A stretch of DNA of 64,000 nt. Origin: Rubrivirga sp. SAORIC476. Lineage in GTDB: Bacteria > Bacteroidota > Rhodothermia > Rhodothermales > Rubricoccaceae. Positions within the stretch are counted from its first letter, which is position 1. Each line of letters opens with the position of its first letter. The stretch lies in assembly GCF_002283555.1 (NCBI RefSeq), contig NZ_MVOI01000003.1, forward strand, positions 1,719,578 through 1,783,577. Direction: 5' to 3'. The translations under genes were made by a program, and so were the position numbers. Shown here one piece after another: positions 1-64,000 of this stretch. The notes under the pieces were generated by a model, which had not been told where the DNA came from, ran no database searches, and saw only the letters and a list, made by a program, of their open reading frames with translations.

Positions 1-1460
1 TACTGGGTGAAGGCCACCGACAGCTGCATCGACGTGTCGAGGTTCAGCGCGTCGGGGTACTGGCCGCCGTGGTAGGCGTCCGGGAAGAGGTTGTTGAAGA
101 AGTAGTCCGCGTTCTCGGCCGAGTACTCCTCGCAGATGCCCGAGTAGCCGAACGACGGCGGCACGTTGGTGCCCATCTCGGAGATGCCCGAGGCCGCCGC
201 GTACGCCGACGCGTGGCACGACATGCAAGACGATAGCTTGTTGTCGACTGGCCCGGCCAGCCGACCTCGGCACCCGAAGTGCTCGTAGATGGCCGTCGAG
301 TCCTCGGTCATCGCCACGTTCAGGACGCCCTGGCGCGCGGGCACGCTGTCGGCCTCCTCGACCGCTGGGAACGTGTCGGGGTCGCTGCCCCACTGGATGC
401 CGACCGGCTGGAGACGGTCCCAGATCGTGTCGCCGGGCAGCAGACCGTTGTACGCGAACGTGCCATAGATCCAGCGCGTCGGCGACTTCGGGTCCACCGC
501 GGCCACGTCGACCTGCACCAGGCGGACCGTCTGGGGCGTCCGGCGGCACGCGAACGTCGAGTCGCTCTCGTCGAGCGTGTGGCGGTCGACTGTCCACTCG
601 GGCGCGCCTTCGAGGTAGGGGACGCAGGAGGTGGGGGCGGTCGTGAAGAGGAACTTGGTCACCAGCGTCCCGGTCGGGAACGGGAGCCCGGCGGGCGCGG
701 GCCGCCCGTCGACCTGTACCACCTGGGCCTCGCCGCTGGCGGGGAACGCCTGCCCGAGCGCGTAGCCGCCGTAGGTGTTGTACATCCCCACAGCCCAGGT
801 CTCGAAGCCCGCCGCGTTCGCCTCGGGGCAGTCATCGGCCCCGATGGGGTCCTGGCCCGGGCTCCCGTCCCGGGTCGCGACCGAGGGGGGCAGTTCGTGG
901 ACCGCGATGCGCGCGCTCGCGCCGAGCAGGTCCGAGAGGTGGGCCGTCCGTTCGTTGGTGGTGCCGTGGATGAACTCCCGCCCGACCGTCGGGTCGTAGG
1001 CCATCCAGGGGACGTGGTACCACGCCGTCTGGCCGTTCACGGTGCTGCGGAAGCCCGCCTCGTTGGAGAGCTGGTCGTCCTGCCCCTGGCGGATGACGGT
1101 CTTGACCGTCTCCATCCACTCCGGCCAGATCGAGTTCTCCCAGGCGCCCGGCGCCATCGACGAGTCGCTCTGGGACTCGAAGTCGGTGGCGGCAGTCAGA
1201 CCGAGCCAGGGGCAGTCGGCCGGGGCACAGGGACCGGGGTCGGCGGTCGGGTAGTCGTGGCTGAGTTCGAAGACGGGGCCCGTCCACCCCTCCGGCGCCT
1301 CCCCGACGGCGTCGGCGAAGGCGAACACCGACGCGTCGAGGTCGGTATCGGGCGTGGGGGCGGGAGTGTCCCGGTCACAGCCGGTGGCGACCAGAAGGAG
1401 CGCGGAGGCGGCGAGGACACTCCGCACCAGGGCGGAGGAGCGGCGAGAGACGAGCGACAT
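1..1460 (-). CDS. Secreted lipoprotein with a c-type heme motif, uncharacterised (C-terminus outside window)
   Basis: An open frame runs on the minus strand from an ATG at 1460 through the window edge, giving at least 486 residues. The N-terminus is a lipoprotein signal ending in the lipobox VATGC, so the protein should be anchored in an envelope membrane. A single CxxCH heme-attachment motif (SSCMSCHAS) lies near 230, about residue 410. The middle contains a Trp/Tyr-rich globular region (for example SPTRWIYGTFAYNG). I do not recognise the family. The single heme suggests a cytochrome-like redox domain near the C-terminus, but the electron partner is not visible. It is divergent from the B12 operon, separated by 700 bp, and need not be related to it. 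Confidence 0.8.
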   Translation of the reverse strand, partial: MSLVSRRSSALVRSVLAASALLLVATGCDRDTPAPTPDTDLDASVFAFADAVGEAPEGWTGPVFELSHDYPTADPGPCAPADCPWLGLTAATDFESQSDSSMAPGAWENSIWPEWMETVKTVIRQGQDDQLSNEAGFRSTVNGQTAWYHVPWMAYDPTVGREFIHGTTNERTAHLSDLLGASARIAVHELPPSVATRDGSPGQDPIGADDCPEANAAGFETWAVGMYNTYGGYALGQAFPASGEAQVVQVDGRPAPAGLPFPTGTLVTKFLFTTAPTSCVPYLEGAPEWTVDRHTLDESDSTFACRRTPQTVRLVQVDVAAVDPKSPTRWIYGTFAYNGLLPGDTIWDRLQPVGIQWGSDPDTFPAVEEADSVPARQGVLNVAMTEDSTAIYEHFGCRGRLAGPVDNKLSSCMSCHASAYAAASGISEMGTNVPPSFGYSGICEEYSAENADYFFNNLFPDAYHGGQYPDALNLDTSMQLSVAFTQ

Positions 1461-1844
1461 GGGCTACCTGCGGGTGAGGAACAGGACCGTTCCGCCGAGA
1501 CGACCTGTCGGGCGAACGGATGCCTCCAATACCGCACCCACACCCCAATCATGCGTCGGGGGACTACACGATTAGAGCGTACCGCATCGACAACGAGTCC
1601 TCGCGACCTCGCGCGTGTCACCCCGGGTCTGGCGCCCCCCCCCTGCGTCGCCCTCCCGTTCACGACCGGCGGCAGGACGGGCTCGTGGCCGGGGCCGAGG
1701 TCCTCTACCGCTCGGGAGGACACGGGCGACGATCAGAGCGGGGCGCGCAGGCATCGACTCCGTACGGGGATGCGTGTGAATCCGATGGGGGGCCGGTCGC
1801 TGGCGGACGGACAGACCTACCTTGGAGCCTGCTCTTTCACCCCG
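1461..1844. other. Intergenic region between divergent genes
   Basis: This is the non-coding upstream part of the roughly 700-bp gap. I see no credible gene in it. It should hold the promoters of the heme lipoprotein (leftward) and of the riboswitch-controlled operon (rightward). A half copy of the interspersed CCGCCTCGG palindrome lies near 1843. Confidence 0.5.
1818..1825 (+). promoter_or_regulatory. Candidate Bacteroidota-type -7 promoter box
   Basis: The octamer TACCTTGG resembles the Bacteroidota -7 consensus TAnnTTTG (one mismatch). It sits about 20-25 bp before the riboswitch fold begins, which is a sensible transcription start. No clear -33 element is seen, so this is a weak call. 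Confidence 0.3.
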
Positions 1845-2052
1845 CCTCGGGTTCCGCGCGTCGGCGCGGATGAAAAGGGAATCCGGTGACGCCGCCTCGC
1901 GGCCACTCCGGAGCTGTCCCCGCAACTGTAGGCGGCCCGCCGTCGGCGACGACGCCCGCGACCACTCTCCCTCGGGAGGGGAAGGTCGGGGCCGAGCCAG
2001 ACGCACGTCCCGCATGGCGGGACCGGGCCGTGAGCCAGGAGACCTGCCCGAG
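1845..2052 (+). promoter_or_regulatory. Cobalamin (vitamin B12) riboswitch aptamer
   Basis: The conserved core of the cobalamin aptamer is directly readable. It contains AAAAGGGAATCCGGTG (1873-1888), then CCGGAGCTGTCCCCGCAACTG at about 1908-1928. The ACCACT...GGGGAAGG arm follows (about 1961-1985), and GTGAGCCAGGAGACCTGCC closes it near 2030-2048. It is followed by an intrinsic terminator ending one base before the start codon of the TonB receptor, so B12 binding is expected to stop transcription of the three-gene uptake operon. The boundaries are approximate. Confidence 0.95.
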
Positions 2053-2128
2053 CGCGACGCTCCCTACCGCCTCCGGGACCAGAGGTGCGGTGTGCCCGAC
2101 GCGGACCGACCGGCCCGCGCGCGTGTGA

Positions 2129-2159
2129 CCCCGTGCCTGCTTGAGGCGCGGGGTTTTTT
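2129..2159 (+). terminator. Intrinsic terminator, expression platform of the B12 riboswitch
   Basis: A nine-pair stem CCCCGTGCC / GGCGCGGGG (one G-T pair) has a 7-nt loop TGCTTGA and is followed by six T. The T tract ends one base before the ATG at 2161. The 3' arm also contains the only G-run that could act as a ribosome-binding site, so the hairpin could affect both termination and initiation. Confidence 0.93.
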
Positions 2160-2160
2160 G

Positions 2161-4116
2161 ATGCTGCAAGGCCCGCTTGCGGGGCGCCTCCGCGCCCTCC
2201 TCTTCTCGCTCCTCCTGCCGTCGGCCGTCGCCGCGCAACCGTCCGCACCGACGGCCGCGCCCGACTCGACGCTCGGCGCCGTCACGGTGACGGCCGCCCG
2301 CGAGGCCGTCGCCACGCGCGAGGCCGCGTCCCGCGTGACCGTCCTCGGCCGCGACGCGCTCGACGCCGCCGGGGCCACCACCGTCGCCGACGCGCTCGAA
2401 GCACGCACCGCCGTGTTCGTGAAGCGCTACGGGCCGGGCGGGCTCGCGAGCCTGTCGCTGCGGGGCACGGGCGCGGCCCAGACGCTGGTGCTCCTCGACG
2501 GCCACCGCATCGCCGACCCGCAGCTCGGGCAGCTCGACCTCGGCTTGCTCCCGGCCGGGGTCGTCGAGGCCGTGGAGGTCGCCCACGGGGCGGCGTCGGC
2601 GCTGTACGGGACCGACGGCGTCGGCGGCGTGGTGCAGGTCCGGACGCCCGCCCCCGGCGAGCCCCGCGCCCGGCTCGACCTGCGGACCGGCGCCTGGGGT
2701 GAGCGCGGCGGCGCGCTCCTGCTCTCGGGTGGCTCGGCGCGCCTCTCGGCCGTCCTCGCCCTCGACCACGACGAGGCCACCGGCGACTACCTCTACGTCG
2801 ACTCGACGCGCTTCGACCCGGCCACCCAGACCGTCGGCGTGACGGCGCCGCGCGCCAACGCCGATGTGCAGCGGGACGCTCTGTTCGGACGCGTGTCGTC
2901 CGAGATCGGCCGGTGGCGAGGCACGGCGGGCCTGCTGGCGACCGACGCCGAGCGGGGGATCTTCGCCTTCTCGGGCGTCTCGCAGGCCCGCCAAACCGAC
3001 CGCGCGCTGCGCGTCTGGACCGACCACGCGCTCCGCCTCGGCGGTACGCGGGTGCGGGTCGGCGGGCTGGCGCAGCGGTCGTCGCTCCGCTACCTCAGCC
3101 CGGCGTCGGGCCTCGACGAGACGGGGCAGACCGAGGCCGCGTCGCTTCGCATCGAGGCCGACCGGGCGGTCCGCCTCGGAAGCGGACGCTGGCACCTCGC
3201 GGCGGGCGTCGAGGCGCGCGGCGGACGGGCCGAGCACCCGAGCCTGACCGAGGACGCGCAGGAAACCGCGCAGGCCGTCTTCGCGAGCGCGGTCGGCCAG
3301 CACGGGCCGCTCCACCTCTACCCGGCCCTCCGCCTGGACCGCGTCGCCGCGCCGACTGGCGAGACGCTGACGGCGCTCAGCCCGCAGGCCGGCGTCAACC
3401 TGCACGTCGTGCGCAGGCTGTGGCTGAAGGCGAGCGCGGGCCGCGCCTTCCGCGCGCCGACGTTCAACGACCGCTTCTGGATGCCCGGCGGCGACCCCGC
3501 CCTGCGCCCCGAGCGCGGCTGGACGGCCGACGCAGGCGCGGCCGCCGAGGCCCACCTCGGTCCGCTCGCCGCCACCGCCGAGGCGACCGTCTTCGCGAGC
3601 GCGCTGGCCGACCAGATCGTCTGGAGGCCCGGCCGGTTCGACGACGGCTTCTACTGGGCGCCCCAGAACATCGGCCAGACCCGGACGCGCGGCGCCGAGT
3701 TGTCGGCCCGCCTCCGCCTCGGCACCGCCCGCCGCTTCGCCGAGGTGGGCGGGCTGATGACGTGGACCGACGCCCGCGACCGCACCGACCCCGAGGCGTC
3801 GTCCTTCGACCAGCGCCTGCTGTACGTACCCGCCCGCCTCGTCCGCGCCGACCTCGCGCTGGGCGCCGGGCCGCTCCGCCTCGACGCCGGGCTGGAGCAC
3901 ACCGGCACGCGCGCCACCGCCGCAGACGGCACGGCCCGCCTTCCGCCCGCGACCGTCGTGGACGCCGGGCTGTCGGGCCGCCTGCGCGTCGGCCCCGCCG
4001 CCGCCGTGCTGGCGGTGCGCCTCGAAAACCTCCTGGACGCGCGGTACGCGCTCGTCCGCCAGTACCCCATGCCGCCGCGGCACGTCCGCGTGCGGCTCAC
4101 CCTCTCCTCTCTCTAG
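2161..4116 (+). CDS. btuB: TonB-dependent outer-membrane receptor, BtuB-like (cobalamin uptake)
   Basis: A 651-residue TonB-dependent receptor. The start chosen is the ATG right after the riboswitch terminator; longer upstream frames would run through the aptamer. Residues 1-25 form a signal peptide (FSLLLPSAVAAQ). A plug domain follows (about 40-150, with LSLRGTGAAQTLVLLDGHRI and the VEVAHGAASALYGTDGVGGVV motif), then a beta-barrel ending in aromatic-rich strands and LENLLDARY, typical of receptor C-termini. It should import B12 across the outer membrane using TonB energy. The ligand is inferred from the cobalamin riboswitch immediately upstream. It is followed after 3 bp by the propeller gene, and the arrangement is clearly an operon. 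Confidence 0.92.
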   Translation: MLQGPLAGRLRALLFSLLLPSAVAAQPSAPTAAPDSTLGAVTVTAAREAVATREAASRVTVLGRDALDAAGATTVADALEARTAVFVKRYGPGGLASLSLRGTGAAQTLVLLDGHRIADPQLGQLDLGLLPAGVVEAVEVAHGAASALYGTDGVGGVVQVRTPAPGEPRARLDLRTGAWGERGGALLLSGGSARLSAVLALDHDEATGDYLYVDSTRFDPATQTVGVTAPRANADVQRDALFGRVSSEIGRWRGTAGLLATDAERGIFAFSGVSQARQTDRALRVWTDHALRLGGTRVRVGGLAQRSSLRYLSPASGLDETGQTEAASLRIEADRAVRLGSGRWHLAAGVEARGGRAEHPSLTEDAQETAQAVFASAVGQHGPLHLYPALRLDRVAAPTGETLTALSPQAGVNLHVVRRLWLKASAGRAFRAPTFNDRFWMPGGDPALRPERGWTADAGAAAEAHLGPLAATAEATVFASALADQIVWRPGRFDDGFYWAPQNIGQTRTRGAELSARLRLGTARRFAEVGGLMTWTDARDRTDPEASSFDQRLLYVPARLVRADLALGAGPLRLDAGLEHTGTRATAADGTARLPPATVVDAGLSGRLRVGPAAAVLAVRLENLLDARYALVRQYPMPPRHVRVRLTLSSL

Positions 4117-4119
4117 ACC

Positions 4120-5475
4120 ATGTCTCGTTCGCTTCTCCTCCTCCTCGTCCTCCTCGCCGCGCCCGCGTGGGCACAGGAGTTCGAAGGCCTCGTCCTCAGT
4201 CAGGGCGCGTTCGGCGCCAACAACAGCTCCGTCGTGCGGGTCTCAGGCGTGTTCGCGCCGCCGTCGTCCTCCACGCTCGCCGGCGGGCGGATCTACACGC
4301 AGGGCGCCGAGATCATCGGCGACCACCTCTACCTGACCGCGGGCGACTCGTTCTCGGGCACCAGCCGCGTCGACGTGCTGGACCTCGGGACGGGCGCGCT
4401 CGTCGGGCAGATCACGCAGAACGTCCAGAACCCGCGCTACCTGGCCGAGGTGGGCACGGACAAGGCCTACGTCACGAACCAGGACTACAGCGGCGGCGCG
4501 TCGTTCGTGACGCCCCTCAACCTGGCGACCAACACGGCCGGGACGCCGATCCCGGTGGAGGGCACGCCGGAGGACGTGACGACGGTCTCGGTGGGGACTG
4601 CGACGTACGCCATCGTCGCACTGGGCGCGTTCGGAGGCAAAGACTCGCTCGCGGTCCTGGACCCGGCCACGGACACGCTGACCGGCTACATCGACATCGA
4701 GTGTGCGGCGCGGTTCGTGGTGGGGGTGTCGCCGTCGGCGTGGGCGGTCTGCACCGACACCGACGAGGCGGTCCTGGTGGACCCGGCCACGCGGACGGTC
4801 ACGCGCCGGATCGCGTTCGGGTTCGAGATCGGCGACCCCAACGGCATCGGGCAGGACGCGGCCTCGATGCCGGGCATCCTTACCCGTCGCGGCCTCACAC
4901 GAGACGGCGCCTTCGCAGCCATCTCGTCGGAGCGGGGCGTGATCGTGCTCACCAGCTCCGACGGCGACTACCGGCTCGTGGAGATCGACGACGCGGACAC
5001 GCTGCCGATCACGGCGCTGGCGGCCTCGGCCGACGGCAGCGGCTTCATCCTCGGCAGGCCGGACCCGGACAACCCGTTCGGCGCGAACGGGACGGTCACG
5101 CTGCACCGCGACGATGGGACCCTCGTCGAGACGTTCGCGGCAGGCGTCTTTCCGTCGTACGTCGCCACGAGCCCCAACGGCTTCGGCACGACCGTCGAGA
5201 CCGTCGACGCCTCCGGCCTCGGGCTCGCGCTGGACGGCCCCAACCCGGCCCACACGCGGACCGCGCTGGCGCTGACGCTCGACCGCAACGCCGACGTCCG
5301 GGTCGAGCTCTTCGACGTGCTCGGCCGCCCCGTCGCCCGGCTGGCCGACGGCGGCTTCGGCGCAGGCACGCACCGCCTGAGCGTGGACGCGAGCGGCCTC
5401 GCGCCGGGCACCTACCTCGTCCGCGCGGCCACCGAGGCGGGCGTGGTGACGCTGCCGCTGACGGTCGCCCGATGA
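4120..5475 (+). CDS. Secreted beta-propeller with T9SS sorting domain, BtuG-like B12-binding candidate
   Basis: A 451-residue secreted protein. Residues 1-19 are a signal peptide (LAAPAWAQ). Residues about 20-365 form repeating blades of YncE/DUF5074 character (LDLGTGALVGQI, LDPATDTLTGYI, VDPATRTVTRRI). Residues about 375-451 are a type A type IX secretion sorting domain (VELFDVLGRPVARLADGG, then GTYLVRA). In Bacteroides, BtuG is a surface beta-propeller that captures B12 and hands it to BtuB. Position right after a btuB-like gene behind a B12 riboswitch makes that role likely here. Unlike BtuG, which is a lipoprotein, this one lacks a lipobox and appears delivered by T9SS. Its stop overlaps the next start (ATGA). 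Confidence 0.82.
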   Translation: MSRSLLLLLVLLAAPAWAQEFEGLVLSQGAFGANNSSVVRVSGVFAPPSSSTLAGGRIYTQGAEIIGDHLYLTAGDSFSGTSRVDVLDLGTGALVGQITQNVQNPRYLAEVGTDKAYVTNQDYSGGASFVTPLNLATNTAGTPIPVEGTPEDVTTVSVGTATYAIVALGAFGGKDSLAVLDPATDTLTGYIDIECAARFVVGVSPSAWAVCTDTDEAVLVDPATRTVTRRIAFGFEIGDPNGIGQDAASMPGILTRRGLTRDGAFAAISSERGVIVLTSSDGDYRLVEIDDADTLPITALAASADGSGFILGRPDPDNPFGANGTVTLHRDDGTLVETFAAGVFPSYVATSPNGFGTTVETVDASGLGLALDGPNPAHTRTALALTLDRNADVRVELFDVLGRPVARLADGGFGAGTHRLSVDASGLAPGTYLVRAATEAGVVTLPLTVAR

Positions 5476-5762
5476 GGATCGACCGCTGCTTCTGCTTCGA
5501 CACGACCTTCGCCGCGCTGGCGGAGGTCGCCGACGCGACGGGCGCCGAGACGGTGCCCCAGTTGCAGGCCTGCGCCACGTTCGGGCAGAAGTGCAAGCTG
5601 TGCCACCCGTATGCCCGGCGGATGCTGCGGACCGGCCAGACGGTCTTCCACGAGATCGTAACCGAGGCCGACGAGCCAGAAGCCGCCCCCCGCCTCGGCG
5701 CCGAGGTGAAGGGCGGCACGCCGGCGTGCCGCCCCGGAACGCGAGCACCGACGCATCGGTGA
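5472..5762 (+). CDS. BFD-like [2Fe-2S]-binding protein of the B12 operon
   Basis: A 96-residue cytosolic protein whose ATG overlaps the stop of the propeller gene (ATGA), so it is translationally coupled to the B12 operon. Cysteines C6-x-C8 and C41-x2-C44 frame a small helical region (FAALAEVADATG...FGQKCKLCHPYARRML). This matches the layout of bacterioferritin-associated ferredoxin (BFD)-type [2Fe-2S] domains. A reductive role on imported cobalamin or iron is inference. The last about 20 residues (RLGAEVKGG...) are encoded by a copy of the interspersed palindrome, suggesting the original stop was lost and the frame extended. Confidence 0.7.
   Translation: MRIDRCFCFDTTFAALAEVADATGAETVPQLQACATFGQKCKLCHPYARRMLRTGQTVFHEIVTEADEPEAAPRLGAEVKGGTPACRPGTRAPTHR
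5691..5708. repeat. Interspersed palindrome copy (inside coding sequence)
   Basis: CGCCTCGGCGCCGAGGTG matches the recurrent palindrome with one arm shortened. It lies inside the 3' end of the BFD-like gene and encodes residues RLGAE. Confidence 0.6.
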
Positions 5763-5799
5763 CGGCACCGCAGGCCCGCGCGTGCGAGGGATCATCCGT

Positions 5800-5833
5800 G
5801 AGCACGGGGAGTCTGCATCGGAGCCCCGTGCTC
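5800..5833 (+). terminator. Hairpin downstream of the B12 operon
   Basis: A perfect 10-bp stem GAGCACGGGG / CCCCGTGCTC with a 14-nt loop, followed by only a weak TTC. It is placed 38 bp after the last operon gene, as expected for a terminator or 3'-end stabiliser. Confidence 0.55.
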
Positions 5834-5850
5834 TTCGACGCACGATGTCC

Positions 5851-5887
5851 GCCGCATACATCGCTGTTCATTAGGGGTGTATGCGGC
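5851..5887. promoter_or_regulatory. Inverted repeat straddling the histidine kinase start
   Basis: Perfect 10-bp arms GCCGCATACA and TGTATGCGGC are separated by 17 bp, and the right arm includes the ATG at 5881. It could be an operator for the two-component system or an RNA hairpin masking that start, in which case the ATG at 5908 would be used. Confidence 0.45.
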
Positions 5888-6981
5888 CTCGCTCCCCAGG
5901 CGACCCGATGGTGCCCCGCTTCTCTCCCTTTCTGCACGCGCCCGGACTCGGCCTGTGGCTGGCGCTCGGCCTGCTCGCCGCCGCGCCGGCCGCCCAGCCG
6001 ACGGACCTCCCGACGCGGGGCGCAGTGGGGGAGGTCAGCAGCGGACTCCTGTACGAGTTCGAGACCCGTCCCGACTCGTCGGTCCTGATCCGCTCCAGCC
6101 GGGGCGACTCGCTCCGCATCGAGCCGTCGGCCCTTCGACGCATCTCGGCGGCCTACGGAGGCGACCTCACCGGCTCGGGCGCCGAGGTCCGGAGCGGCGT
6201 CGACATCGACGGCGGGGACCTGTCGCTCTACTACGCGCGCCGCATCCCGGTCCCGGTGGCGCTCGGCGTGTTCGGCCTCCTCACTCTGGGAGGGATCGCC
6301 TTCGCGGTCTGGGCGCTCCGGCGGATCGCCCGCGACGACCGCCGCAAGACCGAACTCCAGATGTACCGCCAGACGCTCGCCGCCGCCCGCGAGCGCGAGC
6401 GGCTCCGCATCGCGCGCGAGATCCACGACGGCCCCCTCCAGGCCCTCCACGCCCTCCGCCGCCTCCTGGAGGCGGACGGCCACACGGCCTTCGAGCAGGA
6501 CCTTCTGGAGATCGTCCGCGAGTTGCGGCGGGTTGTCGAGAACCTGCGTCCCCCCGCGCTCGACCGGTACTCGCTCGCCGACGCCCTCCGCTCCCTCATC
6601 CGCCGGTTCGAGCGCCACAACCCCGGCATCGAGGTCGATGCGACGCTCGCCGCCGACTCAGACGCCGTGGACGCCTACTCGGACGAGCTTCGCCTGACCC
6701 TCTACCGGCTCACACAGGAGGCACTCAACAACATCGGGGCTCACGCCCGAGCGCACCACGTCGAGATCGCCTTCGACGCCCGTGCCGACCGGTACGCCCT
6801 GACCGTCGGCGACGACGGCGCCGGGTTCGACCCGGAGCGCCACCCCGACGACGACCGCAGCCACTTCGGCCTCCTCGGGATGCGTGAGCGTGCCGAGGCG
6901 GTCGACGCCCGCCTCACGGTCGCCTCTCGCCCCGGCCACGGCACCCGCCTCCGCCTCGACGGCACGCCCCGCCCCGCCTGA
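5881..6981 (+). CDS. NarL-family sensor histidine kinase
   Basis: A 366-residue membrane kinase. A signal or first membrane segment (about 20-38) is followed by a short periplasmic stretch (about 40-122) and a transmembrane helix (about 124-147, VALGVFGLLTLGGIAFAVWAL). Next come the HisKA_3 dimerisation helix with H182 (AREIHDGPLQALH) and an HATPase domain containing QEALNNIGAHA and GDDGAGF. Autophosphorylation at H182 and transfer to the LuxR-type regulator 11 bp downstream is expected. The stimulus is unknown. An ATG at 5908 is an alternative start, and an inverted repeat covers the first ATG. Confidence 0.9.
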   Translation: MRPRSPGDPMVPRFSPFLHAPGLGLWLALGLLAAAPAAQPTDLPTRGAVGEVSSGLLYEFETRPDSSVLIRSSRGDSLRIEPSALRRISAAYGGDLTGSGAEVRSGVDIDGGDLSLYYARRIPVPVALGVFGLLTLGGIAFAVWALRRIARDDRRKTELQMYRQTLAAARERERLRIAREIHDGPLQALHALRRLLEADGHTAFEQDLLEIVRELRRVVENLRPPALDRYSLADALRSLIRRFERHNPGIEVDATLAADSDAVDAYSDELRLTLYRLTQEALNNIGAHARAHHVEIAFDARADRYALTVGDDGAGFDPERHPDDDRSHFGLLGMRERAEAVDARLTVASRPGHGTRLRLDGTPRPA

Positions 6982-6992
6982 CTCCCCCCCCC

Positions 6993-7616
6993 ATGCTCGC
7001 TTCCATCCGCGTCGTCCTCGTCGACGATCATCCGCCGATGCGCTCCGGCATTCGGGCCCTCATCGAGCGCGAGGCCGAGCGCGGCGGCTGGGCCGTCGAG
7101 ATCGTCGGCGAGGCCGGGACGGCCGAGCGGGGCCTCGACCTCGTGCGCAGCCTGAGCCCGAACGTCGTCGTGACCGACCTCGACCTCCCGGCCATGTCCG
7201 GCGTCGACCTCGCGCGGGCGATCCACGAGGAGGCCCTCCCGACTCGGGTCCTCGTCCTGTCCGCCTACGACGATGCCGCCTACCTCCACAGCCTCCAGTC
7301 ATGCGGAGTCGCGGGCTTCCTGACCAAGGAGAAGCCTGCCGCCGTGATCGCCGAGGCGGTCCGGGCCGTCTCGCGGGGCGAGACCCGCTGGTTCGTGATG
7401 CCCCCCGAGGACGCCCTCGCCGAGCTGACCGACCGCGAGGCCGAGGTCCTCCGGTCGCTCGCGGGCGGACGCTCCAATACCGAGATCGCCGACGAGCTGG
7501 ACATCTCCGAACACACCGTCCGCAACCACCTCACGAACGTCTACGAGAAGCTCGACCTGACGTCGTCGCGCGAGGCCGTCGCCTGGGCCTGGAAACACGG
7601 GATCGGCGAGAAATAG
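6993..7616 (+). CDS. LuxR/NarL-type response regulator
   Basis: A 207-residue regulator with an N-terminal receiver domain: acidic D11/D12, phosphoacceptor D62 in VVVTDLDLPAMSG, and Lys in FLTKEKP. A C-terminal LuxR helix-turn-helix follows (about 145-205, LTDREAEVLRSLAGGRSNTEIADEL). It is the partner of the kinase encoded just upstream and is co-transcribed with it. Target genes cannot be read with certainty; the inverted repeat at the kinase start is one candidate site for autoregulation. It ends with HGIGEK and a TAG stop, and no terminator hairpin is obvious. Confidence 0.93.
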   Translation: MLASIRVVLVDDHPPMRSGIRALIEREAERGGWAVEIVGEAGTAERGLDLVRSLSPNVVVTDLDLPAMSGVDLARAIHEEALPTRVLVLSAYDDAAYLHSLQSCGVAGFLTKEKPAAVIAEAVRAVSRGETRWFVMPPEDALAELTDREAEVLRSLAGGRSNTEIADELDISEHTVRNHLTNVYEKLDLTSSREAVAWAWKHGIGEK

Positions 7617-7931
7617 ACGAGCCCGAGCCGGGCAGCAGAGACACAGCCACGCCTCTCGCATCGGGACGCGTCACAGGACGCCGCCCATGCCTCGACCTGC
7701 GGCCAGGGGCAGTGGCAAACACGGCACACCTGATATCTGAAGTGCCGACTTGACCTGCACGAATTCATAGCACGAGCAAAGAATCGAGCTCCACGCTGGG
7801 AACCAGGAGAATCCGACTAGTCCGCATGGGGCATGACGCTGAGGGGGCGATGCCGATACCGCCCTGTTTTGAGGTCCTGCAGGTCGGTTTGTTGAGGGTG
7901 TCCCCACGCCACCCCCTCCAGCACGCCCCGC
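7617..7931. other. Intergenic region, 315 bp
   Basis: No convincing gene or RNA is seen. Local AT content rises around 7735-7790 (TGATATCTGAAG...GAATTCATAGCAC), where the promoter of the downstream lipoprotein may lie. No exact consensus is present. Confidence 0.4.
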
Positions 7932-8675
7932 ATGACTGCCCCCCGCCGACGCTCTCCTGCCTCGCTTTCCCTCCTGCTCGCAGGACTCGTGCTCGCCGCG
8001 TGCGGCACCTCTCCGATGGGTCCGAGTGAGGCGCGACCCGCCCAGGTCGGAGACATCGTCGTTCGGAGTCAGGAGACGACCGCCGATGCGCCCCCGGCGC
8101 GTCTGACGGTCCGCCGGAGCGGCGGCCTGCCCGTCGTCCTCGACGCCGCCCGCCGCGGGACGTTCGACGCCTACTTCGACGTGGCCCTTCGCGCCGAGGG
8201 CGTCCTCGACCTGGACCTGGTCGACGCCGACCGCCCGGACCGCCGGGCCGTGCGTCTCCGCCAGACCCCGACCGACACCGGACACGACCTCCACTTCCTG
8301 CCACCGACCCGGACCGACCTGACGGTCGAGTACGTCGTCGAGGGCCGCGTCGTCCAGACCGAGCGCCACGTGGACGCCGACTCCGCCTCGTTCGGTGAGT
8401 CCGACGACTCCACCGAGTCGGTCCACTACTACCGCGACGGCGACGTCTACGTGATCGTCTACGACTTCACGGCCGACGAGCCCGCCTCGGTCACGACGCC
8501 CGGCGGCACGCCCGTCGAGCGGTGTACAGAGATCCGCGTCCGCCTCGACGCCGCCGTGCCCCCCCTCGACCGCCCCGCCCTCCGACTGAGCGGTACCGGC
8601 TGGGACGAGGTGCAGCTGGACGACGGGTCCGCGCGGCGCCTGGACACCCACCGGGTCCTGTCTCGCGCTCGCTAA
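7932..8675 (+). CDS. Lipoprotein of unknown function
   Basis: A 247-residue protein with a lipoprotein signal (SLLLAGLVLAAC, Cys at about residue 24). The mature part is acidic and predicted beta-rich with no motif I recognise. An Asp/Glu/Ser-rich stretch, SASFGESDDSTESVHYYRDG, lies mid-protein. One further Cys (VERCTEI) is present. It lies 45 bp before the CBM9/DUF5916 gene on the same strand and may be co-transcribed. No function is proposed. Confidence 0.75.
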   Translation: MTAPRRRSPASLSLLLAGLVLAACGTSPMGPSEARPAQVGDIVVRSQETTADAPPARLTVRRSGGLPVVLDAARRGTFDAYFDVALRAEGVLDLDLVDADRPDRRAVRLRQTPTDTGHDLHFLPPTRTDLTVEYVVEGRVVQTERHVDADSASFGESDDSTESVHYYRDGDVYVIVYDFTADEPASVTTPGGTPVERCTEIRVRLDAAVPPLDRPALRLSGTGWDEVQLDDGSARRLDTHRVLSRAR

Positions 8676-8720
8676 ACGCTGTCCCCACCTGCCTCCTCTG
8701 CCTCTGACCGCCCCTCGACC

Positions 8721-11342
8721 ATGACCCGCGCCCTCCTCCTCTCCCTCTCCTTCCTCCTCGCCCTCGGCGTGACCGCCCAGGCGCCTGCGCCCTCCGCGGC
8801 GGAGGCCGTGCGAGCGGACGACGGGTCGCTCGTGGTCCGCGCCCCCCGTGTCGACGTCGCCCCCACCCTGGACGGGCGCCTCGACGACGCTGCCTGGGCC
8901 GCCGCCCGTCCGGCCGATGGCTTCCGACAGCAGACGCCCCAGCCCGGCGCGGCGCCCGCGTTTCAGACCGAGGTCCGCGTCGTCCGCGACGCCGACGCGC
9001 TCTACGTCGGTGCCCGGATGCACGACAGCGCCCCGGACTCGGTGGTCGCCCGCCTCTTCCGCCGCGACACGAACGGCTACTCCGATTGGTTCACGGTCCA
9101 GATCGACAGCTACGACGACGACCGCTCGGCCTTCGCGTTCGCCCTCAACCCGCGGGGCGTCCGCCGCGACTACCTCCTCTCCAACGACACCCAGCAGGAC
9201 GACGACTGGGACGCCGTCTGGGACGGCGCCGCCGCGGTCCACGCCGACGGCTGGGTGGCCGAGATCCGCATCCCGCTCTCTCAGATCCGCTTCCAGAGCG
9301 GCACGCCCGAGTGGGGCATCAACTTCACCCGCCGGACGGCCCGCCTCGGCGAGACGAGCTCGTGGAGCCCGCTCTCGGTCCAGGACGACCGCTACGTGTC
9401 GCTCTTCGGCACCCTGGCGGGCGTGGCCACCGCCGAGCCCGGTCGCGGCCTCGAAGTCCGGCCGTACGCCGTCACCCGCGCCACCCGGGCGCCGGTCGTG
9501 GAGGGCAACCCGTTCGACGAGCGGGCCGCCCTTGCCAGCTCCGTCGGCGCCGACCTGACCTACCAGCTAGGCTCCGGCCTGACGGTGACCGCGACGGTGA
9601 ACCCAGACTTCGGGCAGGTCGAGGCCGACCCCTCGGAGGTCAACCTCTCGGCCTACGAGACCTTCTTCTCGGAGCGCCGCCCGTTCTTCCAGGAGGGCAC
9701 CGACATCTTCCAGACGACGGGCGCGACGCTCTTCTACTCGCGGCGCATCGGACGCGAGCCCTCCGCCATCGTGCCCGAGGCGCGCTACCTCGACGCCCCG
9801 GAGGCGTCGACCATCCTGGGGGCGACGAAGCTCTCCGGCCAGGTCGGCGACTGGAGCGTCGGCGCGCTCTCCGCGCTGACGGCCCGCGAGTCGGCCCCGT
9901 TCGTGACGGGGGCGGGCGTCGAGGGCGTCGCAGCGGTCGAGCCCGCGACCTCCTACAACGTCGTCCGCGCCCAGCGGCGCTTCCGCGACGGCGCCACCAC
10001 GGTCGGCGCGATCGGGACGGGCGTCCACCGGATGCAGCTCGACACGCCGTCCCTCGCCGACCGCTTGCCGGGCGACGCCGTCGCCGGCGGGGTCGACGTC
10101 AACCACCGCTTCGGCCAGGGCACCTACCAGGCCTTCGCCGCCGCCTTCGGCAGCTCCGTCAGCGGCTCGGCCGCGTCCATCGCCCGACTGCAGCGCGCCT
10201 CGGCCCGCTACTACCAGCGTCCCGACGCCGACCACCTCGCGTACGACCCCGAGCGCACCCGCCTCTCCGGCGTCAGCGCGCTGGCGGGCGTCTCGAAGAT
10301 CCGGGGCGCGTTCACCTACAGCGGCCTCGTGCTCGGGACGTCGCCGGGCTTCGAGCTCAACGACATCGGCTACCTCCGCCAGGCCGACCAGATCGCCCAG
10401 GAGGCGTCGGTCGCCTACACCCTGACGCAGCCGAGCCCGGCGGTCCGCTACCTCCGCCTCGCGCTCTACCAGAGCGCAGGCTGGACGTGGGGCGGCGAGC
10501 AGACGCTGCTCCGCCTCGCGCCCTCGGTCTCGACCACCTTCTCCTCGCTGTGGAGCGCGGCCATCAGCGGCGACTTCCGCACCGGCGCCCTCGACGTGGC
10601 CGCGCTGCGCGGCGGCCCGGCCCTCCGCACAGACCCTTCGGTGGGCGTCTCGGGCTCCGTGGCGACCGACCGCCGCCGCCCGCTCCGCCTCATCGCCGAT
10701 GGTGCCGCTGACTGGCGCCTCGGGACGACCGGCCGGTCGCTCTCGGCCGGGTTGGAGGCCTCGTACCGCCCCGCCCCGAACGCGACCCTCTCACTCCGCC
10801 TGAGTGGCGCGCACGTGTCCCGCCCAGACCAGTACGTGACCACCCGGAGCCGGGCGAGCGCTCTCGACTACGTCGTCGGCCAGTTGGACCAGTCCTCGGT
10901 TTCGGTCACGCTCCGCGGCGACATCGCCCTCACGCCCGACCTGACGGTGCAGCTCTACGCGCAGCCGTTCCTCGCTGCGGGCCGCTACGACCGATTCGCC
11001 CGGGTCGCCGACCCCGGCGCCCGGCGCCCCGAGGACCGCTACCGCGCCCTCGACGCCACCCTGGACACGGACGGCGCGGCCTACGCCGTCGACGCCGACG
11101 CGGATGGCACGGCCGACTACGCCATCGGACGCCCCGACTTTTCCGTCGCGGAGATGAACACCAATGCCGTCCTCCGCTGGCAGTACCGGCCCGGCTCGGC
11201 CCTCTTCCTGGTCTGGAGCCGCGGGCAGTCGCAGTTCGACCCCTCGGGCACCCTCGACCCCCTCAACGGCTTCCCGGACCTGTTCCTGGCCGAGCCTCGC
11301 GACACCGTCCTCCTCAAACTCAGCTACTGGTTCGGCGGCTGA
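8721..11342 (+). CDS. CBM9-like/DUF5916 outer-membrane protein
   Basis: An 873-residue secreted protein. A signal peptide (1-19, LLALGVTAQ) is followed by a CBM9-like N-terminal domain (about 38-220) with the usual PTLDGRLDDAAWAAA opening and DALYVGARMHDS. The DUF5916 region comes next (about 240-870), with YETFFSERRPFFQEGTDIF, and has beta-barrel-like alternating strands ending in the aromatic LKLSYWFGG. The family is common in Bacteroidota and thought to sit in the outer membrane, but its biochemical role is unsettled. It ends 43 bp before the first lanthipeptide precursor on the same strand, so read-through into that cluster is possible, but a functional link is not shown. Confidence 0.85.
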   Translation: MTRALLLSLSFLLALGVTAQAPAPSAAEAVRADDGSLVVRAPRVDVAPTLDGRLDDAAWAAARPADGFRQQTPQPGAAPAFQTEVRVVRDADALYVGARMHDSAPDSVVARLFRRDTNGYSDWFTVQIDSYDDDRSAFAFALNPRGVRRDYLLSNDTQQDDDWDAVWDGAAAVHADGWVAEIRIPLSQIRFQSGTPEWGINFTRRTARLGETSSWSPLSVQDDRYVSLFGTLAGVATAEPGRGLEVRPYAVTRATRAPVVEGNPFDERAALASSVGADLTYQLGSGLTVTATVNPDFGQVEADPSEVNLSAYETFFSERRPFFQEGTDIFQTTGATLFYSRRIGREPSAIVPEARYLDAPEASTILGATKLSGQVGDWSVGALSALTARESAPFVTGAGVEGVAAVEPATSYNVVRAQRRFRDGATTVGAIGTGVHRMQLDTPSLADRLPGDAVAGGVDVNHRFGQGTYQAFAAAFGSSVSGSAASIARLQRASARYYQRPDADHLAYDPERTRLSGVSALAGVSKIRGAFTYSGLVLGTSPGFELNDIGYLRQADQIAQEASVAYTLTQPSPAVRYLRLALYQSAGWTWGGEQTLLRLAPSVSTTFSSLWSAAISGDFRTGALDVAALRGGPALRTDPSVGVSGSVATDRRRPLRLIADGAADWRLGTTGRSLSAGLEASYRPAPNATLSLRLSGAHVSRPDQYVTTRSRASALDYVVGQLDQSSVSVTLRGDIALTPDLTVQLYAQPFLAAGRYDRFARVADPGARRPEDRYRALDATLDTDGAAYAVDADADGTADYAIGRPDFSVAEMNTNAVLRWQYRPGSALFLVWSRGQSQFDPSGTLDPLNGFPDLFLAEPRDTVLLKLSYWFGG

Positions 11343-11385
11343 CCCACCGCCCCTCTCGTCCCCCCTCCTCTCCACTCTCGATTCC

Positions 11386-11493
11386 ATGACCCACGTCCTC
11401 GACCTCCAGCGCCTCGTCCTCGACACCGACACCTCTACCGCCGTGTGGAGCGACGTCAGCATCGGCTGCACCGAGACCTGCACGCGCTACTAA
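11386..11493 (+). CDS. Class III lanthipeptide precursor 1 (divergent copy)
   Basis: A 35-residue peptide. The leader begins MTHVLDLQRL, carrying the hydrophobic-LDLQ box recognised by class III lanthipeptide synthetases. The core WSDVSIGCTETCTRY has Ser22-x2-Ser25-x2-Cys28, the spacing used for lanthionine/labionin rings. An extra Cys32 preceded by Thr residues could form a second ring. It differs from the three downstream copies mainly in the core. The ATG follows pyrimidine-rich DNA with no Shine-Dalgarno sequence. Confidence 0.85.
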   Translation: MTHVLDLQRLVLDTDTSTAVWSDVSIGCTETCTRY

Positions 11494-11612
11494 CCCCCCT
11501 CGTGCGCAGAGGGCCTTCCCTCCGCGCCTCCTCCTGTGACGGGCGACTGCCTGTCCAGACTGGTCCCCCGGATTCGCCGGGACGGCCACCCTTCAATCAA
11601 CCCCTCTACACC

Positions 11613-11726
11613 ATGAGCAACATTCTCGACCTCCAGCGCCTCGCCATCGACACCGACGAAGACGCCGGCTGGAGCACCGTCAGCGTCAACTGCAACAACA
11701 CCAAGGCCGAGGAGATCGGTCAGTAG
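11613..11726 (+). CDS. Class III lanthipeptide precursor 2
   Basis: A 37-residue peptide with leader MSNILDLQRLAIDTDEDAG and core starting WSTVSVNCNNTKAE. ILDLQ is the class III leader box. Ser21-x2-Ser24-x2-Cys27 is the ring motif, with Thr22 and Thr30 as further dehydration sites. It ends in EEIGQ, unlike copies 3 and 4, which end in EAEVGR. The single Cys allows one lanthionine or labionin ring. Confidence 0.88.
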   Translation: MSNILDLQRLAIDTDEDAGWSTVSVNCNNTKAEEIGQ

Positions 11727-11742
11727 ACCCCCTCGACTGGCG

Positions 11743-11761
11743 GGCGCCCATCCCGGGCGCC
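11743..11761 (+). promoter_or_regulatory. Hairpin between precursors 2 and 3
   Basis: GGCGCCC-ATCCC-GGGCGCC forms a 7-bp stem with a 5-nt loop and no T tract. It recurs after precursor 3 and probably marks the 3' ends or stabilises processed precursor transcripts. Confidence 0.5.
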
Positions 11762-11849
11762 ATCGCCACCCCTCCTGCGGCGAGTGATCGCCCAGATCGG
11801 CCCACCGGATTCGCCGGAACGGCCACCCTTCAATCAACCCCTCTACACC

Positions 11850-11966
11850 ATGAGCAACATTCTCGACCTCCAGCGCCTCGCCATCGACACCGACGAAGAC
11901 GCCGGCTGGAGCACTGTCAGCGTCAACTGCAACAACACCAAGGCTGAGGCCGAGGTGGGCCGGTAA
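11850..11966 (+). CDS. Class III lanthipeptide precursor 3
   Basis: A 38-residue peptide identical in sequence to precursor 4. The leader carries the ILDLQ box (residues 4-8). The ring motif is Ser21-x2-Ser24-x2-Cys27, and the hydrophilic tail is NNTKAEAEVGR. Upstream lies the same CAATCAACCCCTCTACACC block used by precursors 2 and 4. Two genes encoding the same peptide point to a dosage effect. Confidence 0.88.
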   Translation: MSNILDLQRLAIDTDEDAGWSTVSVNCNNTKAEAEVGR

Positions 11967-11982
11967 GGCGCCCTGACTGGCG

Positions 11983-12001
11983 GGCGCCCACTCCGGGCGC
12001 C
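11983..12001 (+). promoter_or_regulatory. Hairpin between precursors 3 and 4
   Basis: GGCGCCC-ACTCC-GGGCGCC is the same 7-bp stem as after precursor 2. It has no T tract. Confidence 0.5.
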
Positions 12002-12094
12002 ATCGCCACCCCCCCTGTGACGGGCGACTGCCTGTCCAGACCGGTCTCCCGGATTCGCCGGGACGGCCACCCTTCAATCAACCCCCTCTACACC

Positions 12095-12211
12095 ATGAGC
12101 AACATTCTCGACCTCCAGCGCCTCGCCATCGACACCGACGAAGACGCCGGCTGGAGCACCGTCAGCGTCAACTGCAACAACACCAAGGCCGAGGCTGAGG
12201 TGGGACGCTAA
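12095..12211 (+). CDS. Class III lanthipeptide precursor 4
   Basis: A 38-residue peptide with the same amino-acid sequence as precursor 3, differing only by silent or flanking bases. Class III leader box ILDLQ; core WSTVSVNC followed by NNTKAEAEVGR. It is the last precursor before a strong hairpin and the modification genes. Confidence 0.88.
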   Translation: MSNILDLQRLAIDTDEDAGWSTVSVNCNNTKAEAEVGR

Positions 12212-12300
12212 GACGCCCCGAGGCCACCGGACGCCCGGCGCTCCCGCGCCGCTGTCCGTCGGCCGCTCTCGCCCCACCGCGCCTTTTCATAGCCGCGTGT

Positions 12301-12352
12301 GGGGCGGGTGCCGGGGGGCCAGGATCCTTCCTCGCCCCCCGGCACTCGCCCC
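12301..12352 (+). terminator. Long hairpin between precursors and modification genes (probable attenuator)
   Basis: An 18-bp stem with one mismatch (GGGGCGGGTGCCGGGGGG / CCCCCCGGCACTCGCCCC) and a 16-nt loop. It is followed within 20 nt by a pyrimidine-rich run (CTTCTTTCTCTCTC) rather than a clean T tract. It lies 90 bp after the last precursor and 38 bp before the kinase-lyase start, the classic place for a leaky terminator that lets precursors be made in excess over enzymes. Confidence 0.65.
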
Positions 12353-12390
12353 GCGCCCGTCGCAGGCCCCCTTCTTTCTCTCTCTGCCCC

Positions 12391-13881
12391 ATGAGCGCCT
12401 TTCCCTTCGTCGACCCTCTCTACCACGAGCCCATCGGCCGGTACGCCCACTCGCCCGAGTTCGAGCGCGTCCTGACCGACGTGCTCCTCGAGAGTTGGTC
12501 CGTCGAGCGGAGCGGCGTCTGGATGGCCGCCCGGCCGCCCTGGCGACGGTACCCGGACCAGGGCTTCAAGCTCCACGTCTCGGCCGTCCCCGACGACGCC
12601 GAAGAGATCCTTCGCCGCGTCGCCATGATCTGTGGCGAGACGGCCACCGAGTTCAAGTGCGCCGCCGACCCGCGTCTGCTGAGCCACATCAACTCGAAGC
12701 GCGCCAGCCGAGGCTCGTCGGGCAAGTTCATGACCCTCTACCCGGAGTCCGACCACGCCTTCGAAGGACTGGCCGCGCGCCTCGCCGAGGCGACGGCGGA
12801 GTTCGACGGGCCCTACATCCTGTCCGACCGGCGCGTCCCCGGCAGCCGGTGCGTGTTCTACCGCTACGGCGGGTTCTCGCGCCGCTCGCGGATGCGCCCC
12901 GACGGGACGCGCGAGTACCTCATCCGCGGCGTCGACGGCTCGGACCTGCCCGACCGGCGGCAGCCCTTCTTCGCCCTCCCCGAGGGCATCGCGGACCCCT
13001 TCCCGCCCGAGGACGCCGCCAGCGGGGGCGACCTCCGTATCGGCGACCGATTCGAGATCCGGGAGGCGCTCGCGTTCAGCAACACCGGCGGCGTGTACCT
13101 CGCCACCGACCTCGCGACCGGCGCGGACGCGGTGCTCAAGGAAGCCCGCCCGCACACCAGCTCGTGGTCGATGCAGGACGGCTACCTCGACGCCGTCGGG
13201 ATGCTGGAGCACGAGCACGCCGTGCTGACCGACCTCGCCGGGACCGGCGTGACGGTCCAGCCGCTCGGGCTGCACCGCGCCTGGGAGCACACGTTCCTGG
13301 CCCAGTCGTTCGCCCCGGGCGAGCCCCTCCGGTCGTTCCGCGGGCGCCCCGAGATCATCCTGACGACCCACATGGACGACCCCGAGCGGGTCGGCCAGTT
13401 CTGCGGCGTGTTCCACACTGTCGCCCGTGGGCTGCTCGCCGCTGTCCGCGCTGTCCACGAGGCGGGCTACGTGATCGGCGACCTGTCGCCGAACAACATC
13501 ATGGTCGACGCGGACACGCTGGGCGTGACGTTGATCGACGTGGAGAGCGCGCACCGGCCCGACGACCGCGTGGCGACGCTGGCGCGAGGCTGGTACACGC
13601 CCGGCTTCCGTCCGCTCGACGAAGCCGGCCGCCGCGCCGTCACCCCCGCCGACGACCTGTACGCGGCCGGGATGGCCCTCTACAGCCTCGTGATGCCCGT
13701 CCAGCACTTCTTCCGCCTCCACCCCGAGGCCGCCCCGCGCTTCATCGACCGGTTCGTGGCGGCGGGCTTGCCCGAGGAGGTCCGCGACGTGATCGCGGCG
13801 CTGGCCGCCGGTGACGCCGACCGCGCGAGCGACCTCCTCGACACCTGGGCGCCCACGCTCTCTGTCCCCTCGTATGCCTGA
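12391..13881 (+). CDS. Class III lanthipeptide synthetase, lyase-kinase half (LanKC-like, cyclase domain missing)
   Basis: A 496-residue enzyme matching the first two domains of LanKC. Residues about 1-205 are the phosphoSer/Thr lyase-type domain (GFKLHVSA with K60 and H62, TEFKCA with K89, SGKFMTLYP with K112, and FYRYGGF with R158). Residues about 215-495 are a Ser/Thr-kinase-like domain: glycine-rich loop at 230-235, K250 in VLKEARP, catalytic D364 in VIGDLSPNNIM and metal-binding D383 in LIDVESAHR. It should phosphorylate Ser/Thr in the precursor cores and then eliminate phosphate. Usual LanKC proteins run on into a cyclase domain; here the frame stops and the cyclase is a separate overlapping gene (496 + 394 residues equals a normal full length). 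Confidence 0.9.
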   Translation: MSAFPFVDPLYHEPIGRYAHSPEFERVLTDVLLESWSVERSGVWMAARPPWRRYPDQGFKLHVSAVPDDAEEILRRVAMICGETATEFKCAADPRLLSHINSKRASRGSSGKFMTLYPESDHAFEGLAARLAEATAEFDGPYILSDRRVPGSRCVFYRYGGFSRRSRMRPDGTREYLIRGVDGSDLPDRRQPFFALPEGIADPFPPEDAASGGDLRIGDRFEIREALAFSNTGGVYLATDLATGADAVLKEARPHTSSWSMQDGYLDAVGMLEHEHAVLTDLAGTGVTVQPLGLHRAWEHTFLAQSFAPGEPLRSFRGRPEIILTTHMDDPERVGQFCGVFHTVARGLLAAVRAVHEAGYVIGDLSPNNIMVDADTLGVTLIDVESAHRPDDRVATLARGWYTPGFRPLDEAGRRAVTPADDLYAAGMALYSLVMPVQHFFRLHPEAAPRFIDRFVAAGLPEEVRDVIAALAAGDADRASDLLDTWAPTLSVPSYA

Positions 13882-15058
13882 ACCGATGCCCGTCGCCTCC
13901 GCCCCTCCCAGCCCCCTCACCCGCGCCACGCCCGACCCGGTCCCCGCGTTGCCCGACGCCGTCGGCCGCACGGTCGACTTCGTGCTCGCCACCGCCGACC
14001 CGGACCGTACGGACCGCCTGTGGCCCGCCGACGCGCGGGTCTACGACACGAACCCGCTCAACCTCGTCTACGGCGCGGCAGGCATCGCCCTGTTTCTCGA
14101 CGAGGTGACCGGGCGCGTTCCGGACGCCGCTCGGAGCTGGATGCTCGACCGCGTCCGCGAGGTGTCGCTGCCGCCGGGCCTCTACACGGGCGCGGCGGGC
14201 GTCGCCCATGTCCTCGCCCGCCTCGGGGAGGGCGCCGAGGCGGAGCGCCTGCTCGCCCGAGCCGCCCCCGCCGCCGCGGTCCTCGACGACCCGAGCCTCT
14301 TCCAGGGGCTCGCGGGCTGGGGCTGGGCGAACGTGGTGCACCACACTCGCACTGGACACGGCGACGCCCTCCAGCGCGCCGTTGACGCCGCGGAGCGCCT
14401 GATCGACCGCGCCGAGCGGTCGGACGACGGCTGGAGCTGGCCCTCGCCCGACGGCCCCGAGGGGCCGGTCCCGACGCCGCTGGGGCTGGGCCTCGGCGCC
14501 AGCGGCCCGGCGCTGTTCTTCCTCGCCCTCGCCCGCGCCACCGACGCCGTCCGCTACGGCGAGGCGGCGCGCAACGCGCTCGACTTCGAGCTGGCCCACG
14601 CCACGTCGGTCGACGGCGCGCTGCGGTGGGGCAGCGACGTCGAGTACGCCGGGTCGCGCCCGTACTGGTTCGGCGGGACCGCAGGCGTGGGGCAGGTCCT
14701 CGTCCACGCTGCCCGGGAGTTGGACGAGCCAGCCTACCTCGACGCCGCCCGCCGCGCGGCGGACGGGACCCGCGCGCTTCTGACGCCCACGCACGGGCGC
14801 ATGTGGGGGCTCTCCGGCATCGGCGAGTTCCTGCTCGACCTGGCCCACGCGACGGGCGAGGCGGTCTACCGGGAGCGCGCCTGCGCTGCGGCCGACGGCG
14901 TGCTCTGCTACCGCGTGGAGCGGCCCGAGGGGCTCGCCTTCCCGAGCCGCCACCTCCGCCGCCTCTCCAACGACCTCTCCACCGGCGCCGCCGGGTGCGG
15001 GCTGTTCCTGCACCGCGTCGCCACCGACACCCCCCGCGACCTCCTCGACCTCCCGTGA
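13874..15058 (+). CDS. Stand-alone LanC-like cyclase lacking zinc ligands (class III type)
   Basis: A 394-residue protein with seven GxxG-type inner-helix motifs of the LanC alpha/alpha barrel: YGAAGIALFL, YTGAAGVAHVL, FQGLAGWGWAN, LGLGASGPALF, WFGGTAGVGQVL, MWGLSGIGEFL and LSTGAAGCGLFLHRV. Zinc-dependent LanC enzymes have Cys after the Trp and a Cys-His-Gly. Here the equivalents are W265-F-G-G and M310-W-G-L, so no zinc site is visible, as in class III cyclase domains. It should close lanthionine/labionin rings on the dehydrated precursors. The ATG at 13874 overlaps the kinase-lyase stop by 8 bp; an ATG at 13886 is an alternative. It overlaps the ABC gene at GTGA. Confidence 0.88.
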   Translation: MPEPMPVASAPPSPLTRATPDPVPALPDAVGRTVDFVLATADPDRTDRLWPADARVYDTNPLNLVYGAAGIALFLDEVTGRVPDAARSWMLDRVREVSLPPGLYTGAAGVAHVLARLGEGAEAERLLARAAPAAAVLDDPSLFQGLAGWGWANVVHHTRTGHGDALQRAVDAAERLIDRAERSDDGWSWPSPDGPEGPVPTPLGLGLGASGPALFFLALARATDAVRYGEAARNALDFELAHATSVDGALRWGSDVEYAGSRPYWFGGTAGVGQVLVHAARELDEPAYLDAARRAADGTRALLTPTHGRMWGLSGIGEFLLDLAHATGEAVYRERACAAADGVLCYRVERPEGLAFPSRHLRRLSNDLSTGAAGCGLFLHRVATDTPRDLLDLP

Positions 15059-16749
15059 GCCCGACTCCCCCCTCGCTGTCCACCCGCGACCTCGCCCGCT
15101 GGGCGGCGCGCCACCTGGCCCCGCACAAGGGCCTCCTCGCCGTCGTGCTGACGGTCGAGGCGCTGGCGGCGGCCACGGCGGGCATCGTGGACCCCCTCCT
15201 GATGGCGGGGATCGTGGAGAGCCTGACCGACGGCGCGACGGGCCTGTTCGTGCGCCTGATCGTGGCCGCGGTCGTGGTCTCGACCGTGCTGCGCGGGCTG
15301 ACCTACGTCTCGTCGGTGGTCCACCGGAAGCTGACGAACGCGCTCACGGCCGACCTTGTGGGAAATGCGTTCGAGTCGTTCTCGGAGCGGGCCCCGGCGA
15401 AGGTCGCGGCCCACGAGCCCGGCTACCACCTCTCGCGCATCTTCGACGAGCCGCGCCGCGTGGCCGAGACGGTCCGCGTGGCGACGTCGATCGTGCGGAG
15501 CGCGCTGCTGGCGGTCGGCGCGCTGGGGCTGTGCCTGTACCTCGCGTGGGAGGTCGCGCTGGGCCTGGCCGTGGTGGTGCCGGTGCTCGTCGCGCTGTCG
15601 CGTCGGTACGGGGGCCGCGTGGCGGCCGAGACCGTCCGGGGCGATGAGGAGGAGGCGACGCTCCGGTCCCACGTGGGCCGTTCGGTGCGCGGCCACGTGG
15701 CCACGCAGACGTTCGGGCTGGGGGCGGTGGTGAAGCGCTACGTGGGCGGCGCGCTCGACCGGCTCCTGGCGACGCGCTACCGGCGGACGCGCGAGGCCTC
15801 GCGGCTGCGGTCGGCGAGCGCCCTCTTCCTGTCCTACGCCGAGAACCTCGTGCTCGTCGGCGCGGGCATCCAGGTGCTGCGCGGCGCCCTGACGGTGGGC
15901 GGCCTGTTCGGCTTCACGAAGGCGTTCTGGCACGTCGTCGGGGCGACGCGCAAGCTGGTGGACCTGCTGCCCGAGGTGGCGACGGCGAAGGGGCAGGTGG
16001 AGCGCTACCTCGCGTACACGACCGACGCAGCGAGCGAGGCGCCGAGCCCCTTCCACGAGGCCGACACGCCGGTCACGCTGCTCCGCGACGTCTCGTTCGG
16101 ACACGGCGCCGATGCCCTGTTCGAGCACCTCGACCTCGCCGTCCGCCCCGGCGAGCGGGTGCTGATCTCCGGCCCGAACGGGTCGGGCAAGTCGACGCTG
16201 GCGCGGCTGCTGGTCGGCGCGCTCGCCCCGACGGCGGGCCACGCGATCGTGCCGCCGCTGGCGTCGATCAGCTCGGTGCTGCTGCCGTTCGGTTTCCCGC
16301 CGGGCACGGTCCGCGAGTACCTCCAGCTGGACGAGCGGTCCGGCGTCGAGCAGGCACGCATCCTGCGCCTCGCGTCGCGGCTCGGGCTGGACCCTTTCCT
16401 GGACCGCGACCCGGATGGGCTCTCCCAGGGCGAGAAGCGACGCGTCCAGGTGCTGCTGGCCCTCACGAAGCGCGCGGCCCTCTACGTGTTCGACGAGCCC
16501 CTCTCCAACGTAGACGCCCGCGGCCGCGACCTGCTGATGGACACGATCCTGGAGGAGACCGAGGGCGCGGCGCTGCTGGTGATCCTGCACGGCGGCGACC
16601 GCTACCACGCGGCGTTCGAGCGCCACCTCGCCATCGACGGCGGAGCCGTCCGCGAGACGGCGACGTATGCGGGCGAGGCCGACCGCCCGGCGGCGTGGGG
16701 CGGCGGCACCCGGGCCCGGCGCGTGCGGACGCCCTCGGAGTCCGCCTGA
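15055..16749 (+). CDS. ABC exporter (permease-ATPase) of the lanthipeptide cluster
   Basis: A 564-residue half-transporter starting at a GTG that overlaps the cyclase stop (GTGA). Any longer frame would run through the cyclase gene. Membrane helices span about residues 20-310 (for example LLAVVLTVEALAAATAGIVDPL and LAVVVPVLVAL). The C-terminal ATPase has Walker A SGPNGSGKSTL, signature LSQGEKRRV and Walker B LYVFDEPLSNVDARG. No N-terminal C39 peptidase domain is present, so it does not cleave the leader itself. The likely role is export of the mature or leader-bearing lanthipeptides across the inner membrane; the outer-membrane route is not visible here. Confidence 0.88.
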   Translation: MSPTPPSLSTRDLARWAARHLAPHKGLLAVVLTVEALAAATAGIVDPLLMAGIVESLTDGATGLFVRLIVAAVVVSTVLRGLTYVSSVVHRKLTNALTADLVGNAFESFSERAPAKVAAHEPGYHLSRIFDEPRRVAETVRVATSIVRSALLAVGALGLCLYLAWEVALGLAVVVPVLVALSRRYGGRVAAETVRGDEEEATLRSHVGRSVRGHVATQTFGLGAVVKRYVGGALDRLLATRYRRTREASRLRSASALFLSYAENLVLVGAGIQVLRGALTVGGLFGFTKAFWHVVGATRKLVDLLPEVATAKGQVERYLAYTTDAASEAPSPFHEADTPVTLLRDVSFGHGADALFEHLDLAVRPGERVLISGPNGSGKSTLARLLVGALAPTAGHAIVPPLASISSVLLPFGFPPGTVREYLQLDERSGVEQARILRLASRLGLDPFLDRDPDGLSQGEKRRVQVLLALTKRAALYVFDEPLSNVDARGRDLLMDTILEETEGAALLVILHGGDRYHAAFERHLAIDGGAVRETATYAGEADRPAAWGGGTRARRVRTPSESA

Positions 16750-16752
16750 TCT

Positions 16753-16774
16753 CCCGCCTCGGCGCCGAGGCGGG
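16753..16774. repeat. Interspersed palindrome copy
   Basis: A perfect copy of CCGCCTCGGCGCCGAGGCGG extended to 22 bp by one pair. It lies in the 38-bp gap between the ABC exporter and pnuC and is followed by GGTAGCTTCGGCGC and then the pnuC ATG. Confidence 0.9.
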
Positions 16775-16787
16775 GTAGCTTCGGCGC

Positions 16788-17375
16788 ATGGAGCCTCTCG
16801 AAGTCGCCGGCAACGTGTTCACGCTGGCGTCGGTAACCCTCGCCCGCCGCAACAGCGTCCACACGTGGTGGACGGGGCTCGTGGCGGTCTCGCTCTACGG
16901 CGTCATGTTCTTCGGCGTCAAGCTCTACGCCGACGTGGTGCTGCAGGTGTTCTTCTTCGGGACGTGCGTCGTCGGGTGGCGGCAGTGGCTCCACGGTGGC
17001 GCGGGCGGCGGGGAGCTGCCGATCTCGGACCTCACGGACCGCCAGCGGTGGATCGCCGGGGCGGCGGTGCTCGGCGCGGCGCTCTTCTTCGGGACGATGT
17101 TCGGGCAGTTCACGGACGCGGCGCTGCCCTACGCCGACTCGTACATCCTCGGCGGCAGCGTCGTCGCGCAACTGCTGATGATGCGCCGCAAGCGGGACCA
17201 CTGGTGGATCTGGATCACGGTCGACGGGGTCGCCATCGGGGTGTACGCGCTGAAGGGGTTGTACCTGACCTCGGCGGTGTACGGCGTGCTGCTGGTGCTG
17301 TGCGTGCAGGGCGTCGTGGAGTGGCGGCGGCTCTACGCGGCGCAGGGCATCGCCCCGGCAGATGCGGTACGCTAG
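16788..17375 (+). CDS. pnuC: PnuC-type nicotinamide riboside transporter
   Basis: A 195-residue integral membrane protein with PnuC hallmarks: NSVHTWWTGLVAVSLYG near the start, YADVVLQVFFFG in the second helix region, and SYILGGSVVAQLLMMRRKRD followed by WWIWITVDGVAIGVYALKG. About seven membrane segments are expected. It brings nicotinamide riboside into the cell, where the kinase/adenylyltransferase encoded by the overlapping next gene traps and converts it to NAD. The 14-bp overlap with nadR shows an operon. It is not part of the lanthipeptide cluster. Confidence 0.92.
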   Translation: MEPLEVAGNVFTLASVTLARRNSVHTWWTGLVAVSLYGVMFFGVKLYADVVLQVFFFGTCVVGWRQWLHGGAGGGELPISDLTDRQRWIAGAAVLGAALFFGTMFGQFTDAALPYADSYILGGSVVAQLLMMRRKRDHWWIWITVDGVAIGVYALKGLYLTSAVYGVLLVLCVQGVVEWRRLYAAQGIAPADAVR

Positions 17376-18324
17376 CGGCCTCGTCGTCGGCTCGTTCGCG
17401 CCGCTGCACCCGGGGCACCAGCTCGTGATCGAGACGGCGCGGGCGGCGTGCGACCGGGTGACGGTGATGACGTGGGCGAACCCCGACATCGCGACCATGC
17501 CCACCTCGGTGCGCGCGGGGTGGGTGCGGCGGCTCTACCCGGACGTGGAGGTGCTCGCGTTCGAGGCGGCCGAGTGCCCGCCGGACGACGCGCCGGACGC
17601 GGTGCAGCGGGCCTTCACAGCGTCCCGCCTTCCGCATCCCGTCGACGCGGTGTTCACGAGCGAGGCCTACGGCGAGGCGCTGGCGGCGCACCTCGGCGCC
17701 GTGCACGTTTCCGTCGACCCGGCCCGGGAGCGGGTGCCGTTGTCGGGGACGCAGATCCGGGCCGATCTTCCGGGCCACATGGAGCACCTCGATCCCGTCG
17801 TCCGCGCCCACTTCGTCGAGCGGGTCGTCTTCCTCGGCGCCGAGTCGACAGGCAAGAGCACGCTGGCGCAGGCGGTGGCCGAGGCGCTGGACGAGCCGTA
17901 CGTCGAAGAAGTCGGGCGGACGCTCTGGGTGGCGGCCGACGGCGACCTGCCGCTGGCGGACTACGTCACGATCTGCCGCGAGCACGTGGCCCTGGAGGAC
18001 GCGGCGGCGGAGCGGGCGCGGCGGTTCGTGTTCGTGGACACGAACGCCATCACGACCCAGCAGTACGCGTTCTTCTTCTTCGGCACGTGTCCCCCGGAGG
18101 TCCAGGCGTATGCCGACCGGTGCCGGGAGCGCTACACGCACGTGTTCGTCTGCGCGGCGGACATCCCGTTCGACCAGGACGGGACGCGGGTGCATCCGCA
18201 GGTGCAGCAGTACATGGACGGGGCGATCCGCAACGACCTGACGATCCGCGGGATTCCGTACACCGTGGTGGGCGGGACGCTGGCGGAGCGGGTGGCCGCG
18301 GTGCGGGCGGCCCTAGGGGCGTGA
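17362..18324 (+). CDS. nadR: NadR: NMN adenylyltransferase / ribosylnicotinamide kinase
   Basis: A 320-residue bifunctional enzyme. The N-terminal nucleotidyltransferase domain has LVVGSFAPLHPGHQLVI (HxGH-type site) and SGTQIRADL. The C-terminal kinase domain starts at the P-loop FLGAESTGKSTLAQAVA, about residue 153. It phosphorylates nicotinamide riboside and adenylylates NMN to NAD. It lacks the N-terminal helix-turn-helix of the enterobacterial repressor, so it is catalytic only. It is translationally coupled to pnuC. Confidence 0.93.
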   Translation: MRYASGLVVGSFAPLHPGHQLVIETARAACDRVTVMTWANPDIATMPTSVRAGWVRRLYPDVEVLAFEAAECPPDDAPDAVQRAFTASRLPHPVDAVFTSEAYGEALAAHLGAVHVSVDPARERVPLSGTQIRADLPGHMEHLDPVVRAHFVERVVFLGAESTGKSTLAQAVAEALDEPYVEEVGRTLWVAADGDLPLADYVTICREHVALEDAAAERARRFVFVDTNAITTQQYAFFFFGTCPPEVQAYADRCRERYTHVFVCAADIPFDQDGTRVHPQVQQYMDGAIRNDLTIRGIPYTVVGGTLAERVAAVRAALGA

Positions 18325-18329
18325 GGAGG

Positions 18330-18351
18330 CCCGCCTCGGCGCCGAGGCGGG
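18330..18351. repeat. Interspersed palindrome copy
   Basis: A perfect 22-bp copy five bases after the nadR stop, followed by GGTATCGTAGCGGC. This resembles the sequence flanking the copy at 16753. Confidence 0.9.
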
Positions 18352-18382
18352 GTATCGTAGCGGCTCGCCAGCCTCCACATCC

Positions 18383-19081
18383 ATGACCGACGACGAACTC
18401 CGGGCCGCTTTCGACCAGCAGGCGGCGCGCTACGACGCACAGTGGGAGGCGATGGCGCCGATTCGCGCCGGGCTCTACCTCCTCGTGACGGGGTCCTTCG
18501 CGGACCTGCCCGACGACGCTCGCGTGCTCTGTGTCGGCGCGGGGACGGGGGCGGAAGTGACGCATCTGGCCCACCGGTTTCCTGGCTGGCACGTGACGGC
18601 GGTCGAGCCCTCGGGGCCGATGCTCGACGTGTGCCGCCAGCGGGCGGAGCGCGAAGGCGTCGCCTCCCGATGCGTCTTCCACGAGGGCTACCTGGACTCG
18701 CTGCCCGCGAGCGAGCCGTACCACGCGGCCACGTGCTTCCTGGTGTCCCAGTTCATTCTCGACCGGGCGGACCGGGCGGCGTTCTTCCACGGGATCGCGG
18801 AGCGCCTGCGGCCGGACGGCCTGCTGGCGAGCGCGGACCTGGCATCAGGGGCAAACCCAGCGGATTTCGACGCCTTGCTCCATGCCTGGCTGGTGCTGAT
18901 GGCTGGACCGGAGGTGTCGCCGGAGCGGATGGAGAACGCGCGGGCGGCATACGCACGCGACGTGGCGGTCCTGCCTCCGGCAGAGGTGGCGTCCATCATC
19001 GTGTCCGGCGGGTTCGAGCCTCCTGTTCAGGTCTTCCAGGCCGGGCTTCTCCACGCGTGGTGCGCGAAGCGGGCGCGATAG
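18383..19081 (+). CDS. Class I SAM-dependent methyltransferase
   Basis: A 232-residue cytosolic protein with a Rossmann-type SAM site (RVLCVGAGTGAEVTHLA, motif I, about residues 47-63). An acidic motif (VTAVEPSGPML) and a post-motif region (LRPDGLLASADLASG) follow. The substrate cannot be inferred. The ATG follows CACATCC with no Shine-Dalgarno sequence, after an interspersed palindrome. It converges with the lipoprotein gene at 19158. Confidence 0.88.
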   Translation: MTDDELRAAFDQQAARYDAQWEAMAPIRAGLYLLVTGSFADLPDDARVLCVGAGTGAEVTHLAHRFPGWHVTAVEPSGPMLDVCRQRAEREGVASRCVFHEGYLDSLPASEPYHAATCFLVSQFILDRADRAAFFHGIAERLRPDGLLASADLASGANPADFDALLHAWLVLMAGPEVSPERMENARAAYARDVAVLPPAEVASIIVSGGFEPPVQVFQAGLLHAWCAKRAR

Positions 19082-19132
19082 CCGGGCGACACAGCGACGG
19101 CCGCCCCGCGCTGGAGACGGCCGTCGGCCTGT

Positions 19133-19152
19133 CCGCCTCGGGGCCGAGGCGG
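19133..19152. repeat. Interspersed palindrome copy (one central change)
   Basis: CCGCCTCGGGGCCGAGGCGG lies between two convergent genes (stops at 19081 and 19158), where it could act as a bidirectional 3'-end hairpin. Confidence 0.85.
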
Positions 19153-19157
19153 GAAGG

Positions 19158-20018
19158 TTAGAGCGCCAGGCCGCCGATCTCGCCTGTGTCGATGTCGGCG
19201 CGGTAGCGGCGCCCGCCGAGCAGGATCTCGGCGACGCGGTCGCCGGAGCCGGTGACGGGAAACTCGATGGTGAACGCCTCATCGATCTCCACGAGCGAGG
19301 TCTCGCCGTCGCGGGGCGTCCGCGTGAGGGTGGCGCGCAGGGTGCCCGTGATGGTGCCGTCGACGGCGCGGCGCCAGCGCTTGGCGAGGCCGCGCGGGCC
19401 CTGGATGCCGTCGAGCGTGGCGTCGAGTTCGTAGGCCAGCGTGCGCTCGCCGCGCGGGCCGCGGAGCGTGTCGGTGGCCGCCCGCTGGACGGTCCCGTCG
19501 ATGGTGACCAACTCGGCGTCGAGGTCCGACACGGTCAGGTCGGTCGTGAGCGACTGGAGGACGTGGACGCCGAAGGGCGAGCGGAACGTGCTGGAGCCGG
19601 AGAGGACGGCGTGCTCGGCGGTGACGGCGCCCTGGCGGGTCTCCTGCGGCTGGCCGTCGCCGTCGAGGAAGCGGTACGTCGAGGTGCGCGCGAAGGCGAC
19701 GTAGAAGCGGCCGTCGGGGTCGCCGCGCTCGCAGTCGGCGACGGCGGTCCAGGCGCCGGTGGCGGCGTCGTAGGTGCGGTCGGCGCGGCAGCCGGGGCGG
19801 TCGAGGGCGGACGTGCGGGCGGCGCCGGAGAACGACGTGGCGAGGGCGGCGCTGGCGGCGGCGTCTTCGAGCAGACCGCCCGCGTCGAAGGCGACGGCGC
19901 TGGCGAGCGTGACGGCCGCGTCATCGAGGTCGGCGGTGGCGAGCTGGGGCTCGGGCGCGGAGGCGTCGCAGGCCGCGAGGGCGAGGACGAGGGCGGCGAG
20001 AGGAAGCAGTCGGGACAT
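19158..20018 (-). CDS. Lipoprotein of unknown function
   Basis: A 286-residue lipoprotein starting at the ATG just before a classic signal (MSRLLPLAALVLALAAC, lipidated Cys17). Upstream in-frame codons are not protein-like. The mature protein appears beta-rich, with a short Cys pair (PGCRAD, ADCERGD) that may form a disulfide. No recognised domain. The adjacent convergent methyltransferase gives no functional hint. Confidence 0.78.
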   Translation of the reverse strand: MSRLLPLAALVLALAACDASAPEPQLATADLDDAAVTLASAVAFDAGGLLEDAAASAALATSFSGAARTSALDRPGCRADRTYDAATGAWTAVADCERGDPDGRFYVAFARTSTYRFLDGDGQPQETRQGAVTAEHAVLSGSSTFRSPFGVHVLQSLTTDLTVSDLDAELVTIDGTVQRAATDTLRGPRGERTLAYELDATLDGIQGPRGLAKRWRRAVDGTITGTLRATLTRTPRDGETSLVEIDEAFTIEFPVTGSGDRVAEILLGGRRYRADIDTGEIGGLAL

Positions 20019-20151
20019 GGGCTCAGGGAGGGAAGCGTGCCGCAAGGTGGGCCGCCGCCCGGCGATTCGTGTGTCGGAGTTGTCGCGATTCAGGCGATGG
20101 GCCGTCCTCGTTCCGTTTCGGCGCTCCGATTCAGTCGAGTGCGGCGTCGCG

Positions 20152-20496
20152 TCATCGGGTGCGGCGACGGTCGGCGCGGTCGGCCTCGGCGCCGAAGCCC
20201 TCGGGGTCGTCGCGGAGGAGGGCCGGGTCGATGCGTCCGGCGGCGTCGGTGATGCCCGCGCGACGGGCCTCGCGCTCCAGGTCGAAGCCCTCGCTCGTGA
20301 CGATGGCCTCCAGCGCCTCGACACGCCGGCGGAGGCGGTCGCGGTCAGCCCGGGCGTCGGCGAGTTCGTCGTCGAGGTGGCCGGTGGCGTCCTTGAGCGA
20401 GGCGGCCGTGTCGGCCTTGATCTTGGTGACGCGCTGGTAGGCCCCGGCCAGGATGGCGACGATGGGGATCAGCAGGGCGAGCGTTCCGGGGTCCAT
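20152..20496 (-). CDS. Small membrane protein with coiled coil, PspB-like
   Basis: A 114-residue protein with start MDPGTLALLIPIVAILAGAY, giving one N-terminal transmembrane helix (residues 5-20). A long heptad-rich charged helix follows (about 25-75, DELADARADRDRLRRRVEALEAIVTSE). This layout resembles PspB-type phage-shock proteins, though identity is not certain. The C-terminal codons (FGAEADRA) overlap a degenerate copy of the interspersed palindrome near 20180-20197. Confidence 0.7.
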   Translation of the reverse strand: MDPGTLALLIPIVAILAGAYQRVTKIKADTAASLKDATGHLDDELADARADRDRLRRRVEALEAIVTSEGFDLEREARRAGITDAAGRIDPALLRDDPEGFGAEADRADRRRTR

Positions 20497-20530
20497 GACG
20501 GCGAGGGCGGTACGGCTGGAACGTACGCCG

Positions 20531-21940
20531 CTACAGCGTGACGCCGTCGCCGCGCGCGGGCGCCTCCACGTCGGCCGCGAGGCCCGCCTCGGCGAAGGCG
20601 TCGATGAGGAGGGCTTGGCGGTCCGGGTCACCGTGGACGAGAAAGACGGTCTTCAACCGGTCCCGGTCGAGGGAGCCGACGAAGTGCACGAGGCCAGGCT
20701 CGTCGGCGTGGGCCGAGAACGTGTTCATGACCTCGACGCGGGCGCGGAGCGTGTGCGGGCGGCCGAAGATCTTGACCGTGTCACGCCGCTCCACGATGCG
20801 CCGCCCCAGCGTGTGCTCGGCCTGGTAGCCGACAATCAGCACGGTGTTCTTGTCGTCCTCGATGGTGTTGCGCAGGTGGTGGAGGATGCGCCCCGCCTCG
20901 CACATCCCGCTCGCCGAGATCACCACGAACGGCACGCGCAGCCCGTTCAACTCCTTCGACCGCTTCGCCTCGCGGACGTACTCCAGCCGCTCGAAGCCGA
21001 ACGGGCTCGGGTCGGTCATCAGGTACGCCAGCAGGTCGGCGTCGTAGCACTCGGGGTGCGTCTGAAAGACCGCCGTCGCGTTGACCGCCAGCGGGCTGTC
21101 GACGAAGACCGGGATGGCGGGCAGGCGGTCCGCGTTCCACAGCTGGTCGAGGGTGTGAACGATCTCCTGGGTCCGCCCGACGGCGAAGGCGGGGATGACG
21201 ACGCGCCCGCCCCGGGCGGCGGTCTCCGTGACGATGGCCGCGAGGCGGTCCTTGGTCAGGTCGGCCGGCTCGTGCGTCTTGCCGCCGTACGTGCTCTCGC
21301 AGATCAGCCAGTCGACCGGCGGCATCGGGGTCGGGTCGCGCAGGATGGGGCGGCCGGGGTTGCCGAGGTCGCCGGTGAAGCCGAGGCGCTTGCCGCCGGG
21401 CAGGTCCAGCGTCATCGACGCCGAGCCCAGGATGTGGCCCGCGTCGCGGTAGACCACGTCGATGCCGCCGGGCACCTGGAACGTGCGGTCGTACGGGACG
21501 CCGTGGAACAGGCCCATTACGCCCTCGGCGTCGGCCATGTCGTAGAGCGGCTCGACCTCGGGCTCCCCTTTGTCGCGGATCTTGCGGTTGAAGAACTCGG
21601 CGTCCTTCTCCTGGATGTAGGCGCTGTCACGCAGCATCAGCCCGCACAGGTCGACGGTCGCGTGGGTCGCATAGACGGTCCCCCGGAAGCCGTCGCGGTA
21701 GAGCTTGGGCAGCAGGCCCGCGTGGTCGATGTGGGCGTGCGACAGCAGGACGGCGTCGACGGTGGACGGCTCGCAGGGCCAGTCCTGGTTGCGCGCGCGC
21801 GACTCGGAGCGGCGGCCCTGGAAGAGGCCGCAGTCGAGGAAGAGACGCGTCGGCCGGCCACCCGGCCCGGCGTCGTCCAGTTCCAGGAAGTGGAGAGAGC
21901 CGGTGACGGTCTGGGCAGCGCCCCAGAAGGTGAGAGTCAT
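20531..21940 (-). CDS. MBL-fold/beta-CASP ribonuclease-like metallohydrolase
   Basis: A 469-residue metallo-beta-lactamase-fold protein with the beta-CASP insertion. It begins MTLTFWGAAQTVTGS and has the zinc motif LLSHAHIDHAG, DAGHILGSASM and TGDLG. The beta-CASP region contains IPAFAVGRTQEI and the C-terminal motif FSAHADEPGL. Members act as RNA exo/endonucleases in RNA processing (CPSF73/YsgA-like group). It is cytosolic and about the usual length. It ends 34 bp before the PspB-like gene, possibly the same transcript. Confidence 0.9.
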   Translation of the reverse strand: MTLTFWGAAQTVTGSLHFLELDDAGPGGRPTRLFLDCGLFQGRRSESRARNQDWPCEPSTVDAVLLSHAHIDHAGLLPKLYRDGFRGTVYATHATVDLCGLMLRDSAYIQEKDAEFFNRKIRDKGEPEVEPLYDMADAEGVMGLFHGVPYDRTFQVPGGIDVVYRDAGHILGSASMTLDLPGGKRLGFTGDLGNPGRPILRDPTPMPPVDWLICESTYGGKTHEPADLTKDRLAAIVTETAARGGRVVIPAFAVGRTQEIVHTLDQLWNADRLPAIPVFVDSPLAVNATAVFQTHPECYDADLLAYLMTDPSPFGFERLEYVREAKRSKELNGLRVPFVVISASGMCEAGRILHHLRNTIEDDKNTVLIVGYQAEHTLGRRIVERRDTVKIFGRPHTLRARVEVMNTFSAHADEPGLVHFVGSLDRDRLKTVFLVHGDPDRQALLIDAFAEAGLAADVEAPARGDGVTL

Positions 21941-21995
21941 CAGAAAGCGGGCTGGAGAAGCCCCAACGTACTCCCGCCGGCCCCTACGCCTCGGC

Positions 21996-22514
21996 TCAGC
22001 GCACCGTCACGACGCCGCGCAGGTAGATCGCCAGCCCCTGCCCGATGGACGTGAGCTGCCCGCCCAAGAGGACCGTCCCCTGGATCGGCCCGACGTTGAC
22101 GGCCGGCCCTACCCCGACGCCGACCGTCGGCAGCCACGCCAGCCACGTCAGCGCCTCGCGGTTGTACATGCCGTAGCCGATGTCACCCATGAACACGAGG
22201 TCGAGGTTCTTGCCGTCGCGGGGCGCACCGACCGCGTAGAGGAAGAGCCCCGGGAACTGCTGCACGTCGCCGGTGCTGTCGTCCGTCACGCGCGTGTAGT
22301 CGATGCGGATGCCCGCCGTCCCGCTGTCCATCGGGACGCCGAGCAGCAGCGAGATGGACTCGTGGCGCCCATGCGAGGCGCCGTCGTCGCCGGTGAACGG
22401 GTTGGTGAGGTCGGCGAGGTTGCCCGCCTCGCCGATGCCGTAGTCGACCATGACGCCCTGGGCAGCGGCCGACGGGGCCAGGAGCAAGGCGGCGAGACAG
22501 AGAACCAGGCGCAT
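21996..22514 (-). CDS. Secreted/outer-membrane beta-barrel-like protein, unknown
   Basis: A 172-residue protein starting at the ATG before a signal peptide (MRLVLCLAALLLAPSAAAQ). The mature part has Gly-rich alternating strands (GIRIDYTRV, LDLVFMGDIGYGMYN, WLPTVGVGVGPAVNVG) ending in YLRGVVTVR, compatible with a small eight-strand outer-membrane barrel. Family not recognised. It is divergent from the amidohydrolase at 22644, with a shared 129-bp promoter region. Confidence 0.68.
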   Translation of the reverse strand: MRLVLCLAALLLAPSAAAQGVMVDYGIGEAGNLADLTNPFTGDDGASHGRHESISLLLGVPMDSGTAGIRIDYTRVTDDSTGDVQQFPGLFLYAVGAPRDGKNLDLVFMGDIGYGMYNREALTWLAWLPTVGVGVGPAVNVGPIQGTVLLGGQLTSIGQGLAIYLRGVVTVR

Positions 22515-22643
22515 CGGGGACGGGGAGAGAGGGGCCGCAAGGTGACCGCCCCGAGACCGGCACCACCTCCCCCGCACCGGGGATCTCGTCGTGCAGATCC
22601 GACCGCGAACGGGTACCCTGTCTGCGCCCCCTTCCACGCCCCG

Positions 22644-23891
22644 ATGCGCCTCCTCGCTGCCGCCCTCCTTCTGCTCGCCCTGCCCGCCTCGGCGCAGGAG
22701 CGGGGCCTGCTGCTCGTCCCCGACCGCGTGTTCGACGGCGAGGCGATGCACGAGGGATGGGCGGTCCTCGTGCGCGCCGACACGATCGCGGCGGTCGGGC
22801 CGCCCGGCACGCTGGGCGACGTGCGCGGCGCGCAGACGATGGAGATGCCCGGCACGACGCTGCTGCCGGGCCTGATCGAGGGCCACAGCCACCTGCTCCT
22901 CCACCCGTACGACGAGACCGGCTGGACCGAGCAGGTGCTCAACGAGTCCGTCGCCGAGCGCGTCGCGCGGGGGGTTGTCCACGCCGAGGCGGGGCTGATG
23001 GCGGGCTGGACGACGACGCGCGACCTGGGCTCCGAGGGCGCGGGCTACGCCGACGTGGGCCTGCGCGATGCCATCGACAAGGGCGTCATTCCGGGTCCGC
23101 GGCTCCTGGTAGCCGGGCCCGCCATCGTGGCGACCGGCTCGTACGGACCCAAGGGCTTCCGCCCCGACATGGAGGTGCCGCTGGGCGCCCAGGAGGCCGA
23201 CGGCGCCGACCTCGTCCGCGTCACGCGCGAGCAGATCGGCGGCGGGGCCGACTGGGTGAAGCTCTACGCCGACTACCGCTGGGGCCCCAACGGCGAGGCC
23301 CGGCCGACGTTCTCGGAGGAGGAGATCCGGACCGTCGTCGAGACCGCTGCGTCGTCAGGGCGCGACGTGGTGGCGCACGCGAGCACGGCCGAGGGGATGC
23401 TGCGGGCCGTCCGCGCGGGCGTCCGCTCCATCGAGCACGGCGACGCCGGGACGCCGGAGGTGTGGGCCGAGATGGCAAGGCGCGGCACCTGGCTCTGCCC
23501 GACGCTGGGTGCCGTCGACGCGATCTCGCGCTACCAGGGGTGGGACGGCTCAGACCCCGCGCCCGGCCGCATCGCCGTCAAGCGGCGGCAGTTCACCGCC
23601 GCGCTGGCCGCGGGCGTCCCGATGTGCGTCGGCTCGGACGTGGGCGTGTTCGACCACGGCGACCAGGCCGTCGAGGCGGAGCTGATGGTGGGCTACGGCA
23701 TGGCGCCGCTCGACGTGCTGCGGGCCGCGACCAGCGGCAATGCGGCCATGCTGCGGCTGGAGGACCGGATCGGGTCGGTCCGCGTCGGGATGCTGGCCGA
23801 CCTGGTGGTGGTGGAGGGCGACCCGTCGGTGGACATGGCGGCGTTGCGGCAGGTCCGGCGCGTGGTGCAGGGCGGGCGGGTGATGCGGTAG
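22644..23891 (+). CDS. Periplasmic amidohydrolase (imidazolonepropionase-like)
   Basis: A 415-residue secreted metal hydrolase. A signal peptide (1-18, LALPASAQ) precedes the amidohydrolase TIM barrel. Metal ligands include H81-x-H83 in LIEGHSHL, a Lys in DWVKLYADY that is normally carboxylated, His in VVAHAST and SIEHGDA, and the Asp of CVGSDVGVF. The C-terminal composite domain contains GSVRVGMLADLVVVEGDP. Close families include cyclic imide hydrolases and Xaa-Pro-type dipeptidases; the substrate is unknown. The start is the ATG directly before the signal peptide. Confidence 0.88.
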   Translation: MRLLAAALLLLALPASAQERGLLLVPDRVFDGEAMHEGWAVLVRADTIAAVGPPGTLGDVRGAQTMEMPGTTLLPGLIEGHSHLLLHPYDETGWTEQVLNESVAERVARGVVHAEAGLMAGWTTTRDLGSEGAGYADVGLRDAIDKGVIPGPRLLVAGPAIVATGSYGPKGFRPDMEVPLGAQEADGADLVRVTREQIGGGADWVKLYADYRWGPNGEARPTFSEEEIRTVVETAASSGRDVVAHASTAEGMLRAVRAGVRSIEHGDAGTPEVWAEMARRGTWLCPTLGAVDAISRYQGWDGSDPAPGRIAVKRRQFTAALAAGVPMCVGSDVGVFDHGDQAVEAELMVGYGMAPLDVLRAATSGNAAMLRLEDRIGSVRVGMLADLVVVEGDPSVDMAALRQVRRVVQGGRVMR

Positions 23892-23906
23892 TCCCCAGAC
23901 ACGACG

Positions 23907-23936
23907 GCGCCCCGCCGACCGAAGCCGACGGGGCGC
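23907..23936. terminator. Bidirectional hairpin between convergent genes
   Basis: Stem GCGCCCCG / CGGGGCGC with a 14-nt loop, between the amidohydrolase and gcdH stops. A second, wider inverted repeat with GCCTCGG and CCGAGGC arms (about 23947-23977) follows and looks like a split version of the interspersed palindrome. Confidence 0.55.
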
Positions 23937-23984
23937 GAGACGCTCTGCCTCGGCACCTCCGCAGAGACACCGAGGCGGGCGGGG

Positions 23985-25256
23985 TCAGTTCGAGCCGACC
24001 TCCTTGGCCACCTGCGGCGGGGCCGTGGCCGCGCCGTCGCCCGAGGGCAGGTCGTTGCCCAGCGGCGTGAACGCCTGGATGCCCGTCAGCTCGCGGCCCA
24101 GGATCAGGCCGTGGATGTCGTAGGTCCCCTCGTAGGTGTTGACCGACTCCAGGTTGACCATGTGGTGGATCACGCGGTACTCGCCCGTGATGCCGTTGCC
24201 GCCCATCATGTCGCGCGCCACGCGCGCGATCTCCAGCGCCTTGCCGACGTTGGCGCGCTTGGCCAGCGACACCATCGACGGGTGCAGGCGGCCCTCGTCC
24301 TTGAGGGTGCCCAGGCGCCACGCGAGGAGCTGCATCTGGGTGATGTCGGTGAGCATGTTGGCCAGCTTGGTCTGGACGAGCTGCATCGAGCCGAGGGCGT
24401 GGCCGAACTGCTTCCGCTCCATCACGTACTGGCGGGCGCGCTGGAAGCAGTCCTCGGCCGCGCCGACGGCGCCCCAGGCGATGCCGTAGCGGGCGCTGTT
24501 GAGGCACATGAACGGTCCCTTCAGCCCGCGGATCTCGGGGAAGACGTTGGCCTCGGGCACGAAGCAGTCCTCCAGCACGATCTCGCCGGTGATGCTCGCG
24601 CGGAGCGACATCTTGTTGTGCGTCTTGGGCGCCGAGAAGCCCTCCATGCCCTTCTCGACCAGGAAGCCGCGGATGACGCCGGGGTCGTCGCGCGTCTCCT
24701 TGGCCTTGGCCCAGACCACCGCCACGTCCGCCACGGGCGAGTTGGTGATCCACATCTTGGCGCCGTTGAGCACCCAGCCGCCGTCGGCACGGAGGGCCGT
24801 CGTGACCATCGAGCCGGGGTCGGAGCCGTGGTCGGGCTCGGTGAGGCCGAAGCAGCCGATCATCTCGGCGGTCGCCAGCTTGGGCAGGAAGCGCTGCTTC
24901 TGCTCCTCGGTGCCGAACGTCTCGATGGGGTACATCACCAGCGACGACTGCACGGAGGCGAACGAGCGGTACGCCGAGTCGACGCGCTCCAGCTCGCGGG
25001 CCACGAGCCCGTAGGCGGTCGCGCTGGCGCCCGCGCCGCCGTGCTCCTCGGCACAGGTGATGCCGAGCAGGCCCATCTCGCCCATCTCCTGCGGGATCTC
25101 GGGGTGGAACACCTCGTCCTGGTTGCCCTCCAGCGCGCGCGGCTCCAGGCTCGCCTGCGCGTACTCCCGGGCGGACTCCATGATGAGGCGCTCCTCCTCA
25201 CCGAGCATGGACTCGAAAAGGAAGGCGTCGTCGAGGTTGAAGGGCTGCTTGGCCAT
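23985..25256 (-). CDS. gcdH: Glutaryl-CoA dehydrogenase
   Basis: A 423-residue FAD acyl-CoA dehydrogenase with hallmarks of the glutaryl-CoA branch: ERVDSAYRSFASVQSSLVM, GCFGLTEPDHGSDP, LNGAKMWITNSPVADV, CLNSARYGIAWGAVGAAE and VNTYEGTYDIHGLILGRELTG. The catalytic Glu is E376 in TYEGT. It oxidatively decarboxylates glutaryl-CoA to crotonyl-CoA in lysine/tryptophan breakdown, passing electrons to an ETF. It lies directly downstream of fixABCX-type genes on the same strand, suggesting that those proteins accept its electrons. About 25 extra C-terminal residues rich in Ala/Pro are not part of the family core. Confidence 0.9.
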   Translation of the reverse strand: MAKQPFNLDDAFLFESMLGEEERLIMESAREYAQASLEPRALEGNQDEVFHPEIPQEMGEMGLLGITCAEEHGGAGASATAYGLVARELERVDSAYRSFASVQSSLVMYPIETFGTEEQKQRFLPKLATAEMIGCFGLTEPDHGSDPGSMVTTALRADGGWVLNGAKMWITNSPVADVAVVWAKAKETRDDPGVIRGFLVEKGMEGFSAPKTHNKMSLRASITGEIVLEDCFVPEANVFPEIRGLKGPFMCLNSARYGIAWGAVGAAEDCFQRARQYVMERKQFGHALGSMQLVQTKLANMLTDITQMQLLAWRLGTLKDEGRLHPSMVSLAKRANVGKALEIARVARDMMGGNGITGEYRVIHHMVNLESVNTYEGTYDIHGLILGRELTGIQAFTPLGNDLPSGDGAATAPPQVAKEVGSN

Positions 25257-25313
25257 GTCGGTCGGGGTTCAGTTTTGAGTCAGTGGAGGAAGGTAGGCAC
25301 GTGGCCCGAGGGG

Positions 25314-25652
25314 TCAGCCACGCTGCCAGTTGACGCCTCGGCCCGCCTCGGGGTCGGGGTAGGACCAGGCGACGGCGCCCTGGTCGCAGGCGTAGAGGCA
25401 CGTGCCGCACTCGATGCAGTCCTCGAACTGGAAGTGCACCTGCTGCATCTCGTCGAGGGTGTAGCAGTTGGCCGGGCACACGTAGGTCGTGCACTTGTGC
25501 GGGCAGACCGAGTTGCAGATCGCGGTGTCGACCACGATGTGGGGCTCGGCCTCGCTGCGGCCCTGGTTGCGGTACGCGACGCGGCCCAGCCGCTCGGCGA
25601 GGCTGAGGGTCTCGACGGGGTGGACGGGACTGGCGGTCGGATCGGGCGTCAT
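25314..25652 (-). CDS. fixX: FixX-like ferredoxin partner of FixC
   Basis: A 112-residue iron-sulfur protein with NSVCPHKCTTYVCPANCYTL and ECGTCLYACDQGAVAW. This is the FixX/ETF-QO small-subunit Cys pattern able to hold a [4Fe-4S] cluster. It relays electrons between the FixC flavin and quinone (or ferredoxin-level acceptors). The N-terminal about 25 residues (MTPDPTASPV...) are poorly conserved. It is separated from fixC by a MITE-like element instead of the tight spacing usual in fix operons. Confidence 0.9.
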   Translation of the reverse strand: MTPDPTASPVHPVETLSLAERLGRVAYRNQGRSEAEPHIVVDTAICNSVCPHKCTTYVCPANCYTLDEMQQVHFQFEDCIECGTCLYACDQGAVAWSYPDPEAGRGVNWQRG

Positions 25653-25689
25653 CGGAGCGAGAAGTATGAGGGAGCACAGGGCTCACTCG

Positions 25690-25828
25690 TGTCATCCTGA
25701 GCGAGCGGAGCGAGTCGAAGGATCTCTGGTGGGACGGTGTCTTGGATCGACGACACAAGCGCGAATGGAGCGGTGTGCCCGGCAGAGATCCTTCGATTCC
25801 GGCCTGCGGCCTCCACTCAGGATGACAA
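25690..25828. mobile_element. MITE/REP-like inverted-repeat element between fixC and fixX
   Basis: Terminal arms GTCATCCTGAG (25691-25701) and CTCAGGATGAC (25816-25826) and inner arms TCGAAGGATCTCTG (25715-25728) and CAGAGATCCTTCGA (25783-25796) are perfect inverted repeats, making a 139-bp folded element. CATCCTGAGCGA...GAAGGATCT is a motif seen as a dispersed repeat in many unrelated bacteria. There is no coding capacity. It interrupts an otherwise co-directional operon. Confidence 0.75.
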
Positions 25829-25837
25829 GGTGTGGGT

Positions 25838-27172
25838 TTAGAGACTCCGCCCGGCTTTCGCGCCGAGCTTGAGGAAGTCCAGCAGGCCGATGTGCTTCTT
25901 GCGGACGTCGCGCAGGATGGCGGTCGCCTTGCGCGTGGGGCGGTTGTCGACGGTGAAGAACTCCCGGCCGAAGTCGCAGGCCATGCGCGGGAGCGCGCCG
26001 GTCATGTGGGGCGAGTGGAGCAGGTGGACGGCGTTCTGGAAGCCGGTCATGTCCTGCATCACGTAGCTGGCGTCGAGCGCGTCCCGGTAGCCGGAGAGCC
26101 CGGCCTTCGAGGTGTCGCCCGCGGCGACGGCGGCGAGCGCCGTCTCGGCCGACAGGATGCCGGTCCGCATGGCGTAGTCCATGCCCTGGATGGCGCGGCC
26201 CGCGTTGAGGACGAGGTGGGCGGCCTCGCCGGCGATCATCAGCCCGTCCATCGTCAGGTCTTTGGGCACGCCGCGGATATCGCCCGTCGAGACCACCTTC
26301 GCGCTGTACTCGACGACCTCGCCGCCGCGCACCATGTCAGCCACGGCGGGGTGGGCCTTGAACTGGTTGAGCAGGTCGTAGGGCGTCCGCCCGGACTCGC
26401 GGAGCGCCTTCATGCCGATCACCAGGCCCACGGACAGGCTCTCCAGGTTCGTGTACAAGAAGCCGCCGCCGTCGATGCCGTCGGTCGCCGCGCCGACGAA
26501 CTCGTTGGTGAGCCCGCTCCGGCCGCGGAGTTGGAAGCGGTCCTCGACGGTCTCGCGCCCCAGGCGGATGACCTCCTTGACGCCGACCGCCACGTGGTCG
26601 GCCGGGACGTAGTCCTTCTCCAGCCCGACCTGCCGCGTGAGCAGGTTGTTGACGCCCTCGGCCAGGATCACGCACCGGGCGTGGAAGTCCTCGCCGCCCG
26701 CCTGGATGCCGACGGCCCGCCCGGCGTCGTCGAGCAGGATGCGCTCGACGAGCACGTCGGTCGCCAGGAACGACTCGTCCGGGTGCGGGCTCTCGGCGAT
26801 GGCCTCGTCCACCTTGCCGGCCAGCCACGCGTCGAAGCGCGAGCGCAGGACGGTGACGCCGGTGTAGGGCGGCGTGTCGAAGTGGTCGCTCTTGAAGTCG
26901 AGCGAGAACGACGCGCCGGGGTCCATCAGCGAGAGGCGCCGGTGGTTGACGAACCGCTCCCAGCCGCCGTCCTCCTCGGTCCAGTACTCGGGGACGAGCC
27001 GGTTCAGGTCGGTGCCCCAGAGGACGCCGCCGGAGACGTTCTTGGCGCCGCTCCACTCGCCACGCTCGGCGAGCAAAAACTTGGCACCGCCGCGCGCCAG
27101 CGTCATCGCGGCCGAGAGCCCAGCGATGCCGCCGCCGACGATGATGCAGTCGAAGAGGTCGTCGTCGTCCAT
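25838..27172 (-). CDS. fixC: FixC-like electron-transfer flavoprotein:quinone oxidoreductase
   Basis: A 444-residue flavoprotein. The N-terminal FAD dinucleotide site is CIIVGGGIAGLSAAMTLARGG, followed by GAKNVSGGVLWGTDL. Other typical stretches are TVLRSRFDAWLA, VILAEGVNNLLTRQ and MIAGEAAHLVLNAG. It receives electrons from the ETF-like FixAB pair and delivers them to quinone with FixX. Full length for the family. It is encoded after fixB with a 145-bp gap holding an interspersed palindrome. In bifurcating FixABCX complexes the same protein is the quinone-reducing branch. Confidence 0.9.
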   Translation of the reverse strand: MDDDDLFDCIIVGGGIAGLSAAMTLARGGAKFLLAERGEWSGAKNVSGGVLWGTDLNRLVPEYWTEEDGGWERFVNHRRLSLMDPGASFSLDFKSDHFDTPPYTGVTVLRSRFDAWLAGKVDEAIAESPHPDESFLATDVLVERILLDDAGRAVGIQAGGEDFHARCVILAEGVNNLLTRQVGLEKDYVPADHVAVGVKEVIRLGRETVEDRFQLRGRSGLTNEFVGAATDGIDGGGFLYTNLESLSVGLVIGMKALRESGRTPYDLLNQFKAHPAVADMVRGGEVVEYSAKVVSTGDIRGVPKDLTMDGLMIAGEAAHLVLNAGRAIQGMDYAMRTGILSAETALAAVAAGDTSKAGLSGYRDALDASYVMQDMTGFQNAVHLLHSPHMTGALPRMACDFGREFFTVDNRPTRKATAILRDVRKKHIGLLDFLKLGAKAGRSL

Positions 27173-27242
27173 GTCGGGCCGTCGGGGGCGATCGCGGGGG
27201 GCCGAAAGTTACCGTCGCCGAACACCCGGAAGCGCTTTCCCT

Positions 27243-27260
27243 CCGCCTCGGCGCCGAGGC
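27243..27260. repeat. Interspersed palindrome copy (partial right arm)
   Basis: CCGCCTCGGCGCCGAGGC lies in the gap between fixB and fixC. The left arm is complete, and the right arm diverges to AGAGG. Confidence 0.8.
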
Positions 27261-27317
27261 AGAGGGAGTCGCGTGCCACTGGCGACTGGCCCCCACACAC
27301 TGGCCTTTCCCGCTGGC

Positions 27318-28304
27318 CTAGGCCGCCTTCGCTTCGCGGAGTGCCGCGATCAGCGGCGGCAGCACCTGGGTCAGGTCGCCCACGATGCCGTAGGTCGCCA
27401 CGTCGAAGATGGGCGCGTCGGCGTCCTTGTTGATGGCGACGATGGTGCGGCTGCCCGTCATGCCGGCGACGTGCTGGATGGCGCCCGAGATGCCGACGGC
27501 GACGTAGAGGTCGGGCGCGACCACCTTGCCGGTCTGCCCGATCTGCGCCTCCGGCGGGAACAGGCCGAGCTCCACGACCGCGCGGCTGGCGCCGATCGCC
27601 GCGCCGAGCACGTCGGCGAGCTCCTCGACGAGCGCCTTGCTCGCCTCGTCGCGGACGCCGCGGCCCGCGGCCACGACGACCTGGGCCTCGCTCAGGTCGA
27701 CCGCCCCGCCGGCGGCCTTGACGATCTCGCGCAGCGTCTGCCGGAGCGAGCCCGCATCCATCGCCAGCGCGACCTCGATCACCTCGGGCGTCACCGGCGC
27801 CTCCTCAGCCGTGGCCGACCCGGCGCGGAGCGACACCAGCACCGGCGTGCCGTCGGCGAGGTCCGCCTGGACGCGGGCGCGGAACTTGGCCGCCATCACC
27901 GGGCGCACCGCCTCGACGGTGGAGCCGGCCACGTCGAACGCCGCCACGTCGGGCAGCGTCGGCGCGGAGAGCCGCTGGGCGAGCGCCCCGAGCGCGTCCT
28001 TGACGCCCTCGCTCGACGGGAAGACGACGACCGACGGCCCGGCCTCCGCGATCACGGTCGCCAGCGCCTCGACGACGGGCGCGTTGAGCGGCTCCGCGAA
28101 GGCGGGGTCGGAGACGGCGTAGACGGTCTCGGCGCCGTAGCGGCCGAGCGTCTCGGCGACGGCGGTGGCGTCGGGCGCGAGCGCCACGGCGGCGCAGGTC
28201 CAGCCCTGGGCGGTCGCGATCTGGCGGGCACGCGCGAGGGCTTCGAGGCCGGTCCGGCTCGGCTGCCCGTCGGCGACGGGGAGGAAGGTCAGGATGGAGG
28301 GCAT
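27318..28304 (-). CDS. fixB: Electron transfer flavoprotein alpha subunit (FixB-like)
   Basis: A 328-residue ETF-alpha. The N-terminal Rossmann-like domain is followed by the FAD-binding C-terminal domain with [58 protein letters not shown] and [21 protein letters not shown]. The start is the ATG giving [13 protein letters not shown]; upstream in-frame residues are not conserved-looking. It forms the heterodimer with the FixA-like subunit encoded 70 bp upstream, carrying electrons from glutaryl-CoA dehydrogenase or NADH to FixCX. Confidence 0.92.
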
Positions 28305-28327
28305 GGGGCAGGGGCGTAGAACGTGGA

Positions 28328-28366
28328 GCGTGGGACGTGGGAATCCCACGAACCGACGTCCCACGC
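28328..28366 (-). promoter_or_regulatory. Hairpin between fixA and fixB
   Basis: Arms GCGTGGGACGT and ACGTCCCACGC (11 bp, perfect) with a 17-nt loop in the 70-bp fixA-fixB gap. There is no T tract, so an mRNA processing or stabilising structure is more likely than termination. Confidence 0.5.
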
Positions 28367-28374
28367 ACGACGGG

Positions 28375-29124
28375 TTAGATCGCGCGGGCCTCGTCGGCGA
28401 GGAGGCGGACGAGGTCGCGGGCGGCGTCGGCGGGCTCGCCGGGGATCGTGCGGCCGGGCTCGCGGGCGGGCGGCATCTCGTAGGCCACGGTCCGCAGCGC
28501 GGGCGCTCCGGGCATCACCTCACGCGTCTCGACCGGCTTCTTCTTCGACGCCATGATGTTCTTGAGCTTCGGGATGCGCGGGTCGTTCATGTCGTTCGAG
28601 CACGTCACCAGGCACGGCGCGGGGAGGTGGATCACCTCCTGCCCGCGGTCGCCCTGGCGCGTCACCACGAGCGCGTCGCCCTCCTGAGCCAGCGCGACAG
28701 CGTTGGTCGCATAGGGCCGTCCGAGCGCCTCGGCGAGCATCCCGCCCACGAGTCCGGCGTCGGTGTCCTGGGACTGCTTGCCGAGGAGCACCACGTCGGG
28801 CGTGGCGTCCCGGAGGTGGTCGGCCAGGAGCGCCGTGACGGTACCTGAGTCGAGCGCCGCGTCGTCCGCCACGAGCAGGTGGACGCCGGTGTCGGCGCCC
28901 ATCGCGAGGGCCTTGCGGATGGTCTCGGAGGCCTTGGCGGGCCCGACCAGCACGACCTCGACCTCTCCGCCGTGAGCTTCCTGGAGCACGAGCGCGGCCT
29001 CGACGGCCGAGGCCGCGTAGGCGTCGAGCACGACGCGTCCGGCGTCGAGGATGAGCTGGCCGTCGCGCACCTGGGACGGCGCGGCGACGTCGGGGACCTG
29101 GTTGATGCAGACGCTGAATCGCAT
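28375..29124 (-). CDS. fixA: Electron transfer flavoprotein beta subunit (FixA-like)
   Basis: A 249-residue ETF-beta. It begins [16 protein letters not shown] and has [34 protein letters not shown] and [13 protein letters not shown], all typical of ETF-beta/FixA. It is first gene of the minus-strand set fixA-fixB-fixC-fixX-gcdH. Whether it carries the second (bifurcating) FAD of true FixA cannot be settled by eye. The promoter should lie in 29125-29251, next to an interspersed palindrome. Confidence 0.92.
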
Positions 29125-29193
29125 GGCAGAGCACGGGGGGGCTCGGATGGTAGCGCCGTGCGCGGCGGAGCCGCCACGAAAACCCAACCTCCG

Positions 29194-29213
29194 CCACCTC
29201 GGCGCCGAGGCGG
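29194..29213. repeat. Interspersed palindrome copy
   Basis: CCACCTCGGCGCCGAGGCGG lies in the gap upstream of fixA and downstream of the TIR-Sel1 gene, with one arm mismatch. Confidence 0.85.
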
Positions 29214-29251
29214 ACCTCCGTTCCTCTCCAGGGAGAGGCAGGCCGACCGGC

Positions 29252-30550
29252 TCAGCCGCCGAGCCGCGCGCAAGCCGCCACCGCCTTCTCGTGGCCCTGA
29301 CCCGCTGCCAGGCGGAACAGCTCGCGCGCCTTTTCGAGGTCACGGGAGGTGCCTTGACCGGCTTCCGCCAGCCGACCCAGGGCGTACTGGGCGGACGCAT
29401 CTCCCCGGCTCGCGGCCTTCTCGTACCACCGCGCCGCTGCCTCAAGGTCAACCGACATCCCGTAGCCCGTCTCGTACAGGTGTGCCAGTTGCCATTGAGC
29501 CTCGACGTCGCCCGTCTCGGCCGTCGCCGTGAGGTAGGGGAGGGCCATCGCCGGTCGCGGGTCCACTCCGAACACCCCGTCCAGGTAGAGGCTCGTCAGC
29601 TGCTTCCTGGATGGCTCGTGCCCCTGCTCAGCGCCTACTCGCAGGAGACGCTCGGCCTCGCTCGGGTTCTCCCACTGCCGGACGCCGGTCAGGTACATCG
29701 TCGCGAGGCGAAAGCACCCGTCCATGCTCCCACGATTGCAGGCCTCGGCGTACATCGCCGCTGCCGCCTCGTCGCCTCCCACTGCATCGTCGCGCTTGTA
29801 CCTGCAGTAGTCGGAGTCGCGGTAGACAGCAGCCACATTGCACATCGCCACGACGTCTCCTTGCGCGACGGCCTTCTCGTACCAGCGGACGGACTCGATG
29901 GCGAGTTGGGCGCTTCGCTCCGGAGCTGTCGGGTCTTCGAGGTACGCGAAGGGGTCCCGCTCCGCGAACCGGCTGTAGTACAAGTCTCCAAGGCGAGTCT
30001 GAGCCTCCGGGTTTCCCATGTCGGCCGCGCGTCTCCAGAGCCGCTCGGCCTCCGTGTCCTGACGCAGTCGGAAGGCTGTCTCCGCCTGCGCGACCAGAGA
30101 GGCACCGGGGGGCGGCTCCGACACAGGAGGCACCTCGCGGGGCCCCTGCAGACCGAGACGCTTCTGGACGGCTCGCGCGAGCCGGTCCACGTGCGGCGCC
30201 AGAGGAGCGCTAAGCGCGTCGAGCCAGTGGGGCGTCCCGAGGTAATACGCCATGTCGTCTCCCATCGGCGCGTCCTCGATCCGCAGAGGCAGGACGGCCT
30301 TGCCCGAGTCGTCGGCGAGTTGGAGTTCGCGGAGCACATGGCGGGAGGCGTCCGCACGGGCCGAGTAGATGAGAACGAGGAGGCCGGCGTCTCGAACGGC
30401 TCGGACGATGGCCCCCTGGTAGTTGGCCCCGACCGGGACATCTCGCGGCGCGACCCAGCACCGGACGCCCGCCGACTCGAGGCCGGAGACGACCACCGCC
30501 GCGGCTTCTTTGTCAGCAGAGGCGTGGCTGACGAAGACATCGTGCGGCAT
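29252..30550 (-). CDS. TIR domain protein with Sel1 repeats
   Basis: A 432-residue cytosolic protein. Residues 3-115 are a TIR_2 domain: DVFVSHASAD, CWVAPRDVPVGANY, LVLIYSARADASRHVLRELQ with candidate catalytic Glu75, and YYLGTPHWLDAL. Residues about 150-430 hold roughly seven Sel1-type helical repeats (AERLWRRAADMGNPEAQTRLGDLY; AARWYEKAASRGDASAQYALG). Bacterial TIR domains often degrade NAD or make cyclic ADP-ribose signals in anti-phage defence, and Sel1 repeats serve as a partner- or peptide-sensing scaffold. It stands alone with no recognisable defence neighbours. The sequence is visibly less GC-extreme than its neighbours, compatible with transfer. Confidence 0.88.
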   Translation of the reverse strand: MPHDVFVSHASADKEAAAVVVSGLESAGVRCWVAPRDVPVGANYQGAIVRAVRDAGLLVLIYSARADASRHVLRELQLADDSGKAVLPLRIEDAPMGDDMAYYLGTPHWLDALSAPLAPHVDRLARAVQKRLGLQGPREVPPVSEPPPGASLVAQAETAFRLRQDTEAERLWRRAADMGNPEAQTRLGDLYYSRFAERDPFAYLEDPTAPERSAQLAIESVRWYEKAVAQGDVVAMCNVAAVYRDSDYCRYKRDDAVGGDEAAAAMYAEACNRGSMDGCFRLATMYLTGVRQWENPSEAERLLRVGAEQGHEPSRKQLTSLYLDGVFGVDPRPAMALPYLTATAETGDVEAQWQLAHLYETGYGMSVDLEAAARWYEKAASRGDASAQYALGRLAEAGQGTSRDLEKARELFRLAAGQGHEKAVAACARLGG

Positions 30551-30807
30551 GGCGTCGGAGAGGAGAGAGACGAAATCGAATCAGCCCAGGGGGCAAAGCG
30601 AATCTAGCCGGTGCGGCCATCCACGAGTCCGCCGAGGCGGACAGGGTGGCGGGCGGCGTCGGCCAACGTGCTACGACTGTAGGACATCCCCCACGGTGGC
30701 GCGTGGTCGGGCTCCGACGCGAGAGCGGTCGGGTTGACCGATGGTCGGCGGGCCCGAGACCCTGGTTCTTGGGCTCACTCCCTCTCGCCTCCCACACGCT
30801 CACCCCG

Positions 30808-33606
30808 ATGGACTCTCTCTACTCCCGCGCCCGCCGTCTGGGCCGCGCCCTCTTCCTCACCCTGGCCGTCGTCGCGCTGGCGACCGCCGCCAACGCGCAG
30901 CAGCTCGGGCGGTCGCTCCAGAACGCGCTCTCGGTCGCCGCCCCCGCCGACCTTCTGGAGGTCATCGTGACGTTCGAGGGCGAGGGCCCGCTGACGGTCC
31001 AGCAACGCGCCGCGCTGAGCGGCCTCGGGCTGGGCGGCGTGCTGATGAACAACCTGCCCATCGCGGGTGTGGTTGCCACCCCGGCCCAGATCAGCCAGAT
31101 CGTCGGCCTGCCGGGCGTGCGCTCCGTCTGGCACAACGACGCGCTCCAGTACGAGAACGACGGCCCGACGGCCCTCACCGGCGTCGACCGCCTGCGGACG
31201 GACGCCAGCCTCCGGAACGCGCTCGGGATGCCGTACTCTGGCCGCGGCATCGGCGTGCTGGTCAACGACTCGGGCATCGACGGGACGCACCCGGACATCA
31301 AGTACCCGGACCACGTCGTCCAGAACGTGCTCGCGCAGACCAACTTGCACTCGCTCTCCGACCTCCTCCCGGTGACCTACACCGAGGGCGTGGCCAACAC
31401 CGACATCGGCGGCGGCCACGGCACGCACGTCGCGGGCATCATCGGCGGGAACGGTGCGCAGAGCGCCGGCACGTACGAGGGCGTCGCCCCCGGGGCCGAC
31501 ATCATCGGCTACGGCTCGGGCGCCGGGCTGTTCATCCTGGACACGATCGGCGGCTTCGATTACGCCCTCACCCACCAGTTCCAGTACAACATCCGCGTCA
31601 TCTCGAACTCGTTCGGCAACACGGGCGACATCGGGACCGACTTCGACCCCAACGACCCGACCAACGTGGCGACGAAGGCGCTCGCCGATCGCGGCGTGAT
31701 CGTCGTCTTCTCGGCGGGCAACTCCGGGCCGGGCGAGAGCACGGTGACGGGCAACTTCAAGAAGGCCCCCTGGGTCGTGATGGTCGGCGCCGGTGACGAC
31801 CTGGGCGCGCTGGCCAGCTTCTCCAGCCGCGGCCTCAAGGACAACGGCGGCACCGTCGTCGTGGGCGGCGAGACCTTCGAGTGGTCCGACCGCCCGACCG
31901 TCGTCGCGCCCGGCGTGGACGTGGTCTCAGCGCGGGCCTCGGCGGGCACCACGGAGCCTGCGACCGACATCGAGCCCGGCTTCGCGCCGTTCTACGCGTC
32001 GCTCAGCGGCACGTCGATGGCCTGCCCGCACGTCTCCGGCATCGTCGCCCTGATGCTGGAGGCCGACCCGACGCTCGACGTGTACGACGTCCGCCGGATC
32101 CTGCAGACGACGGCGACCAACATGCCGGGTCGCGAGAGCTGGGAGACCGGCGCTGGCTACGTCAACGCGCACGCCGCGGTCGCCCACGTGCTGGGCCAGC
32201 CGGTCGGCAGCCTCGCCACCGTCAACGGCTTCCGGACGTTCGACGCCAACGCCATCCTGGTCGAGGGCGCCTCGTTCGACGCGAGCGTCTTCTTCGTGCC
32301 CGTCGGCGAGCCGGAGACGGTCCCCTTCGAGGTCGGTGCGGATGTGGCGATTGTAAAGGCCCGCGCGCAGGTGTCCGAGAACACCGTCGCGATCGTGCTG
32401 ACCTCGCCGAGCGGCAAGCGGTACGGCTCGGGCATCACGTTGCCCGTCCTCGGTGAGATCGCGTCCGTCTCCGCCCCCGGCGAGGCTGGCACGTGGACCT
32501 ACTCGGTGTCTGGCATCGGCGGCTTGTCGGGCCAGGACGTGGACCCGCTGGGCGTGACGAACGGCTACGCCGTCCCCGGCACCGTCACCGCGCGGATCAC
32601 GCTCGTGGAGACGGGCGGCTTCGCCGGCCTCGGCGACATCGCGGGCCACCCGGCGCGCGGCTTCATCGAGACGGCCATCATCGAGCGCCTGGCCGACGGC
32701 GCCACTGCGTCGGGCTTCGCGCCGGACGCCCCGCTGACGCGGGCCGACCTGGCCGACTACCTCGTGATGGGCACGGGCGTCCGCCAGGCCACGCCGGGCG
32801 CCGTCCCGGCCTTCGCCGACGCCACCGGCGACCTCCGCCCGTTCGCCGAGGCCGTCACGGCGCAGGGCGCGGCGCTCAAGGATCTGCGCGGCAGCGCCCC
32901 GGGGCTCATCCGCCTGCGGAACGGCGCCTTCGACGCCGCGGGCACCGTGACCCGCGCCGAGCTGGCAACCTCGCTCGTCGCCGCGCTCGGCCTCCACGAG
33001 GTCGCGTCCGGCTACAGCGGCACCGTCTCGGCGACGTTCAACGGCGAGCGGGTCCCGCTGACCGACTCGGACGCCATCCCGGCCGACCTCCGGGGCTACG
33101 TCCAGCTCGCCCTCGACGCGGGCCTGCTCAACGCCCAGTTCGGCATCACGCAGGGTCCGTTCGACCTGGAGCCGACCGTCACGGCGACGTTCGGCCCAGC
33201 CACCACGGTGACCCGCGCCGACTACGCCGTCGCCGCCGTGCGCCTGTTCGGCCTCTACGACAGCGCCGACCCGTCGGCCGCCTCCGCCGGAGACGGCGAG
33301 AGCGTGCTGCCGGGCGTCCCCGCGCTGGCCACGGCCGCCGAGTCCGGCCTCGAATTGGAGGGCGCCGCGCCCAACCCGACGGCGGGTGCCACGCGGATCG
33401 CGTTCACGCTGGCCCAGGCCGGCCCGACCCGTCTCGCGGTCTACGACCTGCTCGGCCGTGAGGTCGCCATCCTCGCCGACGGCCAGCTCGCGGAGGGCCG
33501 CCACGAGGTCCGCCTCGACGCGGGCGCGCTCGCCTCCGGCACCTACGTGTACCGCCTCCAGGCGGGCACCGAGGCGCTCACCGGCCGTATGACCGTGACG
33601 CGCTAA
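30808..33606 (+). CDS. Secreted subtilisin-like protease with SLH-like and T9SS sorting domains
   Basis: A 932-residue S8 peptidase. Domains in order: signal peptide (1-29, ATAANAQ); inhibitor-like propeptide (about 48-110); catalytic domain (about 130-465) with Asp in LVNDSGIDGTHPD, His in GGGHGTHVAGI and Ser in SGTSMACPHVSG; a beta region; SLH-like segments (about 610-830, GFIETAIIERLADG and VTRADYAVAAVRLFG); and a type A T9SS sorting domain (about 850-932, AVYDLLGREVAILADG, ending GTYVYRLQAG...). It is predicted to be secreted through T9SS and held at the cell surface or released, for extracellular protein digestion. The start is the ATG before the signal peptide. A strong terminator follows. 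Confidence 0.9.
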   Translation: MDSLYSRARRLGRALFLTLAVVALATAANAQQLGRSLQNALSVAAPADLLEVIVTFEGEGPLTVQQRAALSGLGLGGVLMNNLPIAGVVATPAQISQIVGLPGVRSVWHNDALQYENDGPTALTGVDRLRTDASLRNALGMPYSGRGIGVLVNDSGIDGTHPDIKYPDHVVQNVLAQTNLHSLSDLLPVTYTEGVANTDIGGGHGTHVAGIIGGNGAQSAGTYEGVAPGADIIGYGSGAGLFILDTIGGFDYALTHQFQYNIRVISNSFGNTGDIGTDFDPNDPTNVATKALADRGVIVVFSAGNSGPGESTVTGNFKKAPWVVMVGAGDDLGALASFSSRGLKDNGGTVVVGGETFEWSDRPTVVAPGVDVVSARASAGTTEPATDIEPGFAPFYASLSGTSMACPHVSGIVALMLEADPTLDVYDVRRILQTTATNMPGRESWETGAGYVNAHAAVAHVLGQPVGSLATVNGFRTFDANAILVEGASFDASVFFVPVGEPETVPFEVGADVAIVKARAQVSENTVAIVLTSPSGKRYGSGITLPVLGEIASVSAPGEAGTWTYSVSGIGGLSGQDVDPLGVTNGYAVPGTVTARITLVETGGFAGLGDIAGHPARGFIETAIIERLADGATASGFAPDAPLTRADLADYLVMGTGVRQATPGAVPAFADATGDLRPFAEAVTAQGAALKDLRGSAPGLIRLRNGAFDAAGTVTRAELATSLVAALGLHEVASGYSGTVSATFNGERVPLTDSDAIPADLRGYVQLALDAGLLNAQFGITQGPFDLEPTVTATFGPATTVTRADYAVAAVRLFGLYDSADPSAASAGDGESVLPGVPALATAAESGLELEGAAPNPTAGATRIAFTLAQAGPTRLAVYDLLGREVAILADGQLAEGRHEVRLDAGALASGTYVYRLQAGTEALTGRMTVTR

Positions 33607-33630
33607 CGATCGTCCTTGGGGAAGGACCCG

Positions 33631-33670
33631 GCGCGGGGCGCGGCTTTCGAGTCGCGCCCCGCGCTTTTTT
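33631..33670 (+). terminator. Intrinsic terminator after the subtilase gene
   Basis: A perfect 12-bp stem GCGCGGGGCGCG / CGCGCCCCGCGC with a 10-nt loop, followed by six T. Confidence 0.93.
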
Positions 33671-33733
33671 GTGCGGCTCCGCCCCCCTCGCTGAGGTGCC
33701 CGAGGCGGGTGGACGAGCGGACGCGATCCGTCC

Positions 33734-35182
33734 CTACGGCATCGGGCCCAGCACGTCCTCGACGGACAGCACCTCGACAGGACCGAGGCCGAGAGCCTGG
33801 ACCTCGTCGCCCACGACCGACCAGTCGCCGACGACGACGATCGCCATCCGGTCCGGGTCGATGTAGCGGGCTGCGACGCGGGCGAGGTCGTCGGCCGTGA
33901 CGGCGCGGACGGCCGTGGCGTAGGTGGCGTAGGTGTCGGGCGGGAGCCCGTCCAGCCACAGCGCGCCGACCATCGCCGCCGTGCCCGCGACGGTGGCGAA
34001 CGGCTCGGGGAACGACAGCGCGAGGTTGTCGCGCGCCTTCGCCAGTTCGTCGGCCGGGACGGGCTCGCGGATGGCGGTCAGCTCGTGGACGAACTCGGTG
34101 AGGGCGGGCGCCGTCACGTCCGTCTGCACGTCGGCGTAGGCGAGGAAGGGGCCCGAGACCGTCCGGAAGTCGAACGACGAGCGGGCGCCGTAGCTGTAGC
34201 CGTTGCGCTCGCGGAGGTTCTGGTTGAGGCGGCTCGTGAAGCTGCCCCCCAGGATCGTGTTGAGGACGAGGAGCGCCTCGTAATCGGGTGTGGACCGCGC
34301 TGCGCCGATGCGCCCGATGCGGATCACCGACTGCGCCGCGCCGGGCTTGTCGACGAACGTGATCGCCCGCGGGCCGACCTGCGCCGGCTCGGCGATGCCC
34401 ATGGCCGAGGCCGCGCCCTGCCTCGCAGGCCACGCCTCGCTGCCGAACGCCGCCTCCAGCCGGGGCTCGGCCGCCTCCCACGTCAGCGCGCCGACCACCA
34501 CCAGGGCAGCATTGTCGGGCTCGAACGCCCGGTCGTGGAAGGCGGCGAGATCGTCCCGCGAGAGGTCCGCCAGGCTGGCGGGCGTGCCGTCGCCGGAGCG
34601 CCCGTACGGGTGGTCCGGCCCGAAGACGGCCCGGTCGAACGCCACCGAGGCGATGGAGCGGGCTTCGTCGCGCCGCTGCTCCAGCGCCGTCACCCGGCTC
34701 GTGCGGACGCGGTCCAGATCCGCCTGTGCGAACGTCGGCCGGAGCGCGACATCGGCCATCAGCGCGAGGGCGTCGTCGAGCTTCGAGAGCGGCGTGTGGA
34801 GACGGACCTGCAGGCTGTGCAGCCCGGCCCCGGCGCTCAGGCCGATGCCCAAGAAGTCGATGGCGTCGGCCAGGGCCAGGGCGTCGAGGTCGCCCGCCCC
34901 CTCGTCCATCAGGTCGGCCGTGAGGCTCGCGAGACCGTCCTGCGCGCCGTCGTCCACGGAGCCCGCGCGCACGAGCAGGTTGACCTGCGCCAGCGGCACG
35001 CCCGGCTTCTCGACGAACAGCACCCGGAGCCCGTTCGACAGGGCACGGGTCTCGGCGACGGGCGGCACGAACACGGGCGCCTCGGCCAGCGCCGGGCGGG
35101 TGCCCCAGTCGGGCGCGGTCGGCTGGGCGGCGGGCGCCGCGGTGGCCCCGGCGAAGAGGACGGCGAGGAAGAGGGCGCGCAT
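33734..35182 (-). CDS. M16-family peptidase-like protein without the zinc motif (partner subunit)
   Basis: A 482-residue secreted M16 (insulinase-fold) protein with a signal peptide (1-19). The N-terminal M16 domain lacks HxxEH: the expected place reads QDGLASLTADLMDEGAG. The C-terminal substrate-binding domain is well kept (ILGGSFTSRLNQNLRERNGYSYGARSS). Such proteins pair with an active M16 subunit, as in mitochondrial processing peptidase or Sphingomonas peptidase pairs. The active partner is encoded 64 bp upstream in the same direction. It is predicted to be periplasmic and to degrade peptides. Confidence 0.9.
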   Translation of the reverse strand: MRALFLAVLFAGATAAPAAQPTAPDWGTRPALAEAPVFVPPVAETRALSNGLRVLFVEKPGVPLAQVNLLVRAGSVDDGAQDGLASLTADLMDEGAGDLDALALADAIDFLGIGLSAGAGLHSLQVRLHTPLSKLDDALALMADVALRPTFAQADLDRVRTSRVTALEQRRDEARSIASVAFDRAVFGPDHPYGRSGDGTPASLADLSRDDLAAFHDRAFEPDNAALVVVGALTWEAAEPRLEAAFGSEAWPARQGAASAMGIAEPAQVGPRAITFVDKPGAAQSVIRIGRIGAARSTPDYEALLVLNTILGGSFTSRLNQNLRERNGYSYGARSSFDFRTVSGPFLAYADVQTDVTAPALTEFVHELTAIREPVPADELAKARDNLALSFPEPFATVAGTAAMVGALWLDGLPPDTYATYATAVRAVTADDLARVAARYIDPDRMAIVVVGDWSVVGDEVQALGLGPVEVLSVEDVLGPMP

Positions 35183-35219
35183 CGGTCGAAGTCGGATCGG
35201 AAGGGTCGGGTCGGGGTGG

Positions 35220-35241
35220 CCCGCCTCGGGGCCGAGGCGGG
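35220..35241. repeat. Interspersed palindrome copy
   Basis: A 22-bp copy with the same single central change (GGGG) as the one at 19133. It lies between the two M16 genes. Confidence 0.85.
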
Positions 35242-35246
35242 CGAGG

Positions 35247-36620
35247 CTAGAACAGCGGAACGGCCGTCTCCGAGCCGGTCAGCGCCAGCTCGGGCGCTCC
35301 CTCGGGGACGATGGAGAGCGCCACGCGGCGGTCGGCGAGGAACGTCATCGCGGCGTCCGAGAGGTCCCGGGGCGAGAGCGCACGGAAGCGGGCGAGGTCC
35401 TCCTCGAAGAAGTCCGGCGTGCCGGTAAAGAAGAGGTAGGCGTTGAGCTGGTCGGCCTTGCCCGCGAAGCCGTCGATGGTCTCCAGCCCGTCCAGGAAGG
35501 ATGCCTCGATGCCGTTGACGACGCGCTGCAGTTCGCGCGCCTCAGGCGCCTCGGTGCGGAGTGCCGCCAGTTCCTCCGCGATCACGGCGTCGATCTCGTC
35601 GAGCGAGTGCCCTGGCCGCGCGGTCGCGATGATGTAGAAGGTGCCGCTGTGGAGGTCGCCGTCCTGGAACGCCGCCACGTCCTGCGCGATCTCCATGTCG
35701 TACACGAGGCGACGGTAGAGGCGGCTGTTCTTGCCCCCGGCGAGCACCGCCGCGAGGCCCGTCATGGCGGCGTCCGCCGGGGCGTAGGCGGCCGGGGCGT
35801 GCCACGCGAGGTAGAGGCGCGGCAGTTGGACGGCATCTTCGAGCACGAGGCGGTGCTCGCGCTCCAGCACGGGCGTGGCGATGGGCTGGATGGGCGGCTC
35901 CGGGCCACGCGGGATGGCACCATACCACTGCTCGACCCACGCCCGCGCCTGCGTCAGGTCGATATCCCCCGCGACGACGAGGCTGGCGTTGTTGGGCGTG
36001 TAGTAGGTCTGAAAGAAGGTCTCCACGTCCTGGAAGCTCGCAGCCGTCAGGTCGTCCATCGAGCCGATGGTGGGCCAGTGGTAGGGGTGGCCGGGCGGGT
36101 AGAGGGTCTGGCCGAGGACTGAGAAGGCCATGCCGTAGGGCCGGTTCTCGTAGCTCTGGCGGCGCTCGTTCTTGACCACGTCGCGCTGCCCGTCCACGCT
36201 CTCGGGCGACATGGCGTCGAGGAGCGAGGCCATGCGGTCGGCGTCGAGGTAGAGGGCCAGTTCGAGGCCGTTGGCCGCCGCGTCGGTGGTGTAGTTGGTG
36301 CGGTCGCGGGTGGTGGAGCCGTTGGCGCCGCCGCCCGCCTCTTCGAGCCACGTGTCGATGGCGCCCTCGGGGACGTGCCCCGAGCCCTCGAACATGAGGT
36401 GCTCGAAGAGGTGCGCGAAGCCGGTCCGCCCCGGCGCCTCGTGCCCACTGCCGACGTGGTACCACGTGTTGACCGTGACCGCTGGCACGGAGGCGTCACG
36501 ATGGAGGATCACGTCGAGCCCGTTGTCGAGTTGGAAGCGCTCGACCTCCACCGAGATCGGCGGCGCCTGCGCGGAGGCGGCCAGCGGCAGGGCGAGGGCG
36601 AGAACAGCGAGGAGGCGCAT
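35247..36620 (-). CDS. Active M16 zinc metallopeptidase
   Basis: A 457-residue secreted M16 peptidase. The signal peptide is 1-18 (LALPLAASAQ). The inverted zinc motif is H70-LF-E73-H74 in FAHLFEHLMFEG, and the third ligand is Glu153 in DVVKNERRQSYENRPYG. The C-terminal domain has the LAGGKNSRLYRRLVYD substrate-binding segment. The start is taken at MRLLAVLAL, which gives a clean signal peptide; a longer frame from 36686 adds unconserved residues. It is the first gene of a two-gene operon with the inactive subunit. Confidence 0.92.
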   Translation of the reverse strand: MRLLAVLALALPLAASAQAPPISVEVERFQLDNGLDVILHRDASVPAVTVNTWYHVGSGHEAPGRTGFAHLFEHLMFEGSGHVPEGAIDTWLEEAGGGANGSTTRDRTNYTTDAAANGLELALYLDADRMASLLDAMSPESVDGQRDVVKNERRQSYENRPYGMAFSVLGQTLYPPGHPYHWPTIGSMDDLTAASFQDVETFFQTYYTPNNASLVVAGDIDLTQARAWVEQWYGAIPRGPEPPIQPIATPVLEREHRLVLEDAVQLPRLYLAWHAPAAYAPADAAMTGLAAVLAGGKNSRLYRRLVYDMEIAQDVAAFQDGDLHSGTFYIIATARPGHSLDEIDAVIAEELAALRTEAPEARELQRVVNGIEASFLDGLETIDGFAGKADQLNAYLFFTGTPDFFEEDLARFRALSPRDLSDAAMTFLADRRVALSIVPEGAPELALTGSETAVPLF

Positions 36621-36724
36621 GGAGGAGTCGGTGATCCGTGGTCGGCGAAGATGCATCATCGGGAGCATCGTAGCGACGCGATTCATCGCGTCGGGTTGCA
36701 GGATGCCTCAAGGCTCCGAGCCCG

Positions 36725-36746
36725 CCCGCCTCAGTGCCGAGGCGGG
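36725..36746. repeat. Interspersed palindrome copy (central variation)
   Basis: CCGCCTCAGTGCCGAGGCGG with outer C/G pair, in the divergent promoter region between the M16 operon and the metzincin-like membrane protein. Confidence 0.8.
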
Positions 36747-36798
36747 ACCGGTCGTGAACCCGCGGAAGGTAGTCGGCGCAGGGGCGTACCATGCGGCC

Positions 36799-38061
36799 AT
36801 GCCAGAGACGAGCGACGCCCCCCTCCCCGCACCCGACGCGGTCGCCCCGCCGGTCCCCATCGCGCCGCACGTGCCTGCGGTGGTGGTCGGCTGGGTGCAG
36901 GCGGGGCCGCTGGACGACAGCCAGAATGCGGCGCTGGTCCGGGCGCGGGCGCTCTTCCGGGAGTCCCTCCGGGCGGAGCTTCCCGGCTTCGCGTGGTCGT
37001 TCCCGCTCATCCGCCGGGTGGACCTGCACGCGGGCGGCCAGGAGGTCGAGCCGGTGGACCTGCTGGACGCGGGCGCCACCGAGCGGCGCGTGGCGGGGTG
37101 GGACTTCGCGCTGGTCGTGACCGGCGCCGACCTGCGCGCCCGCTTCCGACCGTTTACGCTCGCGACGCCCTCGCAGGCGCTCGACGTCGCGGCGCTCTCG
37201 CTGGCCCGCCTCGACCCCGGCGCCCGCAACCCGTTCCTCTCCGACGAGGAGAGCACGGAGCGCTTCGCCCGCCGGCTCGCGGCGCTCGCGCTCCATGCCT
37301 TCGGCCACCTCAACGGGCTCGACCACGAGGACCGCGAGGACGCCGTGATGTGTCCGCCCCAGTCGCCCGCCGACCTCGACCGCTCGTCGCTGTCGTTCAC
37401 CGAGCCCAACCGCTCCGAGATCGAGGCCGAGGTGGCCGACGTGGCCGACCCGCGCATGGAGGAGATGTCGTCGGTCGCCCGCCTCGGCACGCTCGCGTTC
37501 ACCCTCCGCGCGCTGCTCGCCAACTGGTCCGACGTGGCCGACACGGTGCTCCAGATCCGCCCGTGGCGCTTCCCCTTCCAGCTCTCGAAGCTCACCACGG
37601 CCGCGGCCTCGACGCTGATCGTGCTCGTGATCACGGCGGAGGCGTGGGATCTGGGCGCGCGGCAGCCGCTCTGGCACGTCGCCTGGCTCGCGATCGTCGC
37701 CGTGGCCGGGACGAGTGCCTACCTCGTGCGCAAGCAGGGGCTGCTAGCGCGGCGGCACGGGCAGGTGCGGAGCGAGCAGCAGGTCGTGCAGTCGGCCTCG
37801 ATCCTGCTCGCGCTCGGGCTGGGCATGACCACGACGTGGGCGCTCCTCTTCGGGGCCACCCTCATCCTGCGGTTGCTCTTCTTCGACGGCGCGATCCTGG
37901 ACGGCTGGGCAGCATCGCTGGGACACTCCGTCGGTCCGCTGGAGGTGATGGCATTCGCGGGCTTCGCGTCGTCGCTCGGCATCGGCGTCGGCGCGCTGGG
38001 TGCGTCGTTCGAGGACCAGACCTATTTCCGGCACGTGGCCTATGTGGATGAGGAGACGTGA
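36799..38061 (+). CDS. Membrane protein with degenerate metzincin-like domain
   Basis: A 420-residue protein. The N-terminal soluble half (about 25-215) contains H166-A-F-G-H170-LNGLD-H176 and a following Met-turn-like DAVMC (M184). This is the matrixin/archaemetzincin zinc signature HExxHxxGxxH with the catalytic Glu replaced by Ala167. The C-terminal half has about four or five membrane helices (about 265-415, for example STLIVLVITAEAW, WLAIVAVAGTSAYLV and LALGLGMTTTWALLFGATLIL). There is no signal peptide, so the metzincin-like part is probably cytosolic. With the Glu lost it may bind metal without peptidase activity. The adjacent endonuclease gene starts 4 bp downstream. Confidence 0.78.
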   Translation: MPETSDAPLPAPDAVAPPVPIAPHVPAVVVGWVQAGPLDDSQNAALVRARALFRESLRAELPGFAWSFPLIRRVDLHAGGQEVEPVDLLDAGATERRVAGWDFALVVTGADLRARFRPFTLATPSQALDVAALSLARLDPGARNPFLSDEESTERFARRLAALALHAFGHLNGLDHEDREDAVMCPPQSPADLDRSSLSFTEPNRSEIEAEVADVADPRMEEMSSVARLGTLAFTLRALLANWSDVADTVLQIRPWRFPFQLSKLTTAAASTLIVLVITAEAWDLGARQPLWHVAWLAIVAVAGTSAYLVRKQGLLARRHGQVRSEQQVVQSASILLALGLGMTTTWALLFGATLILRLLFFDGAILDGWAASLGHSVGPLEVMAFAGFASSLGIGVGALGASFEDQTYFRHVAYVDEET

Positions 38062-38065
38062 GACG

Positions 38066-39394
38066 ATGAAGACCAGAGCCCAGGGACGCGGGACGAGGGC
38101 GATCGCCCGTGGCGGGTCGCTCGCGGTCCTGTGTCTCCTGCTCTCCGCGTGCGGGGGCGACGGCGTATCGACGGCCGGGGCGTTCGACGAGGGTGGCGCC
38201 TCGACCGCGGGGCCGTTCGTGGACGAGTCCGCACTGCCCGCCGCGGCGTCAGAGGCGGCCGCCCTGCTGGCCGAGATCGACCGCGAGTTCTCGCCGGACC
38301 AGACGCTCGGCTACGGGCGCGCCCGCGACGTGCTCTACGCCTACGAGCAGGACACGTACGGTGCGCTGTGCGGCGTCTACTCCAACTTCTGCGTGACGCT
38401 CGGGCCGGGCGACGAGTCCACCCAGGCGATGGCGCTCGACATCAACGCCGAGCACGTCTGGCCGCAGTCGCGGGGCGCGCGCGCCGAGCCGCTCAAGAGC
38501 GACCTCCACCACCTCTTCCCGTCGCGCGTGTCCGTCAACTCGTCTCGCGGCAACCTGCCTTTCGGCGAGGTTCGCGACGACCGGGCGGACGCGTGGTATC
38601 GCGACGCGGACAGCCAGTCGCGCCCGCCGACCTCCGGCATCGGCGCGTGGGCCGAGCGCGGGGAGGGCCGCTTCGAGCCGCCCGAGTCGAAGAAGGGCGA
38701 CATCGCCCGGGCCGTGTTCTACGTCGCCGCCGTCTACCCCGAGTGCGCCGAGGCGGGCTTTTTCGAGACGATGCGGGCCGACCTCCTGGCCTGGAACCGT
38801 GCCGATCCGCCCGACGCCGCCGAGCGCGCCCGGAGCGCGTGGATCGCGACGCTCCAGGGCACCGAGAACCCGTTCGTCCGCGACCCCCGCCTGGCAGACC
38901 GGATCTGGGGCGGCGGCCCGGTCACGTCGGCGCCCCCTCCGGTTCCACCCGCTGCGCCTCCCGTTCCCACGTCATCGACCGACGACCTGCGGATCTCGGC
39001 CTTCCACTACGACAACGCGGGCGAGGACACCGGCGAGGGGATCGAAGTCTTCGGCCCGCCCGGCGCGGCGCTGGACGGCTGGCGGCTGGTGCTCGTCAAC
39101 GGCAGCGGCGGGCGGGTGTACGACACGGTCTCGCTCTCGGGCACCCTGCCCCCCTCGGGCACACGGTGGACCGACACGCCGGGCCTGCAGAACGGCGACC
39201 CCGACGGGATCGCCCTCGTTGGCCCAGACGGCCGCGTCGCCGAGTTCGTGAGCTACGAGGGCGCGTTCGTCGCCGAGGACGGCCCGGCGCAGGGGATGCG
39301 GTCGGTCGACATCGGGGCCAGCGAGGCCTCGGACACGCCGGTCGGCCGGATGCTGCGCCGGGGCGAGAGCGGCTGGGCGCTCGCCCCGCGCTGA
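38066..39394 (+). CDS. Secreted endonuclease I lipoprotein with lamin-tail domain
   Basis: A 442-residue lipoprotein (lipobox LLSAC, Cys29). Residues about 65-300 are an Endonuclease_1 (EndA/Vvn-type) domain with INAEHVWPQS (H130), KSDLHHLFPSRVSVNSSRGN and FEPPESKKGDIARAVFYVA. A Pro-rich linker (about 310-325) leads to a lamin-tail-like beta domain (about 328-440, GIEVFGPPGAALDGWRLVL). It is predicted to be an extracellular or surface nuclease for DNA as a nutrient or for biofilm DNA. It starts 4 bp after the previous stop and is likely co-transcribed. Confidence 0.9.
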   Translation: MKTRAQGRGTRAIARGGSLAVLCLLLSACGGDGVSTAGAFDEGGASTAGPFVDESALPAAASEAAALLAEIDREFSPDQTLGYGRARDVLYAYEQDTYGALCGVYSNFCVTLGPGDESTQAMALDINAEHVWPQSRGARAEPLKSDLHHLFPSRVSVNSSRGNLPFGEVRDDRADAWYRDADSQSRPPTSGIGAWAERGEGRFEPPESKKGDIARAVFYVAAVYPECAEAGFFETMRADLLAWNRADPPDAAERARSAWIATLQGTENPFVRDPRLADRIWGGGPVTSAPPPVPPAAPPVPTSSTDDLRISAFHYDNAGEDTGEGIEVFGPPGAALDGWRLVLVNGSGGRVYDTVSLSGTLPPSGTRWTDTPGLQNGDPDGIALVGPDGRVAEFVSYEGAFVAEDGPAQGMRSVDIGASEASDTPVGRMLRRGESGWALAPR

Positions 39395-39396
39395 GG

Positions 39397-39900
39397 TCAC
39401 TCAGGCAGGTAGGGTTCGGGGACCGGCGGCGCATCGGCGCGGCCGTCGAACATCCACGACACGATCCACCAGCGCGAGCCGTCGTGCGCCAGTTGGATGC
39501 TGTTGACGCCCTGCCCGCCGACGGGCCCGTCCTCCGTCTGCCGCCACGCGTAGGTGCTCCAGACGTGGGCGACGGCGCCGTGCCGCTCGGTCCGCCGCGC
39601 GATCTCGTGCTCGAAGAAGCCCGCCTCGACCAGACTGTTGCTCTGGGCGTGGAAGCCCGCGAGGTCCGTCGCCTGGAGCGTCGTCTCGCCGTCGGCCCCG
39701 GTGCCGGGGATCAGGATGAGCGCGGCCGGATGGTGGAGCGTGCTGTCTCGGGCCCAGTCGCGCGGCTGGCCCGCCGGGCCGGAGACGACCTCGTAGTAGG
39801 CCGCGATGATGCCGTCGATCGTCGACACGTCCGCCGGGTCGGCCGATGGCTGTGCCGAGGCAGCGGGGAGCAGGAGGGCGAGGGCGAGGAGAGCGCGCAT
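39397..39900 (-). CDS. Secreted SnoaL/DUF4440-like protein
   Basis: A 167-residue protein with a signal peptide (1-16, LLLPAASAQ) and an NTF2/SnoaL-like cone fold. The pattern is STIDGIIAAYYEVVSGPAG, DSTLHHPAALI, FEHEIARRTERHGAVAHVWSTYAW and RWWIVSWMFD. This fold is used by ketosteroid-isomerase-like enzymes and by ligand-binding proteins. No catalytic assignment is made. It ends 2 bp from the endonuclease stop in convergent orientation. Confidence 0.82.
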   Translation of the reverse strand: MRALLALALLLPAASAQPSADPADVSTIDGIIAAYYEVVSGPAGQPRDWARDSTLHHPAALILIPGTGADGETTLQATDLAGFHAQSNSLVEAGFFEHEIARRTERHGAVAHVWSTYAWRQTEDGPVGGQGVNSIQLAHDGSRWWIVSWMFDGRADAPPVPEPYLPE

Positions 39901-39988
39901 GGGCGGAGCAGTGGGTGGCAAGGAACGTAGCGCACGTGCCGTCCCCGCTCGCCGTCGGACGTTCACGGCCTCGCCCCCTTACGCGACT

Positions 39989-40016
39989 GTAAGGCAACGG
40001 CAAGGCCCGGGCAAGG
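39989..40016 (+). promoter_or_regulatory. Three direct repeats GYAAGG, 11-bp period (response-regulator box)
   Basis: GTAAGG, GCAAGG and GCAAGG start at 39989, 40000 and 40011, exactly 11 bp (one helical turn) apart. The last ends 37 bp before the porin start. OmpR/PmrA-type regulators bind such tandem half-sites, and an OmpR-type regulator is encoded just downstream. The same arrangement recurs at 43339-43366. Confidence 0.75.
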
Positions 40017-40053
40017 CCGGGGTCGTACGCCCGGTTCACGTCTCCTCCCCGTC

Positions 40054-41208
40054 GTGCGCCGCCGCCTCGCCCTCGTCTCCACGCTCCTCGTCGTGTCCGT
40101 CTCGGCGCAGACCGCTCCGCCCGCGGTCGTGCTCTCGGCCGAGGGGAAGGTCCACGCCGACGTCCGCGCCTTCCCCGGTGGACCTGTGGGCGAGGCGCCG
40201 GGGGTCCTCCTCCGCCGCGCCCGCATTGAGGTCACGGCCGAGGTCGACAACCGGTACCGGCTGGTCCTGGAGCCTGACTTTGGAGAGGGCGAGGTGGAGT
40301 TGAAGGACGGCTACGTCGAGGCCGACCTCGGCCGCACGCTGGCCGCACGCGTCGGCCAGTTCAAGACGCCCGCCGGGTACGAGTCGCTCCGGTCGTCGTC
40401 GGACCTCCGTTTCGCCGAGCGCGCGCTCCCGACGGCGCTCTCGCCCCGCCGCGACCTCGGCGCGATGCTGGCCTGGGAGACCCCACGCGCTGAGGTCCAG
40501 GTCGGCGTGTTCAACGGCGTCGCGGACGGGGGAAGCGCGGACGGCGACGACGGGAGCACGACGCTCGACGGCGCAGCACGCGTGTTCGGCTACCCGGTCG
40601 GCTCCGAAGCGACGGGCGTCCGCCTCGGCCTCGGGCTCGCCGTCGTCGCCGGGACCGAGCGGGGCACGGACGAGGCGTCCGCCCTCGACGACTACGAGAC
40701 GCCGGGCGGACGGGCGGTCTTCGCGTACGCACCCGGCGTCCGGGCGGACGGCGCGCGTCTCCGCGTGCTGCCCCAGGCCACGTTGAACGTCGGGCGGCTC
40801 CACGTTCTGGGCGAGTGGGCGCTCGCGCGACACCGGCTCGACGCACCCGACGGCCCCGCCGTGCTCGCGCACCGGGCCTGGCAGGCCGCGGCGTCCGTCG
40901 TGCTCGTGGGTATCGCCCGGGGCGACGGCCGGCCGATCCCGCAGCGCTCCGTGACGAAGGGCGGACCGGGCGCCGTGGAGGTCTCGGCCCGCGTCCACGG
41001 CCTGACGCTCGATCGTGACGCCGGTCCGCTGGCCCCGACGGCCAGCGCGCGGCGTGCGACCGCGGTCGGGGTCGCCGTCCACTGGTCGCCCGTCGCCCAG
41101 GCCCGCCTGGGACTGACGGCCGAGCGGACCGTGTTCGAGCCGTTCGGAGTAGCAGGCGCCCCGGAGCCCGAGACGTTCGTGACCCTCCGCGCTCAACTCG
41201 ACCTCTAG
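40054..41208 (+). CDS. Phosphate-selective porin O/P family outer-membrane protein
   Basis: A 384-residue protein starting at GTG, with a signal peptide (about 1-18, VVSVSAQ) and a Porin_O_P-like barrel. Typical segments are RRARIEVTAEVDNRYRLVLE, FGEGEVELKDGYVEADLG, RVGQFKTPAGYESLRSSSDL and RDLGAML. It ends in a strand with ETFVTLRAQLDL. It forms an outer-membrane channel, with anion or phosphate selectivity in better-known relatives. It is preceded by a three-part regulator box and followed after 4 bp by the response-regulator gene, so porin and regulator share an operon and probably autoregulation. Confidence 0.88.
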   Translation: MRRRLALVSTLLVVSVSAQTAPPAVVLSAEGKVHADVRAFPGGPVGEAPGVLLRRARIEVTAEVDNRYRLVLEPDFGEGEVELKDGYVEADLGRTLAARVGQFKTPAGYESLRSSSDLRFAERALPTALSPRRDLGAMLAWETPRAEVQVGVFNGVADGGSADGDDGSTTLDGAARVFGYPVGSEATGVRLGLGLAVVAGTERGTDEASALDDYETPGGRAVFAYAPGVRADGARLRVLPQATLNVGRLHVLGEWALARHRLDAPDGPAVLAHRAWQAAASVVLVGIARGDGRPIPQRSVTKGGPGAVEVSARVHGLTLDRDAGPLAPTASARRATAVGVAVHWSPVAQARLGLTAERTVFEPFGVAGAPEPETFVTLRAQLDL

Positions 41209-41212
41209 TCCC

Positions 41213-41887
41213 ATGCGCGTGCTCGTCGTCGAGGACGACCCTCACATCGCCGACTTCGTGACGACCGGCCTCCGCGAGGCCGGCTACGCCGTCGACCACG
41301 CCGCCGATGGAGAGGCCGCCTACGCGCTCTCCGTCAACGAGCCGTACGACGCGGCGGTCGTCGACCTCATGCTCCCCCGCCTCGACGGGCTGGGGCTCAT
41401 CGAGCGGATGCGGGGATCTGGCGTGGCGACGCCCGTCTTGATCCTCTCCGCGAAGCGGACCGTGGACGACCGCGTGACGGGCCTCCAGGCCGGGGGCGAC
41501 GACTACCTCACCAAGCCGTTCGCGTTCGCCGAGCTGTTGGCGCGCGTGCAGGCGCTCGTCCGCCGAAGCACGGGGACCGCCGAGCCGACGCGACTGGTAG
41601 CCGGGCCGGTCGCGCTCGACTTGCTGGCGCACCAGGCCACGCGGGCGGGCGAGACGCTCGACCTCCAGCCAAGGGAGTTCGCCCTACTGGAACTCCTGGT
41701 CCGCAACGCGGGGCGTGTCGTCTCGAAGACGGCCATCCACCAGAGTGTCTGGGACTTCGACTTCAACCCCACCACGAACGTGGTCGAGGTGCTGATTCAC
41801 CGGCTCCGGCAGAAGCTCGACGAGCCGTTCGAGCCCGCGCTCGTGCACACCGTCCGTGGGGCCGGGTATGTCCTCCGCACCCCCTGA
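41213..41887 (+). CDS. OmpR/PhoB-type response regulator
   Basis: A 224-residue regulator. The receiver domain has phosphoacceptor D51 (AAVVDLMLPRLDG) and the switch Lys in DDYLTKPFAFAEL. The C-terminal winged helix has LDLQPREFALLELLVRNAGRVVSKTAI and HTVRGAGYVLRTP. It resembles the QseB/PmrA subgroup. It is co-transcribed with the porin upstream and the overlapping kinase downstream. The GYAAGG triplets upstream of the porin and of the PepSY gene are its most likely targets. Confidence 0.94.
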   Translation: MRVLVVEDDPHIADFVTTGLREAGYAVDHAADGEAAYALSVNEPYDAAVVDLMLPRLDGLGLIERMRGSGVATPVLILSAKRTVDDRVTGLQAGGDDYLTKPFAFAELLARVQALVRRSTGTAEPTRLVAGPVALDLLAHQATRAGETLDLQPREFALLELLVRNAGRVVSKTAIHQSVWDFDFNPTTNVVEVLIHRLRQKLDEPFEPALVHTVRGAGYVLRTP

Positions 41888-43298
41888 TCGCCCGCGGCCG
41901 GGGCGCCCCGGCGTCGTGCGGGCGTGGCGGCGGCGGCCGTTCGGCGTCCGCCTGGCGCTCGGCTACGCGGCCCTCTTCGCGCTCAGCGCGGGCGTCCTGC
42001 TCGGGATCGCGTACGCCGCGCTCGGGCTCGTCTTGGTGCGCCAGGACGCGGCCTACCTCCGCGACCAGCTCGGCGCGGTCGAGCAGATCTACGCCCGCGA
42101 CGGCCTCGATGGCGTCCGCCGCTATGCCGCCGCGCTCCAAGAGGACGACCGGGGCGAGGAGGTCCTGATCCGGATCGCCGACGCCGACAACGCCGCCCGG
42201 CTCCTCGTCCTGCCCGACGCGTGGCAGCAGAGCGACTTCGGCGTGCTCGACGGCCCGTCCGAGGCGCCGATCCCGCGCGAGATTGCGAACGCGCGCGAGG
42301 GCCAGACCCTCGACGTGCTCACGCGACGGCTTCCGTCAGGCGGGCGGCTCCAGGTCGGGCTGAGCTCGGACGAGCGCGAGGACACGCTCGAGGCGCTCCC
42401 CCGCGTCTTTCCCGTCGTCGCCGTCCCGCTCGTGCTGCTGGCGCTCCTGGGCGGGTGGTTCATGGCGAACCGGGCGCTCCGCCCCGTCCGCCGGCTCGTC
42501 GGCGCGCTGGAAGCGATGACGGCGACCGGCGACGTCCGCCAGCGGGTCACGTCACCGGAGGCCGAGGGCGAACTGGCCGACCTGTTCGCGCTGTTCAACC
42601 AGACGCTGGGGCGCGTCGAGGCGCTCGTCGTCCAGCTCGGGTCCACACTCGATGACGTGGCGCACGACCTGCGAACGCCGCTCACGGCCGTCCGGGGCAC
42701 GGCCGAGGTGGCCCTCTCCCGCGAGCGCGAGCCCGAGGCCTACCGGGCCGCGCTCGCCCGCGTCATCGCGGCGACGGAGGCCGCCGAGGGCACGCTCGAC
42801 ACGGTCATGGAGGCGGCCGAGGCGGAGGCGGGCACGCTCGCCCTCGACCTCACGCCGGTCTCGCTGGACGCCCTCGCCCGGGGCGTGGTCGACCTCTACG
42901 AGACAGCGGCGTCCGAGAAGGGCGTCGGGCTGACGGTGGAGACCGGCGGGGCCGGGACCGTCTCGGGCGACGAGCGGCGCCTCCGCCGCGCCCTCGCCAA
43001 CCTGGCCGACAACGCCATCAAGTACACGCCGCCGGGGGGGCGCGTGACGCTCACGGCCGGTCACGACGCGTCCGCAGTGTGGGTCGCCGTCGCCGACACG
43101 GGCGTGGGGATCGACTCGTCTGAGCTCCCCCGCGTGTTCGACCGGCTCTACCGATCCGAGCGGACGCGCCACGAGCGCGGCCTCGGACTCGGCCTCGGGC
43201 TCGCCCGCGCCGTCGCCGAGGCGCACGGGGGGAGCCTCACGGCCGAGAGCGTGCCCGGGCAGGGATCCGTGTTCACGCTCCGCCTGCCGACCGCCTGA
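41868..43298 (+). CDS. EnvZ/QseC-type sensor histidine kinase
   Basis: A 476-residue membrane kinase. The start at 41868 overlaps the regulator stop by 20 bp; a GTG at 41856 is an alternative. There are two membrane helices (about 28-58 and 178-202) flanking a roughly 120-residue sensor region. A HAMP domain follows (about 202-255), then a HisKA domain with H266 in DDVAHDLRTPLTAV, and an HATPase with NAIKYTPPGG, VADTGVGI and GLGLGLGLARAVAEAHGG. It senses an envelope signal and phosphorylates the adjacent regulator. The sensor region is acidic, with no recognised ligand fold. Confidence 0.93.
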   Translation: MSSAPPDRPRPGRPGVVRAWRRRPFGVRLALGYAALFALSAGVLLGIAYAALGLVLVRQDAAYLRDQLGAVEQIYARDGLDGVRRYAAALQEDDRGEEVLIRIADADNAARLLVLPDAWQQSDFGVLDGPSEAPIPREIANAREGQTLDVLTRRLPSGGRLQVGLSSDEREDTLEALPRVFPVVAVPLVLLALLGGWFMANRALRPVRRLVGALEAMTATGDVRQRVTSPEAEGELADLFALFNQTLGRVEALVVQLGSTLDDVAHDLRTPLTAVRGTAEVALSREREPEAYRAALARVIAATEAAEGTLDTVMEAAEAEAGTLALDLTPVSLDALARGVVDLYETAASEKGVGLTVETGGAGTVSGDERRLRRALANLADNAIKYTPPGGRVTLTAGHDASAVWVAVADTGVGIDSSELPRVFDRLYRSERTRHERGLGLGLGLARAVAEAHGGSLTAESVPGQGSVFTLRLPTA

Positions 43299-43338
43299 AC
43301 ACCGCGAGAGGAGCGGACCCGAGAAAGCTGTCGGATCT

Positions 43339-43366
43339 GTAAGGGACTCGCAAGGGACGGGTAAGG
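43339..43366 (+). promoter_or_regulatory. Three direct repeats GYAAGG, 11-bp period (second response-regulator box)
   Basis: GTAAGG, GCAAGG and GTAAGG start at 43339, 43350 and 43361 with the same 11-bp spacing as the box before the porin gene. It lies 65 bp before the PepSY gene start, pointing to a second promoter controlled by the regulator encoded between the two boxes. Confidence 0.75.
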
Positions 43367-43431
43367 GCGCCTGGGTAGGAGGGTACACCGAGTCCCGGCC
43401 CTGTGCGGGTCGTCTGCACGTCTCCAGTCCC

Positions 43432-43758
43432 ATGAAGCTCCCCGCCCTCCTCCCCATCGCCACCCTCGCCCTCGGCACAACCGCCTGCGCCTCGTCGCCC
43501 GATGTGGACTGCGGTCCCATCACAGGAACGATCCCGGTCGCGGACGGCCAGGCCACGGCCGATCTCGCCCGCGTCCAGGTGGCCGATGCTCGTGCGGCCG
43601 CCCTCGCGGCCACGCCCGGCGCCGCCGTCACCGACGTCGACCTCGACGAGGAGGACGGCTTCCTGGTCTACGAGGTCGAGCTCGCGCAGGACCGCGCCGC
43701 GTTCGACGTGGTCGTGGACGCGGGCTCGGGCGAGGTCTTGTGCTCCGAACGCGACTAG
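43432..43758 (+). CDS. Small PepSY-domain lipoprotein
   Basis: A 108-residue lipoprotein (signal TLALGTTAC, lipidated Cys19). It has one PepSY-type domain (about 45-105): VADARAAALAATPGAAVTDVDLDEEDGFLVYEVELAQD followed by VVVDAGSGEVL (shown in parts of one continuous stretch). PepSY proteins are periplasmic and are often encoded beside two-component systems, where they may bind the sensor or peptides. Cysteines at both ends of the mature region (VDCG, VLCS) may form a disulfide. It is controlled by its own GYAAGG box. Confidence 0.88.
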   Translation: MKLPALLPIATLALGTTACASSPDVDCGPITGTIPVADGQATADLARVQVADARAAALAATPGAAVTDVDLDEEDGFLVYEVELAQDRAAFDVVVDAGSGEVLCSERD

Positions 43759-43769
43759 CCCCCGATCCC

Positions 43770-44642
43770 ATGAACGTCTCTCCCCTCCTCGCCGCCTGCC
43801 TCGGCCTGGCCCTCTCGGCCTGCGGTCCCGAGGCGCCCACCGACACCGCGCTCGCCACGTCCGCCCCGTCGGCTTCCCCCGTGTCGGCCGTCTCCGAGCC
43901 GTCCACCCCGTACCGCTTCGACCAGCCCGACGCCCGGTTCGAGATGCCCGCCGACCTTGTCGAGATCTCGGCCCTCACCGTCCTGGACGACGGCCACCTC
44001 GGTGCCGTCCAGGACGAGGACGGGGACCTCTACGTGCTCTCGGCCGAGACCGGCCGGGTAACCGCCGTCGTCCCGTTCGGGCCGCCCGGCGACTACGAGG
44101 GTGTCGAACGCGTGGGCGACCGCCTGTTCGTGCTCCGCGCCGACGGGGCCGTCCTCGAACTCGACGGGTGGGCGGGCCCCGAGGCGCGCGCGACCGTGTA
44201 CGAGACCGGCCTCGGCGCGAAGGACTGCGACGCCGAGGGCCTCGGCGCCCGCGACGGCCGCCTGCTCATCGCGTGCAAGGAGGACGACGGCGACGACCGC
44301 AGCCGCGTCTACGCCTTCGACCTCGCGGCGAACGCGCTCGTGCCCACGCCCATCCTGGCGCTCGACCGGGACGACGTGCCCGGCGATGACAAAAAGCTCC
44401 GTCCGTCGGCGCTGGCGGTCCACCCCATCACCGGCCACACCGTCGTGCTGTCCTCGAAGCGGGAGGCCCTGGTCGTCCTCGACGCCGACGGCGCCGTCGT
44501 GGACGTGTGGGACCTCTCCCCGGCGGGCCTCGAACAGCCGGAGGGGCTGGCGTTCCTCCCGAACGGCGACGCGCTCGTCTCCAGCGAGGGGACCGACGGC
44601 CCGGCCGTGGTCCTCCGGTTCACCTACCGGTCCGCCCCGTGA
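43770..44642 (+). CDS. SdiA-regulated-family beta-propeller lipoprotein
   Basis: A 290-residue lipoprotein (LGLALSAC, Cys18) with an SdiA-regulated/phytase-like propeller. Motifs include LVEISALTVLDDGHLGAVQDE, YEGVERVGDRLFVL, KDCDAEGLGARDGRLLIACKE, LRPSALAVHPITGH and EGLAFLPNGDALVSSEG. Related proteins include CarP of Pseudomonas aeruginosa, a calcium-responsive propeller controlled by the CarSR two-component system. It is 11 bp after the PepSY gene, so both likely answer to the local regulator. Enzymatic activity is unknown. Confidence 0.88.
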   Translation: MNVSPLLAACLGLALSACGPEAPTDTALATSAPSASPVSAVSEPSTPYRFDQPDARFEMPADLVEISALTVLDDGHLGAVQDEDGDLYVLSAETGRVTAVVPFGPPGDYEGVERVGDRLFVLRADGAVLELDGWAGPEARATVYETGLGAKDCDAEGLGARDGRLLIACKEDDGDDRSRVYAFDLAANALVPTPILALDRDDVPGDDKKLRPSALAVHPITGHTVVLSSKREALVVLDADGAVVDVWDLSPAGLEQPEGLAFLPNGDALVSSEGTDGPAVVLRFTYRSAP

Positions 44643-44982
44643 GCCCGTCCGACCCCGACGCCCGCTCTGCCATCGGGACTTCGTACGAGGTCCCGATGGT
44701 CGACGCCGCCCGCCCGATGCCGGAGAGCCCCGCGCCGGACCTCCCCGGTCGTCCCCGCGACGAGGGGTGTTCGCCGAGGTCTGCCTCTCCCCCACCCGAG
44801 GCCGAGGCGGGCGGGCGGGCCGAGCGTGACCCCGCGCAGGCCCCTGACTGATCGCCACGCCTCTCGCGCCCCTCGGCTCCGTGCACGATGCGCGCTCACG
44901 GGACGGCCGAGAAGCGAAGAGACCGGGTGGGGAGACATCACCGCGGCGCGGCGTAGGAGACCCGTTCTACGTCCCCCCACCC
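44643..44982. other. Intergenic region, 340 bp
   Basis: It holds a 30-bp near-perfect palindrome (44670-44699) and a half copy of the interspersed repeat (GAGGCCGAGGCGGG near 44798-44811). I tried to fit it to riboswitch classes known upstream of K+ transporters and saw no convincing match. The antiporter promoter should lie here. Confidence 0.5.
44670..44699. promoter_or_regulatory. 30-bp near-perfect palindrome
   Basis: CCATCGGGACTTCGT and its near-complement ACGAGGTCCCGATGG meet with no spacer; only one T-G pair breaks symmetry. It starts 28 bp after the SdiA-regulated lipoprotein gene. It may be a dyad operator or a 3'-end hairpin, but no T tract follows. Confidence 0.55.
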
Positions 44983-46794
44983 ATGCCGTCCGTCGCCGCC
45001 GGAATGCTCCTCGTCGGCGCGCTGGTCGCCCTCGGGGTCGCGTCGAGCCGCGTCTCGGCCCGCCTCGGGCTGCCCGTCCTGGTCCTGTTCATGGGCGTGG
45101 GGATGGCAGCGGGGTCCGAGGGCCTGGGGGGCGTGCCCTTCGAGGACTATGGTCTCGCGAACGCCGTCGGCACCGTCGCCCTCGCGCTCATCCTGTTCGA
45201 CGGCGGGCTCCAGACCCCGCTCGCGTCGGTCCGCGCGGCGTGGCGGCCGGCGCTGGCGCTCTCGACCGTCGGCGTCGCGCTGACGGCCGGGCTGACGGGC
45301 CTGGCGGCCGCCTGGGTGCTCGGGCTCCCGCTCCTGCACGGGATGCTCCTGGGCGGCATCGTCGGGTCGACCGACGCGGCGGCCGTGTTCTCGGTCTTGC
45401 GGTCGAGCGGGCTCACGCTGCCCGACCGGCTCGGGGCCACGCTGGAGGTCGAGAGCGGGTCGAACGACCCGATGGCCCTTTTCCTCACGGTCGGGCTCAC
45501 GGGCCTGGCCGCCGGGGCCGCTCACTCGGCGGGGTCGCTCACCGTGCTGTTCGCGCTCCAGTTTGGCGTCGGCGCCGCGGTCGGGCTCGGGGTGGGACGC
45601 GCGGCGTCGTGGGCCGTCGAGCGGGCCGGACTCGACGCGCCCGGGCTCTACCCCGTGCTCGCGGCCGCGTTTGGACTTATCGCCTTCGGGGGCGCGGCCG
45701 TGCTCGGCGGGAGCGGGTTCTTGGCCGTCTACCTCGCCGGGATCGTGCTCGGGAACGGACGGCTCGTGTTCCGGCGGGGGACGCTCCTGGTCTTGGACGC
45801 GGCGGCGTGGCTGTCGCAGATCGCGCTGTTCATCCTGCTCGGCCTGCTCAGCTTCCCGAGCCGGCTGCTGGCAGTCGCGCCCGAGGGGCTCGTGATCGCG
45901 CTCGTGCTGGTGTTCGTGGCCCGACCCCTGGCGGTCGCCGCGTCCGTCCTCCCGTTCGGGTTCAGCACGCGCGACATCGCCTTCCTCTCGTGGGGCGGGC
46001 TGAAGGGGGCCGTCCCGATCACGCTCGCCACGTTCCCGTTGCTCGCGGGCGTCGAGGGCGCCGCGCTCCTGTTCGACGTCGTGTTCTTCGTCGTCCTGGT
46101 GTCGGCGTTGGCGCAGGGGTGGTCGCTCTCGGCCGTGGCCCGGTGGCTGGGCATCGGCCGGCCGGCCGCTCCGCCGCCGTCGGTCCGCGTCGAGGTCCAC
46201 GCGCTCCGGCACCTCAACGGCGACGTCGTCGACTACACCGTGGCCCCCTCGGCGCGTGTGGCCGGGCAGACGCTCCGCGACCTCGCGCTGCCGGACGGGG
46301 CCGCCGTCATGCTGGTCGTGCGCGGCGAAGCCGTCGTCGTCCCCCGAGGCACAACGGCGCTCCGCCCCGGCGACCACGTGTTCATGGCTGTGCGGACGGA
46401 CCTCCAGCCTCTCATGGACCGCCTGTTCGACCCGGACGCCCGGACGCCTCCGCTGGCGCCCGACCTCGCCGTCGAGTTCGTGAGGACGACCACGTTCGGC
46501 CAGCTCCACCGCTTTTTCGGGCTGCCCGCCCCGACGTGGTCGGAGCGGACGTTGGACGACGCCCTCGGCGACGACACACCTCACCTCGGGCCGTTCATGC
46601 TCGCCCCCGGCTCGGAGCCGGACCTCGCCCGGCTCACGGTCGCCCCTGTGGCCGCAGCGACCGACGAGGCGACCGAGGCGGACGATTCCGACCCGGATGC
46701 CGCCCCACACGATCCGGCGCCCGAAGCTCTCGGCGTGGAGCCAGAAGAGTCGGCTCCATACGGCCCAGGTCTGCCCCCTCTCCTCAGCCGATGA
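44983..46794 (+). CDS. nhaP2: CPA1-type K+/H+ antiporter with RCK_C domain
   Basis: A 603-residue transporter. About 12-13 membrane helices span residues 5-385, including [50 protein letters not shown] and the [21 protein letters not shown] motif. A TrkA/RCK_C domain follows (about 398-475, [22 protein letters not shown]). An acidic variable tail ends the protein. It is the layout of NhaP2/CvrA, which exports K+ (or Na+) in exchange for protons and limits ion build-up. Useful for a halophilic marine cell. Confidence 0.9.
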
Positions 46795-46863
46795 CGGTGC
46801 GCGGCGGGGGTAGCACCGAGCCTCCCAGGACTCCACCGCCTGCGCCCTGGCGCGTTCCCGCAA

Positions 46864-47748
46864 TCAGCTACGCTTTGGGGGGACAGTCTTCAGCACGACG
46901 CTCCCCGGCCCGCGTCCCGACGACCGCCTGCCCGGCGGTGGGGCCAGCGGCGGTGTCGACGACGAGGCCGCGTCGGCAGACGGTCCGGCTTCGCCGATGG
47001 TGAAGTACTTCTCCTCGTGGAGGTGCGCCGCGTCGACGCCGGCGCGGCGCAGGATGCCGAGCGCGGCCTCGATCATGTTGGGGTTGCCGCAAGCATAGCC
47101 CGCGACCTCGTCGGCCGCCCAGCCGAGGCGGTCGAGGTGCTTGCGCAGCACGTCCTCGACGCGCCCGACCTCGCCTGCCCACTCGGGATTTGCCCATGGT
47201 CGGCTAATCGTCGGGACGGCCTCTACCCAGCCTCTCTCGGCGAGTCGTTCCAACTCGGCGCGGTACGGGCCGTGCTCGGCCGCGTGGCTGGCGCCATGGA
47301 TGACCAGGAAGCGATGCTCTGGCACGGGCGTACCCGTGTCGAGCGCCGCGGCGTGGGCTCGGATCATCGACAGGAAGGGCGCGATGCCGGTGACCGTGCA
47401 GGTCATCACGTGCCGCGTCCGCTCGACGTCCAGCACGAACTGGCCGACGACTTTCTTCCGGACCCAGACCGCGTCGCCCTCGCGGAGCGGCCACAGGAGC
47501 GGCGTCAGCGCCCCGTCCGCCACGTGCTCGATGACGAGTTCCACCAGCGGCTCGTGGGGCGCGCTGACGACGGAGTAGGCCCGCTTGACGATTGACCCGC
47601 GGGTGCCGGGCGCGGCCAGCGTGACGTACTGGCCGGGCTCGAACGACAGCGGCTCGGCCGGGCGGAGCCAGAACACGGCCAGGTCGTCGGTCACGTCGAG
47701 GCGACGCGCGACGGCCGCCTCGAGATAGCCGGGTGGCGGGGCGTCCAT
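46864..47748 (-). CDS. Ferredoxin/flavodoxin-NADP(+) reductase-like flavoprotein
   Basis: A 294-residue FNR-fold enzyme. The FAD site is IVKRAYSVVSAP (RxYS) after the beta-barrel segment FEPGQYVTLAAPGTRG. The NADP domain has TCTVTGIAPFLSMIRAHA, IHGASHAAEHG and YACGNPNMIEAALGILRRAG, with HLHEEKYF near the C-terminus (Fpr-type). It shuttles electrons between NADPH and ferredoxin or flavodoxin. The start is the ATG at 47748. A disordered Ser/Pro-rich tail of about 25 residues follows the usual end. Confidence 0.88.
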   Translation of the reverse strand: MDAPPPGYLEAAVARRLDVTDDLAVFWLRPAEPLSFEPGQYVTLAAPGTRGSIVKRAYSVVSAPHEPLVELVIEHVADGALTPLLWPLREGDAVWVRKKVVGQFVLDVERTRHVMTCTVTGIAPFLSMIRAHAAALDTGTPVPEHRFLVIHGASHAAEHGPYRAELERLAERGWVEAVPTISRPWANPEWAGEVGRVEDVLRKHLDRLGWAADEVAGYACGNPNMIEAALGILRRAGVDAAHLHEEKYFTIGEAGPSADAASSSTPPLAPPPGRRSSGRGPGSVVLKTVPPKRS

Positions 47749-47819
47749 GCCACAGTGTAGGGCAGCCGTGACGACCACGCGCCCGACGGCTGCTCCTCCC
47801 GGAATGAGACGGCGGCTTC

Positions 47820-49403
47820 CTACCCCTTCGGCCGCAGCGTCACGACGGGCAGCAGGCACTCCTCCATCGTCACGCCGCCGTGCTGGAACGTGTCCCGGTA
47901 CTGGTTCACGTAGCGGTTGTAGTTGGTCGGGTAGACGAAGTAGCTGTCGCCCTTGGCGAAGATGTAGTTCTCGTTGATGCCCAGGCGCGGCAGGCCGTAC
48001 TCCTCGGGCTCCTTGACGAAGATGGCGTCGTCGGCATCCACCTTGAGGTTGCGGCCGTGCTTGTAGCGCAGGCTGGTCGACGTCTCGCGGTCGCCGATCA
48101 CCTTGGCCGGGTGCAGCGCGCGGACGGCCCCGTGGTCGGTGCTGATGACGACCGTGCAGTCGTGCCGGGCCAGCTCCTGGAGCGCCGCCAGCAGCCAGCT
48201 GTGGCCGAACCACGCCTCCGTCAGCGCGCGGTAGGCCGGCACGTCGGGCGCGATCTCCTTCAGGATCTTGGTGTCGCTGCGCGAGTGCGCCAGGATGTCG
48301 ACGAAGTTGACGACGACGGCCGAGAGGTCGTGCTGGAGGTAGTCCGCCACGCGGTCGGCGAAGCCGAGGCCGTCGGACTGGGAGACCAGCTTGTCGTAGC
48401 GGAAGCGGATGTCGCCGCGGTGCTTGCGCTTGAGCAGGTCCTCGAGGTACTCCGCCTCGTGCGCGTTGAGCGACGACTCGTCCTGGCGCTCGTCGACGGT
48501 GTAGCTCTGGAACCGCTTGGCGAGATCGATAGGCAACAGCCCACCGAAGATGGCATTCCGGCTGAACGGAGTCGCGGTCGGCAGCAACCCGAAGTGCCAG
48601 CCCCGGTCGATGTCGTAGAGCCCATGGAGGTGCTTCTCGAACAGCAGCCACTGGTCGTACCGCATGCAGTCGACCAGCAGGAACACGACGGGACGCTCGG
48701 GCTTGCCGCCCACATCGCCGAGGTGGGGGAAGACGCGGCTCGGCAGGATCTCGTGGCTCAGCAGCGGGCGGTCACGGCGCGGCTTCTCGCCCGCGATGGC
48801 CTCTCGGATCCATTTCGGGTAGCGGTCCTCGACGAACCCCGCGAAGCGGTCGTTGGCCTCGCGGTACTGGTCGTCGAGGATCTGGCGGACGCCCTCGTCG
48901 GCGCCTTCCAGGTCGAGGTCGTGGCGGACGAGCTTCTCGTACACCTCCGTCCACTCGGTCACGTCGAGGTCGCCGCCGATGCGGCCGGACAGTTCGCCGA
49001 AGCCCTGGAGGTAGTCGCGCTGGACGGCCTCGCCGCGGATCTGGGCGCCGTCCAAGATCTTCTTGACCGAGAGCAGGATCTGCTTCGGGTTGACCGGCTT
49101 GATGAGGTAGTCGGCGATCTGGCGGCCGATCGCGTCCTCCATGATGTGCTCCTCCTCCGACTTCGTGATCATCACGACCGGCGTCTCGGGGCGGTGGCTC
49201 TTGATGGCCTGGAGCGCGTCTAGCCCACCGAGCCCGGGCATCTGCTCGTCGAGGAAGACGACGTCGTAGCCGCCGTCGCTGGCGCGGTCCACGGCATCGG
49301 TGCCATTCGAGACGGTGTCGACGGCGTAGCCCTTGGCTTCGAGGAACAGGACGTGGGGCTTGAGGAGGTCGATCTCGTCGTCGGCCCAGAGGATGCGGGG
49401 CAT
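47820..49403 (-). CDS. porX: PorX: response regulator with PglZ domain (T9SS regulator)
   Basis: A 527-residue protein. The receiver domain has D52 in DVVFLDEQMPGLGG and Lys in ADYLIKPVNPKQIL. A helical linker leads to a PglZ alkaline-phosphatase-like domain containing VVFLLVDCMRYDQWLL, VNFVDILAHSRSD and VVISTDHGAVR, ending YNRYVNQYRDTFQHGG. This is the PorX architecture. In Porphyromonas and Flavobacterium PorX controls type IX secretion and cleaves oligonucleotide signals. Its presence fits the two T9SS-sorted proteins in this window. The partner kinase PorY is not adjacent. Confidence 0.93.
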   Translation of the reverse strand: MPRILWADDEIDLLKPHVLFLEAKGYAVDTVSNGTDAVDRASDGGYDVVFLDEQMPGLGGLDALQAIKSHRPETPVVMITKSEEEHIMEDAIGRQIADYLIKPVNPKQILLSVKKILDGAQIRGEAVQRDYLQGFGELSGRIGGDLDVTEWTEVYEKLVRHDLDLEGADEGVRQILDDQYREANDRFAGFVEDRYPKWIREAIAGEKPRRDRPLLSHEILPSRVFPHLGDVGGKPERPVVFLLVDCMRYDQWLLFEKHLHGLYDIDRGWHFGLLPTATPFSRNAIFGGLLPIDLAKRFQSYTVDERQDESSLNAHEAEYLEDLLKRKHRGDIRFRYDKLVSQSDGLGFADRVADYLQHDLSAVVVNFVDILAHSRSDTKILKEIAPDVPAYRALTEAWFGHSWLLAALQELARHDCTVVISTDHGAVRALHPAKVIGDRETSTSLRYKHGRNLKVDADDAIFVKEPEEYGLPRLGINENYIFAKGDSYFVYPTNYNRYVNQYRDTFQHGGVTMEECLLPVVTLRPKG

Positions 49404-49500
49404 GCGAAAGCGCCGGGGCGCGGAAGGGAGGGGCGTAGCGACGAGCGGGCGTGGTCCGGGGGCGTTGTGGCCTCCCAACGCCACAACATCGGTGGGAGTG

Positions 49501-49521
49501 CCCGCCTCGGCACCGAGGCGA
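49501..49521. repeat. Interspersed palindrome copy
   Basis: CCGCCTCGGCACCGAGGCGA with an outer C, in the divergent region upstream of porX and of the small lipoprotein. Confidence 0.85.
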
Positions 49522-49615
49522 GCGAGATCGCCGACGGCCCGTTCGATGAAGTGCCGATGAGCGTGGCAGTCGGTGCGGCGGTTTTGCGCTTGCATGACAC
49601 ACTCCCCCCTACCCC

Positions 49616-49978
49616 ATGCACAAGCTCACTTTCCTCCTCGCTCTCGCCACGGCCCTCGTGGTGCTCCCCGCCTGCGACGCATTCGGTGGCGGCGACCCGA
49701 CCATCGGTGGAACCTACTCCGGCATCGACCCGGCCCAGGGTCAGCGCGTGTCGATGATCATCCCCGCCGACACGGAGAGCGACCCGGATGCCACATTCAC
49801 CCTCACGTACACCGAGACCGGTTTCCCCGACGCCATCGAGACGGCGACGTACGCCTACCCCACGCTGACGCTCACCGGTGACGTCAGCCTCCGTTGCACC
49901 GTCGACGAGACGGGCGACAGTCTGGACTGCAGGCCGACGGCCGGGCAGGATTTTGGCAACTTCGTGTTCACCCGATAG
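49616..49978 (+). CDS. Small lipoprotein of unknown function
   Basis: A 120-residue lipoprotein (signal ALATALVVLPAC, Cys20). The mature beta-rich domain begins GGTYSGIDPAQGQRVSM and has two Cys (LRCTVD, LDCRPT) that could form a disulfide. The lipocalin-like start GGTYSG is suggestive only. It is divergent from porX. Confidence 0.78.
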   Translation: MHKLTFLLALATALVVLPACDAFGGGDPTIGGTYSGIDPAQGQRVSMIIPADTESDPDATFTLTYTETGFPDAIETATYAYPTLTLTGDVSLRCTVDETGDSLDCRPTAGQDFGNFVFTR

Positions 49979-50217
49979 GGACTGGGCGTGGAGGCCAGGT
50001 CTGCCCTGCCTATCTCTCGCGGCCCTGGCGCGTTACCGTGCCCGGGCCGCGTCGTGTCCGGCCGCTTCGCTGAGATCGCAGACTGGCGGAGGTGGGAAGC
50101 ATACACGCGGATTCGCAGACTGCTCGTGGAGCGGCGGCACCAGTCGTGCAGCGGCTACGTTGAGGGGATCGCGATGGCGTCTCCTCAGACGCCGACTCCT
50201 GACCTCCCCCCTCTCCC

Positions 50218-51747
50218 ATGACCCTCCGCTCTCTGCTCGTCGCCGCGCTCGTGCTCGCGACGCCCGCCTTCGCCCAGGACGGCCCGCCCGCCGACTGGCA
50301 CCTGCTCGACCGTGACGCCGACGGCGTCGAGGGCATCGGCTTGGCCGCGGCCTACGCGGCCTTGCCCGACCGCGCGCCCGCCGAGGTGGTCGTGGCCATC
50401 ATCGACTCCGGCGTCGACATCACGCACCCCGACCTCGCGCCGGTACTCTGGACCAACCCCGGCGAGATCGCGGGCGACGGCATCGACAACGATGAGAACG
50501 GGTACGTGGACGATGTCCACGGCTGGAGCTTCCTCGGCGGTCCGGACGGCCGCAACATGGAGCATGACACCTACGAACTGGCCCGCCTCGTGGCGCTCTG
50601 CCGCGCGGGCACGCCGGATGCGACGTACTCCGACTGCGACGCCCTGGAGGCCGCCCTGGACGAGGAGCGCGCGCCCCTCGCGCAGCAGGCCGTCCAGCTC
50701 GCGCCGGTGCTCGCCGCCGCGGAGGCTGCCGACGCCCGCCTCCGCGTCAAGTACGGCGACGACTACTCGCTGGAGGACCTCGACGGCACCGACGACCCGG
50801 GCCCGCTCCTCTTCCTCGCCCAGCAGGGCGCGTCGCTCTCCGACCTGAAGACGTACGTCGAGTCGGTCGAGAGCCGCCTCCAGTACGGCCTCAACCCGGA
50901 CTACGACGTGCGCGACCTCGTCGGCGACGACTATTCGGACGTGACGGAGCAGTTCTACGGCAACGCCGACGTGGCCGGGCCGGACCCGAATCACGGCACC
51001 GGCGTCGCCGGGCTGGTCGCGGCCGTGCGAGGCAACGACACGGGCATCGACGGCATCGCGCCCGCTCGCATCATGGTGCTGCGCGCCGTCCCCGGAGGCG
51101 ACGAGCGCGACAAGGACATCGCCAACGCGATCCGCTACGCCGTCGGCAACGGCGCCCGCGTCATCAACATGAGCTTCGGCAAGAGCTACTCGCCGCAGAA
51201 GGGCGCCGTCGACGAGGCCGTGGCCTACGCCGTGGCGAACAACGTCCTGCTGGTGCACGCGTCCGGCAACTCGGGCGAGGACATCGACGTGGCGGACAAC
51301 TTCCCGACGCGTACGCTCCTCGACGGGACGGTCACGAACGGCTGGCTGGAGGTCGGCGCGAGCACGTCCGACGCGTCGGCGATCGCGGCCGGCTTCTCCA
51401 ACTACGGCCAGACGGCCGTCGACCTGTTTGCGCCGGGCGAGAACGTCACGTCGCTGAAGCCCGGTGGCGGCATCCAGACGGCCAACGGCACCTCGTTCGC
51501 CTCGCCGGTGGTGGCGGGCGTGGCGGCGCTCGTGATGGCCTACTACCCCGACCTCTCGGCCGAGGAGGTCCGCCAGATCCTGCTCGCGTCGTCCGCTCGC
51601 CTCGACGTCGAGACGACGCGGCCGGGCGCCGAGGACCTGGTGCCCTTCGCGACGCTCTCCGTCACCGGCGGCGTGGTCGACGCGGCGGCGGCGGTCCAGA
51701 TGGCGGCCGACCGCACCGGCGCCTCGATGCCCCCGGCGAGCGACTGA
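50218..51747 (+). CDS. Secreted subtilisin-like protease with insertion
   Basis: A 509-residue S8 peptidase with a signal peptide (1-19, LATPAFAQ). Catalytic Asp is in VAIIDSGVDITHPDLA, His in DPNHGTGVAGLVA, Ser in NGTSFASPVVAGVAAL; the oxyanion Asn is in LVHASGNSGED. An insertion of roughly 130 residues (about 110-245, rich in acidic helices) separates Asp and His, as in several Bacteroidota S8 enzymes. There is no T9SS sorting domain, so it is probably periplasmic or exported otherwise. A terminator follows. Confidence 0.9.
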   Translation: MTLRSLLVAALVLATPAFAQDGPPADWHLLDRDADGVEGIGLAAAYAALPDRAPAEVVVAIIDSGVDITHPDLAPVLWTNPGEIAGDGIDNDENGYVDDVHGWSFLGGPDGRNMEHDTYELARLVALCRAGTPDATYSDCDALEAALDEERAPLAQQAVQLAPVLAAAEAADARLRVKYGDDYSLEDLDGTDDPGPLLFLAQQGASLSDLKTYVESVESRLQYGLNPDYDVRDLVGDDYSDVTEQFYGNADVAGPDPNHGTGVAGLVAAVRGNDTGIDGIAPARIMVLRAVPGGDERDKDIANAIRYAVGNGARVINMSFGKSYSPQKGAVDEAVAYAVANNVLLVHASGNSGEDIDVADNFPTRTLLDGTVTNGWLEVGASTSDASAIAAGFSNYGQTAVDLFAPGENVTSLKPGGGIQTANGTSFASPVVAGVAALVMAYYPDLSAEEVRQILLASSARLDVETTRPGAEDLVPFATLSVTGGVVDAAAAVQMAADRTGASMPPASD

Positions 51748-51768
51748 CCCCGCTCGGCAGACCGTTCG

Positions 51769-51808
51769 GCCGGGCCGGCTCCTCACGGGGTCGGCCCGGC
51801 GTCGTTTT
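51769..51808 (+). terminator. Intrinsic terminator after the second subtilase
   Basis: Stem GCCGGGCCG / CGGCCCGGC (9 bp) with a 14-nt loop, then GTCGTTTTA. Confidence 0.8.
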
Positions 51809-51917
51809 ATCCGCTCCGCGGACGCCCCGAGGCGGATGGGGTCGGCCCTGATTCCGCCGCACGGCGGACCTTCGCCATGCGTGCGAGGGTCGGATCCGCT
51901 CACCTACCGGACACACC

Positions 51918-52133
51918 ATGCCCGCATACGAGACAGGCGACGAGGTCGAATGGAACTGGGGCTCGGGCACCGGCACGGGCACCGTCCAGGAGGTCTTCAC
52001 CGAGCGCGTCACGCGCACGATCGACGGCACCGAGGTGACGCGCGATGCCGACCCCGACAACCCGGCCTACCTCATTGAGCAGGAGGACGGTGACCGGGTC
52101 CTCAAGTCCGAGAGCGAGCTCTCCACAGCCTGA
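51918..52133 (+). CDS. DUF2945/HVA-TUDOR-type small protein
   Basis: A 71-residue protein, MPAYETGDEVEWNWGSGTG followed by TGTVQEVFTERVTRTIDG and YLIEQEDGDRVLKSESEL. This matches the compact beta-barrel DUF2945 (TUDOR-like) family. The biochemical role is not established. Its stop overlaps the start of the next gene (TGATG). Confidence 0.88.
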   Translation: MPAYETGDEVEWNWGSGTGTGTVQEVFTERVTRTIDGTEVTRDADPDNPAYLIEQEDGDRVLKSESELSTA

Positions 52134-52630
52134 TGAGCACTCCCACCTCCCTCCTCGCCGCTGGCCTCGGCTGGGCCGCCGGGATGCGCAGCATGACGCC
52201 ACCCGCCGTCCTGGCGAGGACGCTCGTCAGCCAGAGGCCCTCCATTCCACTCCTGGCTCGCCGACGCCGTCAGCCCGCTCGCGTACTCGGTACCGACCGC
52301 GCCGCGACGCTCCTCACGGTCGCCGCCGCGGGAGAGCTGACCGCTGACAAGTTGCCCGTGGCGCCACCGCGGACCTCGCCCCCTGCGCTGTTCGGTCGGC
52401 TCGCGTCGGGCGCGCTCGCGGGCGCGACCGTCGCCGCGATCCGTCGCCAGAACCCGGTGCTTCCTGCGCTCGTCGGCGCTGCCAGCGCGGTGGCCTCGTC
52501 GTTCGTGATGATGGACCTCAGGAAGCGAGTTGGGGAGGCGCTGGACGTGCCGGACCCCGCCGTGGCCGTCGTCGAGGACGTGCTGGCGGTCGCGATCAGC
52601 GTGGCAGCGAGCCATAGTGCCACCGGCTGA
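52133..52630 (+). CDS. DUF4126-like small membrane protein
   Basis: A 165-residue protein with GLGWAAGMRSMTPPAVLA, AATLLTVAAAGELTADKLPVAPPRT, ASGALAGATVAAI and AVVEDVLAVAISVAAS. This is the pattern of DUF4126-like membrane proteins with about four hydrophobic segments. Function unknown. It is translationally coupled to the TUDOR-like gene. Confidence 0.8.
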   Translation: MSTPTSLLAAGLGWAAGMRSMTPPAVLARTLVSQRPSIPLLARRRRQPARVLGTDRAATLLTVAAAGELTADKLPVAPPRTSPPALFGRLASGALAGATVAAIRRQNPVLPALVGAASAVASSFVMMDLRKRVGEALDVPDPAVAVVEDVLAVAISVAASHSATG

Positions 52631-52636
52631 CCCCAT

Positions 52637-52657
52637 GCGCCTCGGCGCCGAGGCGGG
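52637..52657. repeat. Interspersed palindrome copy
   Basis: GCGCCTCGGCGCCGAGGCGG plus G, six bases after a stop codon, between convergent genes. Confidence 0.85.
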
Positions 52658-52722
52658 CACAACCGAAAACGCCCGGCCCCTCCGAGGAGAGACCGGGCGT
52701 CTGGATCGAAGCGGAAAGGCGA

Positions 52723-53562
52723 CTAGTCGTTGCCGTCGCCCTCCGAACCCGTGATGAAACCGCCCGCGATGTCGAGAACGGTCGTCATGTCGAGGCCCTC
52801 GTCGAACGCCTCGGTGATCTGCTGCGGCGTGTAGCCCGAGAGCGCCGTCGTCAGAGAGACCCCACCCTGCGTGGTGTTGTTCTCCGCCGGGAAGCCGTTG
52901 CCTGCACCATAGACCGCCGGGACCGGCGCGCTGGCCTGGTTGGCGGGAATCCAGCCCTTCTCGCCACGGATGCGGCGGATGGCGGCGGCGTGACGGCCCT
53001 CCACCGAGTGGATCTGGAGCGCCGTCGTCAGGTACGGCGAGCCGAGGATGGCAGCGGCCTGCCCCTTGTACGCGCGGACCCCGGTGTCCTCCAGCGACTG
53101 CGCGAGCGCGAAGAAGTCGTCCCGCTCGTCGAGGAAGGTGCCGAAGTCGAAGTCCGAGTCGGTGTAATCGACCGGAGTGCCGCCCGCGCCAGAGATGGCG
53201 GTGCGAAGCACAGTCACGTGAGCCGACTCGTCGCGCTCGATCGTCTCGATGAGCGGACGATCGGTGCCGAGGTAGCCCTGATCGAGCCCCTGGCGGTAAA
53301 ACGAGCGCTCCAGGTACTCCAGGGTGAGCGCGTAGTTGAGGATGTCGAAGGCGTTGAACGTGCCGTTGCCGTCGATGTCGACTTGGTTCGGACCGGCGCC
53401 CTGCGCGTAGGCCGCGCGGGGATCGAGGAACGGAATGGCGGCGATGGCGGCACCGAGGCCAAGCTTGCCGACCGTGCCGAGGGCGTCGCGGCGCGACGAG
53501 GGCGCGTCGGCCTCGGTGTCGAAGTAGGAGAGGAGGGAAGTCATCAGAAGAGGGGAAGTCAA
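52723..53562 (-). CDS. Ferritin-like domain protein, Tat-type signal (first of a pair)
   Basis: A 279-residue protein (the ATG at 53544 is an alternative, 6 residues shorter). A twin-arginine-like SSRRDALGTVGKLGLGAAIAAIPF signal (in two parts: SSRRDALG, then a hydrophobic stretch) exports it folded. The four-helix Ferritin_2-like domain has ILNYALTLEYLERSFYRQ, ERDESAHVTVL, LAQSLEDTGVRAYKG and ALQIHSVEGRHAAAIR, with Glu/His spaced for a di-metal site. It is common in Bacteroidota; possible roles are metal storage or peroxide defence. A paralogue is encoded directly upstream. Confidence 0.85.
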   Translation of the reverse strand: MTSPLLMTSLLSYFDTEADAPSSRRDALGTVGKLGLGAAIAAIPFLDPRAAYAQGAGPNQVDIDGNGTFNAFDILNYALTLEYLERSFYRQGLDQGYLGTDRPLIETIERDESAHVTVLRTAISGAGGTPVDYTDSDFDFGTFLDERDDFFALAQSLEDTGVRAYKGQAAAILGSPYLTTALQIHSVEGRHAAAIRRIRGEKGWIPANQASAPVPAVYGAGNGFPAENNTTQGGVSLTTALSGYTPQQITEAFDEGLDMTTVLDIAGGFITGSEGDGND

Positions 53563-53602
53563 GAGAGGTCCGCCGGAGCGGAGAGGATCGGCGAGCCGGG
53601 CG

Positions 53603-54301
53603 CTACGAGGCCGGGACGTTGATGGCCCGGATCGTGTCCTGGATGAACGGGGCCGCGGCCGACAGCACAGCGCTCGGCATCAGCGCCTGGTCGAGGCCGT
53701 TGTTGTCCACCACGCCCGCCCCAGAGATCGAGTTGGGCGTGATCAGCCCCGCGATCACCGACGCATGACGCGCCTCGACGGAGACGATCTTGCCCGCGAT
53801 CAGCAGGTAGTCCGCACTCGCGATGTACTGGCCCGCGCCGTTGTAGGCACCGACCCCGAGGTCCTCGAACACCAGCGCCGTGCCGAGCACGCTCGACCGG
53901 CTCGTGAAGTCGATCGACGAGAAGTCGGGCGTCAGGTCCGGAATGGGGGTCGCGCCAGCCCCACTGATGGCCGCCTCGAAGAAGTCGCGGTGGATGCCTT
54001 CGTGCGCGGCGAGGTCGCGGAGGATGGCCTGCTCGTCTGCGTTGAAGGTGCTCGCGAACGCCGCATTGCCGACGACAGTCGCGTAGAAGCCCGCCTCGAG
54101 CTGTTCGAGGGCGTAGGCGTAGTTCAGCACACCGACATCGCTGGAGAAGTCGAGCGTCACGACATCGCCATCGACGGGATCAGAGTCGCAGGCCTGGAGG
54201 CTGGAGGCCGCGACGACGGCGCCGAGGCCGAAGCCGGCGCGCTTGAAGAAGTCGCGGCGGCTGGTCGCGGCCGCGGCGTCTTGGAGGAGAGGGGAGGACA
54301 T
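53603..54301 (-). CDS. Ferritin-like domain protein, Tat-type signal (second of a pair)
   Basis: A 232-residue paralogue of the downstream gene. The signal is SRRDFFKRAGFGLGAVVAA and ends at SLQAC, so it may be a Tat-exported lipoprotein. The ferritin-like helices include VLNYAYALEQLEAGFYATVV, LAAHEGIHRDFFEAAI, LVFEDLGVGAYNGA and VSVEARHASVIAGL. The ATG at 54301 gives the natural Tat start; a longer frame is unlikely. The two genes form an operon with 40 bp between them. Confidence 0.86.
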   Translation of the reverse strand: MSSPLLQDAAAATSRRDFFKRAGFGLGAVVAASSLQACDSDPVDGDVVTLDFSSDVGVLNYAYALEQLEAGFYATVVGNAAFASTFNADEQAILRDLAAHEGIHRDFFEAAISGAGATPIPDLTPDFSSIDFTSRSSVLGTALVFEDLGVGAYNGAGQYIASADYLLIAGKIVSVEARHASVIAGLITPNSISGAGVVDNNGLDQALMPSAVLSAAAPFIQDTIRAINVPAS

Positions 54302-54484
54302 AGAGGGGACGGGAAAGAGAAAGACGAGGGCGCAGCGAGTGCCGCGTGTCCTCTCAACCTCTCTCACATGTGCATCAGTCCCCGTTCCCGGCAGGATGAG
54401 GCCGAGTCCTACACCCGAGTGGGGGCGCCCCCCACCGCCTCCCGAAGGGTGTTCCCTCCTCCGCAGAGTGTCCCTGCGGTCGGC

Positions 54485-56275
54485 CTACGCGTTCTCCTCC
54501 AATCGGAGGTCCTGCGCGCGAAGCTGGAGCGTCGTTCGGCCGTTCCATGTGTTCTCGTCCACCTGGAACGCGAGCTCCAGCGGCTGCCCGCGACGGACGC
54601 TCGCGAGCGCGGCGTCGTAGCGGTCAGCGAGGCCGAAGCCGATCACCGAGAACACCGGCCCGCCGTCGTCCTGGGCGACGCGCATGCGGAGGTGCTGCTT
54701 CTGCGCACCGACGCAGGACGGCTGGCCGACGACGCGGAGCCCCCGGCCCCAGAACGTCGGCCGGAGGTTGTCGGGGCCATGAGGGCCGAACTGCTTGAGG
54801 ACGCTCCAGAAGCGCGGCGTCACGTCGCCGAGGTGGAGGTGCGCGTCGATCTCGATTTCGGGGATCAGGTCGTCGGTATCGGCCACGGCCAGCCCGACGG
54901 CCGTCTGGAGCCGCTCGCGCAGCATGTCGACGCGGTCGAGAGGGAGCGCGAGCCCGGCGGCGAAGGCGTGACCGCCGAACCGGTCCAGCAGGTCCGCACA
55001 ATGAGAGAGCGCATCGTAGATGGAGATGCCCTTGACGGACCGCGCGGACCCCTTCGCGACGCCCGTGTCCTCGTCCGAGGTGAGCAGCACGGTCGGCCGG
55101 TGGAAGCGCTCGGCGACGCGGCTGGCCGTGATGCCGATGACGCCCGGATGCCATCCGGGCTTGTAGACGACGAGCGCCATCGGGTCGTCGGCCATCTGCG
55201 CCTCGGCGACACGGAAGGCCTCGTCGCGCGTCTGGCGATCCAGCTCTCGCCGCCGGAGGTTGAGCTCTTCGATCACCTCCACGAGGCGGCGCGCCTCGAC
55301 GGGGTCGGTGGTGGCGAGCAGGTCGGCCGCGACCCCTGCGTCGGCGATCCGCCCGGCCGCGTTGATCCGCGGGCCGATCTGGAACACCATCTTCGACGAC
55401 GTGCACCCGCTCAGGTCCACGTTCGCGCAGTCGGCCAGGGCCACGATCCCGGCGCGCGGGGACTCGGAGATCTGCTTCAGGCCTGCCCGCATCAGCACGC
55501 GGTTCTCCCCCACCATCGGGACGATGTCGCAGGCGGTGCTGACGGCGACCAGGTCGAGGTACGGCCACGCCTCTTCCTCGGGCAACCCAAGTTCGGCGAT
55601 GACGGCCTGGATCAGTTTGAAACCGACCCCGCAGCCGCTCAGTCCGTCGAATGGGTAGTCGCAGTCGAGCCGCTTGGGGTCCAGGACGGCCGCAGCGTCG
55701 GGTAGGACGTCGCCAGGCGTGTGGTGGTCACAGATGACCAGTTCGATGCCCTTCGACCGGGCGTACTCGGTCTCGTCGACAGCCGTAATCCCGCAGTCGA
55801 GCGCCACGATCAGCGAGACGCCGCGCTCTACCGCCACGTCGATGCCGGCCTCGCTGATGCCGTACCCGTGTTCGAAGCGGTTGGGGATGAAGAAGTCCAC
55901 TTCCAGGCCCTGGCTCTGGAGGAACGTCATCATCATGGCCGTCGACGTGGTCCCGTCGACGTCGTAGTCCCCGTAGACCATGACGCGCTCGCCGTCGCGA
56001 ATGGCTGCCACGATGCGGGGAACCGCGCGGTCCATGTCCCGCATCAGGTAGGGGTCGTGCAGGCGGCCGAGGGATGGCCGGAAGAACGTATGGGCGTCGT
56101 CGTAGGAGCGGACGCCGCGAAGTGCGAGGGCACGTGCGAGAGCGTGCGGCAAGTCGTTCAGGTCGCTGGCGAGCGCGTCGACCAGCAGTTCGTCCGCGAC
56201 GGGGCGGAGCGTCCAGCGGATGGTCGGGCGGGTTGCCTCCTCGGGAGGAGCCGCCACGGGCGAATCATCAGTCAT
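54485..56275 (-). CDS. recJ: RecJ single-stranded-DNA exonuclease
   Basis: A 596-residue DHH-family 5'-3' exonuclease. Motifs are VMVYGDYDVDGTTSTAMM, VALDCGITAVDE, LVICDHHTPGDVLPDAAAVL, LSGCGVGFKL and a DHHA1 region with KGSARSVKGISIYDAL and FGGHAFAAGLAL. A C-terminal OB fold follows. It works in recombination and mismatch/base-excision repair. It heads a minus-strand string after pgeF-aroE-TPR. The start at 56275 is the second in-frame ATG, chosen because the first adds residues that do not resemble the family. Confidence 0.94.
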   Translation of the reverse strand: MTDDSPVAAPPEEATRPTIRWTLRPVADELLVDALASDLNDLPHALARALALRGVRSYDDAHTFFRPSLGRLHDPYLMRDMDRAVPRIVAAIRDGERVMVYGDYDVDGTTSTAMMMTFLQSQGLEVDFFIPNRFEHGYGISEAGIDVAVERGVSLIVALDCGITAVDETEYARSKGIELVICDHHTPGDVLPDAAAVLDPKRLDCDYPFDGLSGCGVGFKLIQAVIAELGLPEEEAWPYLDLVAVSTACDIVPMVGENRVLMRAGLKQISESPRAGIVALADCANVDLSGCTSSKMVFQIGPRINAAGRIADAGVAADLLATTDPVEARRLVEVIEELNLRRRELDRQTRDEAFRVAEAQMADDPMALVVYKPGWHPGVIGITASRVAERFHRPTVLLTSDEDTGVAKGSARSVKGISIYDALSHCADLLDRFGGHAFAAGLALPLDRVDMLRERLQTAVGLAVADTDDLIPEIEIDAHLHLGDVTPRFWSVLKQFGPHGPDNLRPTFWGRGLRVVGQPSCVGAQKQHLRMRVAQDDGGPVFSVIGFGLADRYDAALASVRRGQPLELAFQVDENTWNGRTTLQLRAQDLRLEENA

Positions 56276-56339
56276 GTTTTCGTGATCAGTCTCTGTGACC
56301 ACGAAGATACACGGCGCGACCGGAACCACCCGGTCGTCG

Positions 56340-57014
56340 TCAGCGGAGGCCGATAAAGCCTAGCATCCGTCCCGGCGTGCCCCCCTCGGCACGGTAGGAG
56401 TAGAAGCGGTCGTCGGCGACCGTGCACTCGCCTGACGTCTCGACATCGGCCACGCCCGCCTCGGCGAGCTGGCGCGCGAGGTCGCCTCGGAGGTCGACGT
56501 GCGGCCGGGGCCACTCGGGACGACGCACGACCACAGCGGGATCGAATCGCGCCGCCACCTCCTCGCCCACCTCGAATGCCTCCGTCGAGATGCAGGGGGC
56601 GAGGTAGGCCTGCATCCGTGTCGGCTCAGCGCCGAGCGCCTCCATCGCCTGCACCGTCCCGCCGACGATCCCGGCCACCGTTCCACGCCATCCGCTGTGA
56701 CAGGCCCCCACTACGCCCGCTTCGGCATCGGCGAGCAGAACCAGTGCACAGTCGGCCGCGATCACGCTGAGAAGGAGCCCTGGCCGGTCGGTCACCAGAC
56801 CGTCGTGCGCCTCCACGTGCCCAGCCTCGCGCACAGTCGCCACATCGGCCCCGTGGACCTGACCGACGGAGGCGATGGGCAACCCGGTCGCATCCCCGAG
56901 GCGAGCGCGGGCAGCAGCGAGTCCTTCGTCGGCCGGAGAGAAAACGCGCGTCGTGAACCCGGCGACGAGGCGCGGGTCAGCGGCGAGGGCAGGACGCAGG
57001 ATCGACTCGGTCAT
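56340..57014 (-). CDS. pgeF: PgeF/YfiH-type multicopper-oxidase-fold protein
   Basis: A 224-residue laccase-domain protein with SVGQVHGADVA, SVIAADCALVLLAD and VVGACHSGWRGTVAGIV, plus LAPCISTEAFEVGEEV. The His/Cys set binds zinc. Relatives correct peptidoglycan-precursor errors (PgeF) and also act as purine nucleoside phosphorylases. Its ATG overlaps the aroE stop (ATGA). Confidence 0.92.
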   Translation of the reverse strand: MTESILRPALAADPRLVAGFTTRVFSPADEGLAAARARLGDATGLPIASVGQVHGADVATVREAGHVEAHDGLVTDRPGLLLSVIAADCALVLLADAEAGVVGACHSGWRGTVAGIVGGTVQAMEALGAEPTRMQAYLAPCISTEAFEVGEEVAARFDPAVVVRRPEWPRPHVDLRGDLARQLAEAGVADVETSGECTVADDRFYSYRAEGGTPGRMLGFIGLR

Positions 57015-57868
57015 GATTGCAGGGCGGAGAGTGCGGCCTCACGAGCGACGTCGAGAGGGAACTCGCGACCGGTCCACAGACGGTACGCGGCCCCGGCCTG
57101 TCCCAACAACATCGGCAGCCCTCCGATGGTGGTCGCTCCTCGGGACGCGGCGGCGTCCAAGAAGGGGGTCTGGGCCGGTCGGTAGACGAGATCGTACACG
57201 ACCTGCTCCGGTCGGAAGTCGTCGGCGCCAGGCCATGGCGTCCGTCCGTCGCCCATCCCCAGGGGAGTGGCGTTGACCACCAGATCGGCCTCACGGACAC
57301 TCGAGGCCGCCGTCCCAGGCGTCGCGACCTGCATTTTTGCTCGGCCCGCTGCCGTCTCGAGGTCGGCGGCCAGCGCCTCAGCCTGCTCTGGCCGACGTGC
57401 CACCAGGGTCACCTTGGCTGCTTCTAGCGCTGTCAGCACGCCGTAGACCACCGCTCTCGCCGCGCCGCCTGCGCCAAACACCACCACCCGTGCGCCCTCC
57501 AGCCTGCTCCGATGCGCGTCGAGCGGTGCGAGAAACCCCGCTACATCGGTGTTGTCGGCTCGCCACCCCTCGGGGGTTCGGACGAGGGTGTTGGCGGCTC
57601 CCAGTGCCTGTGCCGTGGGTGTCGCCTCGGTGGCGCAAGCGAGGGCCTGCTGCTTGTGGGGGATGGTCACATTGGCCCCACGTGCGCCGAGCGCCCAGAG
57701 CCCATCCATCGCCGCTCTCACCCCAGACGACTCGACCGAACAGGCCAGGTAAACACAGTCGATGCCGTCGTGCGCGAAGGCGGCGTTGTGGAGTGTCGGC
57801 GAGAGGGAGTAGCCGATGGACTCCCCCAGCAGCACCATCAGCCCCGTCGACGCCGTCGGAGTCTCCAC
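57011..57868 (-). CDS. aroE: Shikimate dehydrogenase
   Basis: A 285-residue enzyme starting at GTG. Motifs are GESIGYSLSPTLHNAAF, GANVTIPHKQQAL, ALGAANTLVR, ADNTDVAGFLAPL, the NADP loop VFGAGGAARAVVYG, NATPLGMGDG and LVYRPAQTPFL. It reduces 3-dehydroshikimate to shikimate in aromatic amino-acid synthesis. The start codon is adjacent to the TPR gene stop, and it overlaps pgeF by four bases. Confidence 0.94.
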   Translation of the reverse strand: METPTASTGLMVLLGESIGYSLSPTLHNAAFAHDGIDCVYLACSVESSGVRAAMDGLWALGARGANVTIPHKQQALACATEATPTAQALGAANTLVRTPEGWRADNTDVAGFLAPLDAHRSRLEGARVVVFGAGGAARAVVYGVLTALEAAKVTLVARRPEQAEALAADLETAAGRAKMQVATPGTAASSVREADLVVNATPLGMGDGRTPWPGADDFRPEQVVYDLVYRPAQTPFLDAAASRGATTIGGLPMLLGQAGAAYRLWTGREFPLDVAREAALSALQS

Positions 57869-59293
57869 CTATCGCTCGTCGCCCGCCGTGCCCCGTCCGA
57901 GGCCGCCGGTCCGGGTGTCGCCCCCCCCCATCAGGTCCGGGTACGCACGGCGAATCTCCTCGGCACGCGACGGGTCCAGTTCGGCAGCACGCCGGAAGGA
58001 CCGGACCGCGCTCTCGCGCTGCCCGATCGACGCCAGTGCCCAGGCCTGCCGAAGGTGGGCCTCCGATGAGGTCGGGTCGAGTTGGACCACCTGCGAAAAC
58101 GCGTCCAGTGCCTCGGCGCGCAAGCCCGCCTCCAGACGAGTCTCCGCCAGGTCCAGCCACGCGTCGGTGTTCGAAGGATCGAGCTGGACGACGTGGGAAT
58201 AGGCCCGGAGTGCCTCAGCCAGATGGCCGGCGTTGTACTCGGTGTCGGCGCGAGCGTGCCAGTACTCGCTCTCTTCCGGTGCGAGTCCGATGGCGCGCGC
58301 GAAGGCCGTCAGGGCTTCCGCGTACAGCCCCTGCCCGTCCAGCGCGCAGCCCATCCCGTACCACGCGTCGGCGTAGTCGGCATCGTCCGCGACCGCCCGG
58401 CGGAAGTAGTCGACGGCAGCAGGGTAGTCGCCCAGGTCATCGTACGCGAGGCCGAGGTTGTAGTAGGTCGCGGCGTCCCCCTCCTCGTGTTCCAACACCT
58501 TAAGGTAGCTGTCGGCCGCTCCCTGTGCCTCGCCGAGGTTGGCGAGGGCGTTTCCGCGGTTGTACCACGCCGAGGTGAACCCATCGTCGATCGCGACGGC
58601 GAAGTCGTACGACGACACGGCCTCCTCATACTTGCCGAGGCGGTTGAGAACGATCCCGCGGTTGTACCACGCGTTCTGCGCGTACGGGTCCACCTCGATC
58701 TGGCGGTCGTACGCCTCGACACTGTCCTGGAGTCGGTCGAGTTGGTCGTAGCAGAAGCCGAGCTCGTACCACACCTCCGGATGCTCCGGGTCGGTCTCAG
58801 CGCAGGCCTCCAGCGCCGCCGCCGCCTCTTCGAACTGGTCCAACTTCTCGAGCGCGATGGCACGGTTGAACAGCGCGTCCGACGCCAAGGGATCGAAGGC
58901 GAGCGCCCTCTCGAAATCAGAGAGGGCCTCCTCGGACCGTCCGAGCGTGTCCAGGGTGATGCCGCGGTTGATTAGCGTCTCCGCGTCGACGGGGTTGAGG
59001 GCCAGTGCCTCGTCGTAAGCCTCCAACGCTTCCTCATGCCGGTCGAGGTGGTTCAGCAACACCCCGCGTCGCATCCATGGGTCCGACGATCCAGCCGACC
59101 GTTCGATCTGGACATCGACCACGCCGAGCGCCTCCATTATCCGGCCGGTCTCGAAGTACGTAGTCGCGATGTACTCCAAGTCATCCACGTCGAAAAAAGC
59201 CGCCCCGCCATCGCGGAGATGCGCTTCATACGACTCGATCAGGTCGTCCGACCGATCACCGTCGATGGGGTCGTCGAACTCGAAGTCGAACAT
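57869..59293 (-). CDS. TPR repeat protein
   Basis: A 474-residue, strongly acidic cytosolic protein made almost entirely of tetratricopeptide repeats (about eleven between residues 75 and 450), for example AWYNRGIVLNRLGKYEEAVS and ALFNRAIALEKLDQFEEAA. It starts MFDFEFDDPIDGD. The family is conserved in Bacteroidota in front of aroE. Role unknown, probably a protein-protein scaffold. It is first in the string TPR-aroE-pgeF-recJ. A longer frame from 59395 is not supported. Confidence 0.88.
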   Translation of the reverse strand: MFDFEFDDPIDGDRSDDLIESYEAHLRDGGAAFFDVDDLEYIATTYFETGRIMEALGVVDVQIERSAGSSDPWMRRGVLLNHLDRHEEALEAYDEALALNPVDAETLINRGITLDTLGRSEEALSDFERALAFDPLASDALFNRAIALEKLDQFEEAAAALEACAETDPEHPEVWYELGFCYDQLDRLQDSVEAYDRQIEVDPYAQNAWYNRGIVLNRLGKYEEAVSSYDFAVAIDDGFTSAWYNRGNALANLGEAQGAADSYLKVLEHEEGDAATYYNLGLAYDDLGDYPAAVDYFRRAVADDADYADAWYGMGCALDGQGLYAEALTAFARAIGLAPEESEYWHARADTEYNAGHLAEALRAYSHVVQLDPSNTDAWLDLAETRLEAGLRAEALDAFSQVVQLDPTSSEAHLRQAWALASIGQRESAVRSFRRAAELDPSRAEEIRRAYPDLMGGGDTRTGGLGRGTAGDER

Positions 59294-59482
59294 TCGCGGT
59301 CGAGCGCGAGGCTCTGCAACAGGTGGGGGACGGACGGGGACACCGAGGCTCCACCCCGTCGGCGCTAGTATAGCCGGGCCCCGCTGGGGATGCAATGTCC
59401 TGCGAGATCCTCGCGCGGTCTTGTCCCCCTCTTACGACCGGACGGCCAGAGGTTCCATTTCACCGTTTCCAGCACCAGACGC

Positions 59483-60100
59483 ATGTTTATCAGCTTCGAA
59501 GGCATCGACGGGTCGGGCAAAACGACCCAGGCTCGCCTGCTCGCAGAGGCCCTCCGTAGCCGCGGCCATACTGTGGTCGAAGTCCGCGAGCCTGGGGGGA
59601 CTCATCTGGGGGAGCAGGTACGTTCTCTGCTGCTGGATTCATCCGCAGCCATCGATCCCCGCGCCGAGCTCCTTCTCTTCTCTGCTGCCCGCGCTCAGCT
59701 GGTCGTGGAGGTGATCCAGCCCGCTCTAGACCGCGGGGCCACCGTCATCGCCGACCGCTTTTTCGATTCGTCAACAGCGTACCAGGGAGCAGGGCGTGAT
59801 TTGGACGAGGCGTGGATGCCTCGCCTCCATGCCTTCGCAACGGCAGGGCTCTCTCCTGATCAGACCTACCTGATTGATCTGGACCTCGACACCGCCACAA
59901 CTCGTCGTGGCACGAGTGGCGAGGACCGAATGGAAGCCAGCGGCACCGCGTTCTTCAACCGCGTCATTTCAGCCTATCGAGAATTGGCAGCCTCCAGCCC
60001 AGATCGAATCGTGGTAGTAGACGGACGCCGCACCATTGAGGACCAACACCTCCAGATCCTCTCCGATGTGCTGTCTCACACCAATAGCGAAGGGAGCTAA
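59483..60100 (+). CDS. tmk: Thymidylate kinase
   Basis: A 205-residue kinase: P-loop FEGIDGSGKTTQARLLAEAL, VREPGGTHLGEQVR, DRFFDSSTAYQGAGRDL and the LID region RRGTSGEDRMEASGTAFFNRV. It phosphorylates dTMP to dTDP for DNA synthesis. The ATG at 59483 gives the family start MFISFEG. It is divergent from the TPR gene and convergent with the rRNA operon; its stop lies eight bases before the rRNA terminator. Confidence 0.95.
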   Translation: MFISFEGIDGSGKTTQARLLAEALRSRGHTVVEVREPGGTHLGEQVRSLLLDSSAAIDPRAELLLFSAARAQLVVEVIQPALDRGATVIADRFFDSSTAYQGAGRDLDEAWMPRLHAFATAGLSPDQTYLIDLDLDTATTRRGTSGEDRMEASGTAFFNRVISAYRELAASSPDRIVVVDGRRTIEDQHLQILSDVLSHTNSEGS

Positions 60101-60107
60101 ACAAAGA

Positions 60108-60139
60108 GAGCCCCGCCGCTTCGAGAAGCGACGGGGCTC
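60108..60139 (-). terminator. rRNA operon terminator
   Basis: GAGCCCCG / CGGGGCTC plus an inner CGCTT / AAGCG stem with one mismatch. On the minus strand it follows the 5S gene directly and is succeeded by a T-rich run (TCTTTGTTT). It may also end tmk. Confidence 0.85.
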
Positions 60140-60144
60140 ACAGG

Positions 60145-60258
60145 GACTTGGCGACGACCTACTCTCCCACCTAATGGCAGTACCATCGGCGCTGCGGGGC
60201 TTAACGGCTCTGTTCGGAATGGGAAGAGGTGGGACCCCCGCGCTATAGTCACCAAGAA
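60145..60258 (-). rRNA. rrf: 5S ribosomal RNA
   Basis: The minus strand reads CTTGGTGACTATAGCG, then TCCCACCTCTTCCCATTCCG, AACAGAGCCGTTAAGC, and ends GTCGTCGCCAAG. The first and last blocks pair as helix I. Ends are estimated within a few bases. Confidence 0.95.
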
Positions 60259-60272
60259 ATCGGTGACGTGCG

Positions 60273-60295
60273 GATAGCCGTAGCAAAACTGCATC
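60273..60295 (-). other. 3' strand of the pre-23S processing stem
   Basis: These 23 bases are the exact reverse complement of 63427-63449 on the other side of 23S. In the transcript they form the long duplex cut by RNase III. Confidence 0.8.
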
Positions 60296-60388
60296 GGGTG
60301 GCATGGCGAACCATGCCTCTCGTTCGTAAACATTATCGAGCGTCTCGAATCACTTCGTCACGTACGTACAGTCGTACGAGGTGGAGTG

Positions 60389-63308
<2,920 letters not shown>

Positions 63309-63426
63309 GACCTCGTATGAGTCTACGTTCGTTCTGGAGTTCATCCAGACGCTCGATGCTATTTTCTCAGCAAGACGAACCATCTGCCAGCGCCCCGAAG
63401 GACTAGCCAGCGTCAGGTTCGACCCT

Positions 63427-63449
63427 GATGCAGTTTTGCTACGGCTATC
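63427..63449 (-). other. 5' strand of the pre-23S processing stem
   Basis: A perfect 23-base complement to 60273-60295. It lies about 120 bp upstream of mature 23S in transcript order. Confidence 0.8.
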
Positions 63450-63452
63450 AAC

Positions 63453-63464
63453 ACGTCAAAGAAC
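63453..63464 (-). promoter_or_regulatory. boxA-like antitermination site before 23S
   Basis: The minus strand reads GGTTCTTTGACG, close to the NusB/NusE boxA consensus TGCTCTTTAACA, just upstream of the processing stem. Confidence 0.55.
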
Positions 63465-63551
63465 CGTCCGGGTCATCTCCGAAGAGATTTGCCAGTCTGC
63501 CACCCTGACCTTTCGGTCGTGATCCCATTGAGAGGATCGGGTGTCAGGTAG

Positions 63552-63624
63552 TGGAGCCAGAGGGATTCGAACCCCCGACATCCTGCTTGCAAAGCAGGCG
63601 CTCTGCCAACTGAGCTATGGCCCC
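63552..63624 (-). tRNA. tRNA-Ala (anticodon TGC)
   Basis: The minus strand reads GGGGCCATAGCTCAGTTGG, the anticodon loop TTTGCAA in a 5-bp stem, GGTTCGAATCC and GGCTCCA. The acceptor stem has the G3-T70 pair diagnostic for alanine tRNA. CCA is not encoded. Confidence 0.97.
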
Positions 63625-63663
63625 GATAAGCGTGACTGGTTGCTGCGAGCAGCAAGCCAGCGG

Positions 63664-63737
<74 letters not shown>

Positions 63738-63797
63738 GCATCACGCTCCGGGGAGCGAGGCTGGACGGTCGCTCCGGTGGGAGCGGACCAACAACGG

Positions 63798-63809
63798 TCT
63801 AAAAGAACA
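63798..63809 (-). promoter_or_regulatory. boxA-like antitermination site in the 16S-tRNA-Ile spacer
   Basis: The minus strand reads TGTTCTTTTAGA, matching the boxA consensus TGCTCTTTAACA at most positions. Confidence 0.5.
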
Positions 63810-63986
63810 AAGGCCAAGGCCTCGTGGGCGGCGAACCGTCCGGGGACAGAACATAGGGAGCCCCAAAGAGCCTACCCGTGAACTGCCATTGAACACCCCG
63901 TGGTGCCGACGTTGAGAGAGAGAAGCATAGCGAGCCCATGTCGACCGCCAGCGCGAGGCTGCGATCAGAGGAGCGTCGAGCTCTGT

Positions 63987-64000
63987 GAGAGGTAATCCAG
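63987..64000 (-). rRNA. rrs: 16S ribosomal RNA, extreme 3' end only (partial)
   Basis: The last bases of the window, on the minus strand, read CTGGATTACCTCTC, which aligns with the end of 16S rRNA (CTGGATCACCTCC in most bacteria). The rest lies beyond 64000. If correct, the anti-Shine-Dalgarno core is CCTCT instead of CCTCC. Confidence 0.6.

Follow-up and report, generated by a model that had tools for sequence, protein, structure and literature searches.

The window analysed here, the whole 64-kb stretch of DNA from Rubrivirga sp. SAORIC476, carries on its forward strand a lanthipeptide locus (positions 11386-16749) in which four precursor genes are followed by genes for a lyase/kinase, a cyclase and an ABC exporter. 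The precursors are LanA1 (11386-11493; 35 aa, MTHVLDLQRLVLDTDTSTAVWSDVSIGCTETCTRY), LanA2 (11613-11726; 37 aa, MSNILDLQRLAIDTDEDAGWSTVSVNCNNTKAEEIGQ), LanA3 (11850-11966; 38 aa), which is a near-copy of LanA2, and LanA4 (12095-12211; 38 aa), the protein of which is identical to LanA3. A long hairpin (12294-12359) with arms of 31 nt and a loop of 4 nt separates the LanA4 gene from ORF1 (12391-13881; 496 aa), which encodes a stand-alone lyase/kinase composed of a RamC_N phospho-Ser/Thr lyase and a Ser/Thr kinase. ORF2 (13874-15058; 394 aa) encodes a stand-alone metal-independent LanC-like cyclase and the last gene (15055-16749; 564 aa, GTG start) encodes an ABC exporter in which permease and ATPase are fused and a C39 peptidase domain is lacking. 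All components were located where an earlier sequence-only reading of this DNA had placed them. That reading had also described overlapping stop and start codons throughout, which is correct for ORF1/ORF2 (8 nt, ATGCCTGA, 13874-13881) and for ORF2/exporter (4 nt, GTGA, 15055-15058) and incorrect for the precursor genes, which overlap with no other gene. A recent acquisition of the cluster is unsupported by composition, as GC3 is 0.95 in ORF1 and in ORF2, the same as in the neighbouring genes.

All four precursors contain a leader box (VLDLQ in LanA1, ILDLQ in LanA2, LanA3 and LanA4) and a Ser-x2-Ser-x2-Cys core, which reads SDVSIGC in LanA1 and STVSVNC in LanA2-4. When ORFs of 25-60 aa on both strands of the 64-kb window were scanned for both motifs, exactly these four were recovered, and 60 equally long first-order Markov windows contained no such ORF. 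The NCBIfam model NF038154 for class III lanthipeptides matches LanA2 and LanA4 with 34.2 bits (curated cut-off of 22), and motif scan and model match together bear out the proposal that four short genes combine this core with a class III leader box. LanA1 obtained 22.4 bits with NF038159 and 19.4 bits with NF038154, each under the respective cut-off. The LanA2 and LanA3 copies form a 171-nt direct repeat with 93% identity, and LanA4 is also part of a direct repeat. An inverted-repeat search gave 84% complementarity for the arms of the hairpin, and the RNA fold of positions 12285-12375 has an energy of -68.3 kcal/mol (z -8.0), with none of 200 shuffles being as good; we infer that this hairpin acts as an attenuator or as a processing site.

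ORF1 aligns with almost the entire RamC_N profile PF25816 (positions 6-184 of 191; E = 3.7e-59) and with positions 3-460 of the 833 positions of the class III LanKC model NF038151 (E = 4.7e-129), the score for the latter being 432 bits versus 341 bits for NF038150 (class IV LanL). Its best match by sequence among solved structures is ThurKC in the PDB (E = 2.3e-49). The eight lyase residues published for ThurKC (PMC10604976) are all kept in ORF1 (K60, H62, K89, K103, K112, D146, R158 and R190), and the kinase residues K250, D364, N369, D383 and E385 are conserved as well. For the structural model of ORF1 (pLDDT 87.6), the four best-matching whole synthetases had Z scores of 28.4-32.1. On sequence grounds, ORF1 is the N-terminal half of a LanKC.

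Similarly, ORF2 matches PF05147 (LANC_like; E = 5.6e-23, profile positions 3-342 of 350) as well as positions 479-833 of 833 of NF038151 (E = 1.5e-71), with 242 bits versus 204 bits for NF038150, and judged by this alignment it is the C-terminal half of a LanKC. The columns that hold the zinc ligands Cys/Cys/His in class IV LanL are occupied by F266/M310/W311 in the same alignment. The ORF2 model (pLDDT 90.6) gave Z scores of 40.6 to CuvL and 39.6 to the ThurKC cyclase domain. The column of D771, the proposed general-base Asp of ThurKC (PMC10604976), contains W311 in ORF2 and Glu or Ser in most members of the clade described below, and with Trp in place of such a base cyclisation by ORF2 could be weak or could depend on a different residue.

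LanKC, and no unrelated kinase or glycosidase, is the best-scoring family for both enzymes, and precursors pass the class III model, in agreement with the proposal of a class III lanthipeptide locus. Sequence, fold, the ThurKC lyase residues and the missing zinc ligands all speak for this assignment. As in other class III systems, a leader box and a Ser/Ser/Cys core are combined in the precursors, a RamC_N-type lyase and a Ser/Thr kinase are present with their active-site residues, and the LanC-like cyclase is devoid of the Cys-Cys-His zinc ligands. A class IV system would have a LanL with a zinc-binding cyclase; here the ligands are absent and NF038150 scores lower than NF038151 for both halves. 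The kinase and lyase, which in class V are separate proteins (LanK, LanY), are fused in ORF1, and the near full-length RamC_N and LANC_like matches do not correspond to the truncated lyase and cyclase of a class VI LanKCb. Family profiles revealed no LanB or LanM (DUF4135) dehydratase of classes I and II among the locus proteins. A LanM is encoded elsewhere in the same genome. We favour, with a probability of about 0.8, the view that the locus is a class III lanthipeptide operon, that its synthetase occurs naturally as two proteins and that the cyclase would act in a required complex.

The textbook class III synthetase is one polypeptide, and the finding of its three domains on two proteins departs from this. 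The scores of ORF1 (432 bits) and ORF2 (242 bits) each lie under the NF038151 cut-off of 575, and routine gene-naming models would miss either half. The sequence-only reading had listed the two enzymes separately and did not flag the split as unusual. Relatives were collected by an alignment-based scan of genome contigs (189 relatives, best 80 kept); a single-sequence scan of genome contigs gave no matches. In a search of 60 relatives, the whole of ORF1 returned only generic kinases, and for the phylum survey described below the lyase part alone served as query. Among the best 80 of the 189 relatives, the closest ones, which come from a handful of unrelated bacteria, are also split, namely those from a Caldilineaceae MAG (L027), Nonomuraea cypriaca (L029), N. 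sediminis (L030) and Streptomyces hiroshimensis (L038). In L029 the cyclase gene lies on the opposite strand, and in L030 it precedes the lyase/kinase gene. The window sequence, these four and L028 from Flavobacteriales form one clade with a support of 100/99 in the joined alignment, of 97 on the lyase/kinase alone and of 92 on the cyclase alone; the window branch is long (1.08 in the cyclase tree, 0.87 in the joined tree). L028 is a fused synthetase nested inside the split clade and monophyly of the split forms alone was rejected (AU p = 7e-08), which implies either a single re-fusion or at least two splits. L034 seemed split when judged by open frames, yet its sequence indicates a fused gene with an internal frameshift; L082 and L062 gave out-of-frame cyclase matches, and all three were left out of the split count.

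A LanKC gene broken by a frameshift, through sequencing error or as a decaying pseudogene, would fit the sizes involved, as ORF1 and ORF2 sum to 890 aa and the single-chain LanKC of Deinococcus has about 895 aa, and L034 looks like just such a case. However, a frameshift cannot explain the opposite strands in L029 or the reversed order in L030, the split is found in four close relatives, the stop/start overlap of the junction coincides with the domain boundary, GC3 resembles that of the neighbours in both genes, and every lyase and kinase residue tested is intact. As the closest relatives are split too and the cyclase gene is rearranged in two of them, the split is not a sequencing error, and we consider a broken gene extremely unlikely.

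In the mechanism proposed for the split synthetase, the LanA leader with its I/VLDLQRL helix would dock in ORF1, in the groove that separates its lyase and kinase domains. In the core W-S-T-V-S-x-x-C, Ser/Thr residues would be phosphorylated by the kinase, and elimination of phosphate by the lyase would give dehydroamino acids. The zinc-free ORF2, bound non-covalently to ORF1 and indispensable for ORF1 activity, would add the Cys thiol to form lanthionine, or labionin might be formed instead if the enolate attacks the second dehydroalanine. The ABC exporter would then carry the peptide across the inner membrane, and the leader would probably be removed by a housekeeping peptidase encoded elsewhere. 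In the case of ThurKC, dehydroamino acids were formed only when lyase-kinase and cyclase were both present, and the covalent link was dispensable (PMC10604976); from this experiment in trans, a non-covalent ORF1/ORF2 complex is predicted in which even dehydration depends on the cyclase. With gene order being free in the split clade, ORF1 might instead dehydrate alone and ORF2 only cyclise later, with no obligatory complex, but in ThurKC no dehydroamino acids arise from the lyase-kinase by itself, which requires the cyclase in trans (PMC10604976), and such independence seems unlikely to us, although this precedent is one fused enzyme from another phylum and serves as a guide, not as proof. ORF2 could also be a vestigial cyclase, the product being only dehydrated or the ring closing without an enzyme; the absence of zinc ligands and the Trp at the position of the proposed Asp base would suit such a view, and class V offers examples that have no dedicated cyclase (PMC12328550). 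However, ORF2 is predicted with high confidence to keep the LanC fold, cyclase domains from active synthetases match it with a Z score of about 40, and LanKC cyclases that lack a metal do show activity (PMC10604976), which makes a vestigial ORF2 very unlikely.

The exporter matches ABC_tran (E = 2e-18), with ABC_membrane under the cut-off, and a family profile search detected no peptidase family in it. It is 25-28% identical to the Deinococcus exporter, which occupies the equivalent operon position, and no similar exporter was found near the synthetase genes in L027, L029, L030 and L038. The absence of a local protease had been taken to indicate a new branch; this view was not sustained, since actinobacterial class III clusters are usually without one (PMC7268733) and Deinococcus plasmids share the operon plan.

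A full match was obtained for 1 of 395 sampled genomes of the phylum, consistent with the supposed rarity of class III there, and the locus extends class III to this phylum. It is not the only class III system in a Gram-negative bacterium or a relative of Bacteroidota, as Luteibacter, Deinococcus and a Flavobacteriales MAG possess such systems. Weak RamC_N matches in L023 and L024 from the same phylum were dismissed by eye, L024 being a 388-aa ORF without kinase and L023 lacking the K-x-H motif. A leader-box ORF lies just before the synthetase in 9/10 relatives scanned, the exception being L029, whose contig has a masked stretch; homologous small genes thus adjoin similar enzymes in other genomes, as the sequence-only reading had anticipated.

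We regard as evenly balanced the broader view that free dehydratase and metal-free cyclase subunits, which would assemble on the leader with the cyclase as obligatory trans activator of dehydration, constitute a separate, horizontally spread synthetase lineage. Such a lineage would have been overlooked because each half fails the LanKC naming rules. If this is true, free subunits could be swapped between precursors. The natural split also supplies separate subunits with which the control of dehydration by the cyclase, a question left open by the ThurKC study, can be tested, and a two-component kit for the production of new cyclic peptides. A search of the open-access literature gave no account of a split LanKC, a weak indication of novelty. 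By definition, the synthetases of classes III and IV are single trifunctional proteins. In a large mining study, clusters were assigned to class III/IV only if kinase and LanC were on one protein (PMC7268733), so that split clusters would land in its 'unclassified' set; the existence of a natural split clade suggests an under-count of such clusters.

The members of the split clade resemble the locus in that lyase/kinase and LanC are separate genes and, in L027, L030 and L038, in having Sx2Sx2C precursors, and differ in their variable gene order, with lyase/kinases about 38-43% identical. Deinococcus plasmids (D. gobiensis P4, NC_017792; Deinococcus sp. QL22, NZ_CP097152) share the plan of tandem WST-x-S-x-x-C precursors, synthetase and overlapping ABC exporter, also without a local protease; alignment showed the core WST-x-S-x-x-C to be common to window and Deinococcus precursors, whereas the Deinococcus LanKC is fused, 36-38% identical and outside the clade of the window. 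The class V LanK/LanY/LanX systems of lexapeptide and cacaoidin (PMC12328550) likewise use separate proteins per step, but there kinase and lyase are apart too, while the locus keeps them fused in LanKC style. Class VI LanKCb from Streptococcus is LanKC-related like the enzymes of the locus, but was described with truncated lyase and cyclase domains (PMC10676316), both of which are full length here. ThurKC (PDB 8sao/8sam/8sap; PMC10604976) has the same three domains in the same order, the same lyase/kinase residues, a zinc-free cyclase and leader recognition without an RRE, which would apply to the locus as well; however, ThurKC is a single polypeptide, whereas the locus encodes its counterpart in two genes and lacks the D771-type base.

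The compact lanthipeptide locus on the + strand (11386-16749) comprises four small precursor genes, three enzyme or transport genes and one strong hairpin. The precursor genes LanA1 to LanA4 (11386-11493, 11613-11726, 11850-11966 and 12095-12211) encode one peptide of sequence MTHVLDLQRLVLDTDTSTAVWSDVSIGCTETCTRY and three near-identical peptides beginning MSNILDLQRLAIDTDEDAGWSTVSVNCNNTKAE, with identical proteins for LanA3 and LanA4. A motif scan of the 64 kb returned exactly these four precursors and none in 60 Markov windows, and LanA2 and LanA4 scored above the curated threshold of NF038154, a model of class III precursors. The last three genes lie within 171-nt direct repeats (spacing 237 and 245 nt), which indicates that the precursor array grew by tandem duplication. 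Between the last precursor gene and ORF1, a long hairpin (12294-12359; -68.3 kcal/mol, z -8.0) may hold the synthetase transcript below the level of the precursor one; LanA2 (z -2.5) and LanA3 (z -3.1) are followed by smaller GC-rich hairpins.

Three genes upstream on the same strand are possible regulators of the cluster, given the LuxR-type regulator beside the Deinococcus clusters: a sensor histidine kinase (5881-6981), a LuxR-type response regulator (6993-7616) and a lipoprotein-like ORF (7932-8675). A DUF5916/CBM9 protein (8721-11342) ends 43 nt before LanA1; since paralogues are common in genomes of the family, it probably does not belong to the cluster. About 0.27 Mb away, the same genome harbors a class II LanM-type ORF (G000:C3:2003099-2004127; locus L114, 1489-3891, - strand) with DUF4135 (E 3.8e-77) and a LANC_like domain with a WCHG motif, and therefore two unrelated lanthipeptide systems.

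In ORF1 (12391-13881, 496 aa), a RamC_N lyase domain (PF25816, E 3.7e-59) precedes a Ser/Thr kinase domain (Pkinase below cut-off), and ORF2 (13874-15058, 394 aa) is LANC_like (E 5.6e-23). The class III LanKC model NF038151 (833 positions, cut-off 575 bits) matched ORF1 over positions 3-460 with 432 bits and ORF2 over positions 479-833 with 242 bits, and the class IV model scored lower on both. The closest solved structure to ORF1 by sequence was the class III synthetase ThurKC (E 2.3e-49). Structures were predicted confidently (pLDDT 87.6 for ORF1 and 90.6 for ORF2), and the top PDB matches to both were whole lanthipeptide synthetases. The ORF1 model gave Z 32.1 to the synthetase CuvL and 28.4-29.3 to ThurKC over 423-441 residues; the ORF2 model gave 40.6 and 39.5-39.6, respectively, with the first glycosidase barrels at about 25. 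Had unrelated kinases or glycoside-hydrolase barrels matched better, the sequence-only reading would have been refuted; neither sequence nor structure showed this.

ThurKC residues with mutational tests (PMC10604976) were carried onto ORF1 by alignment of the two proteins. All eight lyase residues are kept: K65, H67, K94, K108, K117, D152, R163 and R191 of ThurKC correspond to K60, H62, K89, K103, K112, D146, R158 and R190 of ORF1. Seven of them vary little or not at all across 89 relatives, of which 78 retain K103. In ThurKC, aspartate D771 is the proposed thiol base (PMC10604976), and tryptophan occupies its position in ORF2. The ORF1 kinase residues K250, E275, D364, N369, D383 and E385 are all kept, the DFE motif reading DVE. 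The zinc-ligand columns of ORF2 hold F266, M310 and W311 in place of Cys/Cys/His of class IV LanL, as the sequence of a class III cyclase is expected to do.

A textbook LanKC is a single protein of about 860 aa. In the window, two genes with an 8-nt stop/start overlap (ATGCCTGA, 13874-13881) encode the synthetase. As a frameshift could produce an identical two-gene picture, loci of relatives were fetched. Among the best 80 of 189 relative loci and the plasmid loci, almost all LanKCs are single long ORFs; most top-scoring relatives of the window synthetase are split. The synthetases of a Caldilineaceae MAG (L027, 513 + 413 aa) and Streptomyces hiroshimensis (L038, 517 + 384 aa) are divided, Nonomuraea cypriaca (L029) has a 501-aa lyase/kinase with the cyclase on the opposite strand, and in N. 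sediminis (L030) the cyclase gene precedes those for the precursor and the kinase. A frameshift could not produce such differences in gene order and strand. On a Salipiger plasmid, a stand-alone lyase/kinase (L108, 4893-6464) keeps the lyase residues and has no LanC match within about 5 kb; it is possibly another split or cyclase-less system. On plasmid P4 of Deinococcus gobiensis (L025, 5882-6753), six ORFs encode precursors with WSTVSN[HY]C cores, and the gene table of the record lists just two of them.

In a tree of joined lyase/kinase and cyclase sequences, the window, L027, L038, L029, L030 and a fused 894-aa LanKC from a Flavobacteriales MAG (L028) form one clade (100/99), recovered from each half alone (support 97 and 92). 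A clade of split members only was rejected (AU p 7e-08), which implies either that L028 re-fused or that the split arose more than once. Because the clade spans Actinomycetota, Chloroflexota and Bacteroidota, we infer from these sequences that its synthetases were transferred horizontally. The cluster has the same GC3 (0.95) as its neighboring genes, which does not support a recent arrival. A full lyase match occurred in 1 of 395 sampled genomes of the window's phylum, with weak RamC_N matches in two more. A PnuC nicotinamide riboside transporter gene overlapping one for a NadR-type kinase/adenylyltransferase (16788-18324) forms with it a pair conserved in three relatives, where the stretch upstream gave no lanthipeptide-gene match. 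RamC_N-like proteins without a LanC part are encoded in genomes of the same phylum (L023, 544-1947, - strand; L024, 952-2118); the L023 protein (467 aa) has a kinase and by eye lacks the lyase K-x-H motif, which suggests a non-lanthipeptide use of the fold.

Leader docking, phosphorylation, elimination and zinc-free thiol addition would all proceed after the ThurKC model (PMC10604976). There, the lyase-kinase polypeptide by itself was insufficient and dehydroamino acids required the cyclase too, even when not covalently linked (PMC10604976). By analogy, ORF1 and ORF2 would work as two subunits of a complex, and natural split systems would fit this trans precedent. The peptide would leave through the ABC exporter (15055-16749), which in a family search lacked a C39 peptidase domain and is 25-28% identical to the Deinococcus exporter at the equivalent operon position; a housekeeping peptidase would presumably cut off the leader.

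The sequence-only reading was right in assigning the locus to class III, whose sequence features it has apart from the single polypeptide, but wrong on what makes it special: it suggested that such a system in a Gram-negative Bacteroidota relative with no local protease would be a new branch, and in Actinobacteria class III clusters usually have no local protease either (PMC7268733). The locus is real and its parts were described well; what is new is the split synthetase, moderately surprising and directly testable, and not the class III system, which is already known. Searches of an open-access literature library turned up no account of a split LanKC. Published mining rules accept class III/IV only with kinase and LanC on one protein (PMC7268733), and in the window, L027 and L038 both halves, and in L029 the lyase/kinase, fall below the NF038151 cut-off; split loci may have been overlooked for this reason. 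Judged by sequence, the system differs from class IV in that its cyclase lacks zinc ligands, from class V in that its lyase and kinase are fused and of the LanKC family, and from class VI, as defined in PMC10676316, in that its domains are untruncated.
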